64,000 bases of DNA. Origin: Gemmatimonadales bacterium. Lineage in GTDB: Bacteria; Gemmatimonadota; Gemmatimonadetes; Gemmatimonadales; GWC2-71-9. This document shows positions 1 through 64,000 of the stretch, one piece after another; the stretch's first letter is position 1; each line of letters begins with the position of its first letter. The stretch spans positions 124,001-188,000 of the forward strand of contig DASUJH010000060.1 in NCBI GenBank assembly GCA_036279355.1, read 5' to 3'. The notes under the pieces were generated by a model. It worked only from the letters and a program-made list of their open reading frames with translations, was not told the DNA's origin and did no database searches. A program made the translations under genes and the position numbers.

Positions 1-1
1 G

Positions 2-1780
2 CTGCTCGAGCCCGACAAGCACGACGAGCTGCTCGGCATCGCCGAGTGGGCGGGGCGCACGGCCGACGGCACGCTGAGCGACCTGCCCGTGGCGCCGACG
101 CTCGAGGTGTGGGACGAGGTGAGCGCGGAGCCCGACCTCTGCACCCGGCTCAAGTGCCCGCACTTCGACCGCTGCTTCCTGTTTCGCGCCCGCCGCCGCG
201 CCGCCGAGGCCGACGTGGTCGTGGTCAACCACCATCTTCTTGCCGCCGATCTCTCGGTGCGCCGGGTGCAGGACAACTGGGAGGACGCGGCGGTGCTGCC
301 GCCCTACCGGCGGCTCGTGCTCGACGAAGCGCAGCACGTGGAGGACGTCGCGGCGCAGCACCTGGGCGTGCACGTCAGCGGTCGGAGCTTGCGGCGCCTG
401 CTCGGCCGGATCGAGCGCAACGGGCGAGGGCTCGCGCCCACGCTGGCGCACGAGCTGATGGCGCGGAACGACCTGCTGAGCCGCGCGAGCCTCGACCTGC
501 TGCAGCAGCGGCTCCTCCCCGCTTTGCAGCAGGCGCGGCAGGCGACCGACGCGCTGCTGCTCCGGCTGCACGAGCATCTCGCCGACTTCCCCTCGCCCCA
601 GGTCCGCCTCGGCGAGGATTTCGCGGCGGATCCGATCTGGAGCGCCGGTTTGGGCGCCGAGCTCGACGCGCTGCTCGCCGCGTTCCGCGCGCTGGGCGAG
701 CAGCTCGAGACCATCGCCGACCGGCTCGCGGCCGCCGACGAGCCGGTCGCCATCGCCCGGGGTGCCAACGAACGGTCCGGCCAACTCCTGCACGAGCTGC
801 GTGGCGTGGTGCGCCGGCTCGCTGCCGCGTCGGATGGTCTCAACCGGACGCTCCGGCCGGTGCCGGGCGGCCCCCCGAGCGTGCGCTGGATCGAGCGCGG
901 CGGCCAGCGGGGCCAGCAGGTCTCGCTCTCTGAAGTGCCGCTCGACCTGGCACCCGTCCTTCGGGAGCTGCTCTTCGATCGCCTGGAGACGGTGGTGCTC
1001 ACGAGCGCCACGCTCGCGGCCGGCGGCGAATTCGAGTTTCTGGAGTCGCGCCTGGGCCTGAGCGGGAATGACAGCCCGGTCACGGTGCGCGAAATCTTCG
1101 CGTCGCCCTTCGACTACCCCTCGCAGTGCCTCTTCGGCATCCCGACAGACGTGCCGGACCCGCGCGACGACGCGGAAGGCCACGGCGCGGCACTCGAGCG
1201 GATCGTGGGCGACGTCGCGTTCGCCTCCGACGGCGGGATGTTCGTGCTCTTCACCAGCCACGCGGCGCTCCGCCGCGCCGCCGCCGCGTTGCGCGAAACG
1301 CTCGGCGCGCGCTGGCCGCTGCTGGTGCAGGGCGAGGCATCGCGGGACCAGCTGCTCCGCCGCTTCCGCGACGCGGGCAACGCGATCCTGCTCGGCACCG
1401 ACTCATTCTGGGAAGGGGTGGACGTGCCGGGGCGCGCGCTCCGCGCCCTCGTCCTGAGCAAGTTACCTTTCAAAGTCCCGTCGGAGCCGATCACGGCCGC
1501 GCGTCTCGAGCGCCTGGCCGAGCAGGGTGCCGACGGATTCATGGGGTATCTCTTGCCCCATGCGGCGCTCAAGCTCAAGCAAGGCTTCGGACGGCTCATC
1601 AGGAGCCGGAAGGACTTCGGCATCGTGTTGCTGCTCGACAGTCGCGTGGTGACGCGCCGGTACGGACCGCTCGTGCTGGGCGGGCTGCCGCGCGCAGACC
1701 GCATCGTCGGGAGCTGGCCCGAGGTTCGCACCCGGCTCGAGGATTTCTTTGCCCGCTTCGGCGTGGGCGCGAGCGTATGA
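2..1780 (+). CDS. DinG/XPD-type ATP-dependent DNA helicase, 5' end outside window
   Basis: Superfamily 2 helicase of the XPD/DinG group, whose members unwind DNA 5'-3' using an iron-sulfur cluster. The frame is already open at the first base, so the N-terminus with Walker A lies upstream. Three cysteines of the Fe-S region are visible (codons at 140, 155, 173, in a C-x4-C-x5-C pattern), followed by a VNHHLL segment and a DEAQ box (motif II, codons 322-333). The C-terminal half has the TSATL motif (about 1005-1020), a GTDSFWEGVDVPG segment (about 1395-1430) and a Q-G-F-G-R-L-I-R motif VI (about 1580-1605). It ends in an ATGA overlap with the next gene. DinG versus a YoaA-like paralogue cannot be decided from this part. 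Confidence 0.9.
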   Translation: MLEPDKHDELLGIAEWAGRTADGTLSDLPVAPTLEVWDEVSAEPDLCTRLKCPHFDRCFLFRARRRAAEADVVVVNHHLLAADLSVRRVQDNWEDAAVLPPYRRLVLDEAQHVEDVAAQHLGVHVSGRSLRRLLGRIERNGRGLAPTLAHELMARNDLLSRASLDLLQQRLLPALQQARQATDALLLRLHEHLADFPSPQVRLGEDFAADPIWSAGLGAELDALLAAFRALGEQLETIADRLAAADEPVAIARGANERSGQLLHELRGVVRRLAAASDGLNRTLRPVPGGPPSVRWIERGGQRGQQVSLSEVPLDLAPVLRELLFDRLETVVLTSATLAAGGEFEFLESRLGLSGNDSPVTVREIFASPFDYPSQCLFGIPTDVPDPRDDAEGHGAALERIVGDVAFASDGGMFVLFTSHAALRRAAAALRETLGARWPLLVQGEASRDQLLRRFRDAGNAILLGTDSFWEGVDVPGRALRALVLSKLPFKVPSEPITAARLERLAEQGADGFMGYLLPHAALKLKQGFGRLIRSRKDFGIVLLLDSRVVTRRYGPLVLGGLPRADRIVGSWPEVRTRLEDFFARFGVGASV

Positions 1781-2403
1781 TCCCGCTCCGTCCCGGCAAG
1801 ATCATCGGCGTCGGCCGCAACTACGTCGCCCACGCGGTCGAGCTCGGGAACGAAGTCCCGGCCGAGCCGATCCTGTTCCTCAAGCCGACTACCTCTCTGC
1901 TCGAGCCCGGTGGCACGATCCGCCTCCCGAGCGTCTCTCAACAGGTTGAGTTCGAGGCGGAAATCGGGGTGGTTGTGGGCCGCCGGCTGCACCGCGCCTC
2001 GGCCGACGAGTCGGAGCGGGCCATCGGCGGGTTCATCTGCGTGAACGATGTGACCTGCCGCGACCTCCAGAAGACGGACGGCCAGTGGACCCGGGCCAAG
2101 GGCTTTGACACGTTCTGCCCGGTGGGGCCGCGGGTCGCGACTGGCCTGGACTGGCGCGCGCTCGAGATCCGCTGCCGGTTGAATGGCGACGAGCGGCAGC
2201 GCGCCAAGGCGGTCGACATGCACTTCTCCATCCCCGCCTTGCTGTCCTTCATCAGCGGGGTGATGACGCTCGAGCCGGGCGACCTCATCGCCACCGGTAC
2301 GCCGGCGGGCACCGGTCCGATGGCCGACGGCGACGTGGTTGAAGTCGAGATTCCGGGGGTGGGCATCCTGTCCAATCCGGTGCGCAAGGATGGCGATGCA
2401 TGA
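1777..2403 (+). CDS. Fumarylacetoacetate hydrolase (FAH) family protein
   Basis: A 208-residue protein with the FAH C-terminal fold, which hydrolyses or decarboxylates beta-keto acids with a divalent metal. The start shows the family opening IIGVGRNYVAHA. The metal ligands fit E60, E62 (in FEAEIGVVVG) and D91 (in CVNDVTCRD), followed by TRAKGFDTFCPVGP. The C-terminus has the GDLIATGTPAGTGPM loop. Length fits the short single-domain FAHD1-like members. The ATG overlaps the helicase stop as ATGA and the stop overlaps the next ATG the same way, so translation is probably coupled across three genes. Candidate activities are oxaloacetate decarboxylase, acylpyruvase or a dioate hydratase; the sequence does not choose between them. 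Confidence 0.88.
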   Translation: MIPLRPGKIIGVGRNYVAHAVELGNEVPAEPILFLKPTTSLLEPGGTIRLPSVSQQVEFEAEIGVVVGRRLHRASADESERAIGGFICVNDVTCRDLQKTDGQWTRAKGFDTFCPVGPRVATGLDWRALEIRCRLNGDERQRAKAVDMHFSIPALLSFISGVMTLEPGDLIATGTPAGTGPMADGDVVEVEIPGVGILSNPVRKDGDA

Positions 2404-3596
2404 TCCGATTCAGCGATCGGGTGAAGGCGCTTCCAGGCTATCCGCTCGCCGAGATTCCCGCCATCAAACGGCGGCTCGCGGCGGCAGGGGTCGACATTAT
2501 TGACTTGGGCGCCGGCGATAACGACATGCCGCCGCCCGCGCCGGTAATCGATACGATGTCGGCCGCGGTCCGTACCACCGCGCTCAGCAAATATGGCTTT
2601 CAGCAGGGATTGCCGGAGTACCGGCAGGCCGCGGTGCGCTGGGTGGCGCGGCGGTTCGGGATCGAGTTCGACCCGATGACGGAATCGCTTCCGCTCATCG
2701 GGTCGAAGGAAGGTCTCATGCACCTCACCTTCGCGGTGGTGAACCCGGGCGACGTGGCCATCGTGCCCGAGCCCGGCTATCAGGCGTACATCGGGGGCGC
2801 GCTGCTCTCGGGCGCGGAGCCGTACATCGCACCGCTCCGCGCGGAGCGGAGCTTCCTGCTCGAGCTGGACGACGTGCCGGAGGACGTGCTGCGGCGGGCG
2901 AAGATCGTCTTCGTCAACTATCCCAACAATCCCACCGCCGCCGTCGCCACTCCCGACTACCTCGAGCGCACCGTGGCCGCGTGCCGGCGGCACGGGATCC
3001 TGCTCGCCTACGACAACGCTTACTGCGATCTCACGTTCGACGGCTACCGGGCGCCGAGCATCTTCGAGACATCCGGCGCGCGCGAGATCGCCGTGGAGTT
3101 CTTCTCGCTGTCCAAGAGCTTTTCGATGACCGGCTGGCGGATCGGCTTTGCGGTGGGCGCGCGCGAGCTGATCGGCGCGTTCACCCGGGTCAAGTCGTAC
3201 GTCGACACGGGGCCGTGGCTCGCCGTGCAGAAGGCCGGCGCCGCGGCGCTCGACGCCGCCGAGCGGCTGGTGCAGCCGGTGCGCGAGGAGCTGGAGCGGC
3301 GGCGCGATGCGGCCGTACCCGCGCTCCGCGGCGTCGGCTACGAGGTGGAATCGCCGAAGGCGGCGATGTATCTCTGGGTCCCACTGCCCCGGGGCGTGGC
3401 CTCGGCGGTATTTGCCCGGCGGGCGCTGGAGGAGCACGGCGTCGTCGTGCTGCCGGGCAGCGGGTTCGGGCCGGCGGGGGAGGGGTACTTCCGAATCGCG
3501 CTTACGGTGGGCGCCGAGCGGCTGGCCGAGGCGGCCGGCCGGCTCGGCGCGTTGCTGGAACGGGTCCGTCGTGGAGAGCTTGCGACCTCCGCCTAA
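2400..3596 (+). CDS. PLP-dependent class I/II aminotransferase (LL-diaminopimelate aminotransferase-like)
   Basis: A 398-residue fold-type I aminotransferase. Visible are the substrate-side opening DLGAGDNDMPPP, the YGFQQGLPEYR segment, YPNNPT, AYDNAYCDL (the Asp that pairs with the PLP ring nitrogen) and the PLP lysine K239 in SLSKSFSMTGWRIG. These resemble the DapL / aspartate aminotransferase subgroup more than branched-chain enzymes. It starts inside the FAH gene stop (ATGA) and its end overlaps the next GTG start. A second, different class I aminotransferase lies at 46416-47621. The substrate is not certain. Confidence 0.88.
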   Translation: MIRFSDRVKALPGYPLAEIPAIKRRLAAAGVDIIDLGAGDNDMPPPAPVIDTMSAAVRTTALSKYGFQQGLPEYRQAAVRWVARRFGIEFDPMTESLPLIGSKEGLMHLTFAVVNPGDVAIVPEPGYQAYIGGALLSGAEPYIAPLRAERSFLLELDDVPEDVLRRAKIVFVNYPNNPTAAVATPDYLERTVAACRRHGILLAYDNAYCDLTFDGYRAPSIFETSGAREIAVEFFSLSKSFSMTGWRIGFAVGARELIGAFTRVKSYVDTGPWLAVQKAGAAALDAAERLVQPVREELERRRDAAVPALRGVGYEVESPKAAMYLWVPLPRGVASAVFARRALEEHGVVVLPGSGFGPAGEGYFRIALTVGAERLAEAAGRLGALLERVRRGELATSA

Positions 3597-4506
3597 GCTC
3601 AGGCTTCCGAAGCCGCGCCGCTGGTCGCCCACCGCTGTTGCGGTGAGCGTCGCCATTCACGCGTTGCTCGTCGTCGGCCTCTTCCATACGCTCAGGCCGT
3701 TCGTCTGGAAAGCGCCCGAGCGGATCATCGTGCTGCAGCCGCTGGCGGACAGCCCGCGTGCGGTCGAGATGCCCTACAAGGTGCCGCGCACCATCGTGGG
3801 CGGCCCGGTTCCGCCGCGCCCCCCGAAGCAGCCACGGCGGCTGCCGGATGCGCCCCGCACGACTGCGGTGCTGCCGGAGGTCCCGCCCACGCCCGCCGTC
3901 GAGCTGCCGCGTGACACGAGCAGCCCGCCCCCGCCCCCGCGCAGCGTCATCGGCCGGATCGGGCCCGACCTGGGCGACGGTACGCTCTGGGTGCGGCCGC
4001 TCCCGCTGCCGCCGCGCGAGCTGGCGCAGCGGCTCCGCCGCACCCACGTCGAGTTGGTCGACAGCGCGGTCAATGCCACCATCCAGGCGTTTCTCGATTC
4101 CATCGCGCTCGAGCCGCGCTCGGCCACCGCGGCGTTGCCCAAGTGGAGCACAGAGGTGGCCGGCAAGAAGATTGGCCTCGACCAGAAGTACATCTATCTC
4201 GGCGGGCTCAAGATTCCGGCGGCGGTGCTCGCGCTGCTGCCGATTTCGGGTGGCACCAATCAGCAGAAGGCGTTCGATAACACGCCCGACCTGCTGGTCG
4301 ACCTGCGCACGGCCGCGCAACGCTCCGAGACGGTGGATGAGTTCAAGCAGGCGATCCGCGATCTCCGCGAGCGCAAGCAGGCCGAGCACGAGTTCGAGCA
4401 CAATCAGCGCACGCCACCGCCGCCCGAGCTGCGGTCTGAGCCGCCTGCGGGCCCCGCCGCGCCGGCCGCCGCGCACCCGGCGCCGCGGGACACTACGACC
4501 ACCTGA
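3571..4506 (+). CDS. Membrane-anchored proline-rich protein, TonB-like N-terminus
   Basis: A 311-residue protein of unknown function. I chose GTG 3571, which overlaps the aminotransferase gene by 26 bases. A basic N-terminus is followed by one membrane helix (about residues 19-38, AVAVSVAIHALLVVGLFHTL) in the style of TonB energy transducers. Then comes a proline-rich spacer (about 60-130), a compact middle region (about 140-260) and an Ala/Pro-rich tail. No TonB C-terminal domain is recognisable, so the resemblance is only to the anchor and spacer. It could be a periplasm-spanning scaffold. Five bases separate it from the next gene. Confidence 0.65.
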   Translation: MESLRPPPKLRLPKPRRWSPTAVAVSVAIHALLVVGLFHTLRPFVWKAPERIIVLQPLADSPRAVEMPYKVPRTIVGGPVPPRPPKQPRRLPDAPRTTAVLPEVPPTPAVELPRDTSSPPPPPRSVIGRIGPDLGDGTLWVRPLPLPPRELAQRLRRTHVELVDSAVNATIQAFLDSIALEPRSATAALPKWSTEVAGKKIGLDQKYIYLGGLKIPAAVLALLPISGGTNQQKAFDNTPDLLVDLRTAAQRSETVDEFKQAIRDLRERKQAEHEFEHNQRTPPPPELRSEPPAGPAAPAAAHPAPRDTTTT

Positions 4507-4511
4507 CACCC

Positions 4512-4955
4512 ATGAAACTCATTGACACCGACGAAACGATCGTGCTCGTCACCGGCACGAGCATCACGGCCGAGGAGCGCGATCGGCCGACCGCATACGG
4601 CCTCAAGGCGGAAATCGACCGGCGCGGCGGCGGGCTCGCCTACCGGCGCGCGGTGGTGGTGGGCGACACCTGGTACCTGGAGCACCGGATCTTCCATCTG
4701 AACCCGACGATCGCGATCGGCGGGCCGGGCGCGAACGGCGTCACCGCCGACTTCACGGACGAGCTGCCGACCGTGCTCAATCTCGACGAGCGCGCGTTCG
4801 TGCAGGCCGATTTCGAGGGAGAAGTGAAGCGGGCGAGTCTCTGGGGCGTCGACGCCAGCTCGACGCTTGCGGCGGTGGAGGCGTTCGTCCAGCGGGGAGT
4901 GCTCGACGACCTTCTCCAGAAGATCTGGCGCTTCCGGACGGAGACACTCGTCTAG
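4512..4955 (+). CDS. Conserved hypothetical protein, 147 aa
   Basis: I do not recognise this protein. It is 147 residues, soluble in appearance, with no signal peptide or membrane segment. Patterns such as IVLVTGTSITAEERDRPTAY and GDTWYLEHRIFHLNPTIAIGGPGANG suggest an alpha/beta fold. It follows the proline-rich membrane protein by five bases and is probably in the same transcript. Base composition and codon use match the neighbours. It converges on the minus-strand gene ending at 4980, with only 24 bases between them and no clear terminator. Confidence 0.7.
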   Translation: MKLIDTDETIVLVTGTSITAEERDRPTAYGLKAEIDRRGGGLAYRRAVVVGDTWYLEHRIFHLNPTIAIGGPGANGVTADFTDELPTVLNLDERAFVQADFEGEVKRASLWGVDASSTLAAVEAFVQRGVLDDLLQKIWRFRTETLV

Positions 4956-4979
4956 CGCAGCGCCTGGCGTGTCGGCGGC

Positions 4980-5573
4980 TCACCCGCCGCCCAGCAGGTC
5001 CTCCAGCGCCTTGTCCACCACCTCGTTGGTCTTGCCTTCGACGATCCGCTGCAAGACGTCCACGGCCTCGAGCGGCAGGCTCTCGGGGTGCACGCGGTCG
5101 CGGCTGAAGCGCACGATGTTGCCGAGCGGGATCGGTGCCACGCGCGGATCGTCGTCGTCCTCCTCCGGCTCGGCGATGCTCGCTTCGTAGCCCGAGCCGG
5201 GCACGCTCTCGGCCCACGGCTCCTCGTTCTCATCCTCCTCCAGCGGAAACTCGGGCGGCAGCGTCACCATCGCGAAGAGCTGGCATTGCAAGCCGGGCGG
5301 CGCCTCGCGCGCCACGAGCACCACCGGCACCGGCGCCTCGAACAGCTTGTAGGTCTGCAATTGTTCCCATGCCTCCGGCGGCATGGCGCAGCGCGCGACG
5401 AGGCGCCCGTTCCGGTAGGTGCCCATGCACACCATCCCATCGGGCACCCGCTCGTCCTCGAGCAAGAGCACTTGCAGCGCCACCGGATCTTCGGTGGCGG
5501 CGAGTGCCGCTGGCGACGCGTCGTCGCCGGAAGGCGCCGGTTCCTCGGGCTCGAACGGGGTGGAATCACTCAT
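4980..5573 (-). CDS. Hypothetical acidic protein, 197 aa
   Basis: An acidic soluble protein of unknown function. It has a Glu/Pro-rich N-terminus (about residues 1-25), a probable folded core with VALQVLLLEDERVPDGMVCMGTYRNGRLVARC, an acidic Glu/Asp linker (about 120-150) and a helical C-terminus. No enzyme motif is visible. There is no Shine-Dalgarno site before ATG 5573. Two mini-ORFs lie just upstream (5592-5615 and 5566-5595), and the second runs into this start, so expression may depend on reinitiation. It has no operon partner on its strand within 100 bases. Confidence 0.65.
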   Translation of the reverse strand: MSDSTPFEPEEPAPSGDDASPAALAATEDPVALQVLLLEDERVPDGMVCMGTYRNGRLVARCAMPPEAWEQLQTYKLFEAPVPVVLVAREAPPGLQCQLFAMVTLPPEFPLEEDENEEPWAESVPGSGYEASIAEPEEDDDDPRVAPIPLGNIVRFSRDRVHPESLPLEAVDVLQRIVEGKTNEVVDKALEDLLGGG

Positions 5574-5595
5574 TGCGCGGTTCGCTTCTGCTCAT
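5566..5595 (-). promoter_or_regulatory. Leader mini-ORF 2 (MSRSEPRNE) overlapping the gene at 5573
   Basis: A nine-codon frame whose ATG (5595-5593) forms an ATGA overlap with the stop of mini-ORF 1. Its own TGA (5568-5566) lies inside the first codons of the 197-aa gene. No SD precedes either start. I infer a termination-reinitiation relay; the peptide itself probably has no function. Confidence 0.4.
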
Positions 5596-5615
5596 GACGG
5601 TACGCTCTCTCGCAT
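5592..5615 (-). promoter_or_regulatory. Leaderless leader mini-ORF 1 (MRESVPS)
   Basis: A seven-codon frame whose ATG is six bases after the -10-like TACGCT at 5627-5622, so the transcript would start at or within a base or two of this ATG. It ends in ATGA, overlapping mini-ORF 2. Confidence 0.4.
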
Positions 5616-5621
5616 TGCCGG

Positions 5622-5627
5622 AGCGTA
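5622..5627 (-). promoter_or_regulatory. -10-like element TACGCT
   Basis: TACGCT on the minus strand, six bases before the ATG of mini-ORF 1. The hexamer 17 bases upstream is TGGCGC, a poor -35 match that also stands at the same spacing before the thiolase -10 (31084). This is the only promoter-like signal upstream of the 197-aa gene. Confidence 0.4.
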
Positions 5628-5675
5628 GTCCTGCCGACGGGGCCGCGCCAGTGCAGAGATCACGCGGCGATCGGC

Positions 5676-6695
5676 TTACGTGAGCGCGATCACCAGGTCG
5701 TTCGGGGCCGGCGCGAGTTCATGGCGCTCGGTCGCGCGGAATCCGGCGGCGCGGCACATGTCGTCCAGCTCGGCATAGGTATAAGCGTCGCCGGCGGGGG
5801 TGGTCGCGAGCATCTTGATCGCGAAGGTCGCCGCGCGCGGCGGCGTGATGCGATCCTCGTTCGGGATGAACTCGAGAATGGCCGCACGGCCACCGGGCGC
5901 GAGCGCCGCACGCACCCGGCGGAGCAACCCGGTGCAGGTATCGCGGTCGAAGTGGTGCAGGAAGTTGGTGATGAGCGCGAGATCAAAGCCGGTGGCGAAG
6001 TCCACCGTGAACGCACTGCCCGGATTCACCGCGTACCGGCTCGCGATGCCGGCGGCCGCGGCGTTCTCGCGCGCAGCGGCGAGCACGTTGTCCCAGTCCA
6101 CCGCCACCACCGAGGCGCGCGGATCCGCCTTCGCGATCGCGATGCCGAAGAGCCCGTGCCCCGCCGCGATGTCGAGCACCCGCCAGCCTCCGGTTCCGGT
6201 GCCCGCGCCGACGGCGCGCGCGAGCATCTCCGAGACGGGCCGCATGAGCGGCGCCATGGCCCGCGCGAACTCCACCCACACCGGATGCTCGGGGGCGAGC
6301 GTCCCTTCGCCTTCCGTCGTGCCGCCGCGCCGCACGGCCTCGGTAAACTCGTCGAAGTGCCGCTCGAACATCGGCGAGGCGATGAATTGCGCGATCGAGC
6401 CGAGGTACGCCGGCGAGCGACGGTCGAGGTACGTTGCCGGCTCGGGCGTGAGCGCGTACTTGTCGCCCGACTTTTCCAGATAGCCGATCACGGTGAGGTA
6501 GTCCGCCAGTATGCGCACGCCGTGCTCCGCGGCGCCGGTGCGGGCCGAGAGCTCGGGCACGGTGTCGTCCCCCTCACCGATGGCGGTGAAGAGGTCGAGC
6601 TCGATCGCGGCCTTGAGCGCGGCGGAGCGCTCGTAGGCACAGAGCGTTTCCAGGATTCGGTCGGGCGAGGGGGGAGCCTGCGTCAGCGGGGTCAT
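5676..6695 (-). CDS. SAM-dependent methyltransferase with N-terminal dimerisation domain
   Basis: A 339-residue class I methyltransferase of the O-methyltransferase (Methyltransf_2 / acetylserotonin-type) layout. A winged-helix dimerisation region (about residues 10-100, with AAIELDLFTAIGEG and YLDRRSPAYLGSIAQF) precedes the SAM fold. In the SAM fold, VLDIAAGHGLFGIAIAKADP is motif I, VVAVDWDN the acidic strand end, and FDLALITNFLHHFD motif IV. I chose ATG 6695 because GGAG lies at normal spacing upstream; a longer frame begins at 6761. The substrate is unknown: members methylate polyketides, carotenoid or phenolic hydroxyls, or bacteriochlorophyll precursors. It sits alone between two unrelated genes. 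Confidence 0.85.
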   Translation of the reverse strand: MTPLTQAPPSPDRILETLCAYERSAALKAAIELDLFTAIGEGDDTVPELSARTGAAEHGVRILADYLTVIGYLEKSGDKYALTPEPATYLDRRSPAYLGSIAQFIASPMFERHFDEFTEAVRRGGTTEGEGTLAPEHPVWVEFARAMAPLMRPVSEMLARAVGAGTGTGGWRVLDIAAGHGLFGIAIAKADPRASVVAVDWDNVLAAARENAAAAGIASRYAVNPGSAFTVDFATGFDLALITNFLHHFDRDTCTGLLRRVRAALAPGGRAAILEFIPNEDRITPPRAATFAIKMLATTPAGDAYTYAELDDMCRAAGFRATERHELAPAPNDLVIALT

Positions 6696-6785
6696 GCGAT
6701 GCTCCGGAGGGAGTCGGGCGCGACGCGCGGACGCGCGGGCGTGATCGGGAACAGGGCGCAAGTTGGCGGCCCGGGCGGCGCGCCG

Positions 6786-8033
6786 CTAGGGCGCGTCGCT
6801 TGCCTCGGGGGCGAGGATCGCACCGTCCGCGTTCACCCGTGCCGCGGCCGCGCCGAAGTCTTCAGCCGAGAGCTCGCGCACGAGCCGCAGCGCGGCGGCG
6901 TCGGGATCGGGAGCCGGGCCCTGGCTCGGGAGCTGGCGCATCGGGACGAGGCGCGCGTGCAGGAAGCCGCCATCGGCGCCAAGCGTGAGCTGGAGGACGC
7001 CCGTGACACCGAGCGGTCCGCGCAGGTTGAACCCTCTGAACGTCGCAAAATTCCCCAGCGAGTACGCGATCGGCCGACGGCGGTAGAACTCGACCCCGCG
7101 CAGCACGTGGGGGCCGTGGCCGATGACGGCATCGGCCCCGGCATCGATCACCGCGTGTGCCCAGGCGCGCAGCTCGCCGCGCGGCTCTCGGCCCAGAAAC
7201 TCGAGGCTGTCCGGCACGTGCTGCGCTCCCACGCCTTCGGCCCCGCCATGGAAGGTCACCACGAGCACGTCGACGAGAGGGCGCACCGAATCCACCACCG
7301 CGGCGCTCCGCGGAATGTCGAGCAGGTCGTAGGCGAAGGGGTAGGTGGTGAAGCCGACGACGCCGACGATCGTGCTGCTGTCGCCCCGGGCGACGGTGTC
7401 GATGGCGATACTGCCGAGCGGACCATAGGTCGCGAGCCCACTGGCGGCGAGCGTGGCCTCAGTGGAGGTGCGCCCATCGAGCCCGAAATCGTTCGCGTGG
7501 TTGTTCGCGAGGTTGAGATCGGTAAAGCCCGCCTCGGCCAGGCGCGGCGCGAGCCACGTCGGCGTGCGGAAGACGAAGCAGGGGGCGCGGGCGGGCTGGC
7601 TCGCGTGCCGGTGCGCCAGCCGGCGTGGCGGGTGCCGCGGCGCGGGCACGCTGTCGTTGGGCTCGCACTTCGAGCTGGTGCCGCTGTCGGCGAGAACGCC
7701 CTCGAAGTTGCCCACGACGAGGTCGCCCTTGAGATAGGGGGCCGCCGCCCTGAGCAGGCTGCGGCCGCTGTCCGGCGGCAGGCCGTCGTCAAAGGTCGTG
7801 GTGCCGAGGTTGATGTCGCCAACGAACGCGAAGTGAACCGGGCCGTGGGAGCGGAGGCGCGTGGGCGCGGGCATGGGCGTGGGGGGTGCCGGTGCGCCGC
7901 CGGCAGTATCCGCTCCGGGTGACGGCGCGGGTCGCGCTGCCGGAACCGGTGCTGGGCCCGGTGGGGGCGGCGCGGAACGGGCGCAGGCGCCCGCGAGCAG
8001 GGCGAGGACGATGCGGCTACGCCGCGCCGCCAT
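6786..8033 (-). CDS. CapA-family metallophosphatase-like lipoprotein
   Basis: A 415-residue protein of the CapA / PGA_cap family (calcineurin-like fold, linked in Bacillus to poly-gamma-glutamate export). The N-terminus is a lipoprotein signal with LLAGAC as lipobox, then a Pro/Ala linker. Family motifs follow in order: FAFVGDINLG, GNFEGVLADSG, NLANNHANDFG, VVTFHGGAEG and GHGPHVLRG, and near the end PIAYSLGNF. An insert of about 40 residues after the Asn-Phe-Glu-Gly motif carries extra Pro/Arg/His. It overlaps the end of gltX by 17 bases. No capsule genes are adjacent, so its substrate is open. Confidence 0.87.
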   Translation of the reverse strand: MAARRSRIVLALLAGACARSAPPPPGPAPVPAARPAPSPGADTAGGAPAPPTPMPAPTRLRSHGPVHFAFVGDINLGTTTFDDGLPPDSGRSLLRAAAPYLKGDLVVGNFEGVLADSGTSSKCEPNDSVPAPRHPPRRLAHRHASQPARAPCFVFRTPTWLAPRLAEAGFTDLNLANNHANDFGLDGRTSTEATLAASGLATYGPLGSIAIDTVARGDSSTIVGVVGFTTYPFAYDLLDIPRSAAVVDSVRPLVDVLVVTFHGGAEGVGAQHVPDSLEFLGREPRGELRAWAHAVIDAGADAVIGHGPHVLRGVEFYRRRPIAYSLGNFATFRGFNLRGPLGVTGVLQLTLGADGGFLHARLVPMRQLPSQGPAPDPDAAALRLVRELSAEDFGAAAARVNADGAILAPEASDAP

Positions 8034-9492
8034 CGCCCCTGTCGCCGTTGCCCTGACCGACGCCCGCGCGCGCGGCGCCGGTTGCGAGCCGGCGGAGACT
8101 CTCGTCGCGGCCCACCACGGCCAGCAGCTCGTTTACCGGCTCGGATACGGTGGTGCCGGTGAGCGCGACGCGGATGGGCTGCAGCAGATCGCCCAGCTTG
8201 ACGCTGTGGCTCACGGCGGCCCCACGGAGCAGCTCGATCAGCGCATCGGCGTGCCACGCGCTCGGTGTGACCGGCTCGAGCGTTTCGCGCGCCAGCGCGA
8301 GGCTCGCGGCGAACTGCGGGCCAAGCTTGCGGGCGAATTGCGCGCCCTTCTCGTCGAGCACCACGCGCGAGGCGTCCAGCCGCACCGCCACGCGCTCGGC
8401 GAGCTGCACGACCGTGCGCGCGCGGCCCTTCACCGCATCGATGAGCGGGCGAAGGTCGCGGCCCGCGTCGGGCACGCCGAGGCGGTCGAGCTCCCGCCGC
8501 ACGGGCGCGACGAGCGCGCCGGCCGGCGTCATCGAGAGATACTCGCCGTTCATCCACTCCAGCTTGGCAGTGTCGAAGACGGCGGCCTTGCTCTGGATGC
8601 CCTCGAGTGAAAAGAGCGCGATCAGCTCATCCTCGGGCAGGATCTCGCGGTCGCCGCCGGGCGACCAGCCCAGGAGCGCCAGGAAGTTGCGCATCGCGGC
8701 CGGGAGAATGCCCTGGTTCCGATACTCGCCCACCGCGGTGGCGCCGTGGCGCTTGGAGAGCTTGCGGCCGTCGGGGCCCAGGATCATCGGCACGTGCGCG
8801 AACACCGGCGGCGCGTGCCCCAGCGCCTGATAGAGCAGGATCTGCTTTGGCGTATTCGAGATGTGGTCGTCGCCCCGGATCACGTGGGTGATGGCCATGG
8901 CGATGTCGTCGGAGACGACCGCCAGGTTGTAGATGGCCGAGCCGTCGCTCCGGAGGATGACGAAGTCGTCCAGCTCCTGGCTCAGCACGCTGATCCGCCC
9001 GTGCACCGCGTCCTCCCAGGAAATCTCCTCGTCGGGCACGAGGAAGCGGATGGCGAATGGGTCGCCGGCGGCGAGGCGGGCCGCGACGTCGTCGGGCGAG
9101 AGTCGGTAGCAGCGCCGGTCGTAGCGGAACGTCTGCCCGGCGCGCTCGGCGTCGGCGCGGCGCGCGTCCAGCTCCTCACGGGTGCAGAAGCAACGGTACG
9201 CGCGGCCCTCGGCCAGGAGGCGCTCCGCATCCGCGCGGTGGCGCTCGGCGTGCGCGCCCTGGAAGTAGGGCCCCTCGTCCCAGGCGATGCCGAGCCACGT
9301 GAGGCCGTCGAGGATGACGCGGGTGTGCTCCTCCGTGCTCCGCTCGCGGTCGGTGTCCTCGATGCGCAGGACGAACGTGCCGCCGCTGCCGATAGCCGCC
9401 GCGCGGCGGGCGAGGAGCCAGTTGAAGAGGGCCGTGCGGGCGCCGCCCACGTGGAGCGAGCCGGTGGGCGAGGGAGCGAAGCGGACGCGCAT
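8017..9492 (-). CDS. gltX: Glutamate--tRNA ligase
   Basis: Class I aminoacyl-tRNA synthetase charging tRNA-Glu (or both tRNA-Glu and tRNA-Gln). It is 491 residues, the usual length. The start at ATG 9492 gives the canonical opening MRVRFAPSPTGSLHVGGART, which contains the HIGH-type motif. The KMSKS-type loop is KLSKRHG. TACGCT lies six bases before the ATG, with no SD and no room for a leader, so a leaderless message is likely. The tRNA-Ser(GCU) gene is immediately upstream on the same strand and may share a transcript. The gene end overlaps the CapA-like gene. Confidence 0.97.
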   Translation of the reverse strand: MRVRFAPSPTGSLHVGGARTALFNWLLARRAAAIGSGGTFVLRIEDTDRERSTEEHTRVILDGLTWLGIAWDEGPYFQGAHAERHRADAERLLAEGRAYRCFCTREELDARRADAERAGQTFRYDRRCYRLSPDDVAARLAAGDPFAIRFLVPDEEISWEDAVHGRISVLSQELDDFVILRSDGSAIYNLAVVSDDIAMAITHVIRGDDHISNTPKQILLYQALGHAPPVFAHVPMILGPDGRKLSKRHGATAVGEYRNQGILPAAMRNFLALLGWSPGGDREILPEDELIALFSLEGIQSKAAVFDTAKLEWMNGEYLSMTPAGALVAPVRRELDRLGVPDAGRDLRPLIDAVKGRARTVVQLAERVAVRLDASRVVLDEKGAQFARKLGPQFAASLALARETLEPVTPSAWHADALIELLRGAAVSHSVKLGDLLQPIRVALTGTTVSEPVNELLAVVGRDESLRRLATGAARAGVGQGNGDRGDGGAA

Positions 9493-9498
9493 GCGGCA

Positions 9499-9504
9499 AG
9501 CGTA
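9499..9504 (-). promoter_or_regulatory. -10-like element TACGCT of gltX
   Basis: TACGCT with six bases to the gltX ATG. No convincing -35 is present, since that position falls within the tRNA-Ser gene. It fits the recurrent TAnnnT-(6-8)-ATG layout of this window. Confidence 0.4.
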
Positions 9505-9517
9505 AGCGGTTGGGGAG

Positions 9518-9608
9518 CGGAGTGGGAGGGATTCGAACCCTCGATAGAGGCTTTCACCCCTATAACGGTTTAGCAAACCGCCGCCTTCAGCCTCTCGGCC
9601 ACCACTCC
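9518..9608 (-). tRNA. tRNA-Ser(GCU)
   Basis: A 91-base class II tRNA on the minus strand. It has a seven-pair acceptor stem (GGAGTGG with CCACTCC), discriminator G, an anticodon stem around TTTGCTAAA giving anticodon GCU, a long variable arm, and a T-loop GGTTCGAATCC. CCA is not encoded. It reads the serine codons AGC/AGU. Confidence 0.96.
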
Positions 9609-9624
9609 GGATGGGGCGCCAACA

Positions 9625-9653
9625 ACTCTAGCGGGGGGTGCCAAGCGTCTCAA
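9625..9653 (-). promoter_or_regulatory. Promoter of tRNA-Ser(GCU): TTGAGA-17-TAGAGT
   Basis: On the minus strand TTGAGA (9653-9648) and TAGAGT (9630-9625) are exactly 17 bases apart and 16 bases upstream of the tRNA 5' end. This is one of the two best sigma-70-type promoters in the window. Confidence 0.6.
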
Positions 9654-9792
9654 GTGGCGCAGGCCCGCCGGAGGACGGTTTGCGCGCACGCACAGCCTTG
9701 CTCTTGCGCGCCGCGACCAATTGGTCAATTAATGCACCGATGGCCGCGGGCAACACAACGTGATATGGCGCCCGCCCGCGTGTGGCGGTCAT
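9628..9792 (-). CDS. Doubtful small basic ORF, 54 aa
   Basis: A 54-codon minus-strand frame rich in Arg, Lys and Ala, with a hydrophobic stretch HVVLPAAIGALIDQLVAARK. It has no good ribosome binding site. It overlaps both the tRNA-Ser promoter and the palindrome at 9715-9726, so it may be chance. I list it because the 218-base gap before the PQQ dehydrogenase otherwise holds only regulatory sequence. Confidence 0.15.
   Translation of the reverse strand: MTATRGRAPYHVVLPAAIGALIDQLVAARKSKAVRARKPSSGGPAPLETLGTPR
9715..9726. promoter_or_regulatory. 12-bp perfect palindrome GACCAATTGGTC
   Basis: A perfect dyad followed by AATTAATG, an AT-rich island in very GC-rich DNA about 100 bases upstream of the PQQ dehydrogenase start. 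It looks like an operator half-site pair for a dimeric regulator. No regulator gene is adjacent. Confidence 0.4.
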
Positions 9793-9826
9793 CCGCGGCG
9801 GCTGTTCCTGATAGGAGGGGTGTGCG

Positions 9827-11476
9827 ATGAGGTGTCTGTGGCGGTATCTGGTTGCGGTGGGGATCGCGGTGGTGGCGGTGCCGCCGGCGTGGGCCCAGAA
9901 CGACTGGACGACATATGGAGGCAACGCGTGGAATCAGCGGTGGTCCACGCTCACCGGTATCAATACGAGCAACGTAGCCCGCCTGGTGCCCCGGATGACC
10001 TTTCAGACGGGCGTGAGCAAGCTCGGGTCCTTCGAGAACACCCCGATCGTCGACAACGGCATCATGTACGTGACGACGCCTTACAGCGAGGCGGTGATGG
10101 CCTACGACCTCAAGACGTCCAAGGAGCTGTGGCGTCAGGAGCTCAAGCCCGGCCCCACGATCCAGTGTTGCGGACCGGTCAATCGGGGCGTCGCCATCGG
10201 CGGGGGCAACGTCTTCATCGGCACGCTCGACGCCCGCCTGCTCGCGTTCGACGCGAAGACCGGCGACCCGAAGTGGCAGGCGGAGGTGGCGGATCCCACC
10301 CTCGCCTACAGCATCACGATGGCGCCGCTCGTGGTGGGCGACAACGTCATCATCGGCGTGTCCGGAGGTGAGTATGGCATCCGGGGCAACCTTACCGCGT
10401 ACAACGTGTCGACGGGCAAGCAGGTGTGGCGCTGGTACTCGATCCCGGCGCCGGGGGACGACCCGGTAGCCAAGAACGGGTGGTGGGGCACGTGGCAGAC
10501 CAAGGCGGAGAACGCCGACCTGCACCGCGATATCTCCAAGGAAAAGGCGGACAGCGCCAAGTACGCCGACGCCTGGCAGAAGGGCGGAGGCGGCGTCTGG
10601 ACGACGCCGTCGTACGACAAGGCCTCCAATACGATCTTCGCCACGGTCGGCAATCCGTCGCCGGATCTCGACGGCAGCGTCCGTCCGGGCGACAATCTCT
10701 TTACCGACTGCATCGTGGCGATCGACGCTACGACCGGGAAGACCAAGTGGTACTACCAGACGGTGCCCCACGACGTGTGGGACCTCGACGCCACGTCGCC
10801 GTCCGTGGTGGCGGAGCTCAACGGGAAAAAGGTCGTAATCCAGGCCGGCAAGACCGGTTGGGTGTATGTGGTCGACGCGGCCACGGGCAAGCTGGTGCGC
10901 AAGAGCGAGAACTTCGTCCCGCAGGAGAACATGTTCGCGCTGCCGACACCCGACGGCACCCGGATGCTGCCGGGGGCCAACGGCGGGTCCGAGTGGTCGC
11001 CGATCTCGCTCGATCCCAAGCTCAACTACGTATTCGTCGCCGGCCTCCACCAGCCCATGCACTACAAGACCCATCCCGCTCCCTGGGAGAAGGGGCGTCT
11101 CTGGCTGGGCTCGGCGTTCATCGCGATCCCCGGGGAGCCGCAGTACGGGCTGTTCTCCGCGGTCAACCTCGCGACTGGCAAGATCGCCTGGCAGAACAAG
11201 GTGGATCAGCCGATGATGGGCGGCTCACTCGCCACCGCCGGCGGCCTCGTCTTCACCGGGGAAGGCAACGGCAACTTCGACGCCTTCGACGCGAAGAGCG
11301 GCAAGCTCCTCTGGCAATACCACGCCGGAGCCGGGTGCAATTCGACACCGATGAGCTTCCAGATGGGGGGCGAGCAATTCGTCGCGGTCGCGTGCGGCGG
11401 CAATTTCCAGCTCAGCTATCCCCTCGGCGATGCCGTGATGGTCTTCGGCCTCCCGAAGCCGTGGTCGGGCCAGTGA
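9827..11476 (+). CDS. PQQ-dependent alcohol/methanol-type dehydrogenase, predicted lanthanide type
   Basis: A 549-residue secreted quinoprotein of the eight-bladed propeller family, which oxidises alcohols or aldehydes in the periplasm using PQQ. A signal peptide ends near AWAQ (about residue 23). The vicinal cysteine pair over PQQ is C114-C115 (QCCGPVNRG). Metal and catalytic ligands fit E182 (GGEYGIRG), N276 (VGNPSPD) and D319. Asp 321, two residues after the catalytic Asp (WDLDAT), is the extra ligand associated with lanthanide-dependent XoxF/PedH-type enzymes; calcium enzymes carry Ala or Ser there. There is no cytochrome c domain. SD GGAGGGG precedes ATG 9827. The stop overlaps the cupredoxin start as GTGA. 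No PQQ biosynthesis genes are in the window. Confidence 0.93.
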   Translation: MRCLWRYLVAVGIAVVAVPPAWAQNDWTTYGGNAWNQRWSTLTGINTSNVARLVPRMTFQTGVSKLGSFENTPIVDNGIMYVTTPYSEAVMAYDLKTSKELWRQELKPGPTIQCCGPVNRGVAIGGGNVFIGTLDARLLAFDAKTGDPKWQAEVADPTLAYSITMAPLVVGDNVIIGVSGGEYGIRGNLTAYNVSTGKQVWRWYSIPAPGDDPVAKNGWWGTWQTKAENADLHRDISKEKADSAKYADAWQKGGGGVWTTPSYDKASNTIFATVGNPSPDLDGSVRPGDNLFTDCIVAIDATTGKTKWYYQTVPHDVWDLDATSPSVVAELNGKKVVIQAGKTGWVYVVDAATGKLVRKSENFVPQENMFALPTPDGTRMLPGANGGSEWSPISLDPKLNYVFVAGLHQPMHYKTHPAPWEKGRLWLGSAFIAIPGEPQYGLFSAVNLATGKIAWQNKVDQPMMGGSLATAGGLVFTGEGNGNFDAFDAKSGKLLWQYHAGAGCNSTPMSFQMGGEQFVAVACGGNFQLSYPLGDAVMVFGLPKPWSGQ

Positions 11477-12057
11477 CGGGTCGCGTCGCGCTCGCGGTGG
11501 TCGCCAGCATGGCGGCCGCCGCCTGCGCGCCGGCCGTGCGCGCACAGCAGCAGGCAGGCGCACAGCAGCCGGCAGGCGCACAGCAGCCGGCCATCGACTC
11601 TTCGTGGCTATCGTCCGACGCCGCGGCGAAGTCGGCGAAATTCCAATTGATCGCCGGGCTCACCACCTTGAACGGGGCGCTCAACTTCAATGGCTTCGAC
11701 GACGGCGGCCTGGAGCTCGTGATTCCGGTGGGTTGGAAGGTGGAGATGGACTTCGTCAATCACGACGGTATGCTGCCGCACAGCGCGCTGGTCGTGGCCG
11801 GCACGCTTCCGATCGACCCGGCGCCCACCCAACCCGCGATCCCCCGCGCCTACACGGTGCGGGTGGCCGAGGGGATTCCGCCGGGTGGCAAGGACATGAT
11901 GAAATTCACGGCCGATTCCGCTGGAAGCTATTTCATCGTATGCGGCGTGCCGGGACATGCCGTGGCCGGGATGTGGATCCGGCTCCGGGTCAGCAAGACC
12001 GCAACGAAACCGAAAATGGAGGCCACACCGAAACCGACCGACGAACGAGGACGATGA
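11473..12057 (+). CDS. Sulfocyanin-like type 1 blue copper protein
   Basis: A 194-residue cupredoxin starting at GTG 11473, overlapping the PQQ dehydrogenase stop (GTGA). After a hydrophobic N-terminus (lipoprotein-like AAAAC at C18, or cleavage after VRA) comes a Gln/Ala/Pro linker built from an 18-base tandem repeat. The fold then shows NGALNFNGFDDGGLELVIPVGW, the first copper ligand H103 (MLPHSALVV), and the C-terminal loop C157-GVPG-H162-AVAG-M167. These are the ligand pattern and N-terminal layout of sulfocyanin / SoxE-type proteins rather than plastocyanin. Coupled translation suggests it takes electrons from the dehydrogenase in place of cytochrome c. The C-terminus is Lys/Pro-rich. 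Confidence 0.88.
   Translation: MTGRVALAVVASMAAAACAPAVRAQQQAGAQQPAGAQQPAIDSSWLSSDAAAKSAKFQLIAGLTTLNGALNFNGFDDGGLELVIPVGWKVEMDFVNHDGMLPHSALVVAGTLPIDPAPTQPAIPRAYTVRVAEGIPPGGKDMMKFTADSAGSYFIVCGVPGHAVAGMWIRLRVSKTATKPKMEATPKPTDERGR
11545..11590 (+). repeat. 18-bp tandem repeat, 2.6 copies
   Basis: Units at 11545-11562 and 11563-11580 plus a 10-base partial copy encode Gln-Gln-x-Ala-Gly-Ala repeats, the linker between membrane anchor or signal and cupredoxin domain. The unit is a multiple of three, so copy changes would alter linker length without shifting frame. Confidence 0.7.
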
Positions 12058-12087
12058 CCCTGCGCTGGCGGGGGGCGCCCGCCAATC

Positions 12088-12116
12088 TTGTCGGGCGTTC
12101 GTACTCCCTGTAAACT
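12088..12116 (+). promoter_or_regulatory. Promoter TTGTCG-17-TAAACT
   Basis: TTGTCG (12088-12093) and TAAACT (12111-12116) are 17 bases apart, about 65 bases before the receiver-domain gene. This would start transcription near 12124. Confidence 0.5.
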
Positions 12117-12121
12117 CGGTG

Positions 12122-12144
12122 CGCGCGCCTCCCGTGGGCGCGCG
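12122..12144 (+). terminator. GC hairpin, possible weak terminator
   Basis: An eight-pair stem (CGCGCGCC with GGCGCGCG) and seven-base loop lie after the cupredoxin gene, without a T-run. It overlaps the predicted transcription start of the next gene, so it could be a 5' UTR structure instead. Confidence 0.25.
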
Positions 12145-12181
12145 ACCCCCGTAGTCCCTTTCCGGCCTTGATCGTTGCTTC

Positions 12182-12604
12182 GTGGAGCACGCGATGGGTG
12201 CAGGTGGACGACCTTCCGGCCCGACGCCGCGACCGCCCGGCGGTTACACCATTCTCGTAGTGGACGACGAGGCCGTCGTCCGGCAGCTCGCCTCGCGCAT
12301 GCTTACCCAGACCGGCTTCCGCGCGGTCGAGGCGAGCCATGGGCGCGAGGCGCTCACCGCGCTGGAACAGGACCCGATCGGCATCCACCTCGTGCTCACC
12401 GACGTGAAGATGCCGGGGATGAACGGGCGCGAGCTGGGCCGGCAGGTGGAGCGGCGCTGGCCGGCCAAACCGGTGCTCTACATGTCTGGGTTCGCGAGCG
12501 AAGTGTTCCAGGGCGGGTTGCTGGAGGCGGCGGCCCCGTTCATCGCGAAGCCGTTCACCCAGGAGGATCTCGCGGCCAAGGTGCGAGGGCTGCTCGGCGC
12601 ATAA
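12182..12604 (+). CDS. Single-domain response regulator (receiver only)
   Basis: A 140-residue protein made of one CheY-like receiver domain after a 20-residue Gly/Pro-rich leader. Acidic pocket VVDDEAV, phosphoacceptor D74 in LVLTDVKMPGMNG, a Ser in LYMSGF, and Lys in FIAKPF are all present, so it should be phosphorylatable. No output domain exists. GTG 12182 is used here; ATG 12194 in the same frame is equally possible, and neither has a clear SD. The hybrid histidine kinase at 12863, whose phylogenetic type usually works with such stand-alone receivers, is the obvious partner. A second stand-alone receiver is at 45902. Confidence 0.88.
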   Translation: MEHAMGAGGRPSGPTPRPPGGYTILVVDDEAVVRQLASRMLTQTGFRAVEASHGREALTALEQDPIGIHLVLTDVKMPGMNGRELGRQVERRWPAKPVLYMSGFASEVFQGGLLEAAAPFIAKPFTQEDLAAKVRGLLGA

Positions 12605-12636
12605 GGCGCTCGCCCGCTCGGGCCGGCGCGGCCCCA

Positions 12637-12723
12637 CGGCGTGGGTGAGATTCGAACTCACGAAGGACTTTCGCCCTTGGCGGTTTTCAAGACCGCTGCC
12701 TTCAACCACTCGGCCACCACGCC
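12637..12723 (-). tRNA. tRNA-Ser(UGA)
   Basis: An 87-base class II tRNA on the minus strand. Acceptor stem GGCGTGG pairs with CCACGCC, discriminator is G, the anticodon loop CTTGAAA gives UGA, and a long variable arm and a GAGTTCGAATCTC T-arm are present. CCA is not encoded. It reads UCA and other UCN codons. Confidence 0.96.
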
Positions 12724-12734
12724 CGACACCGAAG

Positions 12735-12763
12735 AAGCTATGCCCGACGCGGCCGTCTGGAAA
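12735..12763 (-). promoter_or_regulatory. Promoter of tRNA-Ser(UGA): TTTCCA-17-TAGCTT
   Basis: On the minus strand TTTCCA (12763-12758) and TAGCTT (12740-12735) are 17 bases apart. The predicted start falls about five bases before the tRNA. Confidence 0.5.
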
Positions 12764-12810
12764 CCGGTGCGCGCCTGGGCGGCGCGCATGCGTGGGAGGC
12801 CGTCGGAACC

Positions 12811-12816
12811 TATATT
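12811..12816 (+). promoter_or_regulatory. -10-like TATATT before the sensor kinase
   Basis: TATATT lies 46 bases before ATG 12863, without a matching -35. A GTG six bases after it opens a frame that does not couple to the kinase start, unlike the other TAnnnT sites reported here. Confidence 0.35.
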
Positions 12817-12862
12817 GATCCCGTGACGTGCGCCCCACCGGCGGGCCAACCGATTCTTCATC

Positions 12863-15322
12863 ATGGCGCTGTTCACGCAATTCCCGGCAACCGCATCCCT
12901 GTTCGAACTGCGTGCCGCCCCGGCCGCGGTCGTGCTGCTGGTGCTGGCTGGTGCAGCCACCGCGATCGCGGGGATCGCGGTGGGCATCCGGCGCGGGCGC
13001 CGGCCCGGCGCGCAATCTCCGTTGGGCAGCGGCGCCACGGTCCAGCCTGAGCCGAGCGCCGCGGAGAGCGAATTCGCGGAGGTGGCCGACGCGGTACCGA
13101 TCGGCATGCAACGGCTCGCCGCGGATGGCACGATTCTGCGGGCGAATCAGGCGGCTCTCGATCTGGTCGGCTACGCGCGAGACGAGTACGTCGGCCGCGC
13201 CGCCGCCGAATTCTACGTCGAGCGGGCCATGGTCGATGACATCCTCCGTCGACTGGCAGCGGGAGAGGCGGTGCGCCGCCATCCCGCGCGGGTGCGGTGC
13301 AAGGATGGCCGGGTCAGGGACATGCTCATCGACGCGACCGGTTGTGTCCGGAACGGAAGCCTCGCGCACTCGCGCTGGTTCATGCAGGACGTGACGCCGG
13401 AGGCGGCGGCGTACGAGCAGTCGGCACGCCTCGCCGCCATCATCGCCTCATCGGGCGATGCCATCGTCGGGAAGGCGCTCGACGGCACCATCACGAGCTG
13501 GAACGCCGCAGCGGAGCAGATCTTCGGCTACAGCGCGGCGGAGATGATGGGTGAGTCCATCTTTCGCTTGATTCCGCCGGAATTGCATGCTGCCGAACGC
13601 GAGCTGCTCGCCCGGCTGCGGCGCGGCGAGCCGGGCGAGTTCTCGGAAGCGGAGCGGATCCGGAAGGATGGCGAGCGAATCTGGATCGCGCTCAGCGCAT
13701 CCCCCATCCGGGACGCCTCCGGCACCGTCGTGGGCATCGCGTCAATCAAGCGCGACATCACGCGGCAGCGGGCAGCCGAGATCGAGTTGCGCCGTAACCA
13801 GGCGCAGCTGCGCATGGCGCACGAGGCGGCCCGCATGGGCACGTGGCACTGGAGCGCCGAGACGAACGTCCTCCGGTGGGACGACGGCCTCCGTCGCCTG
13901 TACGCGTTGGGACCGGATGAGGAGGTCAGTGGGTACGACGACTTCATCCGACGGGTACACCCGGAGGACCGTGAGCGGGTCAGCCGCTCGGTGCAGCGCG
14001 CTCTTCATGGCGAGCACGCGCTCGACTACGAATTCCGGATCGTGCTGCCCGATGGCCGCGTGCGCTGGCTCGCCGATCTCGGCCATGCCATCGCAGGCCC
14101 GGGCGGCGTCCCGATCTCCCTCGCCGGGGTGTGCATGGATATCACGGAGCGCAAGCTCATGGAGGAGCACCTCCGCGACACGCAGCGAATGCAGGCGATC
14201 GGTCAGCTGGCGGGGGGCATTGCGCACGAGGCGAACAACCAGATGCTGGTGGTGCTGGGCGGCGCGCACTTTCTGCTGCGCCGGCCCGACCTGCCCGACG
14301 GAGCACGCCGCGAGGTCGAGCAGATCCGGGAGGCGGCGGACCGGACGGCCGCCATCACCCGCCAGCTGCTCGCGTTCGGCCGGCGGCAGGTTCTCGAGCT
14401 GAAGGCCGTCGACCTGAACGCCGTGGTCGAGACTGTCGCGCCGGTGCTCCGGCGCTCACTGGGTGAGAGCCGCACGCTCGTGCTCCACCCCCGGCCGCTG
14501 GGCGGAACGGTCCGGGCGGACCCGAGACAGCTCGAGCAGGTGCTGGTGAACCTCACCCTCAACGCCCGGGATGCCATGCCCGACGGCGGGCAGCTCACGA
14601 TCGGGACGGCCGAGGAGCGGGTGAGCGGCAAGGCGGCCGAGCGCCGCACGGTGGCACCCAGCACGTACCACGTGCTCACGGTCCGGGATACGGGGTTCGG
14701 GATGGACCGGGCGACGCTCGATCGAATCTTCGAGCCCTTCTTCACCACCAAGGATGTGGGCCAGGGCACCGGACTCGGCCTTTCCGTCGTGCACGGCATC
14801 GTGAGCCAGTTCGGCGGATACACGAGAGTGGAAAGCGCCCCGGGGGAGGGCACGCTGTTCGAGCTGTATTTCCCGGTCGTGGCGCCCAGGCCCATACCGG
14901 ACCGCCCGGCGGAAGCCCCGGCCGCGGAAGGACCCGCGCAGGGCACCGTCGCGCTCGTCGTGGAGGACGACCCGCTCGTCCGCGCGATGGTGACGCGCGT
15001 GCTCGCTGAGGCGGGCTACGAGATTCTCGAAGCGGAGAACGGCCGGGCCGCGCTCGACATTGCGCGGCGGCACGGGGGACGGCTCGACCTCATGATCGCG
15101 GACATCGGCATGCCCGAGATGGACGGGCACGAGTTGGCGCGCACGCTCCGGGAGGAGCGCCCCGGGCTGCCCGTGCTCTTCATCACGGGATACGCGCCAG
15201 GCGACAGCCGGTGGCCCACCGGCGCGTCAGCCGAGCCAGCTCTTCAGAAGCCGTTCTCGCCCGATGCGCTCGTACGCGCGACCGCGGACGCGTTGAGCGG
15301 GCAAACGCGGTCCGCGCGCTGA
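12863..15322 (+). CDS. Hybrid sensor histidine kinase with PAS domains and receiver domain
   Basis: An 819-residue membrane sensor. One N-terminal helix (about residues 23-42) is followed by three PAS-type domains (about 72-190, 190-310 and 310-440); the second and third carry clear PAS/PAC features such as TITSWNAAAEQIFGYSAAEMMG and FRIVLPDGRVRWLAD. The HisKA box has H455 in GGIAHEANNQM, a variant of the usual GIAHDFNN group. The HATPase domain shows NLTLNARDAMPDGG, DTGFGMD and GTGLGLSVVHGIV. A C-terminal receiver carries phosphoacceptor D747 in MIADIGMPEMDG. It likely autophosphorylates, passes phosphate to its own receiver, and may also serve the stand-alone receiver at 12182. There is no SD before ATG 12863. 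The stimulus is unknown. Confidence 0.92.
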   Translation: MALFTQFPATASLFELRAAPAAVVLLVLAGAATAIAGIAVGIRRGRRPGAQSPLGSGATVQPEPSAAESEFAEVADAVPIGMQRLAADGTILRANQAALDLVGYARDEYVGRAAAEFYVERAMVDDILRRLAAGEAVRRHPARVRCKDGRVRDMLIDATGCVRNGSLAHSRWFMQDVTPEAAAYEQSARLAAIIASSGDAIVGKALDGTITSWNAAAEQIFGYSAAEMMGESIFRLIPPELHAAERELLARLRRGEPGEFSEAERIRKDGERIWIALSASPIRDASGTVVGIASIKRDITRQRAAEIELRRNQAQLRMAHEAARMGTWHWSAETNVLRWDDGLRRLYALGPDEEVSGYDDFIRRVHPEDRERVSRSVQRALHGEHALDYEFRIVLPDGRVRWLADLGHAIAGPGGVPISLAGVCMDITERKLMEEHLRDTQRMQAIGQLAGGIAHEANNQMLVVLGGAHFLLRRPDLPDGARREVEQIREAADRTAAITRQLLAFGRRQVLELKAVDLNAVVETVAPVLRRSLGESRTLVLHPRPLGGTVRADPRQLEQVLVNLTLNARDAMPDGGQLTIGTAEERVSGKAAERRTVAPSTYHVLTVRDTGFGMDRATLDRIFEPFFTTKDVGQGTGLGLSVVHGIVSQFGGYTRVESAPGEGTLFELYFPVVAPRPIPDRPAEAPAAEGPAQGTVALVVEDDPLVRAMVTRVLAEAGYEILEAENGRAALDIARRHGGRLDLMIADIGMPEMDGHELARTLREERPGLPVLFITGYAPGDSRWPTGASAEPALQKPFSPDALVRATADALSGQTRSAR

Positions 15323-15347
15323 GCGCAGGCCCCGAGTCGATTTCCGT

Positions 15348-15363
15348 GCGGACGGGAGTCCGC
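15348..15363. terminator. Small hairpin between convergent genes
   Basis: GCGGAC-GGGA-GTCCGC forms a six-pair stem between the sensor kinase stop and the minus-strand gene end. There is no T-run on either side, so a terminator role is a guess. Confidence 0.25.
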
Positions 15364-15368
15364 CTCCG

Positions 15369-15854
15369 TCAGGTGGAGTCGCTCCGCTGCATGCCCGTGG
15401 TGTCCTGCGGCGGCTGGGCCGCAGCCGTGTCTGACACGCCTGCGTTCCCCGCATTCCCGGCATTGCCGGCGGTGTCGGCGTTTGCACCGGTGGGCTCGTT
15501 GGGCCGCCCCACCGCGGCGCGGCCATGAGCACGCCCGCGGGCGGCTGCGCGCGTCGCCGCGCTGTCGATCCCGCCCTGACCCTTGCATGCCTCCGGTCCG
15601 CGCGCCGCGTTCGAGCCGTCTATACAGACGACCTTTTTGGTCTGCTGCTTGGCGCCGGCCCGCTCTTCGGTCGCGGCCTTCGTGCTGGCCCAGTCCACGC
15701 CGCCGTGCTGCTTGCAGGCGATGCGCGAGGGCCCCGGCTCGCTGGTGCCGTCGCGGCACACCAGTTGGGCCGGTTCCTGCGCGCGCACCGAAGCGGGCAT
15801 GAGCAGTGCGGCCGCGGCCAGAACCGCCCATGGCGAAAGGTGAAGCTGTTTCAT
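15369..15854 (-). CDS. Secreted protein with two DUF3761-like repeats
   Basis: A 161-residue exported protein of unknown function. A signal peptide (about residues 1-25, ending VRAQ) is followed by two copies of a short Cys-containing unit. These are LVCRDGTSEPGPSRIACKQHGG (about 30-51) and VVCIDGSNAARGPEACKGQGG (about 70-90), each followed by a stretch of Thr/Ala/Lys. They match the C-x-D-G-T-x(n)-C-x2-H/Q-G-G form of DUF3761; each probably holds one disulfide. The tail has Asn-Ala-Gly triplet repeats. SD GAGGAGC precedes ATG 15854. The next gene on the other side of the 511-base gap is transcribed divergently. Confidence 0.75.
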   Translation of the reverse strand: MKQLHLSPWAVLAAAALLMPASVRAQEPAQLVCRDGTSEPGPSRIACKQHGGVDWASTKAATEERAGAKQQTKKVVCIDGSNAARGPEACKGQGGIDSAATRAAARGRAHGRAAVGRPNEPTGANADTAGNAGNAGNAGVSDTAAAQPPQDTTGMQRSDST

Positions 15855-16365
15855 GGTGGTGCTCCTCGAATCTGCTCCGGCCGATGCGCGCGCGAATGAA
15901 AGGCTCGGCGCGCCCGGAGCCAGGTGCAGATGGTGGATTCTTGTCGGCCGCCCGGCTGTGACGGATGACCGCGGAGCCGCAAACTGCCGACTGCGCCGCG
16001 CCGCGCGAGATGCTGCCTGGCGGGCGATCGCAGCCTGATCGAACATCGAGATGACGGTCCGCTTTCGTGGATGGTGAATCCGGCATCTCGGCTGCTCCCG
16101 AGTGCGCGACCGGTCCCTGACGCTGGCATCGCTGCAACTCGATGTCGCAACTCCCTTCTGAGTAACGGCTTTGATAGTCGGACCTGAAGTAGAATATCCG
16201 CATCGCAATGCGGCGGCGCCCGAGTTGCCCCGGCGCCGCGCCGTGGGCGCCGCAGCGCCCGCCCGCGGCGCCACGCCGCTCGACGCGCCGTCGCTCGCGC
16301 GCGGCGTTCCCTTTGCTCCTTTCCCGCATCACCCCCCCAGCCAGTTCGATTGGACCGGAGGACCG
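15855..16365. other. 511-bp intergenic region between divergent genes
   Basis: No gene is supported here. Frames crossing it are Arg/Ala-rich and lack starts. An AT-richer patch at about 16160-16200 contains TTGATA (16171-16176) and TAGAAT (16190-16195) on the plus strand, with only 13 bases between them, so it is a weak promoter candidate for the lipoprotein at 16366. The rest shows nothing I can name. Confidence 0.4.
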
Positions 16366-16857
16366 ATGCAGCCCATGGCGCGGGTCGGACCCCGTCTCAC
16401 GCGCGCAGCGAGAAGCGCGGCGGTTGGTGCGCTCGCGGCAGCTACCGTCGCGGGCTGCTCTTCGTTCGAGCCCACGGGCGACCACCGCATCGCGCCGCCG
16501 GCCGAGTACCGCGCGTGGTTCGCCGAGACGCAGGCGTGCTCGGGCCTCAAAGGAAACTTCGACCGGATCGAGTGGTACGAGGTGGACGGCGGCAGCTTCG
16601 ATTGCCCGGGCGGCAAGTGCGTGGGCCGGTGGAACGCCAACCACCGGATCTTCATCGCGAGCGACTATCTGGAGAGCGAGATGGTGGTGCGGCACGAGAT
16701 GCTCCACGAGCTGATCGGCCACCCGGGCCACCCCGACCCGCCGTTCGGCAATCCCTGCCCGCTTACCTGGGAGTCATGGCGCGCCGCGCATGGCGACAGC
16801 GCGTCCGCCTTCGGCGTGGGGCGGCTCGTCGGCATGCCGCTTCCGCGGATCGATTGA
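16366..16857 (+). CDS. HExxH-motif lipoprotein, putative zinc metalloprotease
   Basis: A 163-residue lipoprotein. The signal ends in VAGC|SS, and the mature part contains IAPPAEYRAWFAETQACSG and IEWYEVDGG. A zinc-protease signature follows at H110-E-M-L-H114 within VVRHEMLHELIGHPGHPDPPF, and a conserved Cys pair region comes after it. A paralogue with the same order of motifs is encoded at 45221-45730. The HExxH and the downstream G-H-x(3)-D-P-x-F suggest a metallopeptidase, but no family name is certain and the third ligand is unassigned (a His or Asp after the helix). SD GGAGGA is close to ATG 16366. Confidence 0.75.
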   Translation: MQPMARVGPRLTRAARSAAVGALAAATVAGCSSFEPTGDHRIAPPAEYRAWFAETQACSGLKGNFDRIEWYEVDGGSFDCPGGKCVGRWNANHRIFIASDYLESEMVVRHEMLHELIGHPGHPDPPFGNPCPLTWESWRAAHGDSASAFGVGRLVGMPLPRID

Positions 16858-16997
16858 GCGCCGCCGGCGAGCGCCCCGGGTTGGTGCTCGCACGCGTGAT
16901 CCGCCGCACGGCTCTGCCTGCGTAGCGCCCGTAGCGTGTTCGTGAGCCGCCCGACGCCGTTCGCAACCGGCGCGGCACACAAACAAGGAGGGCACGC
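16858..16997. other. 140-bp intergenic region
   Basis: I see no gene or clear promoter. Its last bases hold the strong SD AAGGAGGG of the next gene. Confidence 0.4.
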
Positions 16998-17297
16998 ATG
17001 GCACACACCACCTGGCACCCGCATACCGAACACGGCGATCTCAGCACCCACGACCGCGACAAGCTGCCCGACAGCGTCTTCGCCTTCCCGAAGCAGCGGA
17101 AGGAGCCGCTCACCGATGCGTCGCACGTCCGCACCGCGCTGGCCCGGTTCGACCAGGTGCAGGACGTATCCGATTCGGATCGCGACCTCGCGTTTGCCAA
17201 CATCAAGCAGGCCGCGCAGCACTACGGCGTCGATATCGCCGAGGACAACTGGCACCAGCTGGGCAGTCACCCGCATACGAAAAACGCCGCCCACTAG
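16998..17297 (+). CDS. DUF6582-type small protein
   Basis: A 99-residue hydrophilic protein. The core LSTHDRDKLPDSVFAFPKQRKEPLTDASHVRTALARFDQV matches the DUF6582 pattern also seen at the ends of some phage and stress proteins. The C-terminal half resembles a short helical domain (SDSDRDLAFANIKQAAQHYGV). Function is unknown. It has one of the best ribosome binding sites in the window (AAGGAGGG, seven bases before ATG), in contrast to most neighbours, so it may be strongly translated. The last codons are part of the terminator hairpin for the opposing gene. Confidence 0.8.
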   Translation: MAHTTWHPHTEHGDLSTHDRDKLPDSVFAFPKQRKEPLTDASHVRTALARFDQVQDVSDSDRDLAFANIKQAAQHYGVDIAEDNWHQLGSHPHTKNAAH

Positions 17298-17304
17298 GGC
17301 GGCG
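17280..17304 (-). terminator. Rho-independent terminator of the DUF2723 gene
   Basis: On the minus strand an eight-pair perfect stem (CGCCGCCC / GGGCGGCG, loop TAGT) is followed by TTTTT. It stands just past the stop at 17325 and shares sequence with the last codons and TAG stop of the convergent DUF6582 gene. Confidence 0.75.
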
Positions 17305-17324
17305 CTCGAGCCGGCGGCCGGGCG

Positions 17325-19457
17325 CTACAGCGTCGATCCGCGTTTGCGGATGTTCTCCTGCACCGCGCGCGCGATCGAATCCGCCTTGGCCGCTTCCGCC
17401 GTCCGACCGCGCTTCCGCAGCACCTCTGCCGCGCCCTGGTAGACGATCGTGTAGAGCGTGAGGATCGATGCCGAGGGGGTGTCCACCCAGCCGCGCGGCC
17501 GGTCGCGCGCGGCCGACTTCCAGTGGTACACCTCCCACATGAGCCGCTCGGTACGCGGCAGATCGAGGTAGCCGAGCGCCGAGCTCAGCACGGTCGAATC
17601 GTTCGGCGCCACGAGGTGCGGCATGAGCTTCCGCACCATCCCCTGGGTCACGAGATAGGGTGAGAGGCCGAGGGTCTGGTCCGGGTACCCGCCGTCGCTC
17701 CAACTGAAGTAGATCGGCCGCTTGCCGAGGTTGTCCTTGATGAGGAAGATGGTCGCCAGATCCTGCAGGAGCAGATAGTTCTGCCCGAACGCGATCTGCA
17801 CGTCGCCCACCTTGATGCCGCCCTTCTCGGGCACCTGCGTGACCTCGGGAAGGCTGTCGAGGTCCGCCAGGCTCAGGCTGAAGACCGGCGTCGTGGGCTT
17901 GGTCCAGTTGCCGCCCCCCGGCGGCTGGCGCCAGAGCGCCGCGGCCTCGGCCGGATCGAACGTCGGCGTCTCGCGGCGGCGGAGCTGGCGCAGGTGCCAG
18001 CGGGTGTTCATGAGCGAGAGATTGGCCAGGGTCACGTCGCGGCGCACGCCTTCCACCTCCTGCGCGTACCACAGCGGAAAGGTGTCGTTGTCGCCTGCGG
18101 TGATGAGGATGCCGTACGGCTCGACCGATTCCAGCATGTCGACCGCGAAGTCGCGCGCGATCGTCTCGTGGGCGCGGCTCGCGGTGAGATAGTTGCCGAA
18201 CAGCGGAATGAGCCCGAGCACGAGCACGGGGCTTGCCGCCGCCCAGCGCGCGGACGGCTTGACCCGATTCTCGAAGAACTCGGCCACACCGCCAAGCAGC
18301 GCGCCGAACCCGAGCGCGATGAAGACGCCGTACGCCGAGAACGAGCCGATGAAGAAGTAGTCTCGCTCGCGCACCTCGCGGGAAAGATCGGGCCGGTCCA
18401 GGTACTGCGAGAAGCCGTACTTGAAGTTCATGTAGAAGACGAGCGCCACGGTGAGCGTGCCGAGCAGCGCGGCCGCGGCGATGCCCGCGCGGCGGTCGTT
18501 CTTGTACAGCGTCCAGAGCCCGGTGAGGCCGAGGAAGGTGAAGATCGCGGTGGCAATGCCGGCAAGGCGCCCCCAGTCGCGGGCAAACTGCCAGTTGTAG
18601 TACTGCCAGAAGTTGGCGAGCTGCCCGATGAAACCGGCCTGCCGGTCGAAGATCGACGGCTTGCCGTATTGCACCCGGTTCAGCACGTCGCTCAGCGCCT
18701 TGCTGAAGAACCCGATCGGCTCGCCCTCGTTGATGGGCGGGAACTGTGCCGCGCGCATCGGGAGGTACAGGTAGTTGAGCGAAACGCCCACGGCGATCGC
18801 GACGAGGATCGCGATGATGACCCACGGCCGGGTGAGCACCCGCCAGTCGGTCCAGAGGACGTACACCGCGAGCGCCGGGATCGCGAGCAGTCCCATCAGG
18901 TGATTGGTCGAGCTCAGCGCCATGACGTAGGCGATGAGCACCAGCCACCGGTCGCGGTGCGGGCCCGGCTCGTCGTCGCCCCAGTGCACCACCAGCCACA
19001 TCACGAGTGCGATCGAGAGCAGCGAGACGGTGTACACCTTCTCGTTGACGGTGGACTGGTTCCACACCGTCCACGAGGTGGCGCCCACGAGCACGCCGGC
19101 AAAGGCCGCCGCGTAACGGGCCCAGCGCACCGGCACGATGGCGCGGAGCCAGCGGTCGGCCACGAGGAACCAGAACGCCGACGCGCCGGCGCTGGTGGCC
19201 GCGGCGAAGAGATTGATCCGCACCGCGTACGACTCGGCCCAGGGGATGAGCCCCCAGGTGTGCGCGAGCAGCGTGAAAAGCGGATTGCCCGGCGGGTGCG
19301 GGATGCCGAGGACTTTGGCCGCGGCAATGTACTCGGAGGTATCCCAGAAGGCCGTGGTGGGTGCGAGGGTCACGAGATAGATCGCGAACACCCCGAACGC
19401 CGTCACCGCGGCCCAGAGGTACGGAGGCGGCTCGAGGGGCCGCTCGGAATCTTTCAT
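17325..19457 (-). CDS. DUF2723 multi-pass membrane protein
   Basis: A 710-residue protein with about ten membrane helices in the first 450 residues and a soluble C-terminal part. The N-terminal signature [32 protein letters not shown] is that of DUF2723, a GT-C-like fold related to protein O-mannosyltransferases; the Asp after Phe-Trp matches the usual GT-C catalytic position. The second half has [21 protein letters not shown] and [16 protein letters not shown], also typical. The likely role is transfer of sugar from a lipid carrier to exported proteins or lipids, inferred from the fold. ATG 19457 is linked to the purH stop by a five-codon TTG mini-ORF. A terminator follows. Confidence 0.87.
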
Positions 19458-19471
19458 ACGGTCGGAATCAA
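19454..19471 (-). promoter_or_regulatory. Bridge mini-ORF between purH and the DUF2723 gene (TTG start)
   Basis: TTG ATT CCG ACC GTA TGA overlaps the purH stop by four bases (TTGA) and the next start by four bases (ATGA). There is no SD for the DUF2723 start. The weak TTG makes this the least certain of the bridge mini-ORFs. Confidence 0.25.
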
Positions 19472-21003
19472 TGGCGGAACTGGCGGCGGCCGGTGAGCAC
19501 CATGGCAAGGCCGTGGCGGTCGGCGGCGGCGATGACCTCGGCGTCGCGCATCGAGCCGCCGGGCTGGACGATGGCGGTGATGCCCGCCGCGGCCGCCTCC
19601 TCGACGCCGTCGGCAAAGGGGAAGTAGGCGTCGCTCGCGAGCACGGCGCCGGCGGGGTCGTGCCCCTGCTGTCGCGCCTTGTGCACCGCGAGGAACGAGG
19701 CGTCGACCCGGCTCATCTGGCCCGCGCCGATGCCGATGGCCATCTCGCCGCGCGCGAGCAGGATCGCGTTCGACTTGACCGCGGCCACGGCCGCCCACGC
19801 GAAGTGAAGGTCGCCCAGCTCGGCCTCGGTCGGCGCGCGCGCCGTCGCCGTCCGCCACCCCGCGTCGTTCGGATCGAAAACGAACCGGTCCTGCACCAGG
19901 AACCCGCCGCGCACCCGCTTGAAGTCGAGCGAGCCCGCGCCCTGACCGACCGGCAGCTCGACGACGCGGAGCGCCTTCTTTGCGGCGAACACCGCAAGCG
20001 CCTCCGCGTGAAACGAGGGGGCGACGACTACTTCGACGAAGAGATCGCGCATTGCCTCCGCGGTGGCCGCGTCCACTACGGTGTTGAACGCGACGACGGA
20101 GCCGTAGGCGGAGACCGGGTCGGTGGAGCGCGCCTTCCGGAACGCCTCGACCGCGCTCGCGCCCACCGCGATGCCGCACGGCGTCGTGTGCTTCACGATG
20201 CAGCAGGCCGGCCGCGCGGGCCAGCAGGCGACCGCCCAGGTCGCTCCGTCGATGTCGAGCAAGTTGTTGAACGAAAGCTCCTTGCCCTGGCGCTGGCGGA
20301 GGTCACGCACGCCGCGCGGCTCTTCGGTCACGTAGAGCGCGGCGCGCTGCTCGGGGTTCTCGCCATAGCGGAGCGGCTGCACCCGCTCCATTGCGAGCGC
20401 GAGCCGGCGCGGAAGGCCCTCGTCCCTGGGTGTGAGATAGCGGGCGATGGCCGCGTCGTAGTCAGCCGTGTGGGCGAAGACCTTTGCCGCCAGCTCGTGG
20501 CGCGTGGCCGCGGGCACGCCGCCCGCGCTCAGCATGGCGAGCACCCGCGGGTAGTCAGTCGGATCGGAAACGGGAATGACCGAGTCGTGGTTCTTGGCCG
20601 CCGAGCGGAGCATCGACGGGCCGCCCACGTCGATGTTCTCCACTGCGTCCTCGAACGCCACGCCCGGCTGGGCGACCGTCATCTGGAACGGGTAAAGATT
20701 GACCGCTACGAGGTCGAAGGGTGCGATGCCATGCTCACGGAGCGCCGCCACATGCTCGGGCTGATCGCGCCGCGCAAGCAGTCCGGCGTGCACCCGCGGG
20801 TGCAGCGTCTTGACGCGGCCGTCGAGCAGCTCGGGGAAACCGGTGACCTCCTCGACGGTGGTGACCGGCACGCCGGCTTTCCGCAGCGCCGCGGCGGTGC
20901 CGCCGGTCGAGACGATCTCCCAGCCCAGATCCACGAGCCCCTGCGCGAAGCCGACGATGCCGCGCTTGTCGCTCACCGAGAGGAGCGCGCGCGGCGCGGT
21001 CAC
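19468..21003 (-). CDS. purH: Bifunctional AICAR transformylase / IMP cyclohydrolase
   Basis: Catalyses the last two steps of purine synthesis, formylating AICAR and closing the ring to IMP. It is 511 residues, normal length. The N-terminal IMP cyclohydrolase domain has [13 protein letters not shown] and [12 protein letters not shown], with [15 protein letters not shown]. The transformylase domain begins near residue 200 and has [11 protein letters not shown] with the catalytic Lys-His pair. Its ATG overlaps the purN stop (ATGA), so the two folate-dependent steps are made together. A truncated-looking tail GRRQFRH replaces the usual long C-terminal strand but ends at the expected place. Confidence 0.97.
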
Positions 21004-21617
21004 GAGGACAGCTCCACCGGCTCGCGCAGCGGCACCGCATGTCCGGCGCGCGCCGCCGCGAGGACGACGGCCGGCAGCAGGCGATGCTCGGCGGCGAGCA
21101 CGCGAGCCGCGAGCGAGTCGGGCGTATCACCCCGCTGGACGGGCACGCGCACTTCGGCGAGCGCGGCGCCCCGATCGTACGCCTCGTCCACCAGGTGCAC
21201 GGTGGCGCCGCTCTCGCGCGCCCCGGCGGCGAGTACCGCCTCGTGAACGCGAATGCCGTACATGCCGGGGCCGCCGAACGCCGGGAGGAGTCCGGGGTGG
21301 ATGTTGATGATCCGTCCGCGATACCGCGCGACCACGGCCGGTGGCACCAGCTTGAGATATCCGGCCAGCACCACGAGATCGATCCGCGCGCGCTCGAGCA
21401 AACCGAGCCATTCGTCCGCATCCGCCGCATCGGTGAGCACGGCGGTGGGAACGCCGTGGCGCCGCGCCACATCGAGGCCGCCGGCGGCGGGGCGGTTGCT
21501 CACGACGAGCGCGACGCGTGCCGGCGCGTCATCCGCGAGCGCGTGAAGCAGCGCCTCCAGATTGCTGCCGCGGCCGGAGACCGCGACGCAGACGCGCATC
21601 GATTCGTGTCCGAGCAT
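21000..21617 (-). CDS. purN: Phosphoribosylglycinamide formyltransferase
   Basis: Transfers formyl from 10-formyl-THF to GAR in purine synthesis. The formyltransferase fold shows VAVSGRGSNLEALL, VVSNRPAAGGL, LAGYLKLVPP and the catalytic Asn-His in INIHPGLLPAFGG; the third residue Asp falls in HLVDEAYDRG. I chose ATG 21617, eight bases after TAGTTT, which would make it leaderless. ATG 21599 gives the most conserved N-terminus. GTG 21641 would overlap the selA stop as GTGA. It couples to purH by ATGA. Confidence 0.93.
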   Translation of the reverse strand: MLGHESMRVCVAVSGRGSNLEALLHALADDAPARVALVVSNRPAAGGLDVARRHGVPTAVLTDAADADEWLGLLERARIDLVVLAGYLKLVPPAVVARYRGRIINIHPGLLPAFGGPGMYGIRVHEAVLAAGARESGATVHLVDEAYDRGAALAEVRVPVQRGDTPDSLAARVLAAEHRLLPAVVLAAARAGHAVPLREPVELSS

Positions 21618-21625
21618 GGCGGGGG

Positions 21626-21631
21626 AAACTA
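21626..21631 (-). promoter_or_regulatory. -10-like TAGTTT before purN
   Basis: TAGTTTCCCCCGCCATG on the minus strand: hexamer, eight C-rich bases, then ATG 21617. It would make an internal promoter for purN-purH just inside the end of the selA operon. Confidence 0.4.
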
Positions 21632-21637
21632 ATCGGA

Positions 21638-22996
21638 TCACTGCGCGAGCGCGCGGCGAAGCGCCGCGCCGACCTCGCCGAACGCGGCGGCGGGAATCGT
21701 GCGCGGGTCGAGCAGCACGCGCCCCTCAGCGACCCGGGTGACGATCGGCGGTTCGCCCAGGCGGAGCCGAAGCGCCAGGCCGTCGGCGCCGAGCGGGCCG
21801 GGGTCGAGCACCACGAGCGTCGTGGGGAGCGCCGCGTCGGGAAACGCGCCGCCGCCCACCGCCGAGGCGCCGGCGCGAAGCTCCGGATCGAGCGCGGCGG
21901 GGCACGCCTCGGCGAGCTGCTTGGCGCGCTCGGCCAGCTCGGGTGCCGTCGCCACCAGCATCGCGAGCACCGGAATCTCGCGCCGCGCGGCGTCCGGATC
22001 GCGGTAGAGCGCGAGCGTGGCCTCGAGCGCCGCGAGGGTGAGCTTGTCGGCGCGGAGCGCGCGCGCGAGCGGGTTCCTGCGGCAGCGTTCGATCGTGGCG
22101 CGGCGTCCAACCAGGCAGCCGGCCTGGGGGCCACCGAGGAGCTTGTCGCCGCTGAAGAGCACGAGATCGGCGCCGGCGGCCACGGCATCGGCGACGCGCG
22201 GTTCGGACGTGAGAGCCGCCCAGGAAAGATCGGCCAGAAGGCCGCTCCCGACGTCATGGAGATAGGGCACCCCCGCCTCGCGCGCGAGCGTGGCCAGCTC
22301 GGCCGGGTCGGGCGTCGCCACAAACCCGCGCTGCTCGAAGTTCGACCGATGCACGGTGAGGATGGCACCGGCCGCCGGGCCGAGCGCACGCCGATAATCG
22401 TCGAGGTGGGTGCGGTTGGTCGTCCCCACTTCGTGCAGCCGCGCGCCGCTCTTTTCCAGGATGTCGGGAATCCGGAACGATCCGCCGATCTCGATCAACT
22501 CGCCGCGCGAGATGAGCACCTCGCGCCCGTCTGCCAGCGCGTTGAGCGCGAGCACGAGCGCGCCGGCCGCGTTGTTGACGGCGAGGCCGTCCTCGGCGCC
22601 CGTCAACTCGGCCAGGAGCACGCGGCAGTGATCGGCGCGGCTGCCGCGCGCGCCGGTGTGGAGGTCGAACTCCAGCGTGGAGTAGCCCCCGGCCACCGCC
22701 TCGACGGCGCGGATGGCCGCCGCCGCGAGCGGGGCGCGCCCCAGGTTGGTATGCAGGATGACGCCGGTGGCGTTCACCACCGGACGAAGCGAGCGCATCG
22801 AGCGATGCGCCAGGCGCTCGCGGATTTCGGCGGCCCAATCGTCGGGCGCGCCGGCGCGCCGCGTCCGGGCGGCGGCGAGCACCTCGCGCACCGCGTGGAC
22901 CACGGCGAGGCGCGGCGCCTCGGCGAGGAGCGCCGCGACGGCGGGCTCACGCAACAGGCGGTCGACCGAGGGGAGCGCGCGGCGCGCGTCGGTCAT
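21638..22996 (-). CDS. selA: L-seryl-tRNA(Sec) selenium transferase
   Basis: PLP enzyme that converts Ser-tRNA(Sec) to Sec-tRNA(Sec) with selenophosphate. At 452 residues it is near the family length. Key features are NATGVILHTNLGRAPLA, NNAAGALVLALNAL, SRGELIEIGGSFRIPDI, and the PLP lysine in LFSGDKLLGGPQAG. It implies that this genome makes selenoproteins, but selB, selD and tRNA-Sec are not in the window. It starts in ATGA overlap with the lipoprotein gene upstream. The neighbours have no known link to selenium. Confidence 0.95.
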   Translation of the reverse strand: MTDARRALPSVDRLLREPAVAALLAEAPRLAVVHAVREVLAAARTRRAGAPDDWAAEIRERLAHRSMRSLRPVVNATGVILHTNLGRAPLAAAAIRAVEAVAGGYSTLEFDLHTGARGSRADHCRVLLAELTGAEDGLAVNNAAGALVLALNALADGREVLISRGELIEIGGSFRIPDILEKSGARLHEVGTTNRTHLDDYRRALGPAAGAILTVHRSNFEQRGFVATPDPAELATLAREAGVPYLHDVGSGLLADLSWAALTSEPRVADAVAAGADLVLFSGDKLLGGPQAGCLVGRRATIERCRRNPLARALRADKLTLAALEATLALYRDPDAARREIPVLAMLVATAPELAERAKQLAEACPAALDPELRAGASAVGGGAFPDAALPTTLVVLDPGPLGADGLALRLRLGEPPIVTRVAEGRVLLDPRTIPAAAFGEVGAALRRALAQ

Positions 22997-24441
22997 CGTG
23001 GCCTCGGGCGAGTCGAGTCGGGCGGTGCCGGGGCGGGGCGGGGGACGGCGCGTGCCGAATCGGCGCGCGTGGAATCGGCGCGCGTTGTATCGGATGGGGA
23101 GGCGCGATTGAGCGAATCGGCCGGCTGGGCGGCGCTCGGCGCCCCGACACCCGCGCCCGCATTGGCCTGCGGAATGGCGAGCACACCGAGCACATCGCCC
23201 GCGATCCCGCTCACCGTGCGAATGCCGCTCAGCGCGATCTCGAGCTTGTCACCCGGGTGCCAGGGCTCCGCCACCTTGAGCGTGAGCCGGTCGCTGAGTG
23301 GCGGCCGGGCGGGTAGCGTGGGTCCGGCGGCGGCCGGGGGCACGGCGCGCGCCGCCGTGTCCGCGCGATGCGCGAGCGAATCGATGCGGCGGGCGAGGGA
23401 GTCGGCGCCGCGCGCGATGGCGCCGCGGCGCCGCGCGAGGGAATCGAGCGCCCCGCCGAGCTCTCGCCGGAGCGTGTCGGCGCGGGCCCCGGGGGCGCCG
23501 GGCGTGCGCTCGGGGGATGGAGTGGTCCGCGCCGCGGTGTCAGGCCGCGAGAGCGAGACGGCGGCCACCCGGGCCGAATCCGGCAGCCGCCGCACGATCA
23601 CCATCGACGTATCCAGCCGCTGGGTCGGATCGAGCGGCTGGGCGAACATGATCGTGGCGGTCACCGAATCCGTCGGCTGAATGTTCGCGATGCGCGGCGG
23701 CAGCGTATCGTGGACGAACGCGTAGAGCGCGCCCACGGTGCCGCTGTCGGCGAGCACGCGCATCGTATCGAACGCCTCGCGCTCGTCGCGGCGGAAGTTA
23801 TGGTTCTGGTCGAGCACGCCGAACACGACGTACTCGCCGCTCGGAATCGGGCCGAGGACGAACCGGCCGCTCGAGTCGGCGAGCACGCGGTAGGGCAGGC
23901 TGTCGGGCTCGAGCACTGCTTCGACGAGTGCGCCGGACGCCGGGTGCCCGGCCACCCAATCGATCACGCTCCCGCGCAGCGTGTCCGCCGGCACCGGCGC
24001 GCCGGTGGTGAAGGTGATGAGGGTCTCGGCCTTCGAGACGTTGCGGCGGACATCGCTGATGCCCGGCAACAGCTCGACGCGATACACCCGGTTCGGCTTC
24101 CATCCCTCGGACGGCCGCACCGTGATGCGTCTCCGGTGCCAGTGGACCTCGGGTACGCGGTCGGTCGGCGAGAGGAGGACGAGCTTTTCCAGATCGCCGG
24201 TGCCGAGGCCCTGGCTTGGCTGCGAGCCCTCGGACACGACCTCGTTGAAGCGAAACTCGACCTGGCCGTCGAAGCTTGGCGGCAGCACGGTGAGCGAAGT
24301 AGGGAAGGCGGACACGAGCTGCGGCGCCGACACGTCCGGCGGGCCGCCCGGGGGCGGCTGGATGTTGGCGCAGGCGGCAAGGAGGAGGCCGGCGGACAGG
24401 CGGACAGATCGTCGAATGAGATCGCGCAGGGGTCGCGGCAC
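22993..24441 (-). CDS. Lipoprotein with Ig-like (Big_5) and carbohydrate-binding-like repeat regions
   Basis: From GTG 24441 the product is 482 residues with a classical lipoprotein signal (PRPLRDLIRRSVRLSAGLLLAAC|AN). Next comes a Big_5 (SbsA Ig-like) domain (about 30-140: SAPQLVSAFPTSLTVLPPSFDGQVEFRFNEVV) and a CNA-B-like segment (about 150-230: RGSVIDWVAGHPASGALVEAVL, SGRFVLGPIPSGEYVVFGVLDQNHN). The rest is a low-complexity region with Asp-Ser-Leu-Ala-Arg-Arg repeats and a Pro/Ser/Thr/Arg tail. It is probably an outer-surface structural or adhesive protein. The frame stays open upstream to GTG 24588, which overlaps the valS stop (GTGA); that longer frame contains the octanucleotide repeat. 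The start is therefore uncertain. Confidence 0.78.
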   Translation of the reverse strand: MPRPLRDLIRRSVRLSAGLLLAACANIQPPPGGPPDVSAPQLVSAFPTSLTVLPPSFDGQVEFRFNEVVSEGSQPSQGLGTGDLEKLVLLSPTDRVPEVHWHRRRITVRPSEGWKPNRVYRVELLPGISDVRRNVSKAETLITFTTGAPVPADTLRGSVIDWVAGHPASGALVEAVLEPDSLPYRVLADSSGRFVLGPIPSGEYVVFGVLDQNHNFRRDEREAFDTMRVLADSGTVGALYAFVHDTLPPRIANIQPTDSVTATIMFAQPLDPTQRLDTSMVIVRRLPDSARVAAVSLSRPDTAARTTPSPERTPGAPGARADTLRRELGGALDSLARRRGAIARGADSLARRIDSLAHRADTAARAVPPAAAGPTLPARPPLSDRLTLKVAEPWHPGDKLEIALSGIRTVSGIAGDVLGVLAIPQANAGAGVGAPSAAQPADSLNRASPSDTTRADSTRADSARAVPRPAPAPPDSTRPRPR

Positions 24442-24550
24442 AGAAGGGGACGGGGGCTCCGCCGACAAGAACTGCGTGACAGCCGGCTCCGCCCCCATTC
24501 TTGCGCCGCTTCGATGCAGGCTTCTGCGGGTGCCTGTCCGCCTGTCCGCC
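24391..24550. repeat. 17-bp perfect inverted repeat flanking 126 bp at the lipoprotein start
   Basis: GGCGGACAGGCGGACAG at 24391-24407 is the exact reverse complement of 24534-24550. The left arm lies in the signal-peptide codons and the right arm is part of the octamer array. It could form a long hairpin or allow inversion of the 126 bases holding the candidate starts. Confidence 0.6.
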
Positions 24551-24574
24551 TGTCCGCCTGTCCGCCTGTCCGCC
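24533..24574. repeat. Octanucleotide tandem repeat (CCTGTCCG), 5.25 copies
   Basis: Five perfect copies run from 24533 to 24572, plus two bases. Eight is not a multiple of three, so gain or loss of a unit shifts the frame that starts at GTG 24588 and runs into the lipoprotein. Confidence 0.85.
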
Positions 24575-24584
24575 ACGCCCCTAG

Positions 24585-27266
24585 TCACCGTTCCAGCCGC
24601 TGCCGCTTCTCCACCAGCACGCCGCGCTGCTCGCGCCAGCTCTCCAGCTTCTGCCGCTCGCGCTCGACGACGGCGGCCGGCGCCTTTGCGGTGAACTGCT
24701 CGTTGGCGAGCTTTCGCTCCTGCGAAGCGATGAGCGTGCTGAGGCGATCAACCTCCGTGCCGAGGCGCGACGCCTCGCGCGCCACGTCGATGGCGTCGCC
24801 CAGGGGCACGAAGACCGCGGTGCCGTCGCCGAGCACTGCGTTGCCACCCGCGCCGCCGGTCGCCTCGCCGGCGCCGAGCTCCGACAGCTTGGCGAGGCGC
24901 AGGATCGTGGCGTGCTCGGCGTCGAACGCGGCCATGGCTGCGGGGCTCGCGTTGCTCACGACCGCGCGCACCGCCCGGCCCGGCGGCACGCCGTGCTCGG
25001 CGCGGATGGCGCGAATCGCCGTCACCAACTCCTGCACCAGGCCGAAGCGCCGCTCGGCCTCCGCGTCCCGCGCGCGCGGGTCGGGGAGCGGCCACGGGCT
25101 CACCATGATCGACGCCTCGGGCGCGCGGCCCGGCAGTCGCCGCCAGAGCGCCTCGGTAACGAACGGCATCATCGGGTGCAGCAGCCGGAGCGCCACATCG
25201 AACGTGGCGGCTGCGACCGCGCGCGCCACGTCGCCGCCCGGCTGCTCGCCGTAGAGCCGCGGCTTGATCTGCTCGATATACCAGTCGGCCAGGTCGCTCC
25301 AGAGGAAGCGATACGCGGCGGCGGCCGCATCGTTGAGCCGGAAGCGCTGGAGCGCGTCGGTCACCTCCAGGACCGTGGCGTCGCAGCGGGCCAGGATCCA
25401 GCGGTCGGCGAGGCCCAGCTCGTCGCGGCGCACGGTGTCGGGATGGGGGCCCGCCAGGGGGCGGGTGGGCCCGCCGAGGTTCGAGAGAATGAAGCGGCCC
25501 GCATTCCACAGCTTGTTCGCGAAATTGCGGCCCGGCGCGAACGAGACCTCCAGGTCGTCGGGATCGAGGATCACATCGGTCCCGACAGCCGAACCCGCCA
25601 CCAGGGTGTAGCGCAGCGCGTCGGCGCCGTACCGCGTCACCACCTCGAGCGGGTCGATCCCGTTGCCCAGGGACTTGGACATCTTGCGATGCTGCGTGTC
25701 GCGCACGGTGCCGGTCAGGAACACGGTGGAGAACGGAACCTCCCCCATGAACTTGCAGCCCGCCATGACCATCCGCGAGACCCAGAAGAAGATGATCTCG
25801 GCTGCGGTGACGAGGGTGTCCCCCGGATAGAACTTGGCGAGGTCGGGCGTCTGGTCGGGCCAGCCCAGGCTCGAGAAGGGCACGAGCCACGAGGAGAACC
25901 AGGTGTCGAGCACGTCGTCGTCCTGCCGCACCGGCCCGCCGCAGCCGGGGCAGGTGTCGAGATCCACCCGGCTCGCCACGATCCGGCCGCAGCCCGGCCG
26001 CTCGCAGTACCAGACGGGAATGCGGTGGCCCCACCAGAGCTGGCGCGAGATGCACCAGTCCCGGATGTGCTCCATCCATTGGGCGTATTCCTCGCCGCGG
26101 CGCTCGGGCACGAAGCGGAGCCGCCCATCGCGATACGCTTCGAGCGCGGGCCGCGCGAGCGGCTCCATGCGCACGAACCACTGGTCGGAGAGGCGCGGCT
26201 CGACCACCGTGCCGCACCGATAGCAGTGGCCGACGGCATGGCGGTGCGGCTCCACGGACTCGAGCAGCCCGAGCGCCTCGAATTCGGCCACCACGCGCCG
26301 CCGCGCCTCGAATCGGTCGAGCCCCTGGAACCGCGCGGGCGCGGCGAGACTCATGCGCGCATCCGGGGTCATCACATCGATGGTCGACAACTGGTGCCGG
26401 CGCCCGATCTCGAAGTCGGTCGGATCGTGCGCCGGCGTCACCTTGACGGCGCCGGTGCCGAAGGCCGGGTCCACCGCCTCGTCGGTCACGATCGGAACCA
26501 GCCGGTCCGCCAGCGGAAGCCGGATCTCGCGTCCGATGAGATCGCGGTAGCGCTCGTCGCCCGGATGCACCGCCACCGCCGTGTCGCCCAGCATCGTTTC
26601 CGGCCGCGTGGTGGCGACGGTGACGTGCCCGCTCCGATCCGCGAGTGGATAGCGCAATTGCCAGATCCGCCCCTCGGCCTCCTCCTTCTCGGCTTCTTCG
26701 TTGGAGAGCGCGGTAAGGCAGCGGGGACACCAGTTGATGATGTAGTGGCCCCGGTAGATGAGGCCCTGGTCGTAGAGCCGCACGAACACCTCGCGCACCG
26801 CGCGCGACATCTTTTCGTCGAGCGTGAAATACGTGCGCGACCAGTCGGCCGAGCAGCCGAGGGCGGCGAGCTGCTGCAGAATGACGGGTTCGGTTTGGCG
26901 CACATGGGTCCAGACCCGCTCGACGAACGCTTCGCGCCCCAGGTCGAATCGGGTGGCCCCTTCCGCAGCGACCAGCCGCTCGACCACGTTCTGCGTGGCT
27001 ATGCCCGCGTGGTCGGTGCCCGGTACCCAGAGCGCGTCGGCGCCACGCATCCGCTGAAAGCGGATCAGCACGTCCTGGATGGTGTTGTTGAGCCCGTGGC
27101 CCATGTGGAGAACCGCGGTCACGTTTGGCGGGGGCATGATGATGACGTACGGCGCGCGGCCCGGCTCCGCTCCGCGCGGCCGAAAGAGCCCGCGCGCCTC
27201 CCACCACCTGTAGAGTTCGGATTCGATGAGCGCGGGGTTGTATTGCGGGGCGAGCGGCTCGCTCAT
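24585..27266 (-). CDS. valS: Valine--tRNA ligase
   Basis: Class I synthetase for tRNA-Val with an editing domain, 893 residues. It has the opening APQYNPALIESELYRWWEARG, HIGH-type LHMGHGLNNT, DHAGIATQ, and KMSKSLGNG (nucleotides about 25655-25685). Zinc-ribbon cysteines sit in CERPGCGRIV and CPGCGG. The C-terminal coiled-coil arm (RLGTEVDRLSTLIASQERKLANEQF) identifies ValS over IleS. ATG 27266 overlaps the BON gene stop (ATGA). Its own stop overlaps GTG 24588 (GTGA). Confidence 0.97.
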   Translation of the reverse strand: MSEPLAPQYNPALIESELYRWWEARGLFRPRGAEPGRAPYVIIMPPPNVTAVLHMGHGLNNTIQDVLIRFQRMRGADALWVPGTDHAGIATQNVVERLVAAEGATRFDLGREAFVERVWTHVRQTEPVILQQLAALGCSADWSRTYFTLDEKMSRAVREVFVRLYDQGLIYRGHYIINWCPRCLTALSNEEAEKEEAEGRIWQLRYPLADRSGHVTVATTRPETMLGDTAVAVHPGDERYRDLIGREIRLPLADRLVPIVTDEAVDPAFGTGAVKVTPAHDPTDFEIGRRHQLSTIDVMTPDARMSLAAPARFQGLDRFEARRRVVAEFEALGLLESVEPHRHAVGHCYRCGTVVEPRLSDQWFVRMEPLARPALEAYRDGRLRFVPERRGEEYAQWMEHIRDWCISRQLWWGHRIPVWYCERPGCGRIVASRVDLDTCPGCGGPVRQDDDVLDTWFSSWLVPFSSLGWPDQTPDLAKFYPGDTLVTAAEIIFFWVSRMVMAGCKFMGEVPFSTVFLTGTVRDTQHRKMSKSLGNGIDPLEVVTRYGADALRYTLVAGSAVGTDVILDPDDLEVSFAPGRNFANKLWNAGRFILSNLGGPTRPLAGPHPDTVRRDELGLADRWILARCDATVLEVTDALQRFRLNDAAAAAYRFLWSDLADWYIEQIKPRLYGEQPGGDVARAVAAATFDVALRLLHPMMPFVTEALWRRLPGRAPEASIMVSPWPLPDPRARDAEAERRFGLVQELVTAIRAIRAEHGVPPGRAVRAVVSNASPAAMAAFDAEHATILRLAKLSELGAGEATGGAGGNAVLGDGTAVFVPLGDAIDVAREASRLGTEVDRLSTLIASQERKLANEQFTAKAPAAVVERERQKLESWREQRGVLVEKRQRLER

Positions 27267-27700
27267 GCGCTCTGGTCGGTGGTGCGGACGTCGGCGGGGA
27301 AGCCGCGGTCGTCCTCGCCCCGCACCAGGATGCGATTGATCACCGACTCGACGCCGGGTACGGCGAGCGCCACCCGCGCTGCGCGTGCGCGGGCGGCCCG
27401 GCTCTGGGCCCAGCCGCGCAGCTCGACCACGCCGCGGCCGATGATGATCGCGTCGAGCCCCATCCCCTCGAGGCTGGGATCGGCATCGAGCGCGGCGCGG
27501 GCAGCCCGGGCGGCGGCGGCGCTCGTGAGGGCGGGTGGTCGGCGCTCGGCACGGATGCGCGTCGCCATGCGGCGGAGCCGGGGGCGGTTCACGCCACCCA
27601 CCCACTCGCCCAGGGCAAGACCCGTCACGAGCCCGGCTGCGACGCCGAGCGTCGCCCAGGTGAACACCTGCCAGCCGGACAGCCGATTTTGATGGCGCAC
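27263..27700 (-). CDS. Membrane-anchored BON-domain protein
   Basis: A 145-residue protein. GTG 27700 has GAGGG seven bases upstream and gives one N-terminal membrane helix (about residues 9-28, VFTWATLGVAAGLVTGLALGEWVGG) close to the start. The C-terminal part (about 75-130) is a BON domain with GLDAIIIGRGVVELRGWAQSRAARARAARVALAVPGVESVINRILV, the phospholipid-binding fold of OsmY-type proteins. A longer frame from 27868 lacks support. It is first in the minus-strand run BON-valS-lipoprotein-selA and couples to valS by ATGA. Confidence 0.82.
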   Translation of the reverse strand: MRHQNRLSGWQVFTWATLGVAAGLVTGLALGEWVGGVNRPRLRRMATRIRAERRPPALTSAAAARAARAALDADPSLEGMGLDAIIIGRGVVELRGWAQSRAARARAARVALAVPGVESVINRILVRGEDDRGFPADVRTTDQSA

Positions 27701-27782
27701 GACGTACCCTCGGTTCGAACGCGGAATTAAGTTAACACGCTTGATCCAACGGGCGCATCCACTTTGACAGACGAATCTTGCC
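27701..27782. promoter_or_regulatory. AT-rich divergent promoter region
   Basis: GAATTAAGTTAACAC (27724-27738) is the most AT-rich patch nearby. On the minus strand TAACTT/TTAATT could serve the BON gene. On the plus strand TTGACA (27764-27769) is present but has no -10 at the right distance. It probably drives both directions. Confidence 0.35.
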
Positions 27783-27941
27783 ATGAGCACCGGTGACGAG
27801 CGGGAGGAGTTGACCTTGCGTGGTCTGGCCCGCTGGCTGGTGGTGGCCGCGGTGATCGCCGCCGGCATCGGGCTCTACTTCGCCGTCGGCCGGCGGGTCC
27901 AGCCGGTCGTCCCCGTGCCCGCGCTCGAGTCCTCGCCGTGA
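27783..27941 (+). CDS. Small single-pass membrane protein, 52 aa
   Basis: A short gene between the divergent promoter and thrS. After a charged start (MSTGDEREELTLRGLAR) comes one membrane helix (about residues 18-36, WLVVAAVIAAGIGLYFAVG), then Arg-Arg and a Pro/Val tail ending PALESSP. Its TGA overlaps the thrS GTG (GTGA), which argues that it is translated and feeds ribosomes to thrS. The topology and size resemble many anonymous small inner-membrane proteins. I do not recognise a family. Confidence 0.6.
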   Translation: MSTGDEREELTLRGLARWLVVAAVIAAGIGLYFAVGRRVQPVVPVPALESSP

Positions 27942-29878
27942 GCACCCTCCGTCTCACCCTGCCGGACGGCGCGGTGCGCGAGGTGGCGTCCGGCACGACG
28001 GGGCGCCAGCTCGCGGAGTCGATCGGGCCACGGCTTGCCCGCGCGGCGCTCGCGGTGCGCGTGGACGGACAGCTTCGCGACCTCGATCGCCCCATCGAGC
28101 ACGACGCGCGCGTCGCCATCGTCACCGAGCAGGATGCCGACGCGCTCGAGCTCCTGCGCCATTCGTCCGCCCACATCCTCGCCACCGCGGTGCGTGAGCT
28201 CTTTCCCGGCGCCGGGATCGGATTTGGCCCACCCATCGAAGACGGCTTCTACTACGACTTCGACGTGCCGCGGCCGTTCACGCCGGACGACCTCGCGCGG
28301 ATCGAGGCACGTATGGGCGAGGTTGCGAAGCGCGATTTCCCGTTCGAGCGCGCCGTGGTCGATCGTGAGGAGGCGCGCCGCCGCTTTGCCGACGATCCTC
28401 TCAAGCTCGAGCGCATCGCCGAGCTCGGCGACGGCGAGGTGATCACCACCTACACCGACGGGCCCTTCCAGGATCTCTGCCGCGGGCCCCACGTGCCGAG
28501 CACCGGGCGGCTCAAGCACTTCAAGCTGCTGCACGCCGCCGGCGCCTACTGGCGGGGCGACGAGCGCCGCCAGATGCTCCAGCGCATCTACGGCACGGCG
28601 TGGTTCAAGAAGGAGGACCTCGACGCCTATCTCCACCGGTTGGAGGAGGCGCGGAAGCGCGACCACCGCCTGCTGGGCAAGCAGCTCGACCTCTATTCCA
28701 TCAGTGACATCGTGGGCCCGGGGCTCGTGCTGTGGCATCCCAGGGGCGCGCTCATCAAGTGGCTGCTCTCGCGCGCGGTCGAGGACGACAATGTCGCCAG
28801 CGGCTACGACCTGGTGTACACACCCAACGTGACCCGCGAGGAGCTGTTCTACATCTCGGGTCACCTGCCGCTCTACGCCGCCAACCAGTATCCGCCCATG
28901 GCGGGCGGCGCCGGGGAGTCGGAGGATGTGCGTTACCGGGTGAAGCCGATGAACTGCCCGATGCACGCGCTCATCTACCGGAGCCAGCAGCGGAGCTACC
29001 GGGATCTGCCGATCCGCCTCTCCGAGGTGGCGAACGTCTACCGGAACGAGAAGAGCGGCACGCTGCACGGTCTGCTCCGCGTGCGCGGCCTCAGCATGGA
29101 CGACGCGCACATCTTCTGCACGATGGAGCAGGTGGAGGACGAGATCTTCCTCTGCCTCGACCAGGTGGACCGGCTGGTGCGGCAGACCTTCGGCTTCGAG
29201 CTTGCATTCGAGATCTCCACCCGGCCGCCGGAGCGGCTGGGCACCGATGAAATCTGGGACCAGGCCGAGGCGATGCTCCGCCGCGCGCTCGAGCGCAAAG
29301 GCATCGCGTTCGATGTGGACGAGGGCGGGGGCGCATTCTACGGCCCCAAGATCGACATCAAGTTCCGCGACGCCATCGGCCGCACCTGGCAGGGGCCGAC
29401 GATCCAGCTCGACTTCAACCTGCCCGAGCGTTTCGAGCTGGAATACACCGGGGCCGACAACCGGCCGCACCGGCCGGTCATGATCCACCGCGCCATCTAT
29501 GGCACGCTCGAGCGATTCATCGGCAATCTGATCGAGCACTTCGCCGGCGCCTTTCCGGTGTGGCTCGCGCCGGAGCAGGTGCGCGTCGTCCCGATCTCCG
29601 ACGAGCAGGCGGGCGCGGCACGGGCCATCGGCGCGCGGCTCAAGGCCGCCGGGCTCCGGGTCCATGTGGACGATCGGCCCGAGACGCTCAACTACCGGAT
29701 TCGCGAGGCCGAGCTGCAGAAGGTGCCGTACATGGCCGTCGTGGGGCAGCGGGAAGCGGAATCGGACAGCCTGGCGCTCCGGGTGCGCGGCGCGGGAAAG
29801 AAGCAGGACGTCATGTCCGTCGACGCGTTCCTCGCGCGCGTGCTCGACGAGGTGCGCCGGCGCGCGCTCGTGCCCTGA
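27938..29878 (+). CDS. thrS: Threonine--tRNA ligase
   Basis: Class II synthetase, 646 residues. It has an N-terminal TGS domain (about 1-62), an editing domain with HSSAHILATAVRELFPGAGIGFGPP, and a catalytic core with RGALIKW, the zinc cysteine in MNCPMHALIYRS, and DIKFRDAIGRTWQGPTIQLDF. The anticodon-binding domain follows (PVWLAPEQVRVVPI). It starts at GTG 27938 within the stop of the small membrane protein, and its TGA overlaps the next ATG. Start and order are consistent with an operon of three genes. Confidence 0.97.
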   Translation: MSTLRLTLPDGAVREVASGTTGRQLAESIGPRLARAALAVRVDGQLRDLDRPIEHDARVAIVTEQDADALELLRHSSAHILATAVRELFPGAGIGFGPPIEDGFYYDFDVPRPFTPDDLARIEARMGEVAKRDFPFERAVVDREEARRRFADDPLKLERIAELGDGEVITTYTDGPFQDLCRGPHVPSTGRLKHFKLLHAAGAYWRGDERRQMLQRIYGTAWFKKEDLDAYLHRLEEARKRDHRLLGKQLDLYSISDIVGPGLVLWHPRGALIKWLLSRAVEDDNVASGYDLVYTPNVTREELFYISGHLPLYAANQYPPMAGGAGESEDVRYRVKPMNCPMHALIYRSQQRSYRDLPIRLSEVANVYRNEKSGTLHGLLRVRGLSMDDAHIFCTMEQVEDEIFLCLDQVDRLVRQTFGFELAFEISTRPPERLGTDEIWDQAEAMLRRALERKGIAFDVDEGGGAFYGPKIDIKFRDAIGRTWQGPTIQLDFNLPERFELEYTGADNRPHRPVMIHRAIYGTLERFIGNLIEHFAGAFPVWLAPEQVRVVPISDEQAGAARAIGARLKAAGLRVHVDDRPETLNYRIREAELQKVPYMAVVGQREAESDSLALRVRGAGKKQDVMSVDAFLARVLDEVRRRALVP

Positions 29879-30966
29879 TGCCGGACGCGCTCCGCCTCGG
29901 CGTGGTGGGATGCGGCCGAGTCTTCGAGCGCTTCCACCTGCCCGCAATCGAGCGCGCCGCGGAGTCGGCGCGGCGCGTGGCGCTCGTGGCCGTGTGCGAT
30001 GCCGACGCGGCCCGGCGCGCGTGGGCTGCCGCGCGGCTCCCCACCGTGGCGGTCGTGGCGTCGATCGCCGAGCTCGTCCGAACGCGCCCGGATGCCGTCG
30101 TCGTCCTCACCCCGCCCACCACGCACCGCGACATCTCTACCGCTACGCTCGAGGCGGGCCTCCACGTGCTGGTGGAGAAGCCCATGGCGCTCACTGCTGC
30201 CGATGCCCGCGCGATGGCCGCCGCCGCGGCCTCGGCAAAGCGTTGCCTGCACGTCGGATTCACCCGCCGGCATCGGTCGCCCTACCTGCGCCTTGCCGGT
30301 GCGATCGGTCGCATGAACATCGGGGCGCCCCGCGCGGCGCGGTTCGAGCTGTCGTTCCCGATCGGGACCTGGGCGGCGCACGACGCATTCCTCGGGCGCG
30401 ACGCGTTGGGCGGCGGGGTGCTGGACGACGTGCTTTCGCATCAGATCGATCTGCTCGGCGCGCTCTGGGGCACGTGGCCCGAGTCGGCGCGGGTGCTTGC
30501 CGCGCCGGAGCACGAGCGCACCAGGGCGCGAATCACCTGTGAGCTCCGCTTCCCCGGCGGCGCGCTGGCGCGGTGCGTCGCCGCGCACGGCGCGTATGTG
30601 GAGCGCCTCGAGCTCGAGCTCGCGCGGGGACACATCATGGCCGCGAGCGGCACCGCCGTCTGGCGGGCGCGCCGGTGGGCGGGCCCGGTGGCACGGCGGG
30701 CCGCCATATTCGGCGACCAGGTTGCGCTCGCCCGCGGCAAGCTCACCCGGCGGCGAGGCGTCACCGCGCGCAGCTTCGAGCGCCAGCTCGACGAATTCGT
30801 CCGCGCGTTGCATGACGGCGGCCTGGCACGCGCCGGTCCGCCGGAGGGGGGCGCCGGCGATACGCTCCGCGGCGCCGACGCCGCAGCCGGCGTGCGCGTG
30901 GTCGCGACGATCGACGCCTGTCGCGCGAGCGTCGCGTCAGGGGGCAAGTGGGTGGACGCGGCATGA
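29878..30966 (+). CDS. Gfo/Idh/MocA-family oxidoreductase
   Basis: A 362-residue NAD(P)-dependent oxidoreductase. The Rossmann start LGVVGCGRVFERFHLPAIE, DAVVVLTPPTTHRDIST and the catalytic lysine in LVEKPMALTAADARAM are clear. The C-terminal sheet domain has HVGFTRRHRSPYL and GGGVLDDVLSHQIDLLGALWG, with the His-x3-Asp seen in inositol/sugar dehydrogenases. The ATG overlaps the thrS stop. No sugar-nucleotide genes are nearby, so the substrate is open. Confidence 0.88.
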   Translation: MPDALRLGVVGCGRVFERFHLPAIERAAESARRVALVAVCDADAARRAWAAARLPTVAVVASIAELVRTRPDAVVVLTPPTTHRDISTATLEAGLHVLVEKPMALTAADARAMAAAAASAKRCLHVGFTRRHRSPYLRLAGAIGRMNIGAPRAARFELSFPIGTWAAHDAFLGRDALGGGVLDDVLSHQIDLLGALWGTWPESARVLAAPEHERTRARITCELRFPGGALARCVAAHGAYVERLELELARGHIMAASGTAVWRARRWAGPVARRAAIFGDQVALARGKLTRRRGVTARSFERQLDEFVRALHDGGLARAGPPEGGAGDTLRGADAAAGVRVVATIDACRASVASGGKWVDAA

Positions 30967-31083
30967 CGCACTGGGGCGCACGGCCGGATTGCGGCCGCCG
31001 CGCGCCGCTGCGCGAGTGGTGCGGCTCGCTCGCATTCGCTCGCATGGGCGCCGATTCGCATGGCGCGGCTCGTCGTGGCCGCC

Positions 31084-31089
31084 TACCTT
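31084..31089 (+). promoter_or_regulatory. -10-like TACCTT before thiolase
   Basis: TACCTT is seven bases before the ATG of a 17-codon mini-ORF. The hexamer 17 bases upstream is TGGCGC, as before the -10 at 5622-5627. It lies in the 180-base gap after the oxidoreductase gene, which holds nothing else I recognise. Confidence 0.45.
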
Positions 31090-31096
31090 TCGCGTG

Positions 31097-31150
31097 ATGC
31101 AAGGCAACTGGACGCCAGGCAACGCAGCGAAAACGGATACAGTCCCATGA
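31097..31150 (+). promoter_or_regulatory. Leaderless leader mini-ORF (MQGNWTPGNAAKTDTVP) coupled to thiolase
   Basis: A 17-codon frame starting seven bases after TACCTT and ending CCA TGA, where ATGA includes the thiolase ATG at 31147. The thiolase start has no SD. This is the longest of the leader mini-ORFs and the clearest candidate for reinitiation coupling. Confidence 0.5.
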
Positions 31151-32337
31151 GCGATTCCACGACCCCCGTCATTCTCTCCGCCGTCCGCACTCCGATCGGC
31201 AAGTACCTCGGCGGCCTCTCGCCGCTCACCGCGCCGCAGCTCGGCGCCCTCGTGATCCGCGAAGCCGTGCGGCGCGCGTCGGTGGACGCGGCCGCCATCG
31301 ACGACGTGATCATGGGCCAGGTGGTGCAGGGTGGCTCGGGCCAGGCCCCGGCGCGCCAGGCAATGATCCACGCCGGCCTTCCCGGCACCGTGCCCGCGCT
31401 CACGATCAACAAGGTGTGCGGCTCCGGGCTCAAGGCCGTGATGCTCGCCTCGCAGGCGATCAAGGCCGGCGATGCCGAGTGCGTTGTGGCCGGCGGCCAG
31501 GAGTCAATGTCGAACGCGCCGCACTACGTCTTCGGCATGCGCAGCGGCATCAAGGCCGGCGACCAGACGATGCTGGACGGGATGATCCACGACGGACTGT
31601 GGGACTCGTTCGGCTGCTGCCACATGGGCGAGTACGCCGAGTACACCGCCGAAAAGGCGGGCGTCTCCCGCGAGGACCAGGACCGCTTCGCGGCCGAGAG
31701 TCACCGGAAGGCGGTTGCGGCCATGGAGAGCGGGAAGTTTGCCGGTGAGATCCTGCCCGTACAGGTGCCCGGCCGCGGCGGGTCCACCACGGTTTCGACC
31801 GATGAATCGCCGCGCAAGGACACGACGCCAGAAACGCTCGCCAAGCTCAAGCCCGCGTTCCGGAAGGATGGCGGGACCGTGACGCCGGGGAACGCGCCGG
31901 GGTTGAACGACGGCGCGAGCGCCCTTGTGGTCGCGTCGCTCGCGTTTGCGCGGGCGCACGGGCTCACGCCGCTGGCGCGGGTCACCGCGTACGCCACGGG
32001 CGGCGGCGAGCCGCGCGAGCTCTTCTTCGCGCCGATCGTCGCGGTGAACGCCCTCATGCAGAAGGCCGGCACCCGCATCGGTGACTACGACCTGCTCGAG
32101 GCGAACGAGGCCTTCGCCGTCCAGGCCATCGCCGACGGGCGCGCGCTCGGCTGGGACTGGCACCGCGTCAACGTGCACGGCGGCGCGGTGGCGCTGGGCC
32201 ACCCGATCGGCGCGAGCGGCGCCCGCGTGCTCACCACGCTGCTGTATGCGCTCAGCGACCGGGGCGCGCGTACCGGGCTCGCGACGCTCTGCCTGGGCGG
32301 CGGCAACGCGGTGGCGCTCAGCGTGGAGCGCATCTGA
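31147..32337 (+). CDS. Acetyl-CoA C-acetyltransferase (thiolase)
   Basis: A 396-residue thiolase joining or cleaving acyl-CoA and acetyl-CoA. It has the nucleophile C91 in NKVCGSGLKAV, H352 in GHPIGASGARV and C382 in CLGGGNA. LEANEAFA supports the catalytic Asn. The sequence is closer to biosynthetic/degradative acetoacetyl-CoA thiolases (AtoB/PhaA) than to FadA, judged by length and GDQTMLDGMIHDGLW. The hydroxyacyl-CoA dehydrogenase at 33203 lies two genes on, so both may act in butyryl-CoA or hydroxybutyrate metabolism. Confidence 0.93.
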   Translation: MSDSTTPVILSAVRTPIGKYLGGLSPLTAPQLGALVIREAVRRASVDAAAIDDVIMGQVVQGGSGQAPARQAMIHAGLPGTVPALTINKVCGSGLKAVMLASQAIKAGDAECVVAGGQESMSNAPHYVFGMRSGIKAGDQTMLDGMIHDGLWDSFGCCHMGEYAEYTAEKAGVSREDQDRFAAESHRKAVAAMESGKFAGEILPVQVPGRGGSTTVSTDESPRKDTTPETLAKLKPAFRKDGGTVTPGNAPGLNDGASALVVASLAFARAHGLTPLARVTAYATGGGEPRELFFAPIVAVNALMQKAGTRIGDYDLLEANEAFAVQAIADGRALGWDWHRVNVHGGAVALGHPIGASGARVLTTLLYALSDRGARTGLATLCLGGGNAVALSVERI

Positions 32338-32351
32338 GCGCGCCCCGCGGC

Positions 32352-33206
32352 GTGCTTCCGGCAATCGGCTGGTCGATCGCCTTCCTGCTGCTCGGCTTCG
32401 CCTTCTCGTTCCTGCTCATCGGCGGGCTCGCGTATCTCCTGCGGCGTGACGTGGCCGCGGGGCTCGACGCTATCCAGCTCTCGCCGGCGCTGCAAGCGCT
32501 CGCCACCGGCGCGAGCCTGCTGGGCGGCTTTCTCGCGGCGACCTGGATCGTGGGTCGCCGCGCGCTCGGGCTCGACGCGCGCACGCTCCGGTGGCGGGTC
32601 GGGCACGGTGCGCGGGGCGCAGGGTGGGGACTCGCGGTCGGCATCGGCGCGGCGCTCCTCGCCACCGGCGGCGCCGCCCTCGTCGGAGCCGCGCACTGGT
32701 CGCACGATCGCGGCGGATTCGGCGATTACCTGGCCCAGGTGACCAAGACCGTGGCCGTGCTCGCGCCGGCGGCGCTGGGCGAGGAAGTGATCTTTCGCGG
32801 CGTGCCGCTCGTGCTCCTTGCCGGCGCGATCGGGCGTGCGAGCGCCATCGTGCTCGTGGCGGGCCTCGCCTTTGCGGCGCTGCACGCCATCAATCCCGGC
32901 ATCACGCCACTGGCCCTCGGCAACATCGCGCTCGCCGGCATCTGGCTCGGGGTCGCGTTCTACGCGCCGGGCGGCATCTGGACTGCCTTCGGCTCGCACC
33001 TGGGCTGGAACGCCGCGCTCGCGGCGCTTGACGCGCCGGTGAGCGGGCTGCCGTTTGAGATTCCGCTGCTCGACTACCACGCCGGTGTGCCGTGCTGGCT
33101 CACCGGGTGCCGCTTCGGCCCGGAGGGCGGACTGCTTGCCACCGGCGCGCTGATCCTCGCGCTCCTTATCGCTGTGCAATGGGCCCGGCCGGGGACGGCT
33201 GAATGA
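32352..33206 (+). CDS. CPBP-family intramembrane metalloprotease
   Basis: A 284-residue polytopic membrane protein with the Abi/CPBP (Rce1-like) motifs in order: [13 protein letters not shown] (EExxxR), [10 protein letters not shown] (FxxxH) and HLGWNAALA (HxxxN). About seven hydrophobic segments are seen. Such proteases cleave within membranes; roles include prenyl-protein processing and self-immunity, and none is indicated here. GTG 32352 is 14 bases after the thiolase stop. Its stop overlaps the next ATG (ATGA), placing it between two acyl-CoA enzymes with no obvious functional link. Confidence 0.87.
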
Positions 33207-34051
33207 GCCGCGCCGCCGTCGTAGGTGCCGGAACGATGGGCAACGGCATCGCGCACGTGTTCGCGCAACACGGGTGGGAGGTGGCGCTCATCGATTCGGC
33301 CCCGGCCGCGCTGGAGCGCGCGCTGGCGACGATCCGCGCCAACCTCGACCGCCAGGTGAAGAAAGGCACGCTCCCGGCCGATGCGCCGGCCGCTGTCCTC
33401 GGGCGCATCGCCACGGGTGGTTCGCTCCATGCCGCCGCCGGGGCGAGCCTCGTGATCGAGGCGGCGAGCGAGAGTCCGGCGGTCAAGTTCGGCATCTTCG
33501 AGCAGCTCGATCGGATCGCAGACTCGAACGCGATCCTTGCCTCCAACACCAGCTCGATCTCCATCACGGAAATCGCGGCGCGCACCCGGCGCCCGGCCGC
33601 CGTGCTCGGCATGCACTTCATGAACCCGGTGCCGGTGATGGCGCTGGTCGAGGTGATCCGGGGACAGGCGACGAGCGACTCGACGACCGCCACCGTGATG
33701 GAGGTGGCGCGCGCGCTCGGCAAGACGCCGGTCGAGGTGCAGGACTATCCGGGCTTCGTCTCCAATCGCGTGCTGATGCCGATGATCAACGAGGCCATCT
33801 TCTGTGTGATGGAAGGCGTCGCGACGCCAGAGGCGATCGACACCGTGATGCGGCTCGGTATGTCCCACCCGATGGGCCCGCTCACGCTGGCGGACTTCAT
33901 CGGCCTCGATGTCTGCCTCGCCATCATGGAAGTGCTCCATCGCGGCCTGGGCGACGACAAATACCGTCCCTGCCCGCTGCTCCGGAGGATGGTGGCTGCC
34001 GGTGCGCTCGGGCGAAAGGCAGGGCGGGGATTCTACGAGTACCCGCGTTAG
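33203..34051 (+). CDS. 3-hydroxyacyl-CoA (3-hydroxybutyryl-CoA) dehydrogenase
   Basis: A 282-residue NAD-dependent dehydrogenase. It has a Rossmann start [35 protein letters not shown], catalytic His in [17 protein letters not shown], and the C-terminal helical domain with [23 protein letters not shown] and [23 protein letters not shown]. Length and lack of a hydratase domain fit stand-alone Hbd/PaaH. It is in a coupled set with the CPBP protease and, beyond it, thiolase. Confidence 0.93.
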
Positions 34052-34064
34052 CGGACGGCAGGGC

Positions 34065-34880
34065 GTGAGCGAAGGGCTCGTGCTTCTGGCCGGCGCGGCG
34101 CTGCTGGCCGGTGCCTGGTTCGCTCTGGGCCCGCTCATCCGCGGGCTCACCCAGCGTGCCGCCGCCAAACGCGAGGCCGAGCCGGTGCCGGCGTCGTGGT
34201 GGCCGCTCATCGCGCGCGAGGTGCCCGCCGTCGCCGGGCTGGATAGGGATCAGCGCACGCGCTTGCTTCGCGCCATGCGCGACCTCCTCACGACCTGCCA
34301 TTGGGAGGGCTGCGGCGGGCTCGTGCTCACCGAGGAGATGCAGCTCGTCATTGCCGCGCAGGCCTGCCTGATCACGCTCGAGCGTCCGGGCGAGCTCTAC
34401 CCGGCGCTCCACACCATCCTGGTCTATCCGAGCACCTTCGTGCCCCGCCGCGCGGTCGATCTCCGCAAGTGGCACGTGACGCGGGAACACGATCCCGGCC
34501 AGCCCACGCTGGGCGAGGCCTGGAGCGACGGCATCGTGGTGCTCGCGTGGGACGATGCGGGTGCCGGCGCCGCCAATCCGGCCGACGGACGGAACGTGGT
34601 CTACCACGAATTCGCCCACCAGCTCGACTTTGTGCACCATCTCACCGATCCCGATGCCGACGCCATCGACCCGCTTCGCCAGGCGATCCGCGCGAGCTAC
34701 GACCGTCTCTGCGAAGCCGTTGCCGCCGGGAGCCCCACGGTGCTGGACCGCTACGCGGTGACCGACGAGGCGGAGTTTTTCGCAGTGGCAACGGAGGTGT
34801 ATTTCGAGAGGAAGCAGGCGCTGCAGGCCGTAGAGCCGAGGTTGGTGAAAGAGCTGGAACGGTTTTACGAGGGAAAGTAG
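34065..34880 (+). CDS. mtfA: MtfA-type zinc peptidase (M90)
   Basis: A 271-residue protein close in length to E. coli MtfA. An N-terminal hydrophobic helix (about residues 4-24) is followed by the family core with VLTEEMQLVIAAQACLITLE, LYPALHTILVYPSTFVPR, and the zinc site VVYHEFAHQLDF (HExxH). A downstream EFFAVATEVYFERK supplies the third ligand Glu. MtfA in enterobacteria cleaves peptides and titrates the repressor Mlc; no Mlc is visible here. GTG 34065 lies 13 bases after the dehydrogenase stop. Confidence 0.88.
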   Translation: MSEGLVLLAGAALLAGAWFALGPLIRGLTQRAAAKREAEPVPASWWPLIAREVPAVAGLDRDQRTRLLRAMRDLLTTCHWEGCGGLVLTEEMQLVIAAQACLITLERPGELYPALHTILVYPSTFVPRRAVDLRKWHVTREHDPGQPTLGEAWSDGIVVLAWDDAGAGAANPADGRNVVYHEFAHQLDFVHHLTDPDADAIDPLRQAIRASYDRLCEAVAAGSPTVLDRYAVTDEAEFFAVATEVYFERKQALQAVEPRLVKELERFYEGK

Positions 34881-34888
34881 GCGGGAGG

Positions 34889-34920
34889 GGCGGTAGCGAG
34901 ACGGTGCCACCCCTACCGCC
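34889..34920 (+). terminator. Hairpin after mtfA
   Basis: GGCGGTAG (34889-34896) pairs with CTACCGCC (34913-34920), loop 16 bases, followed by a pyrimidine-rich TTCTCTGCC rather than a pure T-run. It stands between mtfA and the rpiB promoter, so termination is plausible. Confidence 0.35.
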
Positions 34921-34954
34921 TTCTCTGCCGCCTGCACACTTTCCCTCTTTCCTT

Positions 34955-34960
34955 TACCTT
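34955..34960 (+). promoter_or_regulatory. -10-like TACCTT of rpiB
   Basis: TACCTT with seven bases (AGCCCCC) to ATG 34968 and no SD, so a leaderless message is predicted. The -35 position reads CTGCAC, a weak match. Confidence 0.45.
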
Positions 34961-34967
34961 AGCCCCC

Positions 34968-35411
34968 ATGCCCGAGCGAATCCCCATAGGTTCCGACCAC
35001 GCCGGCTTCCGGCTCAAGGGCCAACTCGTCGAGGAGCTCGCGCGGCTCGGGTTCGAGCCGGTTGACCTCGGCACGCATAGCGAGGTTTCGGCTGACTACC
35101 CCGATATTGCCCACCGGCTCGCCGGTGGGGTGGAGCAGGGGGATTCGGCGCGCGGCGTGCTCCTCTGCGGCACCGGGCTCGGCATGTCGTACACGGCCAA
35201 CCGGCACCGCGGCGTGCGGGCGGCGGTGGCATGGACGCCGGAGGTCGCACGGCTGGCGCGCGAGCATAACGACGCCAATGTGCTCATACTTCCGGCGCGC
35301 TTCGTCTCGGACGCAGAGGGCATCGAAATCTTGAGGGCGTGGCTCGCGACGCCGTTCAGCGGCGGCCGGCACGCCCGCCGGGTGGCTAAAATCGACCAGG
35401 AGACCGCATGA
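34968..35411 (+). CDS. rpiB: Ribose-5-phosphate isomerase B
   Basis: A 147-residue RpiB/LacAB fold enzyme, interconverting ribose-5-phosphate and ribulose-5-phosphate. It has the start [32 protein letters not shown], the active-site Cys in [24 protein letters not shown], and [14 protein letters not shown]. It heads the set rpiB-glyA-(128-aa protein), joined by ATGA and GTGA overlaps. That rpiB and glyA are adjacent is common in many bacteria. Confidence 0.95.
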
Positions 35412-36727
35412 CGCTCGACCACAACGCTTCGCTGCGCGAGGCCGATCCGACCGTGGCCCGGCTCATCGACCGCGAGCTGCGCCGGCAGCAGCAGGGGCTG
35501 GAGCTCATCGCGAGCGAGAACTTTGCCAGCCGCGCCGTGATCGACGCGATGGGCACGCCGCTCACCAACAAGTACGCCGAGGGATATCCGGGCCGGCGGT
35601 ACTACGGCGGGTGCGAGGTGGTGGACGAGATCGAGCAGCTTGCCATCGACCGGCTCAAGCAGCTGTTCAACGCCGAGCACGCCAACGTGCAGCCGCACTC
35701 CGGCGCGCAGGCCAACTTTGCGGCGTTCATGGCGCTGGTAAAGCCGGGCGAGACGATCATGGGCATGTCGCTCCCGCACGGCGGCCATCTCTCGCACGGC
35801 GCCGCCGTGAACCACAGCGGCACCATCTGGCGCGCGGTGCATTACGGCGTGAATCCCTCCACCGGCCGCATCGATTACGACCAGGTCCGGGCACAGGCAC
35901 AGCGCGAGCGGCCCCGGCTCATCATCGCGGGCGGCAGCGCCTACGCGCGCGTCATCGATTTTGCCGCCTTCCGCGACATCGCGGACGAGGTGGGGGCCTA
36001 CTTCCTGGTTGACATGGCGCATTTCGCCGGACTCGTCGCGGGCGGTTACCATCCGTCACCCGTGCCCCACGCGCACGTCGTGACCAGCACCACGCACAAG
36101 ACGCTTCGCGGTCCGCGCTCGGGCCTCATCCTTTGCACCGCCGACCTTGCCAAGGCCATCGACAAGTCGGTGTTCCCCGGCACCCAGGGCGGCCCGCTCG
36201 AGCACGTGATCGCCGCCAAGGCCGTCGCCTTCGGCGAAGCGATGGATGATGAGTTCAAGGCGTACGCCCGGCACATCGTCGAGAACGCGCGGCGGCTCGC
36301 GGCCGCACTGCTGGAGCGGGGATATGCCATCGTCTCGGGCGGCACGGACACGCATCTCATGCTGGTGGATCTGAGACCCAAGGAGCTCACCGGCAAGCGC
36401 GCCGAGGCGCTGCTCGGCCAGGCGGGAATCACGGTCAACAAGAACACCATCCCGGACGATCCGCAGTCGCCGTTCGTCACGAGCGGAATCCGGATCGGAA
36501 CGCCGGCCGTGACGACGCGCGGGATGGGCACCTCCGAGATGGTGCGCATCGCCGAGCTGATCGACCGCGCGCTCAGCTACCAGGATGATCCGCATCTCGC
36601 ACAGGTGAAGAACGAAGTGCGAAAGCTCACCACACTGTTCCCCTTGTATCAGCCGGGTGCCATCGGCAACGCGGAAGATGGGCCGCGCCCGCCTGGCCGT
36701 CCGGCACGGAGACCGATTCTCGCGTGA
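35408..36727 (+). CDS. glyA: Serine hydroxymethyltransferase
   Basis: PLP enzyme making glycine and 5,10-methylene-THF from serine. It is 439 residues, including a 25-residue Pro/Arg-rich tail not usual in the family. Key motifs are [41 protein letters not shown], and the PLP lysine in [32 protein letters not shown] and [16 protein letters not shown] follow. It starts inside the rpiB stop. Confidence 0.97.
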
Positions 36728-37110
36728 ACGAGCTGCAGTTTACCGATGAGATCATGGCCCGGATCCGGGCCCGGGGCGGGACCTATCACGAACGCGCGTA
36801 CCTGTTCGTGCTGGCCACGATCGAGTTCGTCCAATCCCGCCTCGAGGCGCGGCGCCACGTCACCGGGCAGGAGCTGGCCTGGGCGTGCCGGGACCTGGCG
36901 CAGGAGCAGTTCGGGCTGCTGGCGCCGCACGTGCTCGAGCACTGGGGCATCCGGCGTACCGACGACCTCGGCCGCATCGTCTTCACGCTGGTCGACATCG
37001 GATTGCTGGTGACCCAACCGGGCGACCGCGAATCCGACTTCGCGTCGGTGTATGATTTCGATGAGGCGTTTGGGGGCGATTATGCCTGGCAGGGGGTGCG
37101 CGGCGGCTGA
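36724..37110 (+). CDS. Minf_1886-type conserved protein, 128 aa
   Basis: A 128-residue protein resembling the Minf_1886 family, small proteins of PVC and related bacteria with no known function. It shows [75 protein letters not shown], which fits that group. It starts at GTG 36724 within the glyA stop. No catalytic motif is visible. Confidence 0.75.
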
Positions 37111-37145
37111 TCGCCCCGCCGCGTGGGGAGTGGGAGGGGAAGACG

Positions 37146-37340
37146 ATGGATGGCAAGGAATGGCCCCGCTGCATGAAGTGCACGCAGGGCATACTGGTAC
37201 CGCTGTCTGATTATGGGCGCGAAGGCGCGCCGATCACCTACAAGGCGTGGGTCTGCACCAATCCCGAGTGCGGGTTCAATATCCGGATCGATAACGGCGA
37301 GATTTCGATCGGGCGCACGATCGGACAGAGCCACAAGTAA
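37146..37340 (+). CDS. Small zinc-ribbon protein, 64 aa
   Basis: A 64-residue protein with two cysteine pairs, C-x2-C (CMKC) near residue 9 and C-x4-C (CTNPEC) near 37, a typical zinc ribbon. The rest is a short beta-rich stretch (FNIRIDNGEISIG). SD GGAGGGG precedes ATG 37146, an unusually good site for this window. It may act as a zinc-binding adaptor; no function is known. Confidence 0.75.
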   Translation: MDGKEWPRCMKCTQGILVPLSDYGREGAPITYKAWVCTNPECGFNIRIDNGEISIGRTIGQSHK

Positions 37341-37389
37341 CCCGCGCCGTCGCGCGCACCGGCCAGGCGTCTGGCCTTACGGCCGCCCC

Positions 37390-38940
37390 ATGCTTCCCAT
37401 TCTTTCACCAGCGGAGTCGGTCGAGTGGGACCGCCAGGCAGCGGCGGCCGGGATCGCGCTCGCCACGCTGATGGACGCGGCGGGTCGCGCCACCGCCGCG
37501 GTCATCGCCGATCGCCAGGGTCCGGCCATGTCGCAAGGCGTACTGGTGGCCGCAGGCCCGGGCAACAACGGCGGGGACGGCTGGGTGCTTGCGCGCGCGC
37601 TCCATCGCGTCGGCGTGGCGGTCTGGGTGGCCGCGAGCTCCGGTGAAAGGTCGCCGCTCCGCCGCGCCGCGGCCGAGCTCGCGCGGAGCGACGGGGTACG
37701 CGAGGTGACGCCCGACGGGCCGTGGCCCGCGGTCGGGCTCGCGGTGGACGCGCTCCTCGGCACGGGCGCCTCCGGGGCTCCGCGGCCCGGCATTGCGGCG
37801 TTGCTCGAGCGCTTGCATGACCTCTCCGCACCGATCGTGGCCATCGACGGCCCGACCGGCGTCGATCTTTCCACCGGCACCGTCCACGGCGCCGCCCGCG
37901 CCGACGTCACCATCACCTTCGGCGGCCTTCGCCGCGGCCATTTGCTCGCGCGGGATGAGTGCGGCGACCTCGTGGTCATCGACATCGGCCACCCGGCCGC
38001 GCCCCCGCTCCCGTCGCTCGTGACGGACGCAGACGCGGCTGCATGGCTGCCGCGGCTCCATGCGTCCGATCACAAGGGCGTCCGCGGCCGCGTCGTCGTG
38101 GTGGGCGGCCAGCCGGGGATGAACGGCGCCGTCCGCATCGCCGCCCGCGCCGCGTTTGCGGCCGGCGCGGGGCTGGTCCATGCCGTGGCGCCGGCGGAGA
38201 CCGTCGCCGCACTGGTGCAGGGCGAACCGGATCTCCAGACCCTGGCGCACGAGCTCGAGACGCCGCTCTCGAAAGAGCTCCGGCAGTTGCTCGAGCGCGC
38301 CGACGGCGTGGTGATCGGTCCCGGGCTCGGCCGCGCTGCCGGCAGGCGCGCGTTCGTCGCGGCGGTGCTCGAGTGTGCGGCCGCCGCGGTGCTCGACGCC
38401 GATGGGCTCGTCGCCTATCAGGGCGCCGTGGACGAGTTGAGCCGTGCGCGCGGCGACCCGAGCCGCCCGCTCGTGCTGACGCCGCATCCGGGCGAGTTTC
38501 GCGCCCTCTTTCCCGGGCTCGCCGCGGAGCGCGAGATCGATCCCTGGGGCGCGGCGCGCGCCGCGGCGGCCCAGCTCGGCTGCACCATCCTGCTCAAGGG
38601 CGTGCCCACGGTGGTCGCGCGGCCCGACGCGCCGCTCCTCACCGTCGCCGCAGGCAATCCGGGGCTCGCCACCGGCGGCAGCGGCGACCTGTTGTCGGGC
38701 CTCGTGGCCGCCGCGCTTGCGCGCGGCGTGTCAGCCGAGATCGCCGCGGCGCTCGGCGCCCAGATTCTGGGCCGCGCGGCCGATCTCGCGGCGCGGCGCG
38801 TGACCGCGCGCGGCATGCGCCCGACCGACGTCATCGCGGCGCTCCCCGACCTCTGGCGGGAGTGGGAGGTGCTGCGCGTAGCGCCGCCCGCGGCGCGGCC
38901 GCCGGTGCTGCTGTCGCTCGCGGCGCCCGAAACCGTGTGA
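37390..38940 (+). CDS. nnr: Bifunctional NAD(P)HX epimerase / ADP-dependent dehydratase
   Basis: Repairs hydrated NAD(P)H. At 516 residues it carries both domains. The N-terminal YjeF epimerase (about 1-215) has AGPGNNGGDGWVLARALH and IDGPTGVDLSTG. The C-terminal carbohydrate-kinase-like dehydratase (about 220-510) has HKGVRGRVVVVGGQPGMNGAVRIAARAAF, VIGPGLGR and GNPGLATGGSGDLLSGLVAA, with the catalytic Asp in the last. ATG 37390 is preceded by CTTACGGC, a weak -10 candidate. Confidence 0.95.
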   Translation: MLPILSPAESVEWDRQAAAAGIALATLMDAAGRATAAVIADRQGPAMSQGVLVAAGPGNNGGDGWVLARALHRVGVAVWVAASSGERSPLRRAAAELARSDGVREVTPDGPWPAVGLAVDALLGTGASGAPRPGIAALLERLHDLSAPIVAIDGPTGVDLSTGTVHGAARADVTITFGGLRRGHLLARDECGDLVVIDIGHPAAPPLPSLVTDADAAAWLPRLHASDHKGVRGRVVVVGGQPGMNGAVRIAARAAFAAGAGLVHAVAPAETVAALVQGEPDLQTLAHELETPLSKELRQLLERADGVVIGPGLGRAAGRRAFVAAVLECAAAAVLDADGLVAYQGAVDELSRARGDPSRPLVLTPHPGEFRALFPGLAAEREIDPWGAARAAAAQLGCTILLKGVPTVVARPDAPLLTVAAGNPGLATGGSGDLLSGLVAAALARGVSAEIAAALGAQILGRAADLAARRVTARGMRPTDVIAALPDLWREWEVLRVAPPAARPPVLLSLAAPETV

Positions 38941-38956
38941 ATAGCCGGAGCGCGCG

Positions 38957-39991
38957 GTGAGCGGGCGCCATGATGCCGGGACACAGATGACGCTGAGCGG
39001 CCTCGGCGCGGGTGCGGAGTTCGATCGCATTCGGGCAATCGCCGCGGCGCTCGCGAGCGGCGCCGGCGCGCTGGACGACGACTGCGCGCTCGTTCCCGTG
39101 TGCGAGGGGCAGCCCGAACGTGACGCCGTCACCCTCGCCCTCAGCACCGACGCAAGCATCGAGGGCGTGCATTTCCGGCGCGAATGGCTCGCGTTCGAGG
39201 AAATCGGCTGGCGCGCCGCCGCGGCGGCCCTTTCCGACCTGGCGGCGGAAGGCGCCGAGCCGATCGGCCTTCTGGCGGCGGTGGCCGCGCCGCTCGTGAG
39301 CGGCGCGGCCGCCGCCGATGGTAGCGGCGCGGACCTCGTGGCGATCATGCGCGGCGTGGGCGCCGCCGCCGCGTCGGTGGGCGCCCGCGTGCTCGGCGGG
39401 GATCTCTCGACGGGGCCGGTCTGGAGCATCACCGCGACCGTCGTCGGTCGCGCGGTGCGGCCCGTGACCCGCGCAGGTGCAGAGTCCGGCGACGGCATCT
39501 GGGTCACCGGCGCTCTGGGCGGCGCACGCGCCGCGGTTCTGGCGTGGCGCCGTGGCGAGGAGCCCGCGCCCGCCGCCCGCCGGGCCTTTGCGCACCCCGA
39601 GCCGCGCATCGCCGCGGGGCGCTGGCTCGCCGGGCATGGCGCCCGCGCCATGCTCGACCTGAGCGACGGCCTCGCCGGCGATGCGGAGCACCTTGCCGCA
39701 GCGTCGCGCGTGGCGCTCGAGTTCGAGCTGGAGCGCATCCCGGTCGCCGAAGGCGTGGAGCCGGCTGTGGCGGACGCGGCGGCAGCCTCCGCGTTTGCGG
39801 CGGAAGGCGGCGAGGACTATGAGCTGCTTGCCGCTCTCCCGCCCGCGTTCGGGTCCGCGGGCGCCGCCGCGTTCACCGCCGCCACGGGACTCCGGCTCAC
39901 CCGCATCGGCCTCGCGCGCCAAGGTGCCGGCGTGCGGTTCCTGGCGCGCGGCGCCGCCGTCACCCTCCGCGGGTTCGATCATTTCCGCTGA
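38957..39991 (+). CDS. thiL: Thiamine-monophosphate kinase
   Basis: Phosphorylates thiamine phosphate to the diphosphate. It is 344 residues with the AIR-synthase-like fold: ALDDDCALVPV, LSTDASIEGVHFRREWLAFEEIGWRAAAAALSDLAAEGAEPIGLLAAVA, GGDLSTGPVWSITATVVG, MLDLSDGLAGDAEHLAAASRVA, and GGEDYELLAALP. The aspartates of the Mg-binding sites are conserved. GTG 38957 has CGGAG at normal spacing; ATG 38987 is an alternative. It follows nnr by 16 bases. Confidence 0.93.
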   Translation: MSGRHDAGTQMTLSGLGAGAEFDRIRAIAAALASGAGALDDDCALVPVCEGQPERDAVTLALSTDASIEGVHFRREWLAFEEIGWRAAAAALSDLAAEGAEPIGLLAAVAAPLVSGAAAADGSGADLVAIMRGVGAAAASVGARVLGGDLSTGPVWSITATVVGRAVRPVTRAGAESGDGIWVTGALGGARAAVLAWRRGEEPAPAARRAFAHPEPRIAAGRWLAGHGARAMLDLSDGLAGDAEHLAAASRVALEFELERIPVAEGVEPAVADAAAASAFAAEGGEDYELLAALPPAFGSAGAAAFTAATGLRLTRIGLARQGAGVRFLARGAAVTLRGFDHFR

Positions 39992-39999
39992 TCCCTCCG

Positions 40000-42319
<2,320 letters not shown>

Positions 42320-42398
42320 GCGGCGTGCGTGGGTGTAAGTTTCGTGGCCGCGCGCAGACAGTGCGCCTTGTGCGTGCGCGCGATGTGGCGTGGTGCCT

Positions 42399-42472
42399 GG
42401 CAGGGTAGCTCAGGTGGTTAGAGCACGGCACTCATAATGCCGGGGTCGTGGGTTCGAGTCCCACCCCTGCTA
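42399..42472 (+). tRNA. tRNA-Met(CAU), elongator type
   Basis: A 74-base tRNA with acceptor GGCAGGG pairing CCCTGCT (G1-U72 wobble), D-arm AGCTCAGGTGGTTAGAGC, anticodon loop CTCATAA giving CAU, and T-loop GGTTCGAGTCC. CCA is not encoded. The anticodon stem lacks the three consecutive GC pairs of initiators, so I call it an elongator; a tRNA-Ile2 substrate of TilS would look similar, and tilS is at 48918. TAAGTT at 42336-42341 is a possible promoter -10. Confidence 0.93.
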
Positions 42473-43073
42473 TCGTCCTCACACGCTCCTGGGCTCTCGG
42501 GTCCGGGGGCTTTCTCATGCGTGGTCTCAGGCCGACTATCTCGCACTCCCCGCCGCCGGCACGCACCGAGCCCACCGAAACAGCCGAGCCCGGAAGCCAG
42601 CAGCCAGATCGTGGCGGGCTCCGAAGTTAAGGTGGAGGGGAGATTCCTTAAGGCCGCCTCGAGCCACGCTCCCGCCGGCGTGCCCGGAGCCTGGTAGGCA
42701 AATGCGGTGGTGAGATCAGTGGTGAGATCAGTGGTGGTGTACACCTCGCCCGTCGCCCGATGGTGATCCGTGAAGAGGGTGGCGAAGTTCTTCCTTCCGT
42801 TGTCGCACCCGACCCGCAACACCGTTGCGGACGTTTCGTGCGCTGGATCACATATCCGTCCGCGATCAGCGCACCAGAACATGGCGTCACCCGGCACGCC
42901 ACGTGCACCGCGCACGCGCGCGGTCCAATCGGTGGGCCGCCTCGACCCGGAGCGTGCACAGCAATGGCGGAGTTTGTATCGATCGGTGGAATTGCAGGCG
43001 CCAGCGCGGAGATCGCACGCCGACGGTTTCTCCACTCCTCTGAAATCTTCAGCGGCGCCCGCCGCTCCCCGCG
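42473..43073. other. 601-bp gap with a decayed gene on the minus strand
   Basis: No intact gene is present. The minus strand carries the PEP-CTERM relic described separately (about 42545-42870). Direct repeats GGTGAGATCAGT occur twice at about 42711-42734. The plus strand shows no promoter I can name for the oxidase at 43074. Confidence 0.5.
42545..42870 (-). pseudogene. Remnant of a PEP-CTERM-type exported protein
   Basis: The minus strand encodes NFATLFTDHHRATGEVYTT, then TDLTTDLTTAF and a sorting-signal-like end, SEPATIWLLASGLGCFGG and ACRRR (about 42549-42624). This has the S/P-E-P-A-T box, hydrophobic helix and Arg cluster of PEP-CTERM proteins. The frame has no start with a binding site and does not stop after the Arg cluster; a stop follows shortly in another frame, as expected after a frameshift. 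The residue mix (Phe, Tyr, Asp, His) differs from chance frames nearby. No exosortase is in the window. Confidence 0.4.
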
Positions 43074-44885
43074 ATGTCCAATCCCCGACAACGAGCGAGC
43101 GCGGTCGGCGCGCTCGCCCTCCTGCTGTCCACCGCCTTTGCGCTCGCCATCCACGCATGCGGCGGGTCCCCGATACCGACTGACCCCGGAACGTCCCCAC
43201 CCGCGAACGATCACCCGTCCGCGGGCGAGCCCTCGTCGGCCACGCCGCCGGTCGACGCCTCGAAGCTCAAGCTGAGCTATCTCTGCGACACGAAGTTCCG
43301 CGCGACCAACGCGAACGCGGTCGCCGTCCCCCTCAGCTACACGGTCGAAGGCAGCAGCGAGAGCGGCAAGCTGACGCTCGCCGCCCGCATCAACGACTCC
43401 ACGCCGAGCGACACCGTGTTCGCCACCAAGGCGACCGGCACGGTGCGTCTCACGTGGCGCGATTCGACGGTGGCGACGGCGGCCAACGGCCGGAGGTCGT
43501 GCGAATCCGCGCCGCCGCCCCCGCCAGCGCCCCCGCCCACCGGGCCCGAGACCACGACGGGATCCTGGTCGGCGCCGTTCGCCTGGCCCATCGTCGCGGT
43601 GCACCTCATCCTGCTGCCGACCGGGAAGGTGCTGAGCTTCGGCGGTGAAGGCGACCCACAGCTCTGGGATCCGACCACCGGGGCCTTCACGCCCAAACCG
43701 AGCCCGTCGCTCGTCTTCTGCGCCGGCCACACGCTGCTGGCGGACGGCCGGGTGCTGGTCGCCGGCGGGCACATCTCGAGCGGCCGCGGTCTCCCCAACA
43801 CGAACATCTTCGATCCGTATACCGAGCAATGGGTGGTCGAGCCTCCCATGCACCACGGGCGCTGGTACCCCACGTTGACCACACTCGCCAACGGCAACGT
43901 GCTCGCCGTGTCCGGCGAGGACCAGAACGGCATTCTGGTGCCCACGGCCGAGCTCTGGACTGGAAGCGGCTGGACCGAATTGCCGGGCACGCACCGTCTG
44001 ATTCCCGACTACCCCCGCCTGTTTCTCGCGCCGAACGGCGACGTCTTCTACGTCGGTCAGCAGCCTACGTCGGGCTACTACTCGGCCAGTGGCTCGGGGA
44101 GTTGGACGCCGACGACCAGCACGCGCTTCGGCGCCCCGCGGGACTACGGCTCGGCAGTGATGTACGAGCCCGGCAAGATCCTCCTCGTGGGCGGTGGCCG
44201 GCCGCCGACGGCGAGCGCCGAAGTCATCGACCTGAACGACCAGGCGGCAACTTGGAGATCGGTAGCGTCGATGGCCCACCCACGGCGTCACCTCAACGCG
44301 ACCGTGCTTCCCGACGGCACCGTGCTCGTCACCGGTGGCCTGAGCCGCGGCGACACTTCCGCCGCCGGCTTCAACGACCTCTCGAGCGCGGTGTTCGCCG
44401 CCGAGCTCTGGGATCCGCACACGGAGCAGTGGACCACGCTCGCCAGCAGCAGCGTGCCGCGCGGGTATCACGCGACGACGCTGCTGCTGCCCGACGGCCG
44501 CATACTCCACACCGGCTCAGGTGACACGGACAACGCGCCGCGGCAACTCAATGCAGAGATCTTTGCGCCGCCGTATCTCTTCAAGGGCGCGCGCCCCACG
44601 ATCGCGTCGGCCCCGCGCGATGTGAGCTACGGCCAGAGCTTCACGATCGGGACGCCGGACGCGTCCGGCATCGCGCGGGTCACGCTGATCCGGCTCTCCG
44701 CGGTGACCCATGCCTTCAACATGAACCAGCGCTTCCTCGAGCTGGCCATCACGGGGCGCAATGCCGGCTCGGTCACGGTGACCGCGCCCGATCGCGCCAC
44801 GACGGCGCCGCCGGGCCACTACATGCTCTTCGTGCTCGATCAACAAGGGGTGCCGTCGGTCGCGCGGATCGTGCACGTTCAGTAG
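43074..44885 (+). CDS. Galactose-oxidase-like copper radical oxidase (lipoprotein)
   Basis: A 603-residue exported protein. The N-terminus is a signal with a possible lipobox (AIHAC|GG, C29), then a Pro-rich linker, a small beta domain (about 60-145), a kelch propeller (about 165-500) and a C-terminal DUF1929 domain (about 505-603). All five copper/radical ligands align in order: C216 (FCAGH), Y265 (RWYPT), Y465-H466 (GYHAT) and H546 (THAFNMNQR). It should therefore form the Cys-Tyr cofactor and oxidise a primary alcohol or aldehyde to give H2O2. The substrate (galactose, glyoxal or other) cannot be told. Two bases separate its stop from the DUF202 gene. Confidence 0.9.
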   Translation: MSNPRQRASAVGALALLLSTAFALAIHACGGSPIPTDPGTSPPANDHPSAGEPSSATPPVDASKLKLSYLCDTKFRATNANAVAVPLSYTVEGSSESGKLTLAARINDSTPSDTVFATKATGTVRLTWRDSTVATAANGRRSCESAPPPPPAPPPTGPETTTGSWSAPFAWPIVAVHLILLPTGKVLSFGGEGDPQLWDPTTGAFTPKPSPSLVFCAGHTLLADGRVLVAGGHISSGRGLPNTNIFDPYTEQWVVEPPMHHGRWYPTLTTLANGNVLAVSGEDQNGILVPTAELWTGSGWTELPGTHRLIPDYPRLFLAPNGDVFYVGQQPTSGYYSASGSGSWTPTTSTRFGAPRDYGSAVMYEPGKILLVGGGRPPTASAEVIDLNDQAATWRSVASMAHPRRHLNATVLPDGTVLVTGGLSRGDTSAAGFNDLSSAVFAAELWDPHTEQWTTLASSSVPRGYHATTLLLPDGRILHTGSGDTDNAPRQLNAEIFAPPYLFKGARPTIASAPRDVSYGQSFTIGTPDASGIARVTLIRLSAVTHAFNMNQRFLELAITGRNAGSVTVTAPDRATTAPPGHYMLFVLDQQGVPSVARIVHVQ

Positions 44886-44887
44886 CG

Positions 44888-45172
44888 GTGGTCGGGATTC
44901 CGCGAAGGGGGCGAGCCGTGCAGGACATGCATCTCGAGGAGTGGCTCGCTCAGGAGCTGACGGCGCTCTCCAACGAGCGCACGCTCCTCGCGTACCTGCG
45001 GACCGCGGCCGCGCTCGCCGCGATGGGGTTGGGCCTGATCAGGTTCTTCGAGGCACAGTGGCTTGCCGCCACCGGCGGAGTGCTGGTGCTGCTCGGCTTG
45101 GCGTGCGGCGCCTGGGGTATTCGCCGCTTCGTGTACGTGCGCCGCATCATCGCGGCCGCCTCGCGTCGCTGA
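44888..45172 (+). CDS. DUF202-family membrane protein
   Basis: A 94-residue protein with the DUF202 core LAQELTALSNERTLLAYLRTAAALAAMGLGLIRFFE and two to three membrane helices. GTG 44888, GTG 44918 and ATG 44927 are all in frame; the last two give a shorter and more typical start (MHLEEWLAQEL). Function is unknown; yeast relatives (Vtc1) belong to polyphosphate polymerase complexes. It is coupled to the copper oxidase gene by position only. Confidence 0.8.
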   Translation: MVGIPRRGRAVQDMHLEEWLAQELTALSNERTLLAYLRTAAALAAMGLGLIRFFEAQWLAATGGVLVLLGLACGAWGIRRFVYVRRIIAAASRR

Positions 45173-45220
45173 GCCCCCGCCGCGGCGTCAGCGCGGAGCG
45201 GGGGCGCGCTGCCGGCCGCC

Positions 45221-45730
45221 TCAGTTGGCCTGCGATGCGCTCGCCACGGCTGCCGCCGGTGAAGGCGCAACGCCGCATCGGTTGCCCTCGCGAAACGCCG
45301 GATCGTTGTGGTCGCCCACGTCGCGGAGGTAGTGCAGCAACTCGTGTTTCACGACGGCGGGATCGTCCACGTACGGCGCCCCCAAAATGATCGCCTCCCG
45401 CCGAGCGGTCCAGAATCCGGCGAGCACCTCGCCCGTGCGGGGGTCGGTGAATCGCGCCGCCGGGCGGGCCCGGTACCAGTGGATGGCGCTGAACGGCCGT
45501 GCCTGCGCGCTGTCGCCCAGGCAGGTCGCAAGCTGGGCGTACCACTCGGCATAGACCGCCGGCGGCGTGATCGGCGCGATGGCGTCGCCGAAGGTCTGCG
45601 GCCCGATCCGCGACGCGCAGGCCACCGCCGGGAGCAGCACGAGCGCCGCCATGAGCATGCGGGCCACGATGGGGAGCGCCGCGCGCGCGAGAGCGGCGCC
45701 GGCGCCCTGGCGGGGAAACCCTGAGGGCAA
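45221..45730 (-). CDS. HExxH-motif lipoprotein, paralogue of the gene at 16366
   Basis: A 169-residue protein counted from ATG 45730; GTG 45667 would give a compact lipoprotein signal (MARMLMAALVLLPAVAC). It shares with the protein at 16366 the order ITPPAVYAEWYAQLATCLG, IHWYRARP, a G-x-W/F strand, and VVKHELLHYLRDVGDHNDPAF. The zinc signature is H129-E-L-L-H133. The late Asp-H-N-D-P motif and a C-terminal Cys match too. A small zinc-protease lipoprotein is the best guess. No SD is visible for any start. Confidence 0.7.
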   Translation of the reverse strand: MPSGFPRQGAGAALARAALPIVARMLMAALVLLPAVACASRIGPQTFGDAIAPITPPAVYAEWYAQLATCLGDSAQARPFSAIHWYRARPAARFTDPRTGEVLAGFWTARREAIILGAPYVDDPAVVKHELLHYLRDVGDHNDPAFREGNRCGVAPSPAAAVASASQAN

Positions 45731-45862
45731 TGAATTGAACCCGAGTCAAGCGTGGACGGGGGAGTCGGAAACTCGCAGAGCGGGACGGCCCAGGTCAATG
45801 GGGTGTGCGGAGCAGTGTCCCACCCGTGACGATGGCCACCGCCGCCCCGCGCGCCGGCGGAC

Positions 45863-45868
45863 TATATT
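45863..45868 (+). promoter_or_regulatory. -10-like TATATT before the receiver gene
   Basis: TATATT is seven bases before the ATG of a nine-codon mini-ORF. No -35 match is evident. The 171-base gap before the receiver gene holds nothing else I recognise. Confidence 0.45.
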
Positions 45869-45875
45869 GCCGGGC

Positions 45876-45905
45876 ATGATGCCTGTAGTGCGGTGTAACA
45901 CATGA
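45876..45905 (+). promoter_or_regulatory. Leaderless leader mini-ORF (MMPVVRCNT) coupled to the receiver gene
   Basis: Starts seven bases after TATATT and ends ACA TGA, where ATGA contains the receiver-gene ATG at 45902. There is no SD upstream of either start. Confidence 0.5.
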
Positions 45906-46351
45906 TCTGGCGGGACGCGTGGCTCACCCGGTCGGGCTCGAGCGGCCGCGGCCTCATCGCGAGCGTGCTGGTGGTGGACGACGAGGCCGTCGTCCGCCGG
46001 GTGACGTACCGCTACCTCAACGACGCCGGCTATCGCGTGCTCGAGGCCGAGGACGCGGAAGAGGCGATGTACGTCATGGAGCGCGGACGCCCGGACCTCA
46101 TCGTGCTCGACGTAGTGATGCCGGAGGTGAACGGTGTCGCGCTCGCCTCCCACATCCACGCGCGCTGGCCGGCGCAGCGCATCCTGTTCATGTCGGCGCA
46201 CAACGATCAGGTGCTGCTCGAGAGCGGCATGGAGCTCGGTCGCGACGCGGTGCTCGATAAGCCGTTCACCCGCGACGAGCTCCTCACGGCCGTCGAAAGC
46301 ATATTGGCCGCGCAGCGCGCAAAGGCATCGGAGAAGTCCGAAGGAGAGTGA
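45902..46351 (+). CDS. Single-domain response regulator (receiver only)
   Basis: A 149-residue CheY-like receiver with a 20-residue N-terminal extension. It has VVDDEAV, phosphoacceptor D70 in LIVLDVVMPEVNG, FMSAHND, and Lys in VLDKPFTRDELL. The C-terminus is a charged tail (AKASEKSEGE). It has no output domain. The closest kinase in the window is the hybrid sensor 30 kb away, so the partner is unknown. Confidence 0.88.
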   Translation: MIWRDAWLTRSGSSGRGLIASVLVVDDEAVVRRVTYRYLNDAGYRVLEAEDAEEAMYVMERGRPDLIVLDVVMPEVNGVALASHIHARWPAQRILFMSAHNDQVLLESGMELGRDAVLDKPFTRDELLTAVESILAAQRAKASEKSEGE

Positions 46352-46377
46352 CCGGTCCGCGCCGGCCCGCGCGTCAC

Positions 46378-46383
46378 TATACT
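46378..46383 (+). promoter_or_regulatory. -10-like TATACT before the aminotransferase
   Basis: TATACT is six bases before GTG 46390, the start of a nine-codon mini-ORF. It lies between the receiver stop and the aminotransferase gene. Confidence 0.45.
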
Positions 46384-46389
46384 TCCGGC

Positions 46390-46419
46390 GTGACCCCGCC
46401 CCGAGCCAAGCGAACATGA
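46390..46419 (+). promoter_or_regulatory. Leaderless leader mini-ORF (GTG; VTPPRAKRT) coupled to the aminotransferase
   Basis: Starts with GTG six bases after TATACT and ends ACA TGA with ATGA holding the aminotransferase ATG (46416). Same design as at 45876, one gene upstream. Confidence 0.5.
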
Positions 46420-47621
46420 CGACCGCCCGACGGACCCACGGATTCCGCGAGTCGGTGATCCGCGGGATGACCCGGCTCGCCCGCGAGTATCAGTCGATCA
46501 ACCTCGCGCAGGGCTTTCCGAACTTCGCCTGCCCGGACCTGCTCAAGACGGCGGCCGTGGAGGCGATCCACGCGGACGTGAACCAGTACGCCATCACCTG
46601 GGGTGCGGAGCGCCTGCGGCGTGCGCTCGCGCGGAAGTATCGCGATTGGTACGGGCTCGACGCAGATCCGGAGCGCGAGATCACGGTAACCTGCGGCGCC
46701 ACCGAGGCCATGATGGCGGCGATGCTCGCCCTGGTGGATCCCGGTGACGAGGTGATCGTCTTCGAGCCCTTCTACGAGAACTACGGGCCCGACACCATCC
46801 TCTCCGACGCGCGCCCGGTCTTCGTGCCGCTCGAGCCGGGGAGGCCGCTGGATCTCGACCGGTTGGCGGCCGCCTGCTCGCCGCGCACCCGCGCGATCAT
46901 CGTCAATACGCCGTCCAATCCGTCGGGGCGGGTCCTCACCCGCGGCGAGCTCGAGGCGATCCGCGACCTCTGTGTGCGGCACGACTGCCTCGCGATCACC
47001 GACGAGATCTACGAGCACATGGTGTATCACGGCGAGCACCTGCCGATCGCGACGCTCCCGGGCATGCCCGAGCGCACCGTGACCATCAGCGGCGCATCCA
47101 AGACCTTCGGCGTGACCGGCTGGCGGATCGGCTGGATCGTGGCGCCCGAGGCGCTCACCGACGCGATCCGCAAGGTGCACGACTTTCTCACCGTCGGCGC
47201 GCCGGCCCCGCTGCAGGAGGCAGTGGCCGTGGCGCTCGACCGCCTCGACCAGCGCTTCTATACCGAATTGGCCGCCGCGTATCGCGCCCGGCGCGATCTC
47301 TTGCATGGCGCTCTTGCCGACGCGGGCTTTCGCTGCACGCCGCCCGAGGGCGCCTACTACATCCTCGCCGATTTCTCCGATCTAAGCGATCTCTCCGACA
47401 CCGAATTCGCCGTCTGGCTCTCGCGCGAGGCGGGCGTGACACCGGTCCCGGGGTCGAGCTTTTTCCATGACCCGGACGCCGGCCGGGCGCTCGTGCGCTT
47501 CGTCTTCTGCAAGACGGACGACATTCTCCTCGAGGCCGCCCGCCGCTTGCGGACCATTCGCTCGGGCCGCGCCGCGCCGCGCGCCGTCGAAGCAGCGGTC
47601 CGGAGTGGTCTCCAGTCGTAA
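46416..47621 (+). CDS. Class I aminotransferase (methionine/kynurenine aminotransferase-like)
   Basis: A 401-residue PLP enzyme. The start FRESVIRGMTRLAREYQSINLAQGFPNF, the QYAITWGAERLRRALARKY segment, VNTPSNPSGRVLTRGEL, ITDEIYEHMVY and the PLP lysine K229 in SGASKTFGVTGWRIG resemble YbdL/KAT-type enzymes that use methionine, glutamine or aromatic amino acids. A FSDLSDLSDTEF insert near residue 320 holds a small repeat. It is not a close copy of the enzyme at 2400-3596. Confidence 0.88.
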   Translation: MTTARRTHGFRESVIRGMTRLAREYQSINLAQGFPNFACPDLLKTAAVEAIHADVNQYAITWGAERLRRALARKYRDWYGLDADPEREITVTCGATEAMMAAMLALVDPGDEVIVFEPFYENYGPDTILSDARPVFVPLEPGRPLDLDRLAAACSPRTRAIIVNTPSNPSGRVLTRGELEAIRDLCVRHDCLAITDEIYEHMVYHGEHLPIATLPGMPERTVTISGASKTFGVTGWRIGWIVAPEALTDAIRKVHDFLTVGAPAPLQEAVAVALDRLDQRFYTELAAAYRARRDLLHGALADAGFRCTPPEGAYYILADFSDLSDLSDTEFAVWLSREAGVTPVPGSSFFHDPDAGRALVRFVFCKTDDILLEAARRLRTIRSGRAAPRAVEAAVRSGLQS

Positions 47622-47655
47622 GTCGCTGCGCATCCGGCCCCGGAGCTTCAGCGCC

Positions 47656-47985
47656 ATGGGCTACGAGAACACCCGCTCGCACGTCCGGATCCACTATCCG
47701 CCGGCCCGCCGCCCGGTTCTCAATCTCGACGGGCAGGATCACGCCGTGCTGGATCTCTCGGCCGAGGGGCTGCTCTTCGTGTTGGCGCCGGGTGCAGCGC
47801 GCCCCACGCTGGGCGCGCGGCTGGAGGGCACACTCCGGCCGCGCGCCTCCGCCACGCTCGTGGTGCGGGCGCGTGTCGTCTGGGTGGATGGCGACCGCGT
47901 CGGCCTCCACCTCTGGCCCGATTCGATCCCCTATCCGGTGCTGCTCGCCGAGGAGCGTAGCCTGGCGCCGGCGGATCCGGGCTGA
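47656..47985 (+). CDS. PilZ-domain protein (c-di-GMP effector)
   Basis: A 109-residue single PilZ domain. The c-di-GMP motifs are present: R-x3-R (RSHVR, residues about 7-11) and D/N-x-S-x2-G (DLSAEG, about 33-38). The rest is a short beta barrel. It may regulate motility or exopolysaccharide. The upstream CGGAG is ten bases before ATG 47656, a little far. No diguanylate cyclase is in the window. Confidence 0.8.
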   Translation: MGYENTRSHVRIHYPPARRPVLNLDGQDHAVLDLSAEGLLFVLAPGAARPTLGARLEGTLRPRASATLVVRARVVWVDGDRVGLHLWPDSIPYPVLLAEERSLAPADPG

Positions 47986-48018
47986 GCGGCGCCGCTGGAC
48001 CTTGCCTGTGCCGCTTGG

Positions 48019-48024
48019 TATGCT
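48019..48024 (+). promoter_or_regulatory. -10-like TATGCT before apaG
   Basis: TATGCT is 35 bases before ATG 48060, with CTGGAC 18 bases upstream as a weak -35. No mini-ORF begins at the predicted start, so this site is an exception to the relay pattern. Confidence 0.35.
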
Positions 48025-48059
48025 ACGACGCATTCCCCCGGCTCGAGCCGCGAGGCCCC

Positions 48060-48470
48060 ATGCAGCGCCCGATGAAGCGGCGGCCGTTCTTCTACCGCCA
48101 GACCAATGCGATCCGGATTACGGTTCGGCCGCAGTTCCTGGCCGAGCATTCGGATCCGGCGCGGGCGCGCTACGTCTTTGCCTACTTCGTCCGGATCGAG
48201 AATGTCGGCGGGCAGCCGGCCAAGCTCGTCGCCCGGCACTGGCGCATTCACGACTCGATCGGTCAGGATCACGAAGTGGAAGGGCCGGGCATAATCGGTG
48301 AGCAGCCGGTGATCGCGCCGGGACGGGTGCACGAGTATCGAAGCTTCTGCGAGCTCAAGTCGCCCGGCGGCTACATGGAAGGCGAGTACCACTTCGTCCG
48401 CGCCGACGGCGCCGGCTTCGACGCGGCCATCCCCCGCTTCACCCTCGTGGCCGACGGTGAAGACGGATGA
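48060..48470 (+). CDS. apaG: ApaG-domain protein
   Basis: A 136-residue protein with the ApaG (DUF525) fibronectin-like fold: TNAIRITVRPQFLAEHS, YVFAYFVRIENVGGQPAKLVARHWRIHDSIGQDHEVEGPGIIGEQPVIAPGRVHEYRSFCEL and GYMEGEYHFVRADGAGFDAAIPRF. ApaG in enterobacteria is linked to cobalt/magnesium efflux and Ap4A; the biochemical role is not settled. ATG 48072 is an alternative start. A four-codon mini-ORF bridges to the next gene. Confidence 0.93.
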   Translation: MQRPMKRRPFFYRQTNAIRITVRPQFLAEHSDPARARYVFAYFVRIENVGGQPAKLVARHWRIHDSIGQDHEVEGPGIIGEQPVIAPGRVHEYRSFCELKSPGGYMEGEYHFVRADGAGFDAAIPRFTLVADGEDG

Positions 48471-48481
48471 GAGGCCCATGA
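48467..48481 (+). promoter_or_regulatory. Bridge mini-ORF (MRGP) between apaG and the next gene
   Basis: ATG AGA GGC CCA TGA overlaps the apaG stop (ATGA at 48467) and the next start (ATGA at 48478), so a ribosome can pass from one gene to the next without an SD. AGAGG may add weak SD character. Confidence 0.35.
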
Positions 48482-48822
48482 CTTCGATGCACCGCACCGA
48501 TGCAGGTCGGCTCGCCCGCGAGATCCTGGATACTTCATCACAGCTCAGCCGCCGCCCGGGAACGGCCGAGCCGCTTGCGTGCAAGCTGCTCGAGCGGCTC
48601 ACGGGTGAGGCGCGGCGGTTCGGCGTGGCGCTCGAGCATTACGTAGTCGGTCCGTGGCACGTCGGCGAAGCCAGCCCGCGCGGGGTGAGCCGCTTCATCG
48701 GATTGGCGCTGCCGACGGTTGAGCGGGGCGGGTTTGCGCTCGCGGTCGCGACGCTGGCCGAGGCGGCGGAAATCGTCGCGTTCCTCAACTGGTGCGACGT
48801 CCCCGAGCCCGGGGCGATCTGA
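48478..48822 (+). CDS. Hypothetical protein, 114 aa
   Basis: I do not recognise this protein. Starting at ATG 48478 it is 114 residues, with an amphipathic N-terminus (LAREILDTSSQLSRR), a central part ARRFGVALEHYVVGPWHVGEASPRGVSRFIGLALPTVERGG, and a helical end (LAVATLAEAAEIVAFLNWCDV). No signal peptide or motif is visible. GTG 48457 would extend it by seven codons into apaG. It may be read only through the bridge from apaG. Confidence 0.6.
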   Translation: MTSMHRTDAGRLAREILDTSSQLSRRPGTAEPLACKLLERLTGEARRFGVALEHYVVGPWHVGEASPRGVSRFIGLALPTVERGGFALAVATLAEAAEIVAFLNWCDVPEPGAI

Positions 48823-48905
48823 CGCGTCGCACCGCGCCGGGCTCCCCCCGCCTCGCCCCGCCCGCGCGCGTGCCCGGCGTGGCGGGGCTTCGACCTTTTC
48901 GGGGC

Positions 48906-48911
48906 TAGCTT
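48906..48911 (+). promoter_or_regulatory. -10-like TAGCTT of tilS
   Basis: TAGCTT, six bases (TCCCCC), then ATG 48918. No SD and no clear -35. A leaderless message is predicted. Confidence 0.45.
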
Positions 48912-48917
48912 TCCCCC

Positions 48918-50330
48918 ATGAGGCCGTCCCGTGTGCCGCGGCCGCGCTCCCTGCCCGCGGCCTTTCGCCGTCACCTCGTGACGCTCGATCTGGGCCCGAC
49001 GCCGGTGCGGTTGATCGCCGCCGTCTCCGGTGGACCGGACTCGGTGGCGTTGCTCGACCTGCTCGCGGGCGTGAGCGGCGAGCTCGCGCTCGAGCTCGTC
49101 GTGGCGCACGTGGACCATGGAATCCATCCGGAGAGTGCCCGCGTGGCCGAGATGGTACGCGCGCTCGCCGACCGCTACGGACTTGCCTTCGCCATGCGGA
49201 CACTCGCGCTCGGCGCCGAAGCGAGCGAGACGACCGCGCGCGCTGCCCGGTACGAGGCGCTCGAGGCGATGCGCGCTGAGGCCGGCGCTGTCTTCATCGT
49301 GACGGCGCATCACGCCGACGATCAGGCCGAGACGGTGCTGATGCGCGTCCTCGGCGGCACCGGTCCGGCGGGGCTCGCGGGCATGGCCGCGCGGCGAGGC
49401 ACAATCCTTCGACCGCTGCTGCCATTCTCACGCAACGAGTTGGCCCGGCACGTGCAATCCGCCGGTGCGCATCTCTGGGAAGACCCGTCGAACCAGCATC
49501 CGAGACACCTCCGGGCGTGGCTGCGCACCGAGATTCTGCCCGCGCTGGAGCGCCGCCTGCCCGACGTTCCGCGCCGGCTGAATCGGGTGGCGGCCGGTGC
49601 CGCTGCCGATCGGGCCGGGTGGAACGAGCTGCTCGATCTGCTGCCCGGACTCGAGGTCCGGACCGGGCGCAGCGGGGTTTCCTGCGCTCTCGAACCACTC
49701 GAGGTGTGCGGTAATAACTTGGCGGAATGCTTGATCTTGGCATTGGCGCGACGCGCCGGAATCTTGCTCGGACCGAAGCGCGCCAAACGGGTGCTCGCAC
49801 TCGTGCGGCTGGGCGAAAGCGGCACCTGGGTCCCGCTCGGCGGCGAGTGGAAGGCGGAGCGTGCTTTCGGCCGGCTCCTGCTTGGGCGGCTCCAGCTGGG
49901 CCGGGCCCAGACGCCGCCGTTCGAGGCCCAGCGGCTTTCCGGACAAATGGGTGCAGCCCGTTGGGGCGACTGGCGCTTCACCTGGACGCACGACACGGCC
50001 CCGCCGCGCCAGGAGCGTTCGGCATCGAACGCCTGGTTCCGAGCCGGAGATCGCGGACTCGACGCGCTCGTTGTACGGCCGTGGCGTCCCGGCGAACGGC
50101 TGCACCCATTGGGCGGCGCCGGCCACCGGTTGCTGGTGCGTTGCTTCCAGGACGCCCGCGTGCCGCGAAGCGAGCGGGCAGGCTGGCCCGTGGTGGAGCA
50201 CGAGGGCGCCATCGTCTGGCTCCCCGGCATCTGCCGGTCGGCCGGGCTGGTGCCCGCGCCGGGTGATGAGGCGCTCCATGTGGAGGCGGTGCGCGGCGCC
50301 GGCACGCGGGACGATGCTGAGCCCGCCTGA
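48918..50330 (+). CDS. tilS: tRNA(Ile)-lysidine synthase
   Basis: Converts C34 of tRNA-Ile2 to lysidine so that it reads AUA. It is 470 residues with the PP-loop AAVSGGPDSVALLDLL (about residues 36-51), VVAHVDHGIHPES, AHHADDQAETVLMRVLGGTGPAGLAGM and a TilS C-terminal substrate domain with VVRPWRPGERLHPLGGAGHRLLVRCFQDARVPRSER. The gene overlaps hpt by 17 bases. Its presence means a CAU-anticodon tRNA-Ile2 exists; the tRNA at 42399 should be checked. Confidence 0.95.
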   Translation: MRPSRVPRPRSLPAAFRRHLVTLDLGPTPVRLIAAVSGGPDSVALLDLLAGVSGELALELVVAHVDHGIHPESARVAEMVRALADRYGLAFAMRTLALGAEASETTARAARYEALEAMRAEAGAVFIVTAHHADDQAETVLMRVLGGTGPAGLAGMAARRGTILRPLLPFSRNELARHVQSAGAHLWEDPSNQHPRHLRAWLRTEILPALERRLPDVPRRLNRVAAGAAADRAGWNELLDLLPGLEVRTGRSGVSCALEPLEVCGNNLAECLILALARRAGILLGPKRAKRVLALVRLGESGTWVPLGGEWKAERAFGRLLLGRLQLGRAQTPPFEAQRLSGQMGAARWGDWRFTWTHDTAPPRQERSASNAWFRAGDRGLDALVVRPWRPGERLHPLGGAGHRLLVRCFQDARVPRSERAGWPVVEHEGAIVWLPGICRSAGLVPAPGDEALHVEAVRGAGTRDDAEPA

Positions 50331-50868
50331 GATCCTCCGCCGCACCGGCGGCCGGCCGATCCGCTCCATCGTCTTCGACGAGGCCGCGATCGCGAGTCGC
50401 GTGGCCGAGCTGGGCCGCGCGGTGACCGAGGCCTACCCCGACGGCGATCTCCTGGTGCTCGGCCTGCTCAAGGGGAGCTTCATCTTTCTGAGCGACCTGG
50501 TGCGCAAGATCGAGCGGCCGATTCAGGTGGATTTTCTGGTGGCCAGCTCCTACGGACCGGACAAGGTGTCAAGCGGAAAGGTGCGGCTGCTCTACGATCC
50601 CGAAACCGACGTGGGCGGCAAACACATTCTCCTCGTTGAGGATATAATTGATAGTGGACGCACCTTGCAGCGCCTCACCGGGCTGCTGGGTGAGCGGCGG
50701 CCGCAGAGCCTAGCGATTTGCGCGCTGCTCGATAAGCATCTGGCGCCCGATCCGCCGGCCGAGTTGCGGTTCGTCGGTTTTCGGGCACCCCCGGCGTTCC
50801 TGGTGGGCTACGGCCTCGACCATGCCGAGAACTATCGCCACCTTCCGTTCATTGCGGACCTGGAGTGA
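50314..50868 (+). CDS. hpt: Hypoxanthine phosphoribosyltransferase
   Basis: Salvages hypoxanthine and guanine to IMP/GMP. It is 184 residues with LLVLGLLKGSFIFLSDLVRKI, SSYGPDKVSSGKVRLLYD and the PRPP motif HILLVEDIIDSGRTLQRL, plus FVGYGLDHAENYRHLPFI-like ending. ATG 50314 overlaps tilS. The tilS-hpt-ftsH order is highly conserved in bacteria. A nine-codon mini-ORF overlaps its stop (TGATG). Confidence 0.95.
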   Translation: MLSPPEILRRTGGRPIRSIVFDEAAIASRVAELGRAVTEAYPDGDLLVLGLLKGSFIFLSDLVRKIERPIQVDFLVASSYGPDKVSSGKVRLLYDPETDVGGKHILLVEDIIDSGRTLQRLTGLLGERRPQSLAICALLDKHLAPDPPAELRFVGFRAPPAFLVGYGLDHAENYRHLPFIADLE

Positions 50869-50897
50869 TGGCTCGACTCGACTCAGAGCTGGATTGA
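50868..50897 (+). promoter_or_regulatory. Mini-ORF (MARLDSELD) between hpt and ftsH
   Basis: Its ATG overlaps the hpt TGA as TGATG, and its own TGA is five bases before the ftsH ATG (50903). No SD is visible for ftsH. It fits a reinitiation bridge, though it does not overlap the ftsH start. Confidence 0.3.
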
Positions 50898-50902
50898 CAT
50901 AG

Positions 50903-52891
50903 ATGGCAGACCGACTCCCAACGAGACCCCCGCGACCGAGCTGGGGAAACCTGAGCAAGAACCTCGCCCTGTGGCTGCTGGTGGGGTTACTCGCGCTGGC
51001 GCTGTTCCAGATGATGAGCCGTCAGCGGAGCCCGACTCAGGAGTTCTCCTACACCGAGTTCATCAAGCAGCTCGATGCGGGGAACGTAAAGCAGGTGGAG
51101 ATCTTCGACGGCAAACGCGTCGAGGGCGACTTCAACGCGCCGGTGGCGCAGGACGGCCGACAGGCGAAGAGCTTCCAGGTACTGCTGCCGATCGCCAACA
51201 GCGAGGAGTTGATCCAGAAGCTCGACAGCGCTGGCGTCGACATCGTGGCGCGCGAGCCCAAGGGCGGCATCACCGCAATTCTCATCGCGGCCCTTCCGTG
51301 GATCGTGATCCTCGGCCTCTGGTTCTTCCTGCTGCGGCAACTGCAGGCGGGCGGCAGCCGCGCGTTCGCGTTCGGCAAGTCCAAGGCAAAGCTGCTCGCG
51401 GGTGACACGCCCAAGATCACTTTTGCCGACGTGGCCGGCGCGGACGAGGCCAAGGTCGAGCTGCAGGAGATCATCGAGTTCCTGAAGGATCCGCAGAAGT
51501 TCACCCGGCTGGGCGGACGCTTGCCTAAGGGCGCGCTGCTCGTGGGGCCCCCCGGTACCGGCAAGACGCTCCTGGCCAAGGCGGCGGCCGGCGAAGCAGG
51601 GCGCCCCTTCTTCTCGATGTCCGGGTCCGACTTCGTCGAGATGTTCGTCGGCGTGGGCGCGAGCCGGGTGCGCGACCTCTTCGAGCAGGGCAAGAGCCAC
51701 GCGCCGTGCATCATCTTCATCGATGAGATCGACGCAGTGGGCCGGCATCGCGGCGCCGGTCTGGGCGGGGGCCACGACGAGCGGGAGCAGACGCTGAACC
51801 AATTGCTGGTCGAGATGGACGGCTTCGAGTCGAATGAAGGCGTCATTCTCATCGCCGCCACCAACCGGCCCGACGTGCTCGACCCGGCGCTGCTCCGGCC
51901 GGGGCGCTTCGACCGGCAGATCGTGGTCGACGCGCCCGACGTGCGCGGGCGGGAAGGCATCCTTCGGGTGCACACCCGGAAGATCCCGCTCTCCGCCGAC
52001 GTGCGGCTCGACGTGATCGCCAAGGGCACGCCGGGTATGGCGGGCGCGGACCTCGCCAACCTGGTGAACGAGGCCGCGGTGCTCGCGGCGCGGAAGAACA
52101 AGAGCCTGGTCGACATGATCGATTTCGAGGAGGCGAAGGACAAGGTGATGCTTGGCGTCGAGCGGCGGAGCCTCGTGCTCACCGAAGACGAGCGCCGCCT
52201 CACCGCGTATCACGAGGCCGGTCACGCCATCGTTGCCCTCAAGACGCCGGGCAGCGACCCGGTGCACAAGGTCACGATCGTGCCGCGCGGCCGCGCCCTC
52301 GGCCTCACCGCTTCGCTCCCCGAGGTCGATCGTCACAACTACACCAAGGAGTGGCTGATCGGCAGTCTCGCGATGTTCTTCGGCGGGCGGGTGGCCGAGG
52401 AGCTGGTGTTTGGCGCCGAAAAGGTGACGACCGGGGCGGGGAACGATATCGAGCGTGCCACTGCGCTCGCCCGCCGGATGGTGACGCAGTTCGGCATGAG
52501 CAACGTGGTCGGTCCGCTTGCGGTGGGCGATAAGGAGCAGGAAATCTTCCTGGGCCGCGAGTTCGCCCAGCGGCGCGAGATCTCGGAGCGCACCGCGCAG
52601 ATGGTGGACGCCGAGGTGAAGCGCCTGGTGGACGAGGCGTACGCACGCGCCACCGAAATCCTCTCGGCCAACCGTCCGCTGCTCGACAGCATCGCGCATG
52701 CGCTGCTCGATCGCGAGACGATCGACCGCGAGGACCTGGACCGCCTCGTGAGAGGCGCGCCGCTTCCGCCGCGGCTCCCGCCGAGCGAGCCGCCATCGCC
52801 GGTGCCTGCTGCCACGGCCCCCAAGCCGGCGCCGCAGCCCTCGCGCGCGCCGATCCTCGGCGCACCGCCGGCCGAACCCGCCGGCGCGTGA
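50903..52891 (+). CDS. ftsH: ATP-dependent zinc metalloprotease FtsH
   Basis: Membrane AAA+ protease. It is 662 residues: two membrane helices (about 21-37 and 127-145), then the AAA domain with Walker A GPPGTGKT, Walker [12 protein letters not shown], second region of homology [21 protein letters not shown], and the M41 protease with [11 protein letters not shown] and the Asp in [16 protein letters not shown]. The tail is Pro/Ala-rich. It sits in the conserved tilS-hpt-ftsH-folP order. The TTGACA directly before the ATG has no matching -10. Confidence 0.98.
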
Positions 52892-52925
52892 GGCGGCGCG
52901 TCCGCGGGTGAGCGCGGGCGTGTGA
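52888..52925 (+). promoter_or_regulatory. Two chained bridge mini-ORFs between ftsH and folP
   Basis: GTG 52888 overlaps the ftsH TGA (GTGA) and reads V-R-R-R-V-R-G to TGA 52909-52911. GTG 52908 overlaps that stop (GTGA) and reads V-S-A-G-V to TGA 52923-52925, which overlaps folP GTG 52922 (GTGA). Three identical overlaps thus span the 30-base gap. GC-rich sequence makes GTGA common, so chance is possible. Confidence 0.35.
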
Positions 52926-54112
52926 ACGTCGTTCCGCTGGCAACCCATTCCGCGCGCGCGGTCGAGACCGCGCTCCGCGCGCACGGATGGGAGCCGGCGC
53001 CGGCCGCAACCGCCGCCGGCGGGATCTTCCCCCTCGCATTCCATCTCACCGCACTGGACCAGGCGACGCTCGAGTCGCTGGTCCGGTTCGCGGGGCAACT
53101 CGGCCTTGAGGTCCTGACCGGCGACGACTGGGCAGTGCTCTCGGGCAGCCGATCCCGGTTGAGCGCCTTGGCGCGCCCGTGGACCGCGCCCGAGGCCCTG
53201 CGCGAGCTGAGCGTGCAGGTCGGGCTCGCCATGCCGCCGGAGCCGGCGAGCCAATGGCTCACCGCGCGCGGGCCGCTCGCGCTCGACGGGCCGGTGCTCG
53301 TCGGCATTCTCAATGTCACACCGGACAGTTTCTCGGACGGCGGCCGGTTTGCCGCGCTCGACGCCGCGCGCGCGCACGCCGAGCGGCTCGTGGCCGAGGG
53401 CGCGGCGGTGATCGACGTGGGTGGCGAGTCCACCCGGCCCGGCCGCACCGAGAGCGTACGCGAGGCCGAGGAGCGCGCGCGCGTAGTGCCCGTGATCGCC
53501 GCGCTGGTGCGAGACCATCCGGGCGTGCTCGTCTCGGTGGACACCGTCAAGTCCGGCGTGGCACGCGCAGCGCTCGATGCGGGCGCCGCCGTCGTGAACG
53601 ACGTGACCGCGTTCCGGCTCGATCCGGCGATGGCCGACGTGGCGGCGGCCGCGCGCGCGGGCGTGGTGCTCATGCACTCGCGCGGCAGCCTGCTCGAGAT
53701 CGCGTCGTACACCCACGCCGAGTATGGCGAAGGCGATGTGGCCGGCGCGGTGCTGCGCGAGCTGGGCGCGGCGGCGGCGGCGGCGGTGGCGCGCGGGGTG
53801 GCGCCCGAGTCGATCGCGCTGGACCCCGGGTTCGGCTTCTCCAAGACGGTCGAGCAAAATATCTTGCTGCTCGATGGGCTTTCGGCGCTCACCGCGCTCG
53901 GCCGGCCCATCCTGGTCGGCCCTTCACGCAAACGTTTCGTCGGCGCCGCGGCGGGGTCCACGGCGGCCCAGGCCCAGCCGGCGGACCGCGACCGCGCCAG
54001 CGCTACGCTGTGCGCGCTCGCCTGGGAGCGCGGCGCGCGGCTCTTCCGGGTCCACGACGTCGCCGCCGCGCGCGAGGCGCTCACCGTCGCACAGGCGGTC
54101 GGAGGTTCCTAG
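52922..54112 (+). CDS. folP: Dihydropteroate synthase with N-terminal extra domain
   Basis: Makes dihydropteroate from pABA and pterin pyrophosphate. The DHPS barrel occupies about residues 120-396 with VLVGILNVTPDSFSDGG, VIDVGGESTRPG, VVNDVTAF, ALDPGFGFSKT and ILVGPSRKRFVGA. About 120 residues precede it (SARAVETALRAHGWEPAP, LDQATLESLVRFAGQLGLEVLTGDDWAVLSGSRSRLSALARPW), an extra domain not found in E. coli FolP that I do not recognise. GTG 52922 is reached through the GTGA chain; its stop TAG overlaps the cdaA GTG. Confidence 0.93.
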   Translation: MNVVPLATHSARAVETALRAHGWEPAPAATAAGGIFPLAFHLTALDQATLESLVRFAGQLGLEVLTGDDWAVLSGSRSRLSALARPWTAPEALRELSVQVGLAMPPEPASQWLTARGPLALDGPVLVGILNVTPDSFSDGGRFAALDAARAHAERLVAEGAAVIDVGGESTRPGRTESVREAEERARVVPVIAALVRDHPGVLVSVDTVKSGVARAALDAGAAVVNDVTAFRLDPAMADVAAAARAGVVLMHSRGSLLEIASYTHAEYGEGDVAGAVLRELGAAAAAAVARGVAPESIALDPGFGFSKTVEQNILLLDGLSALTALGRPILVGPSRKRFVGAAAGSTAAQAQPADRDRASATLCALAWERGARLFRVHDVAAAREALTVAQAVGGS

Positions 54113-54891
54113 TGCACCTCGAGCAGATTCCGTTGGCCACGCCCACTTGGCGGGACCTGCTCGAGATTTTGATCGTCGCCGCCGTCCTCTACCGGCTGCT
54201 CCGCTTTCTCGCCGGCACGCGCGCCCTGCAGATCCTCCTCGGCGTGCTGGTCCTCGCCGCGATCTACGCCGCCGCGTTTGCGCTCAAGTTGTCGATGATC
54301 ACCTACCTCCTTGGGGTGGTGTTCACCTACGGCGCCTTCGCCGCGCTCGTGGTCTTCCAGCCGGAGCTGCGCCACGCGCTCGCGCGGCTCGGGCAGTCGC
54401 GGCTCTTTGCGCTCTTTGGTGGCCCGCGCGTCGCGGCGGCGGCGGACGAGATCGCGCAGGCGGTGGACCGGTTGAGCCGGAGCGCGACGGGCGCCATCAT
54501 CGCAATCGAGCAGGACGGCTCGCTCGAGGAATGGCTCGCCACCGGCACCGCCATGCGGGCCGGGGTGTCGGCCGATCTCCTGGCGAGCATCTTCAGCCCC
54601 TACGCGCCGCTCCACGACGGCGCGGTGATCGTGCGGGGCCACGAGATCGTGGGTGCGGGGTGCATCCTGCCGCTCGCCCAGTACGCCATCGCGGACCGCT
54701 CGCTCGGCACCCGGCATCGCGCGGCCATCGGCCTCTCAGAGGAGAGCGATGCGCTCGTGCTGGTGGTCTCGGAGGAGACGTCCACGATTTCGCTCGCGCG
54801 CGGCGGCAAGCTCGAGCGCGGCTTGAGCGCCGACCGCGTGCGTGAGTTGCTAGCGCCGGCCCGACTGGCCGGCGCGCGCCGGGGCCTCTAG
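54112..54891 (+). CDS. cdaA: Diadenylate cyclase CdaA
   Basis: Makes the second messenger c-di-AMP from two ATP. It is 259 residues with three N-terminal membrane helices (about 15-85) and the DisA_N/DAC domain (about 100-230), including the active-site motifs DGA (SPYAPLHDGAVIVRG) and RHR (GTRHRAAIGLSEESD). GTG 54112 overlaps the folP stop. The regulator CdaR and GlmM, usual neighbours in Firmicutes, are absent; folP next to cdaA is known in other phyla. A Ser/Thr kinase follows after 29 bases. Confidence 0.95.
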   Translation: MHLEQIPLATPTWRDLLEILIVAAVLYRLLRFLAGTRALQILLGVLVLAAIYAAAFALKLSMITYLLGVVFTYGAFAALVVFQPELRHALARLGQSRLFALFGGPRVAAAADEIAQAVDRLSRSATGAIIAIEQDGSLEEWLATGTAMRAGVSADLLASIFSPYAPLHDGAVIVRGHEIVGAGCILPLAQYAIADRSLGTRHRAAIGLSEESDALVLVVSEETSTISLARGGKLERGLSADRVRELLAPARLAGARRGL

Positions 54892-54894
54892 TTT
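54889..54894 (+). promoter_or_regulatory. -10-like TAGTTT before the Ser/Thr kinase
   Basis: TAGTTT overlaps the cdaA stop and would start transcription near 54901. This leaves a 20-base leader with GGAG (54911-54914) before ATA 54921. Confidence 0.4.
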
Positions 54895-54920
54895 TCACCG
54901 TCCCTCCTTCGGAGTCTCAG

Positions 54921-57900
54921 ATAGACCTCCAGGCGCGGCTGCAAGGTGCCGTCGGCGAGACCTACCGCATCAAGCGCGAGCTGGGCGGCGGCGGGATGAG
55001 CCGCGTCTTTCTCGCGGAAGAGGTCCGCCTCGGGCGCCAGGTGGTGGTGAAGGTGCTGCCGCCCGAGATGGGGGCCGGCGTGAATGCCGAGCGCTTCGAG
55101 CGCGAGATCCAGCTCGCGGCGCGCCTGCAGCACCCGCATATCGTCCCGCTCCTCACCGCCGGGGCAGAGGGCGACCTCCTCTTCTACGTCATGCCGTTCA
55201 TCGCCGGCGAGTCGCTCCGGGTGAAGCTCGCCCGCGAGGGTGAGCTGCCGGTGACCGAGGCAGTGCGCATCCTGCGCGAGGTGGTGGACGCGCTGGCGTA
55301 CGCGCACCGGAACGGCGTCGTCCACCGCGACATCAAGCCGGACAACGTGCTGCTCTCCGAGGGGCACGCCGTGGTGACCGACTTCGGCGTGGCCAAGGCG
55401 GTAAGCGCCTCGAGCGGCAGCGGCGGCTCGCTCACGTCGCTCGGTGTGGCGCTCGGGACACCGGCGTACATGGCGCCGGAACAGGCGGCCGCGGACCCCC
55501 ACGTCGACCATCGCGCGGACATCTACGCCATCGGCGCCCTGGCGTACGAGATGCTCGCGGGGCGGCCGCCGTTCACCGCGCCCACGCCGCAGGCGCTCCT
55601 GGCCGCGCAGATCACGCAGACGGCGGACCCCGTGTCGCGCTTCCGTCCCGCGGTATCCCCCGCGCTCAACGGCCTCATCATGCGCTGCCTGGAGAAGCGC
55701 GCGGCGGACCGCTGGCAGAGCGCGGCCGAGCTGGTGCCGCAGCTCGACGCGATGGCGACGCCGAGCGGCGGAATGGCGCCGACGAGCGCGCAGCCCACGA
55801 TCTCGGCGGGCACCGCGCGCGCCATCCGCCGGGCGCATCCGGCGCGCGTGGCGGTGCTGTTCGCCGTTGCGGCGATTGTGGTGTTCGCGCTCACGTGGCT
55901 GCTCGAGCAGCGGCTTGGGCTTCCGGATTGGGTGCTCTGGGGCGCGGGCGTGCTGCTCGCTTTGGGCCTTCCGATCATGCTGGTGACCGGCGGGCACGAA
56001 CGGCGCCGCGCGGTAGCCCGAACCACGCTCGTCTCTCCGCCGCTCGACACCGGCGCGGCCCGCTGGTTCACCTGGCGGAACGCACTGCTCGGCGGGGTCG
56101 TGGCGTTCGCCGGGCTCGCAGTCACCGCCGCCGGCTACACGGCGATGCGGCTCCTCGGCATCGGGCCGGTGGGCACGCTCGTCGCGTCCGGCGTGCTCAA
56201 GGATCGCGAGCGGCTCATCCTCGCCGATTTCGACAACCACGCGAGCGACTCGACGCTCGGCACGTCGCTCACCGAGGCGCTCCGGGTCGATCTCTCCCAG
56301 TCACCTACGCTCCGCCTGGTGGGCAACGCCGAAGTCGCCGACGCGCTGACCCGGATGCAGCGACCGGCCGGCACCCGGCTCGGGGCCGATCTGGCGCGCG
56401 AGGTGGCGGAGCGCGCGGGCGTCAAGGCCGTGTTGATCGGGCAGATCGATCCGGTGGGCGCGGGATACGTGCTATCGGCAAGCCTCATTGGCGCATCGGA
56501 CGGGCGGGTGCTGACGGCAGTGCGCGAGACAGCCGACGGGCCCTCCGAGCTGCTCAAGGCGATGGACCGACTGTCGCGGGCGCTGCGCGAGCGGATCGGA
56601 GAGTCGCTGGTGAGCATCCGGTCCAGCCCGCCGCTCGAGTCAGTCACGACCGCATCGCTGCCGGCGCTCCGCAAGTACTCCGAGGCGACGCGCCTCAACT
56701 ACATGGGTCAGGACGAAGAAGCGGCGCCACTGCTCGAAGCCGCCATCGCGGCAGACACCGGGTTCGCGATGGCCTATCGGAAGCTCGCCGTCGTGCTCTC
56801 CAACATGGGCGCATCCCGCACCCGGTCGATGGCGGCGGCGACCAGCGCCTTCATCCGCCGCGACCGACTGCCCGAGATCGAGCGCCAGCTCGCGGCCGCG
56901 TTTTACTACGACCAGGTCGAGTACGATCCTCCGCGGGAGGAGGCGGCCTACCGCGCCGTGCTCACCGTGGACCCCGACAACACCGTCGCGCTGAACAATC
57001 TGGGGCTGCTCCTCAATACGGAGCAGCGCTGGGCGGAGGCGGAGAGTCTCCTGACCCGCGGTCTGCGAATCTCGCCTGACGCGACCTTCCTGAACAATGC
57101 GCTGTTCGCGCAAGTTGGGCAGGGCAACCTCGCCGCCGCCGCGGCTACTGCAGAGCGCGGAGTGCGACAGCTCCCGGCCGGTGCCGCTTCAGCGTACGAC
57201 CTCAAATGGGGGCTTGCGCTCGCGCGCCGGGATTATGCGGCCGCGGAACAGATCATGACGGAGGAGCGCCGCGCGCACCCCGCGAGCCCGGCCGTGCAGG
57301 TGATGACGAGCCGCGGGCTCGCGAGGCTGGCGGAGATGCGCGGCCGGCTTGCGGAGGCGGGCCAGCACTGGCGCGACTTCATGGCGGAGAGCGATGCGCG
57401 CGGCGAGCCCCGGGACTACATCTTCGGCGCGGTCCAGCTCGCCATGCTCGACGCGCAATACCGCGGCCGGTCCGACGCAGCGCTGTCAACCGTTCAGGCG
57501 GCTCTTGCGCGCCATCCGCTGGATTCGCTCGCGCCGGTCGACCGGCCGTATCTCGGCCTCGCTCTGATCTACGCCACGGCCGGCAAGCGCGACCTCGCGC
57601 GACGCACCCTCAAAGCGTACGAATCGACCGTACCCGCCGGCGTGCGCCGCGGTGCGCTGCCCCGGCCTCTTGTGTACGGTCGGGTCGCCGAGGCGGAAGG
57701 GCGGATGGACGAGGCTGCGACTTTCTATCGCGAGGCGAGTCGCGAGGGCATCTGTGGCGAATGCGGGCTGTTCGAGCTCGCGAACCTCTACGACCGCCAG
57801 GGCGGGAGTGACTCGGCGCGCGTCGGGTACGAACGCCTGATCGCGACGCACTCCGTCATCGGCCGGCTGGCCGCGGAGCCCTTCGCGATGGCCGCAGCCT

Positions 57901-58067
57901 ACAAGCGTCTCGGCGAGCTGTACGAGGCCAAGGGAAACCGCGCGAAGGCCGCCGATTCTTACCAGCACTTCGTGGATCTCTGGAAGGATGCCGATGCCGA
58001 GCTCCAGCCCGGCGTCAAGGAGGTGCGCAGCCGGCTCGCCCGTCTGGCGCAGGAGCCCGGGACCTGA
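54921..58067 (+). CDS. Membrane Ser/Thr protein kinase with TolB-like and TPR C-terminus
   Basis: A eukaryotic-type kinase, 1048 residues if it starts at ATA 54921. The Hanks motifs are complete: Gly loop LGGGGMSRVFLAEE, K44 (VVVKVLPPEM), HRDIKPDNVLL (D137), DFGVAKA (D154) and MAPEQ. Three membrane helices follow the kinase domain (about 305-325, 335-355 and 395-420). The exported part has a TolB-N-like region (LADFDNHASDSTLGTSLTEALRVDLSQSPTLRLVG) and TPR repeats. No ATG, GTG or TTG precedes the Gly loop in frame; ATG 54996 would cut it. GGAG lies six bases before ATA 54921. Position 54921 is the best start but unproven. Confidence 0.88.
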   Translation: MDLQARLQGAVGETYRIKRELGGGGMSRVFLAEEVRLGRQVVVKVLPPEMGAGVNAERFEREIQLAARLQHPHIVPLLTAGAEGDLLFYVMPFIAGESLRVKLAREGELPVTEAVRILREVVDALAYAHRNGVVHRDIKPDNVLLSEGHAVVTDFGVAKAVSASSGSGGSLTSLGVALGTPAYMAPEQAAADPHVDHRADIYAIGALAYEMLAGRPPFTAPTPQALLAAQITQTADPVSRFRPAVSPALNGLIMRCLEKRAADRWQSAAELVPQLDAMATPSGGMAPTSAQPTISAGTARAIRRAHPARVAVLFAVAAIVVFALTWLLEQRLGLPDWVLWGAGVLLALGLPIMLVTGGHERRRAVARTTLVSPPLDTGAARWFTWRNALLGGVVAFAGLAVTAAGYTAMRLLGIGPVGTLVASGVLKDRERLILADFDNHASDSTLGTSLTEALRVDLSQSPTLRLVGNAEVADALTRMQRPAGTRLGADLAREVAERAGVKAVLIGQIDPVGAGYVLSASLIGASDGRVLTAVRETADGPSELLKAMDRLSRALRERIGESLVSIRSSPPLESVTTASLPALRKYSEATRLNYMGQDEEAAPLLEAAIAADTGFAMAYRKLAVVLSNMGASRTRSMAAATSAFIRRDRLPEIERQLAAAFYYDQVEYDPPREEAAYRAVLTVDPDNTVALNNLGLLLNTEQRWAEAESLLTRGLRISPDATFLNNALFAQVGQGNLAAAAATAERGVRQLPAGAASAYDLKWGLALARRDYAAAEQIMTEERRAHPASPAVQVMTSRGLARLAEMRGRLAEAGQHWRDFMAESDARGEPRDYIFGAVQLAMLDAQYRGRSDAALSTVQAALARHPLDSLAPVDRPYLGLALIYATAGKRDLARRTLKAYESTVPAGVRRGALPRPLVYGRVAEAEGRMDEAATFYREASREGICGECGLFELANLYDRQGGSDSARVGYERLIATHSVIGRLAAEPFAMAAAYKRLGELYEAKGNRAKAADSYQHFVDLWKDADAELQPGVKEVRSRLARLAQEPGT

Positions 58068-58099
58068 ACGCGCCTACACCAACCCCAACCCACCCCCCG

Positions 58100-59641
58100 A
58101 TGCCCAGGACTCGTCTGTTCGCCGCGCCGTTGATGTTGCTGGTTCCGTTCCTGTCGCTCGCCGCTCAAGGCGAACCCAAGGACTCTGCCGCGAAGAAGCC
58201 GCCCGCCGCGCCGCCCAGGGCGGAGCAGTGGGTCACAAAACATTCCATCGTGATCGGCGGCAAGACGGTGCCCTACACGGCCACGGCCGGCACGTTGCTG
58301 CTGCGCGACGACCACGGCGACACCGTCGCGAGCATCGGCTACACCGCCTACACCCGGCAGGACACGAAGGACCCGACCACTCGGCCGATCACCTTCGCCT
58401 ACAACGGTGGGCCGGGCTCGGCTTCGCTCTGGCTCCACATGGGCGCGCTCGGCCCGCGGCGCGTCGTGGCGGCGGACGCCGAGGCCACGCCGCCGGCGCC
58501 GTACCGGGTGGTCGACAACGCCTACAGCATCATCGATCGCACCGATCTCGTGATGATCGATCCGGTCGGCACCGGCATCAGCCACGCGGTCGGCAAGAAG
58601 AAGAACAAGGACTTCTGGGGCGTGGACCCCGACATCGAGTCGGTGAGCGGGTTCATCAAGGAGTACGTGACCGAGAACGGCCGCTGGAATTCGCCCAAGT
58701 ACCTGCTCGGCGAGAGCTACGGCACGACCCGCTCGGCCGGCATCGTGGACTACTTGCAGACCCGCGATGGGATGGCCTTCAACGGCGTCACGCTGGTGTC
58801 GGTGGCGCTCGACCTGGAGGCGATCTTCTCCTGGCCCGGCAACGACCGGCCCTATCCGCTGTTCGTCCCCACCTTCGCCGCGACGAGCTGGTATCATCAT
58901 GTGCTTCCGTCGGCGCCGAAGGACGTGCGCCAGCTCATGGCCGACGCGCGCGCGTGGGCGCTGGGCCCCTACGCGGCGGCCCTGCTCCAGGGCGACGCAC
59001 TCTCGGGCGCCGCGCGCGACTCGATCGCCGAGCGGCTGCATCAGTTCACCGGGCTCTCCGTCGACTACATCAAGAAGGCCAACCTTCGGGTCACGGAGCC
59101 GGAGTACACCCAGGAGCTGCTGCGCGAGCACCGGGAGACGGTGGGCCGGCTCGATTCCCGCTTTACGGGCGTCACGTTCGACCCCCTGGCGCAGAATGCG
59201 GAGTATGACCCCCAGGCGGCCGCGATCACCGCGGCGTACACCGCGGCATTCCTGGACTACTACCACCGCGAGCTCAACGTTCCCACCGACCGCGATTACG
59301 TGGTCACCGCGTCGGTTTTCCGCGACTGGGACTGGAAGCACCGGCTGCCGGACGGCCAGTTCCAGCCGATGGTCAACACCGGCCCGGACCTGGCCCACGC
59401 GCTCGGTTACAATCCGAACCTGCGCGTGCTGGTGCTCAATGGGCTCTACGACCTCGCGACCCCGCCGCTCGCGACCGAGTACATGATGGCGCACCTGGGC
59501 CTCGCCCCGTCGCTGCAGTCGCACATTTCGATGAAGTACTTCGAGGCCGGGCACATGATGTACCTCAACGAGGGGTCGCTCAAGCAGCTCAAGGCGGACG
59601 AGGCGGCGTTCATCGATGCAACCGACCGGATCGGGGGGTGA
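58100..59641 (+). CDS. S10 serine carboxypeptidase, secreted
   Basis: A 513-residue exported peptidase with an alpha/beta-hydrolase fold. A signal peptide ends near LAAQG (about residue 24). Family motifs are ITFAYNGGPGSASLWLHMGALGPR, the nucleophile GESYGTTRS, the Asp in NGLYDLATPP and the His in FEAGHMMYLNEGSL. It belongs to the bacterial S10 group and removes C-terminal residues from peptides. ATG 58100 is 32 bases after the kinase gene; the spacer is C-rich without SD. Confidence 0.9.
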   Translation: MPRTRLFAAPLMLLVPFLSLAAQGEPKDSAAKKPPAAPPRAEQWVTKHSIVIGGKTVPYTATAGTLLLRDDHGDTVASIGYTAYTRQDTKDPTTRPITFAYNGGPGSASLWLHMGALGPRRVVAADAEATPPAPYRVVDNAYSIIDRTDLVMIDPVGTGISHAVGKKKNKDFWGVDPDIESVSGFIKEYVTENGRWNSPKYLLGESYGTTRSAGIVDYLQTRDGMAFNGVTLVSVALDLEAIFSWPGNDRPYPLFVPTFAATSWYHHVLPSAPKDVRQLMADARAWALGPYAAALLQGDALSGAARDSIAERLHQFTGLSVDYIKKANLRVTEPEYTQELLREHRETVGRLDSRFTGVTFDPLAQNAEYDPQAAAITAAYTAAFLDYYHRELNVPTDRDYVVTASVFRDWDWKHRLPDGQFQPMVNTGPDLAHALGYNPNLRVLVLNGLYDLATPPLATEYMMAHLGLAPSLQSHISMKYFEAGHMMYLNEGSLKQLKADEAAFIDATDRIGG

Positions 59642-59681
59642 GCACCCGCTTCCGCCGCTTTTGTTGCGCCCCACCCGCCCC

Positions 59682-59687
59682 TACATT
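59682..59687 (+). promoter_or_regulatory. -10-like TACATT of yggS
   Basis: TACATT, eight bases (TCGGGGCT), then ATG 59696, with TTTTGT 17 bases upstream as a weak -35. It would make a leaderless message for yggS-divIVA-PNP-ileS. Confidence 0.5.
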
Positions 59688-59695
59688 TCGGGGCT

Positions 59696-60382
59696 ATGGC
59701 ATTCCCGGCGCTCGCGGAGCGCCTCGGGCACATCCGCGAGACCATCGCGCACCATCAGGCGATTGGCGGCTGGCGGCACCCGGTGGCCATTGTCGCGGTC
59801 ACCAAGACCCACGGCCCCGAGGCGGTGCGCGCCGCGGGCGCGGCTGGGATCGGTGCCGTGGGCGAGAACCGGGTGCAGGAGGCGTTGGCCAAGCAGGACC
59901 AGCTTCGCGACCTCGACATCGCCTGGCACCTGATCGGCACGCTGCAGCGGAACAAGGCGCGCCAGGCAGTCGGCCGGTTTGCGCTCATCCAGTCGGTCGA
60001 TCGGCTGGAGCTCGCCGAGGAGTTGGCGCGCCGCACGCCTCACGGCACGCGCCAGGCGGTGCTGGTTCAGGTGAATTGCTCGGATGAGCCGCAGAAGGGC
60101 GGGGTGGAGCCCGACGCCCTGCCCGCGCTGCTCGACGCCATGCGTCCGCTTGCCCGGCTCGAGCTGCGTGGGCTCATGACGATGGCGGCGCTCACGGACG
60201 ACGCGGGCGAGCAGCGCCGCGCCTTTGCCCGTCTCCGCACGCTTCGCGACGAGGCGGGGCGCGCCGGGCACACGGTACCCGAGCTTTCGATGGGCATGTC
60301 GGGTGATTACACGGTGGCGGTGGAGGAGGGGGCCACGATGGTTCGATTGGGAACTCTGCTTTTCGGGGAGCGCGGCCGATGA
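59696..60382 (+). CDS. PLP homeostasis protein (YggS/PROSC family)
   Basis: A 228-residue TIM-barrel PLP carrier. It has the PLP lysine in IVAVTKTHG, GIGAVGENRVQEALAKQ, WHLIGTLQRNKARQAVGRFALIQSVDRLELAEEL, VLVQVNCSDEPQKGGV, and the phosphate loop LSMGMSGDYTVAVEEGATMVRLGTLLFG. The ending overlaps divIVA (ATGA). A YggS gene upstream of divIVA is common in Gram-positive division clusters. Confidence 0.95.
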   Translation: MAFPALAERLGHIRETIAHHQAIGGWRHPVAIVAVTKTHGPEAVRAAGAAGIGAVGENRVQEALAKQDQLRDLDIAWHLIGTLQRNKARQAVGRFALIQSVDRLELAEELARRTPHGTRQAVLVQVNCSDEPQKGGVEPDALPALLDAMRPLARLELRGLMTMAALTDDAGEQRRAFARLRTLRDEAGRAGHTVPELSMGMSGDYTVAVEEGATMVRLGTLLFGERGR

Positions 60383-60906
60383 CGCACGATGCCTTCCAGC
60401 TCACGCCGCAGGAAGTGCGCACGCACGACTTTGCGCGGGCGTTCCGCGGTTACGACCGGATCCAGGTGGACGAATTCAAGCAGCGCCTCGCGGAGGAAAT
60501 CGACCGGCTCAACCGCGACCGGGTGCAGGCCGAAGAGCGGCTCAAGACGGCGCAGGACCAGCTCCGCACCTTTCGCGAGCGGGAGCGCGCGCTTAACGAG
60601 GCGCTGATCGCCGCGCAACAGCTCCGAACCGACTCGCGGGTGCAGGCCGAGCGCGAGGCGCAGGTCATCGTGCGCGAGGCCGAGGCCGAGGCGGCGCGCA
60701 TCATCGACCGCGCGGGCCTCGACGAGCAACTGGTGCACGAGCGCGCCGCCTCGGCCTCGCGCCAGTTCTCCGCCTACGTGGCCAGCTTCCGGCTGCTGCT
60801 CGAGCGGCAGCTCGCCGAGGCGGACGCACTGCAAGCGGCGGCGCACGCGCACGGAACGTCGGCACGCGCGCCAACCGAGATGGAGCCGGTCGCCGGAAAC
60901 GCCTGA
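60379..60906 (+). CDS. DivIVA-domain protein
   Basis: A 175-residue coiled-coil protein. The start [44 protein letters not shown] is the DivIVA lipid-binding and dimerisation domain. It is followed by long helices with a spacer of Ala/Gln/Glu, then a low-complexity tail. It likely marks poles or septa by sensing membrane curvature. The ATG overlaps yggS and its TGA overlaps the next ATG (TGATG). Confidence 0.88.
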
Positions 60907-61760
60907 TGCCTACGCACCGACCGGAGCGCGACACGCGCGCCGATCCTCTCTACGACGACGTGCAGGCGGCCGCGCGCGCGGTGCGCGACCGCGCGGCGCT
61001 CCGCCCCGACGTGGCCGTCATTCTCGGCACCGGCCTCGGCGGGCTCGCGGCCGAGATCGAGGTCGAGACCGTTGTTCCCTACGAGGAGATCCCCGGGTTC
61101 CCGCTCTCCACCGTCGAGTCGCACGCCGGCAAGCTGCTGCTCGGCCGGCTGGCCGGACGGCCGGTGGCGGCGATGCAGGGACGGTTCCACCGCTACGAGG
61201 GCTACTCGCTCCGCCAGGTCACGTTTCCCGTTCGCGTGCTCCATGCGCTGGGCGCCGGCACGCTCGTCGTCTCGAACGCCTGCGGCGGCATGAATCCGCT
61301 CTGGGCGCCGGGTGACCTGATGCTCATCGCCGATCACATCAATTTGCTCGGCGACAACCCGCTCATCGGGCCGAACGACGAGCGCCTCGGCCCCCGCTTT
61401 CCGGACATGTCGGCGCCGTACGATCCCGCGCTCCGCACGCTCGCGCGGTGCGCCGCGCTCGAGCTCGGCATCGTGCTCCGCGAGGGAGTGTACGTCGCCG
61501 TCACCGGCCCCAACCTCGAGACCCGGGCCGAGTACCGGATGCTGCGCACGATCGGCGCGGACGTGGTCGGCATGAGCACCGTACCCGAGGTGATCGTCGC
61601 CGTGCACGAGGGGATGCGCGTGCTCGGCATCTCGATCATCACCGACCAGTGCCTGCCCGACGCGCTGGAGCCGGCCGAGATCGGGCGCATCATCGAGACC
61701 GCTCGGCGCGCCGAGCCGGGGTTGACCCGCCTCGTGCGGCGGGTGGTGGAGCAGTTGTAG
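60906..61760 (+). CDS. Purine nucleoside phosphorylase (trimeric PNP class)
   Basis: Cleaves inosine/guanosine with phosphate. It is 284 residues, as usual for the trimeric type, with [57 protein letters not shown], the base-binding [32 protein letters not shown] and IITDQCLPD. It overlaps divIVA by one base. Together with hpt at 50314 it forms the salvage branch that complements purN/purH. Confidence 0.94.
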
Positions 61761-61761
61761 C

Positions 61762-64000
<2,239 letters not shown>

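Follow-up and report, generated by a model that had tools for sequence, protein, structure and literature searches.

The window studied here, a stretch of 64,000 nucleotides from the genome of a Gemmatimonadales bacterium, carries two genes on its forward strand that share four bases. The first (positions 9827 to 11476) encodes a soluble periplasmic PQQ-dependent dehydrogenase of 549 amino acids, as judged from Pfam and structure comparison; the second (11473 to 12057) encodes a sulfocyanin/rusticyanin-like blue copper protein of 194 amino acids, identified by Pfam, alignment and fold comparison and hereafter called the cupredoxin. At the junction, the GTG start codon of the cupredoxin gene, at 11473, lies over the TGA stop codon of the dehydrogenase gene (11474 to 11476). 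The resulting GTGA overlap (11473 to 11476) is the one described in the original prediction, which was made from the window sequence alone. Both reading frames are conserved as proteins, which rules out a chance open reading frame or a frame artefact.

The dehydrogenase and its metal site

The dehydrogenase matches the PQQ family PF01011 with 273.7 bits (cut-off 26.7), in agreement with the predicted identity, and scores 456 bits against TIGR03075, slightly below the cut-off of 480. A signal peptide, MRCLWRYLVAVGIAVVAVPPAWA, was judged by eye to be present. The PQQ propeller, vicinal cysteines and catalytic aspartate of quinoprotein alcohol dehydrogenases were all found. The cysteine pair so typical of these enzymes, Cys114-Cys115 (10166 to 10171), is invariant in the dehydrogenase alignment, as are the predicted metal ligands Glu182 (10370 to 10372) and Asn276 (10652 to 10654) and the triplet Asp319-Leu-Asp321 (10781 to 10789), all on the forward strand. 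The triplet comprises the catalytic aspartate and an extra, lanthanide-type aspartate and aligns with WDYDG of XoxF (6dam). All the residues that a lanthanide-type site calls for (Glu182, Asn276, Asp319, Asp321) are thus present, and the extra aspartate two residues past the catalytic one leads us to predict a site of this type. The genome also encodes pqqE (522.6 bits, cut-off 381).

An AlphaFold2 model (mean pLDDT 82) has PedH (6zcv) and XoxF (6dam) as its nearest folds in the PDB. The protein resembles the XoxF/ExaF/PedH enzymes (TIGR03075) in its modelled eight-bladed propeller, its Cys-Cys pair and its Glu/Asn/Asp-x-Asp site; it differs from them in that identity to the PedH and XoxF structures is only about 30-34%, that it falls outside the XoxF clade of its own genome, and that the cupredoxin gene replaces the adjacent XoxG/cytochrome c gene. 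An assignment as XoxF methanol dehydrogenase is ruled out by the tree, in which the XoxF genes of this genome fall in a clade apart (100/100). A quinohemoprotein (type II) alcohol dehydrogenase is likewise ruled out, as the reading frame contains no CxxCH and ends at residue 549.

The cupredoxin and its copper site

The cupredoxin, too, has a signal peptide (judged by eye). Its match to the SoxE/sulfocyanin family PF06525 is 71.9 bits against a cut-off of 21, and with its H-C-H-M ligands it shows the features of a type-1 copper protein of the SoxE/sulfocyanin domain. The candidacy as a true sulfocyanin was rejected: the score against the NCBIfam equivalog TIGR03094 is 65.2 bits, far below the cut-off of 168.4. 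"Sulfocyanin-like" is therefore the furthest justified name, and it is the level at which the original prediction had placed the protein. The ligand set put forward there proved exact, all four residues being invariant in 11 homologues: His103 (11779 to 11781), Cys157 (11941 to 11943), His162 (11956 to 11958) and the axial Met167 (11971 to 11973), all on the forward strand. The nearest solved relatives are rusticyanins, and the ligands match those of rusticyanin both in sequence (1a8z, E 8e-7) and in the predicted fold. As the model is only moderate (pLDDT 74, with residues 65-75 poor), no geometry was drawn from it.

The genome has a second sulfocyanin-like gene, on contig C9, two genes from a NirK-like gene (L019, 5122 to 7849), and in Deinococcus sp. 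NW-56 (L194) a sulfocyanin-like gene comes immediately after nirK.

Recurrence of the gene pair

Among 102 genomes of the family, 38 have the cupredoxin and 26 have close dehydrogenases. The dehydrogenase-cupredoxin order, which the original prediction had proposed to look for elsewhere, occurs in many genomes, in some with the identical four-base overlap. The two genes are adjacent and in the same direction in six genomes of the set (G008, G014, G015, G020, G023 and G085), and in four others (G024, G025, G026 and G028) a single opposite-strand gene stands between them; the cupredoxin of G013 is degraded. Beyond this family, the pair was found in another family of the order (G258), in the same class (G381), in Azospirillum canadense and in an Acetobacteraceae metagenome-assembled genome (MAG). 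Nearly all relatives with named records are soil Gemmatimonadetes MAGs, and the window's genome is itself a soil MAG of the Gemmatimonadota type.

In a tree of 52 rows, the window dehydrogenase belongs to a 35-row clade (99/97), and the partner labels are clustered. A copper partner lies nearby in 24 of the 35 rows, one of the cupredoxins being degraded. These partners comprise 13 cupredoxins, seven divergently transcribed cupredoxins, three CuA subunits and one plastocyanin-like protein. None of the 35 rows has a cytochrome c downstream, and the cytochrome-linked rows all fall outside the clade. In the other 11 rows, mostly of the f2 family, no copper partner was found within the stretch seen, and proximity is thus not obligatory. 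The closest dehydrogenase found is that of G258 (83% identity), with weak support for its grouping as sister to the window protein (83/31). A plasmid search gave relatives of the dehydrogenase that are linked to cytochromes and sulfocyanin-like genes that are linked to NirK; the matches opened, which were part of all and included two unannotated records, held no new dehydrogenase-cupredoxin pair. Taken as a pairing of genes, the association of dehydrogenase and cupredoxin is well supported by comparative genomics. Two other genes recur downstream of these dehydrogenases: one for a secreted protein of about 135 amino acids that has no Pfam match (L088, 9344 to 9757, and homologues), and one for a porin-like protein.

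Cytochrome-linked sister enzymes

Two paralogues of the dehydrogenase are encoded in the same genome. The one on contig C16 (54% identity) is directly followed by a monoheme cytochrome c and the one on C25 (50%) by a diheme cytochrome c; the C16 junction shows the same GTGA-type four-base overlap. Plasmids of Ideonella, Caballeronia and Alloyangia carry relatives that likewise have an annotated c-type cytochrome next to them. Such sisters share about 48-54% identity, the enzyme-then-carrier order and sometimes the overlap itself with the window pair, and differ in having a cytochrome c, mono- or diheme, as the carrier. With cytochrome c downstream of both paralogues and plasmid relatives, the cupredoxin occupies the carrier's place, and the presence of copper protein or cytochrome c behind paralogous dehydrogenases is, as read from the genes, a natural partner swap within one genome.

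The original prediction had also called for a check for a cytochrome c partner. Closer than about 5 kb to the pair, no c-type cytochrome gene was found in the window, and most of the pair-bearing and CuA-linked clusters checked likewise showed none. An unfiltered six-frame scan with positive controls detected no CxxCH in open frames of at least 90 codons, either in the 14 kb surrounding the pair, over the full length of the stretches from G258, G053 and G047, or in the two proteobacterial loci; in G028 it returned one frame of 115 codons, far from the genes in question and judged spurious. About ten other cytochrome-c domains are encoded in the window's own genome. XoxF-XoxJ-cytochrome c sets are present on C16 and C28 (L014, L016), one of them followed by cytochrome oxidase genes, and the organism thus also has ordinary cytochrome-linked dehydrogenases of the lanthanide type.

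A CuA heme-copper enzyme beside the dehydrogenase

In G053 and G047, dehydrogenase orthologues with 80-82% identity are directly followed by genes for a CuA subunit II (COX2) and a heme-copper subunit I (COX1), and the same is true of a 64% orthologue in G028. In G053 and G028 the gene after that of subunit I is CtaG-like; in G047 the contig breaks off soon after subunit I begins. In the G258 cluster, one strand carries CtaG, COX1, COX2 and the genes of a response regulator and a GAF kinase. The opposite strand has genes for a TTHB210-like protein, the dehydrogenase, the cupredoxin, plastocyanin-like and AhpD-like proteins and GAPDH, with about 3 kb between the CuA heme-copper enzyme and the pair. 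Close homologues of this COX1 (55-100%) occur in seven genomes, and all seven carry a dehydrogenase of at least 60% identity, as against 30 of 395 genomes overall (hypergeometric 7e-9, a value not corrected for kinship).

The COX2 sequences contain the CuA ligands in the form C-x-E-x-C-x3-H-x2-M. The cross-linked active-site tyrosine of subunit I is replaced by asparagine in all ten COX1 homologues aligned; the conventional oxidases of the window's genome keep the tyrosine. Asparagine at this position is the residue of sNOR enzymes (PMC8756737, Table A4). By its asparagine and CuA marks, the clustered enzyme would be of the sNOR type and a putative NO reductase. The replacement in ten of ten homologues makes an oxidase less likely as the terminus of the path, and it weakens the case for the adjoining COX1 as an ordinary oxidase.

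An sNOR-like subunit I was found in 13 of 395 Gemmatimonadota genomes in a search of the phylum, and a 2022 survey of the phylum reported putative NorBC and NosZ (PMC9426454). In G389, a 39-residue C-terminal fragment of the dehydrogenase lies beside the same sNOR-type genes (L180, 6312 to 6428); a separate contig (L187) encodes a 69% dehydrogenase, with genes resembling those of cbb3-type oxidases about 2 kb away.

Two sites in one genome

In the window's own genome, COX2-COX1-CtaG is intact on a different contig, C32, its COX1 being 80% identical to that of G258 and 67% to that of G053. Beside it (L101, about 8380 to 8815), the TTHB210-like, plastocyanin-like and GAF-kinase genes survive only as decayed fragments. 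The same contig carries nosZ (826 bits, cut-off 625). The pair itself sits between a tRNA-Ser(GCT) gene (9517 to 9608, reverse strand), which gene-order comparison marks as the left border of an apparent insertion site, and a response regulator gene (12182 to 12604, forward strand; Pfam, gene-order comparison), which marks the right border and is outside the electron-transfer unit. In G047 and G042, gltX, tRNA-Ser(GCT) and the response regulator, which flank the pair in the window, are found together without it. The simplest reading of these gene orders is that the dehydrogenase and cupredoxin genes apparently moved as one out of the NO-reductase-like cluster and came to lie at the tRNA-Ser gene.

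Discussion

We propose that the dehydrogenase, with its lanthanide-type site, would oxidise some alcohol or aldehyde in the periplasm. The reduced PQQ would then hand its electrons singly to the co-produced cupredoxin, and not to a cytochrome c, and the cupredoxin would pass them on to a CuA-bearing membrane enzyme. The likeliest acceptor would be the sNOR-type heme-copper enzyme on C32, which in relatives is clustered with the dehydrogenase/cupredoxin set. Electrons would thus travel from substrate to PQQ, type-1 copper, CuA, a heme-copper centre and finally NO. We infer every arrow of this path from gene order and conserved residues, together with its direction and partners, the metal, the substrate and NO as acceptor; since the sNOR-type genes lie on a separate contig in the window's genome, the CuA step rests on the relatives.

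The cupredoxin is quite probably the physiological acceptor of the dehydrogenase. For the sNOR-type enzyme as main terminus, we see the chances as evenly balanced. The model as a whole, a translationally coupled redox pair delivering electrons from PQQ through cupredoxin and CuA to NO, seems to us somewhat favoured. It is a more tentative suggestion, which we hold with less than even confidence, that in soil Gemmatimonadota the lanthanide-type oxidation of alcohols is linked to the reduction of NO by a cytochrome-c-free path of PQQ, type-1 copper and CuA, which arose by exchange of cytochrome c for cupredoxin behind the dehydrogenase gene. The copper route from alcohol oxidation envisaged in the original prediction is supported by the carrier slot, the conserved pair, its apparent move as a unit and the negative search for c-type cytochrome genes near it; what changes is the likely terminus, where in place of a known sulfocyanin-accepting oxidase we would put the CuA heme-copper enzyme with the sNOR asparagine that adjoins the orthologues in G053, G047 and G028.

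The cupredoxin might, all the same, deliver the electrons of the dehydrogenase to an O2-reducing oxidase, along the lines of the original prediction: either one of the three other COX1 enzymes or, if it works as an oxidase, the C32 enzyme. In Sulfolobus an oxidase is served by sulfocyanin, and in haloarchaea one of the ba3 type is served by halocyanin; the genome has three conventional COX1 genes (one on C49, two on C16) with HPEVY/HPWVY motifs, and the C32 COX1 has a ba3 oxidase as its nearest relative in the PDB. However, the conventional COX2 at C16 has its own fused cytochrome c domain, no conventional oxidase was found as the immediate neighbour of one of the clade's copper-paired dehydrogenases, and the heme-copper enzyme that does cluster with the dehydrogenase is the one without the active-site tyrosine. 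We regard this scheme as unlikely. The dehydrogenase could instead use a cytochrome c encoded elsewhere, and the cupredoxin would then simply be co-expressed with it, as a carrier of copper or for protection. The soluble PQQ alcohol dehydrogenases known so far have a cytochrome c as acceptor, for example cytochrome cL (PMC9728263), and both the ten or so cytochrome-c domain genes and the orthologues with no adjoining cupredoxin are compatible with such a partner. It is nonetheless improbable, given that the cytochrome-linked paralogues carry their cytochrome in exactly the cupredoxin's position, that the pair occurs repeatedly in separate families and phyla and has apparently moved together, and that the cupredoxin keeps all four type-1 copper ligands.

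We find it distinctly improbable that other copper N-oxide reductases, NirK-like or NosZ, are the main recipients of electrons from the cupredoxin, the dehydrogenase being one of several donors. The proximity of a sulfocyanin-like gene to the NirK-like gene on C9, the nirK-sulfocyanin-like order in Deinococcus and the presence of nosZ on C32 all point that way; but a cupredoxin of the window type was not seen beside nirK or nosZ, and the C9 NirK-like protein scores 168 against a nirK equivalog cut-off of 296.

In the usual description, soluble PQQ alcohol dehydrogenases are linked to cytochrome c. Transfer from a quinoprotein to a cupredoxin, such as amicyanin, is already known in kind: methylamine dehydrogenase and the azurin-accepting quinoprotein dehydrogenases give electrons to a type-1 copper protein, and amicyanin is encoded nearby. 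Those systems differ from the present one in having TTQ or quinohemoprotein enzymes, a carrier that is not sulfocyanin-like and no sNOR-type link. The window cupredoxin shares with sulfocyanin (SoxE) and rusticyanin the fold, the ligand set, the C-x4-H-x4-M spacing and the SoxE Pfam domain; unlike sulfocyanin, it is a secreted bacterial protein well below the equivalog cut-off, paired with a PQQ enzyme and outside a SoxM oxidase cluster. The putative sNOR-type enzyme resembles NorSY-type sNOR in its CuA subunit II and its asparagine-bearing subunit I and differs in its clustering with a CtaG-like protein, a PQQ dehydrogenase and cupredoxins. We know of no established donor for sNOR-type enzymes. 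In the literature searched, limited to sources outside subscription, we found no such pair or link. If confirmed, what is new would be that a lanthanide-type PQQ dehydrogenase has a dedicated partner of the sulfocyanin-like kind, in a cluster with an sNOR-type enzyme. Small-alcohol oxidation in soil would then be tied directly to N2O production, and the matched cytochrome- and copper-linked members in one genome would amount to a natural experiment on carrier choice by quinoproteins.

A further variation on the copper site was seen at L087-L093, where a related cupredoxin has glutamate in place of the axial methionine (CGVPGHALGGEY/EW) and its gene is transcribed divergently to an MFS gene and to a dehydrogenase orthologue of 73-78% identity. 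A natural Met-to-Glu type-1 copper site would be unusual.
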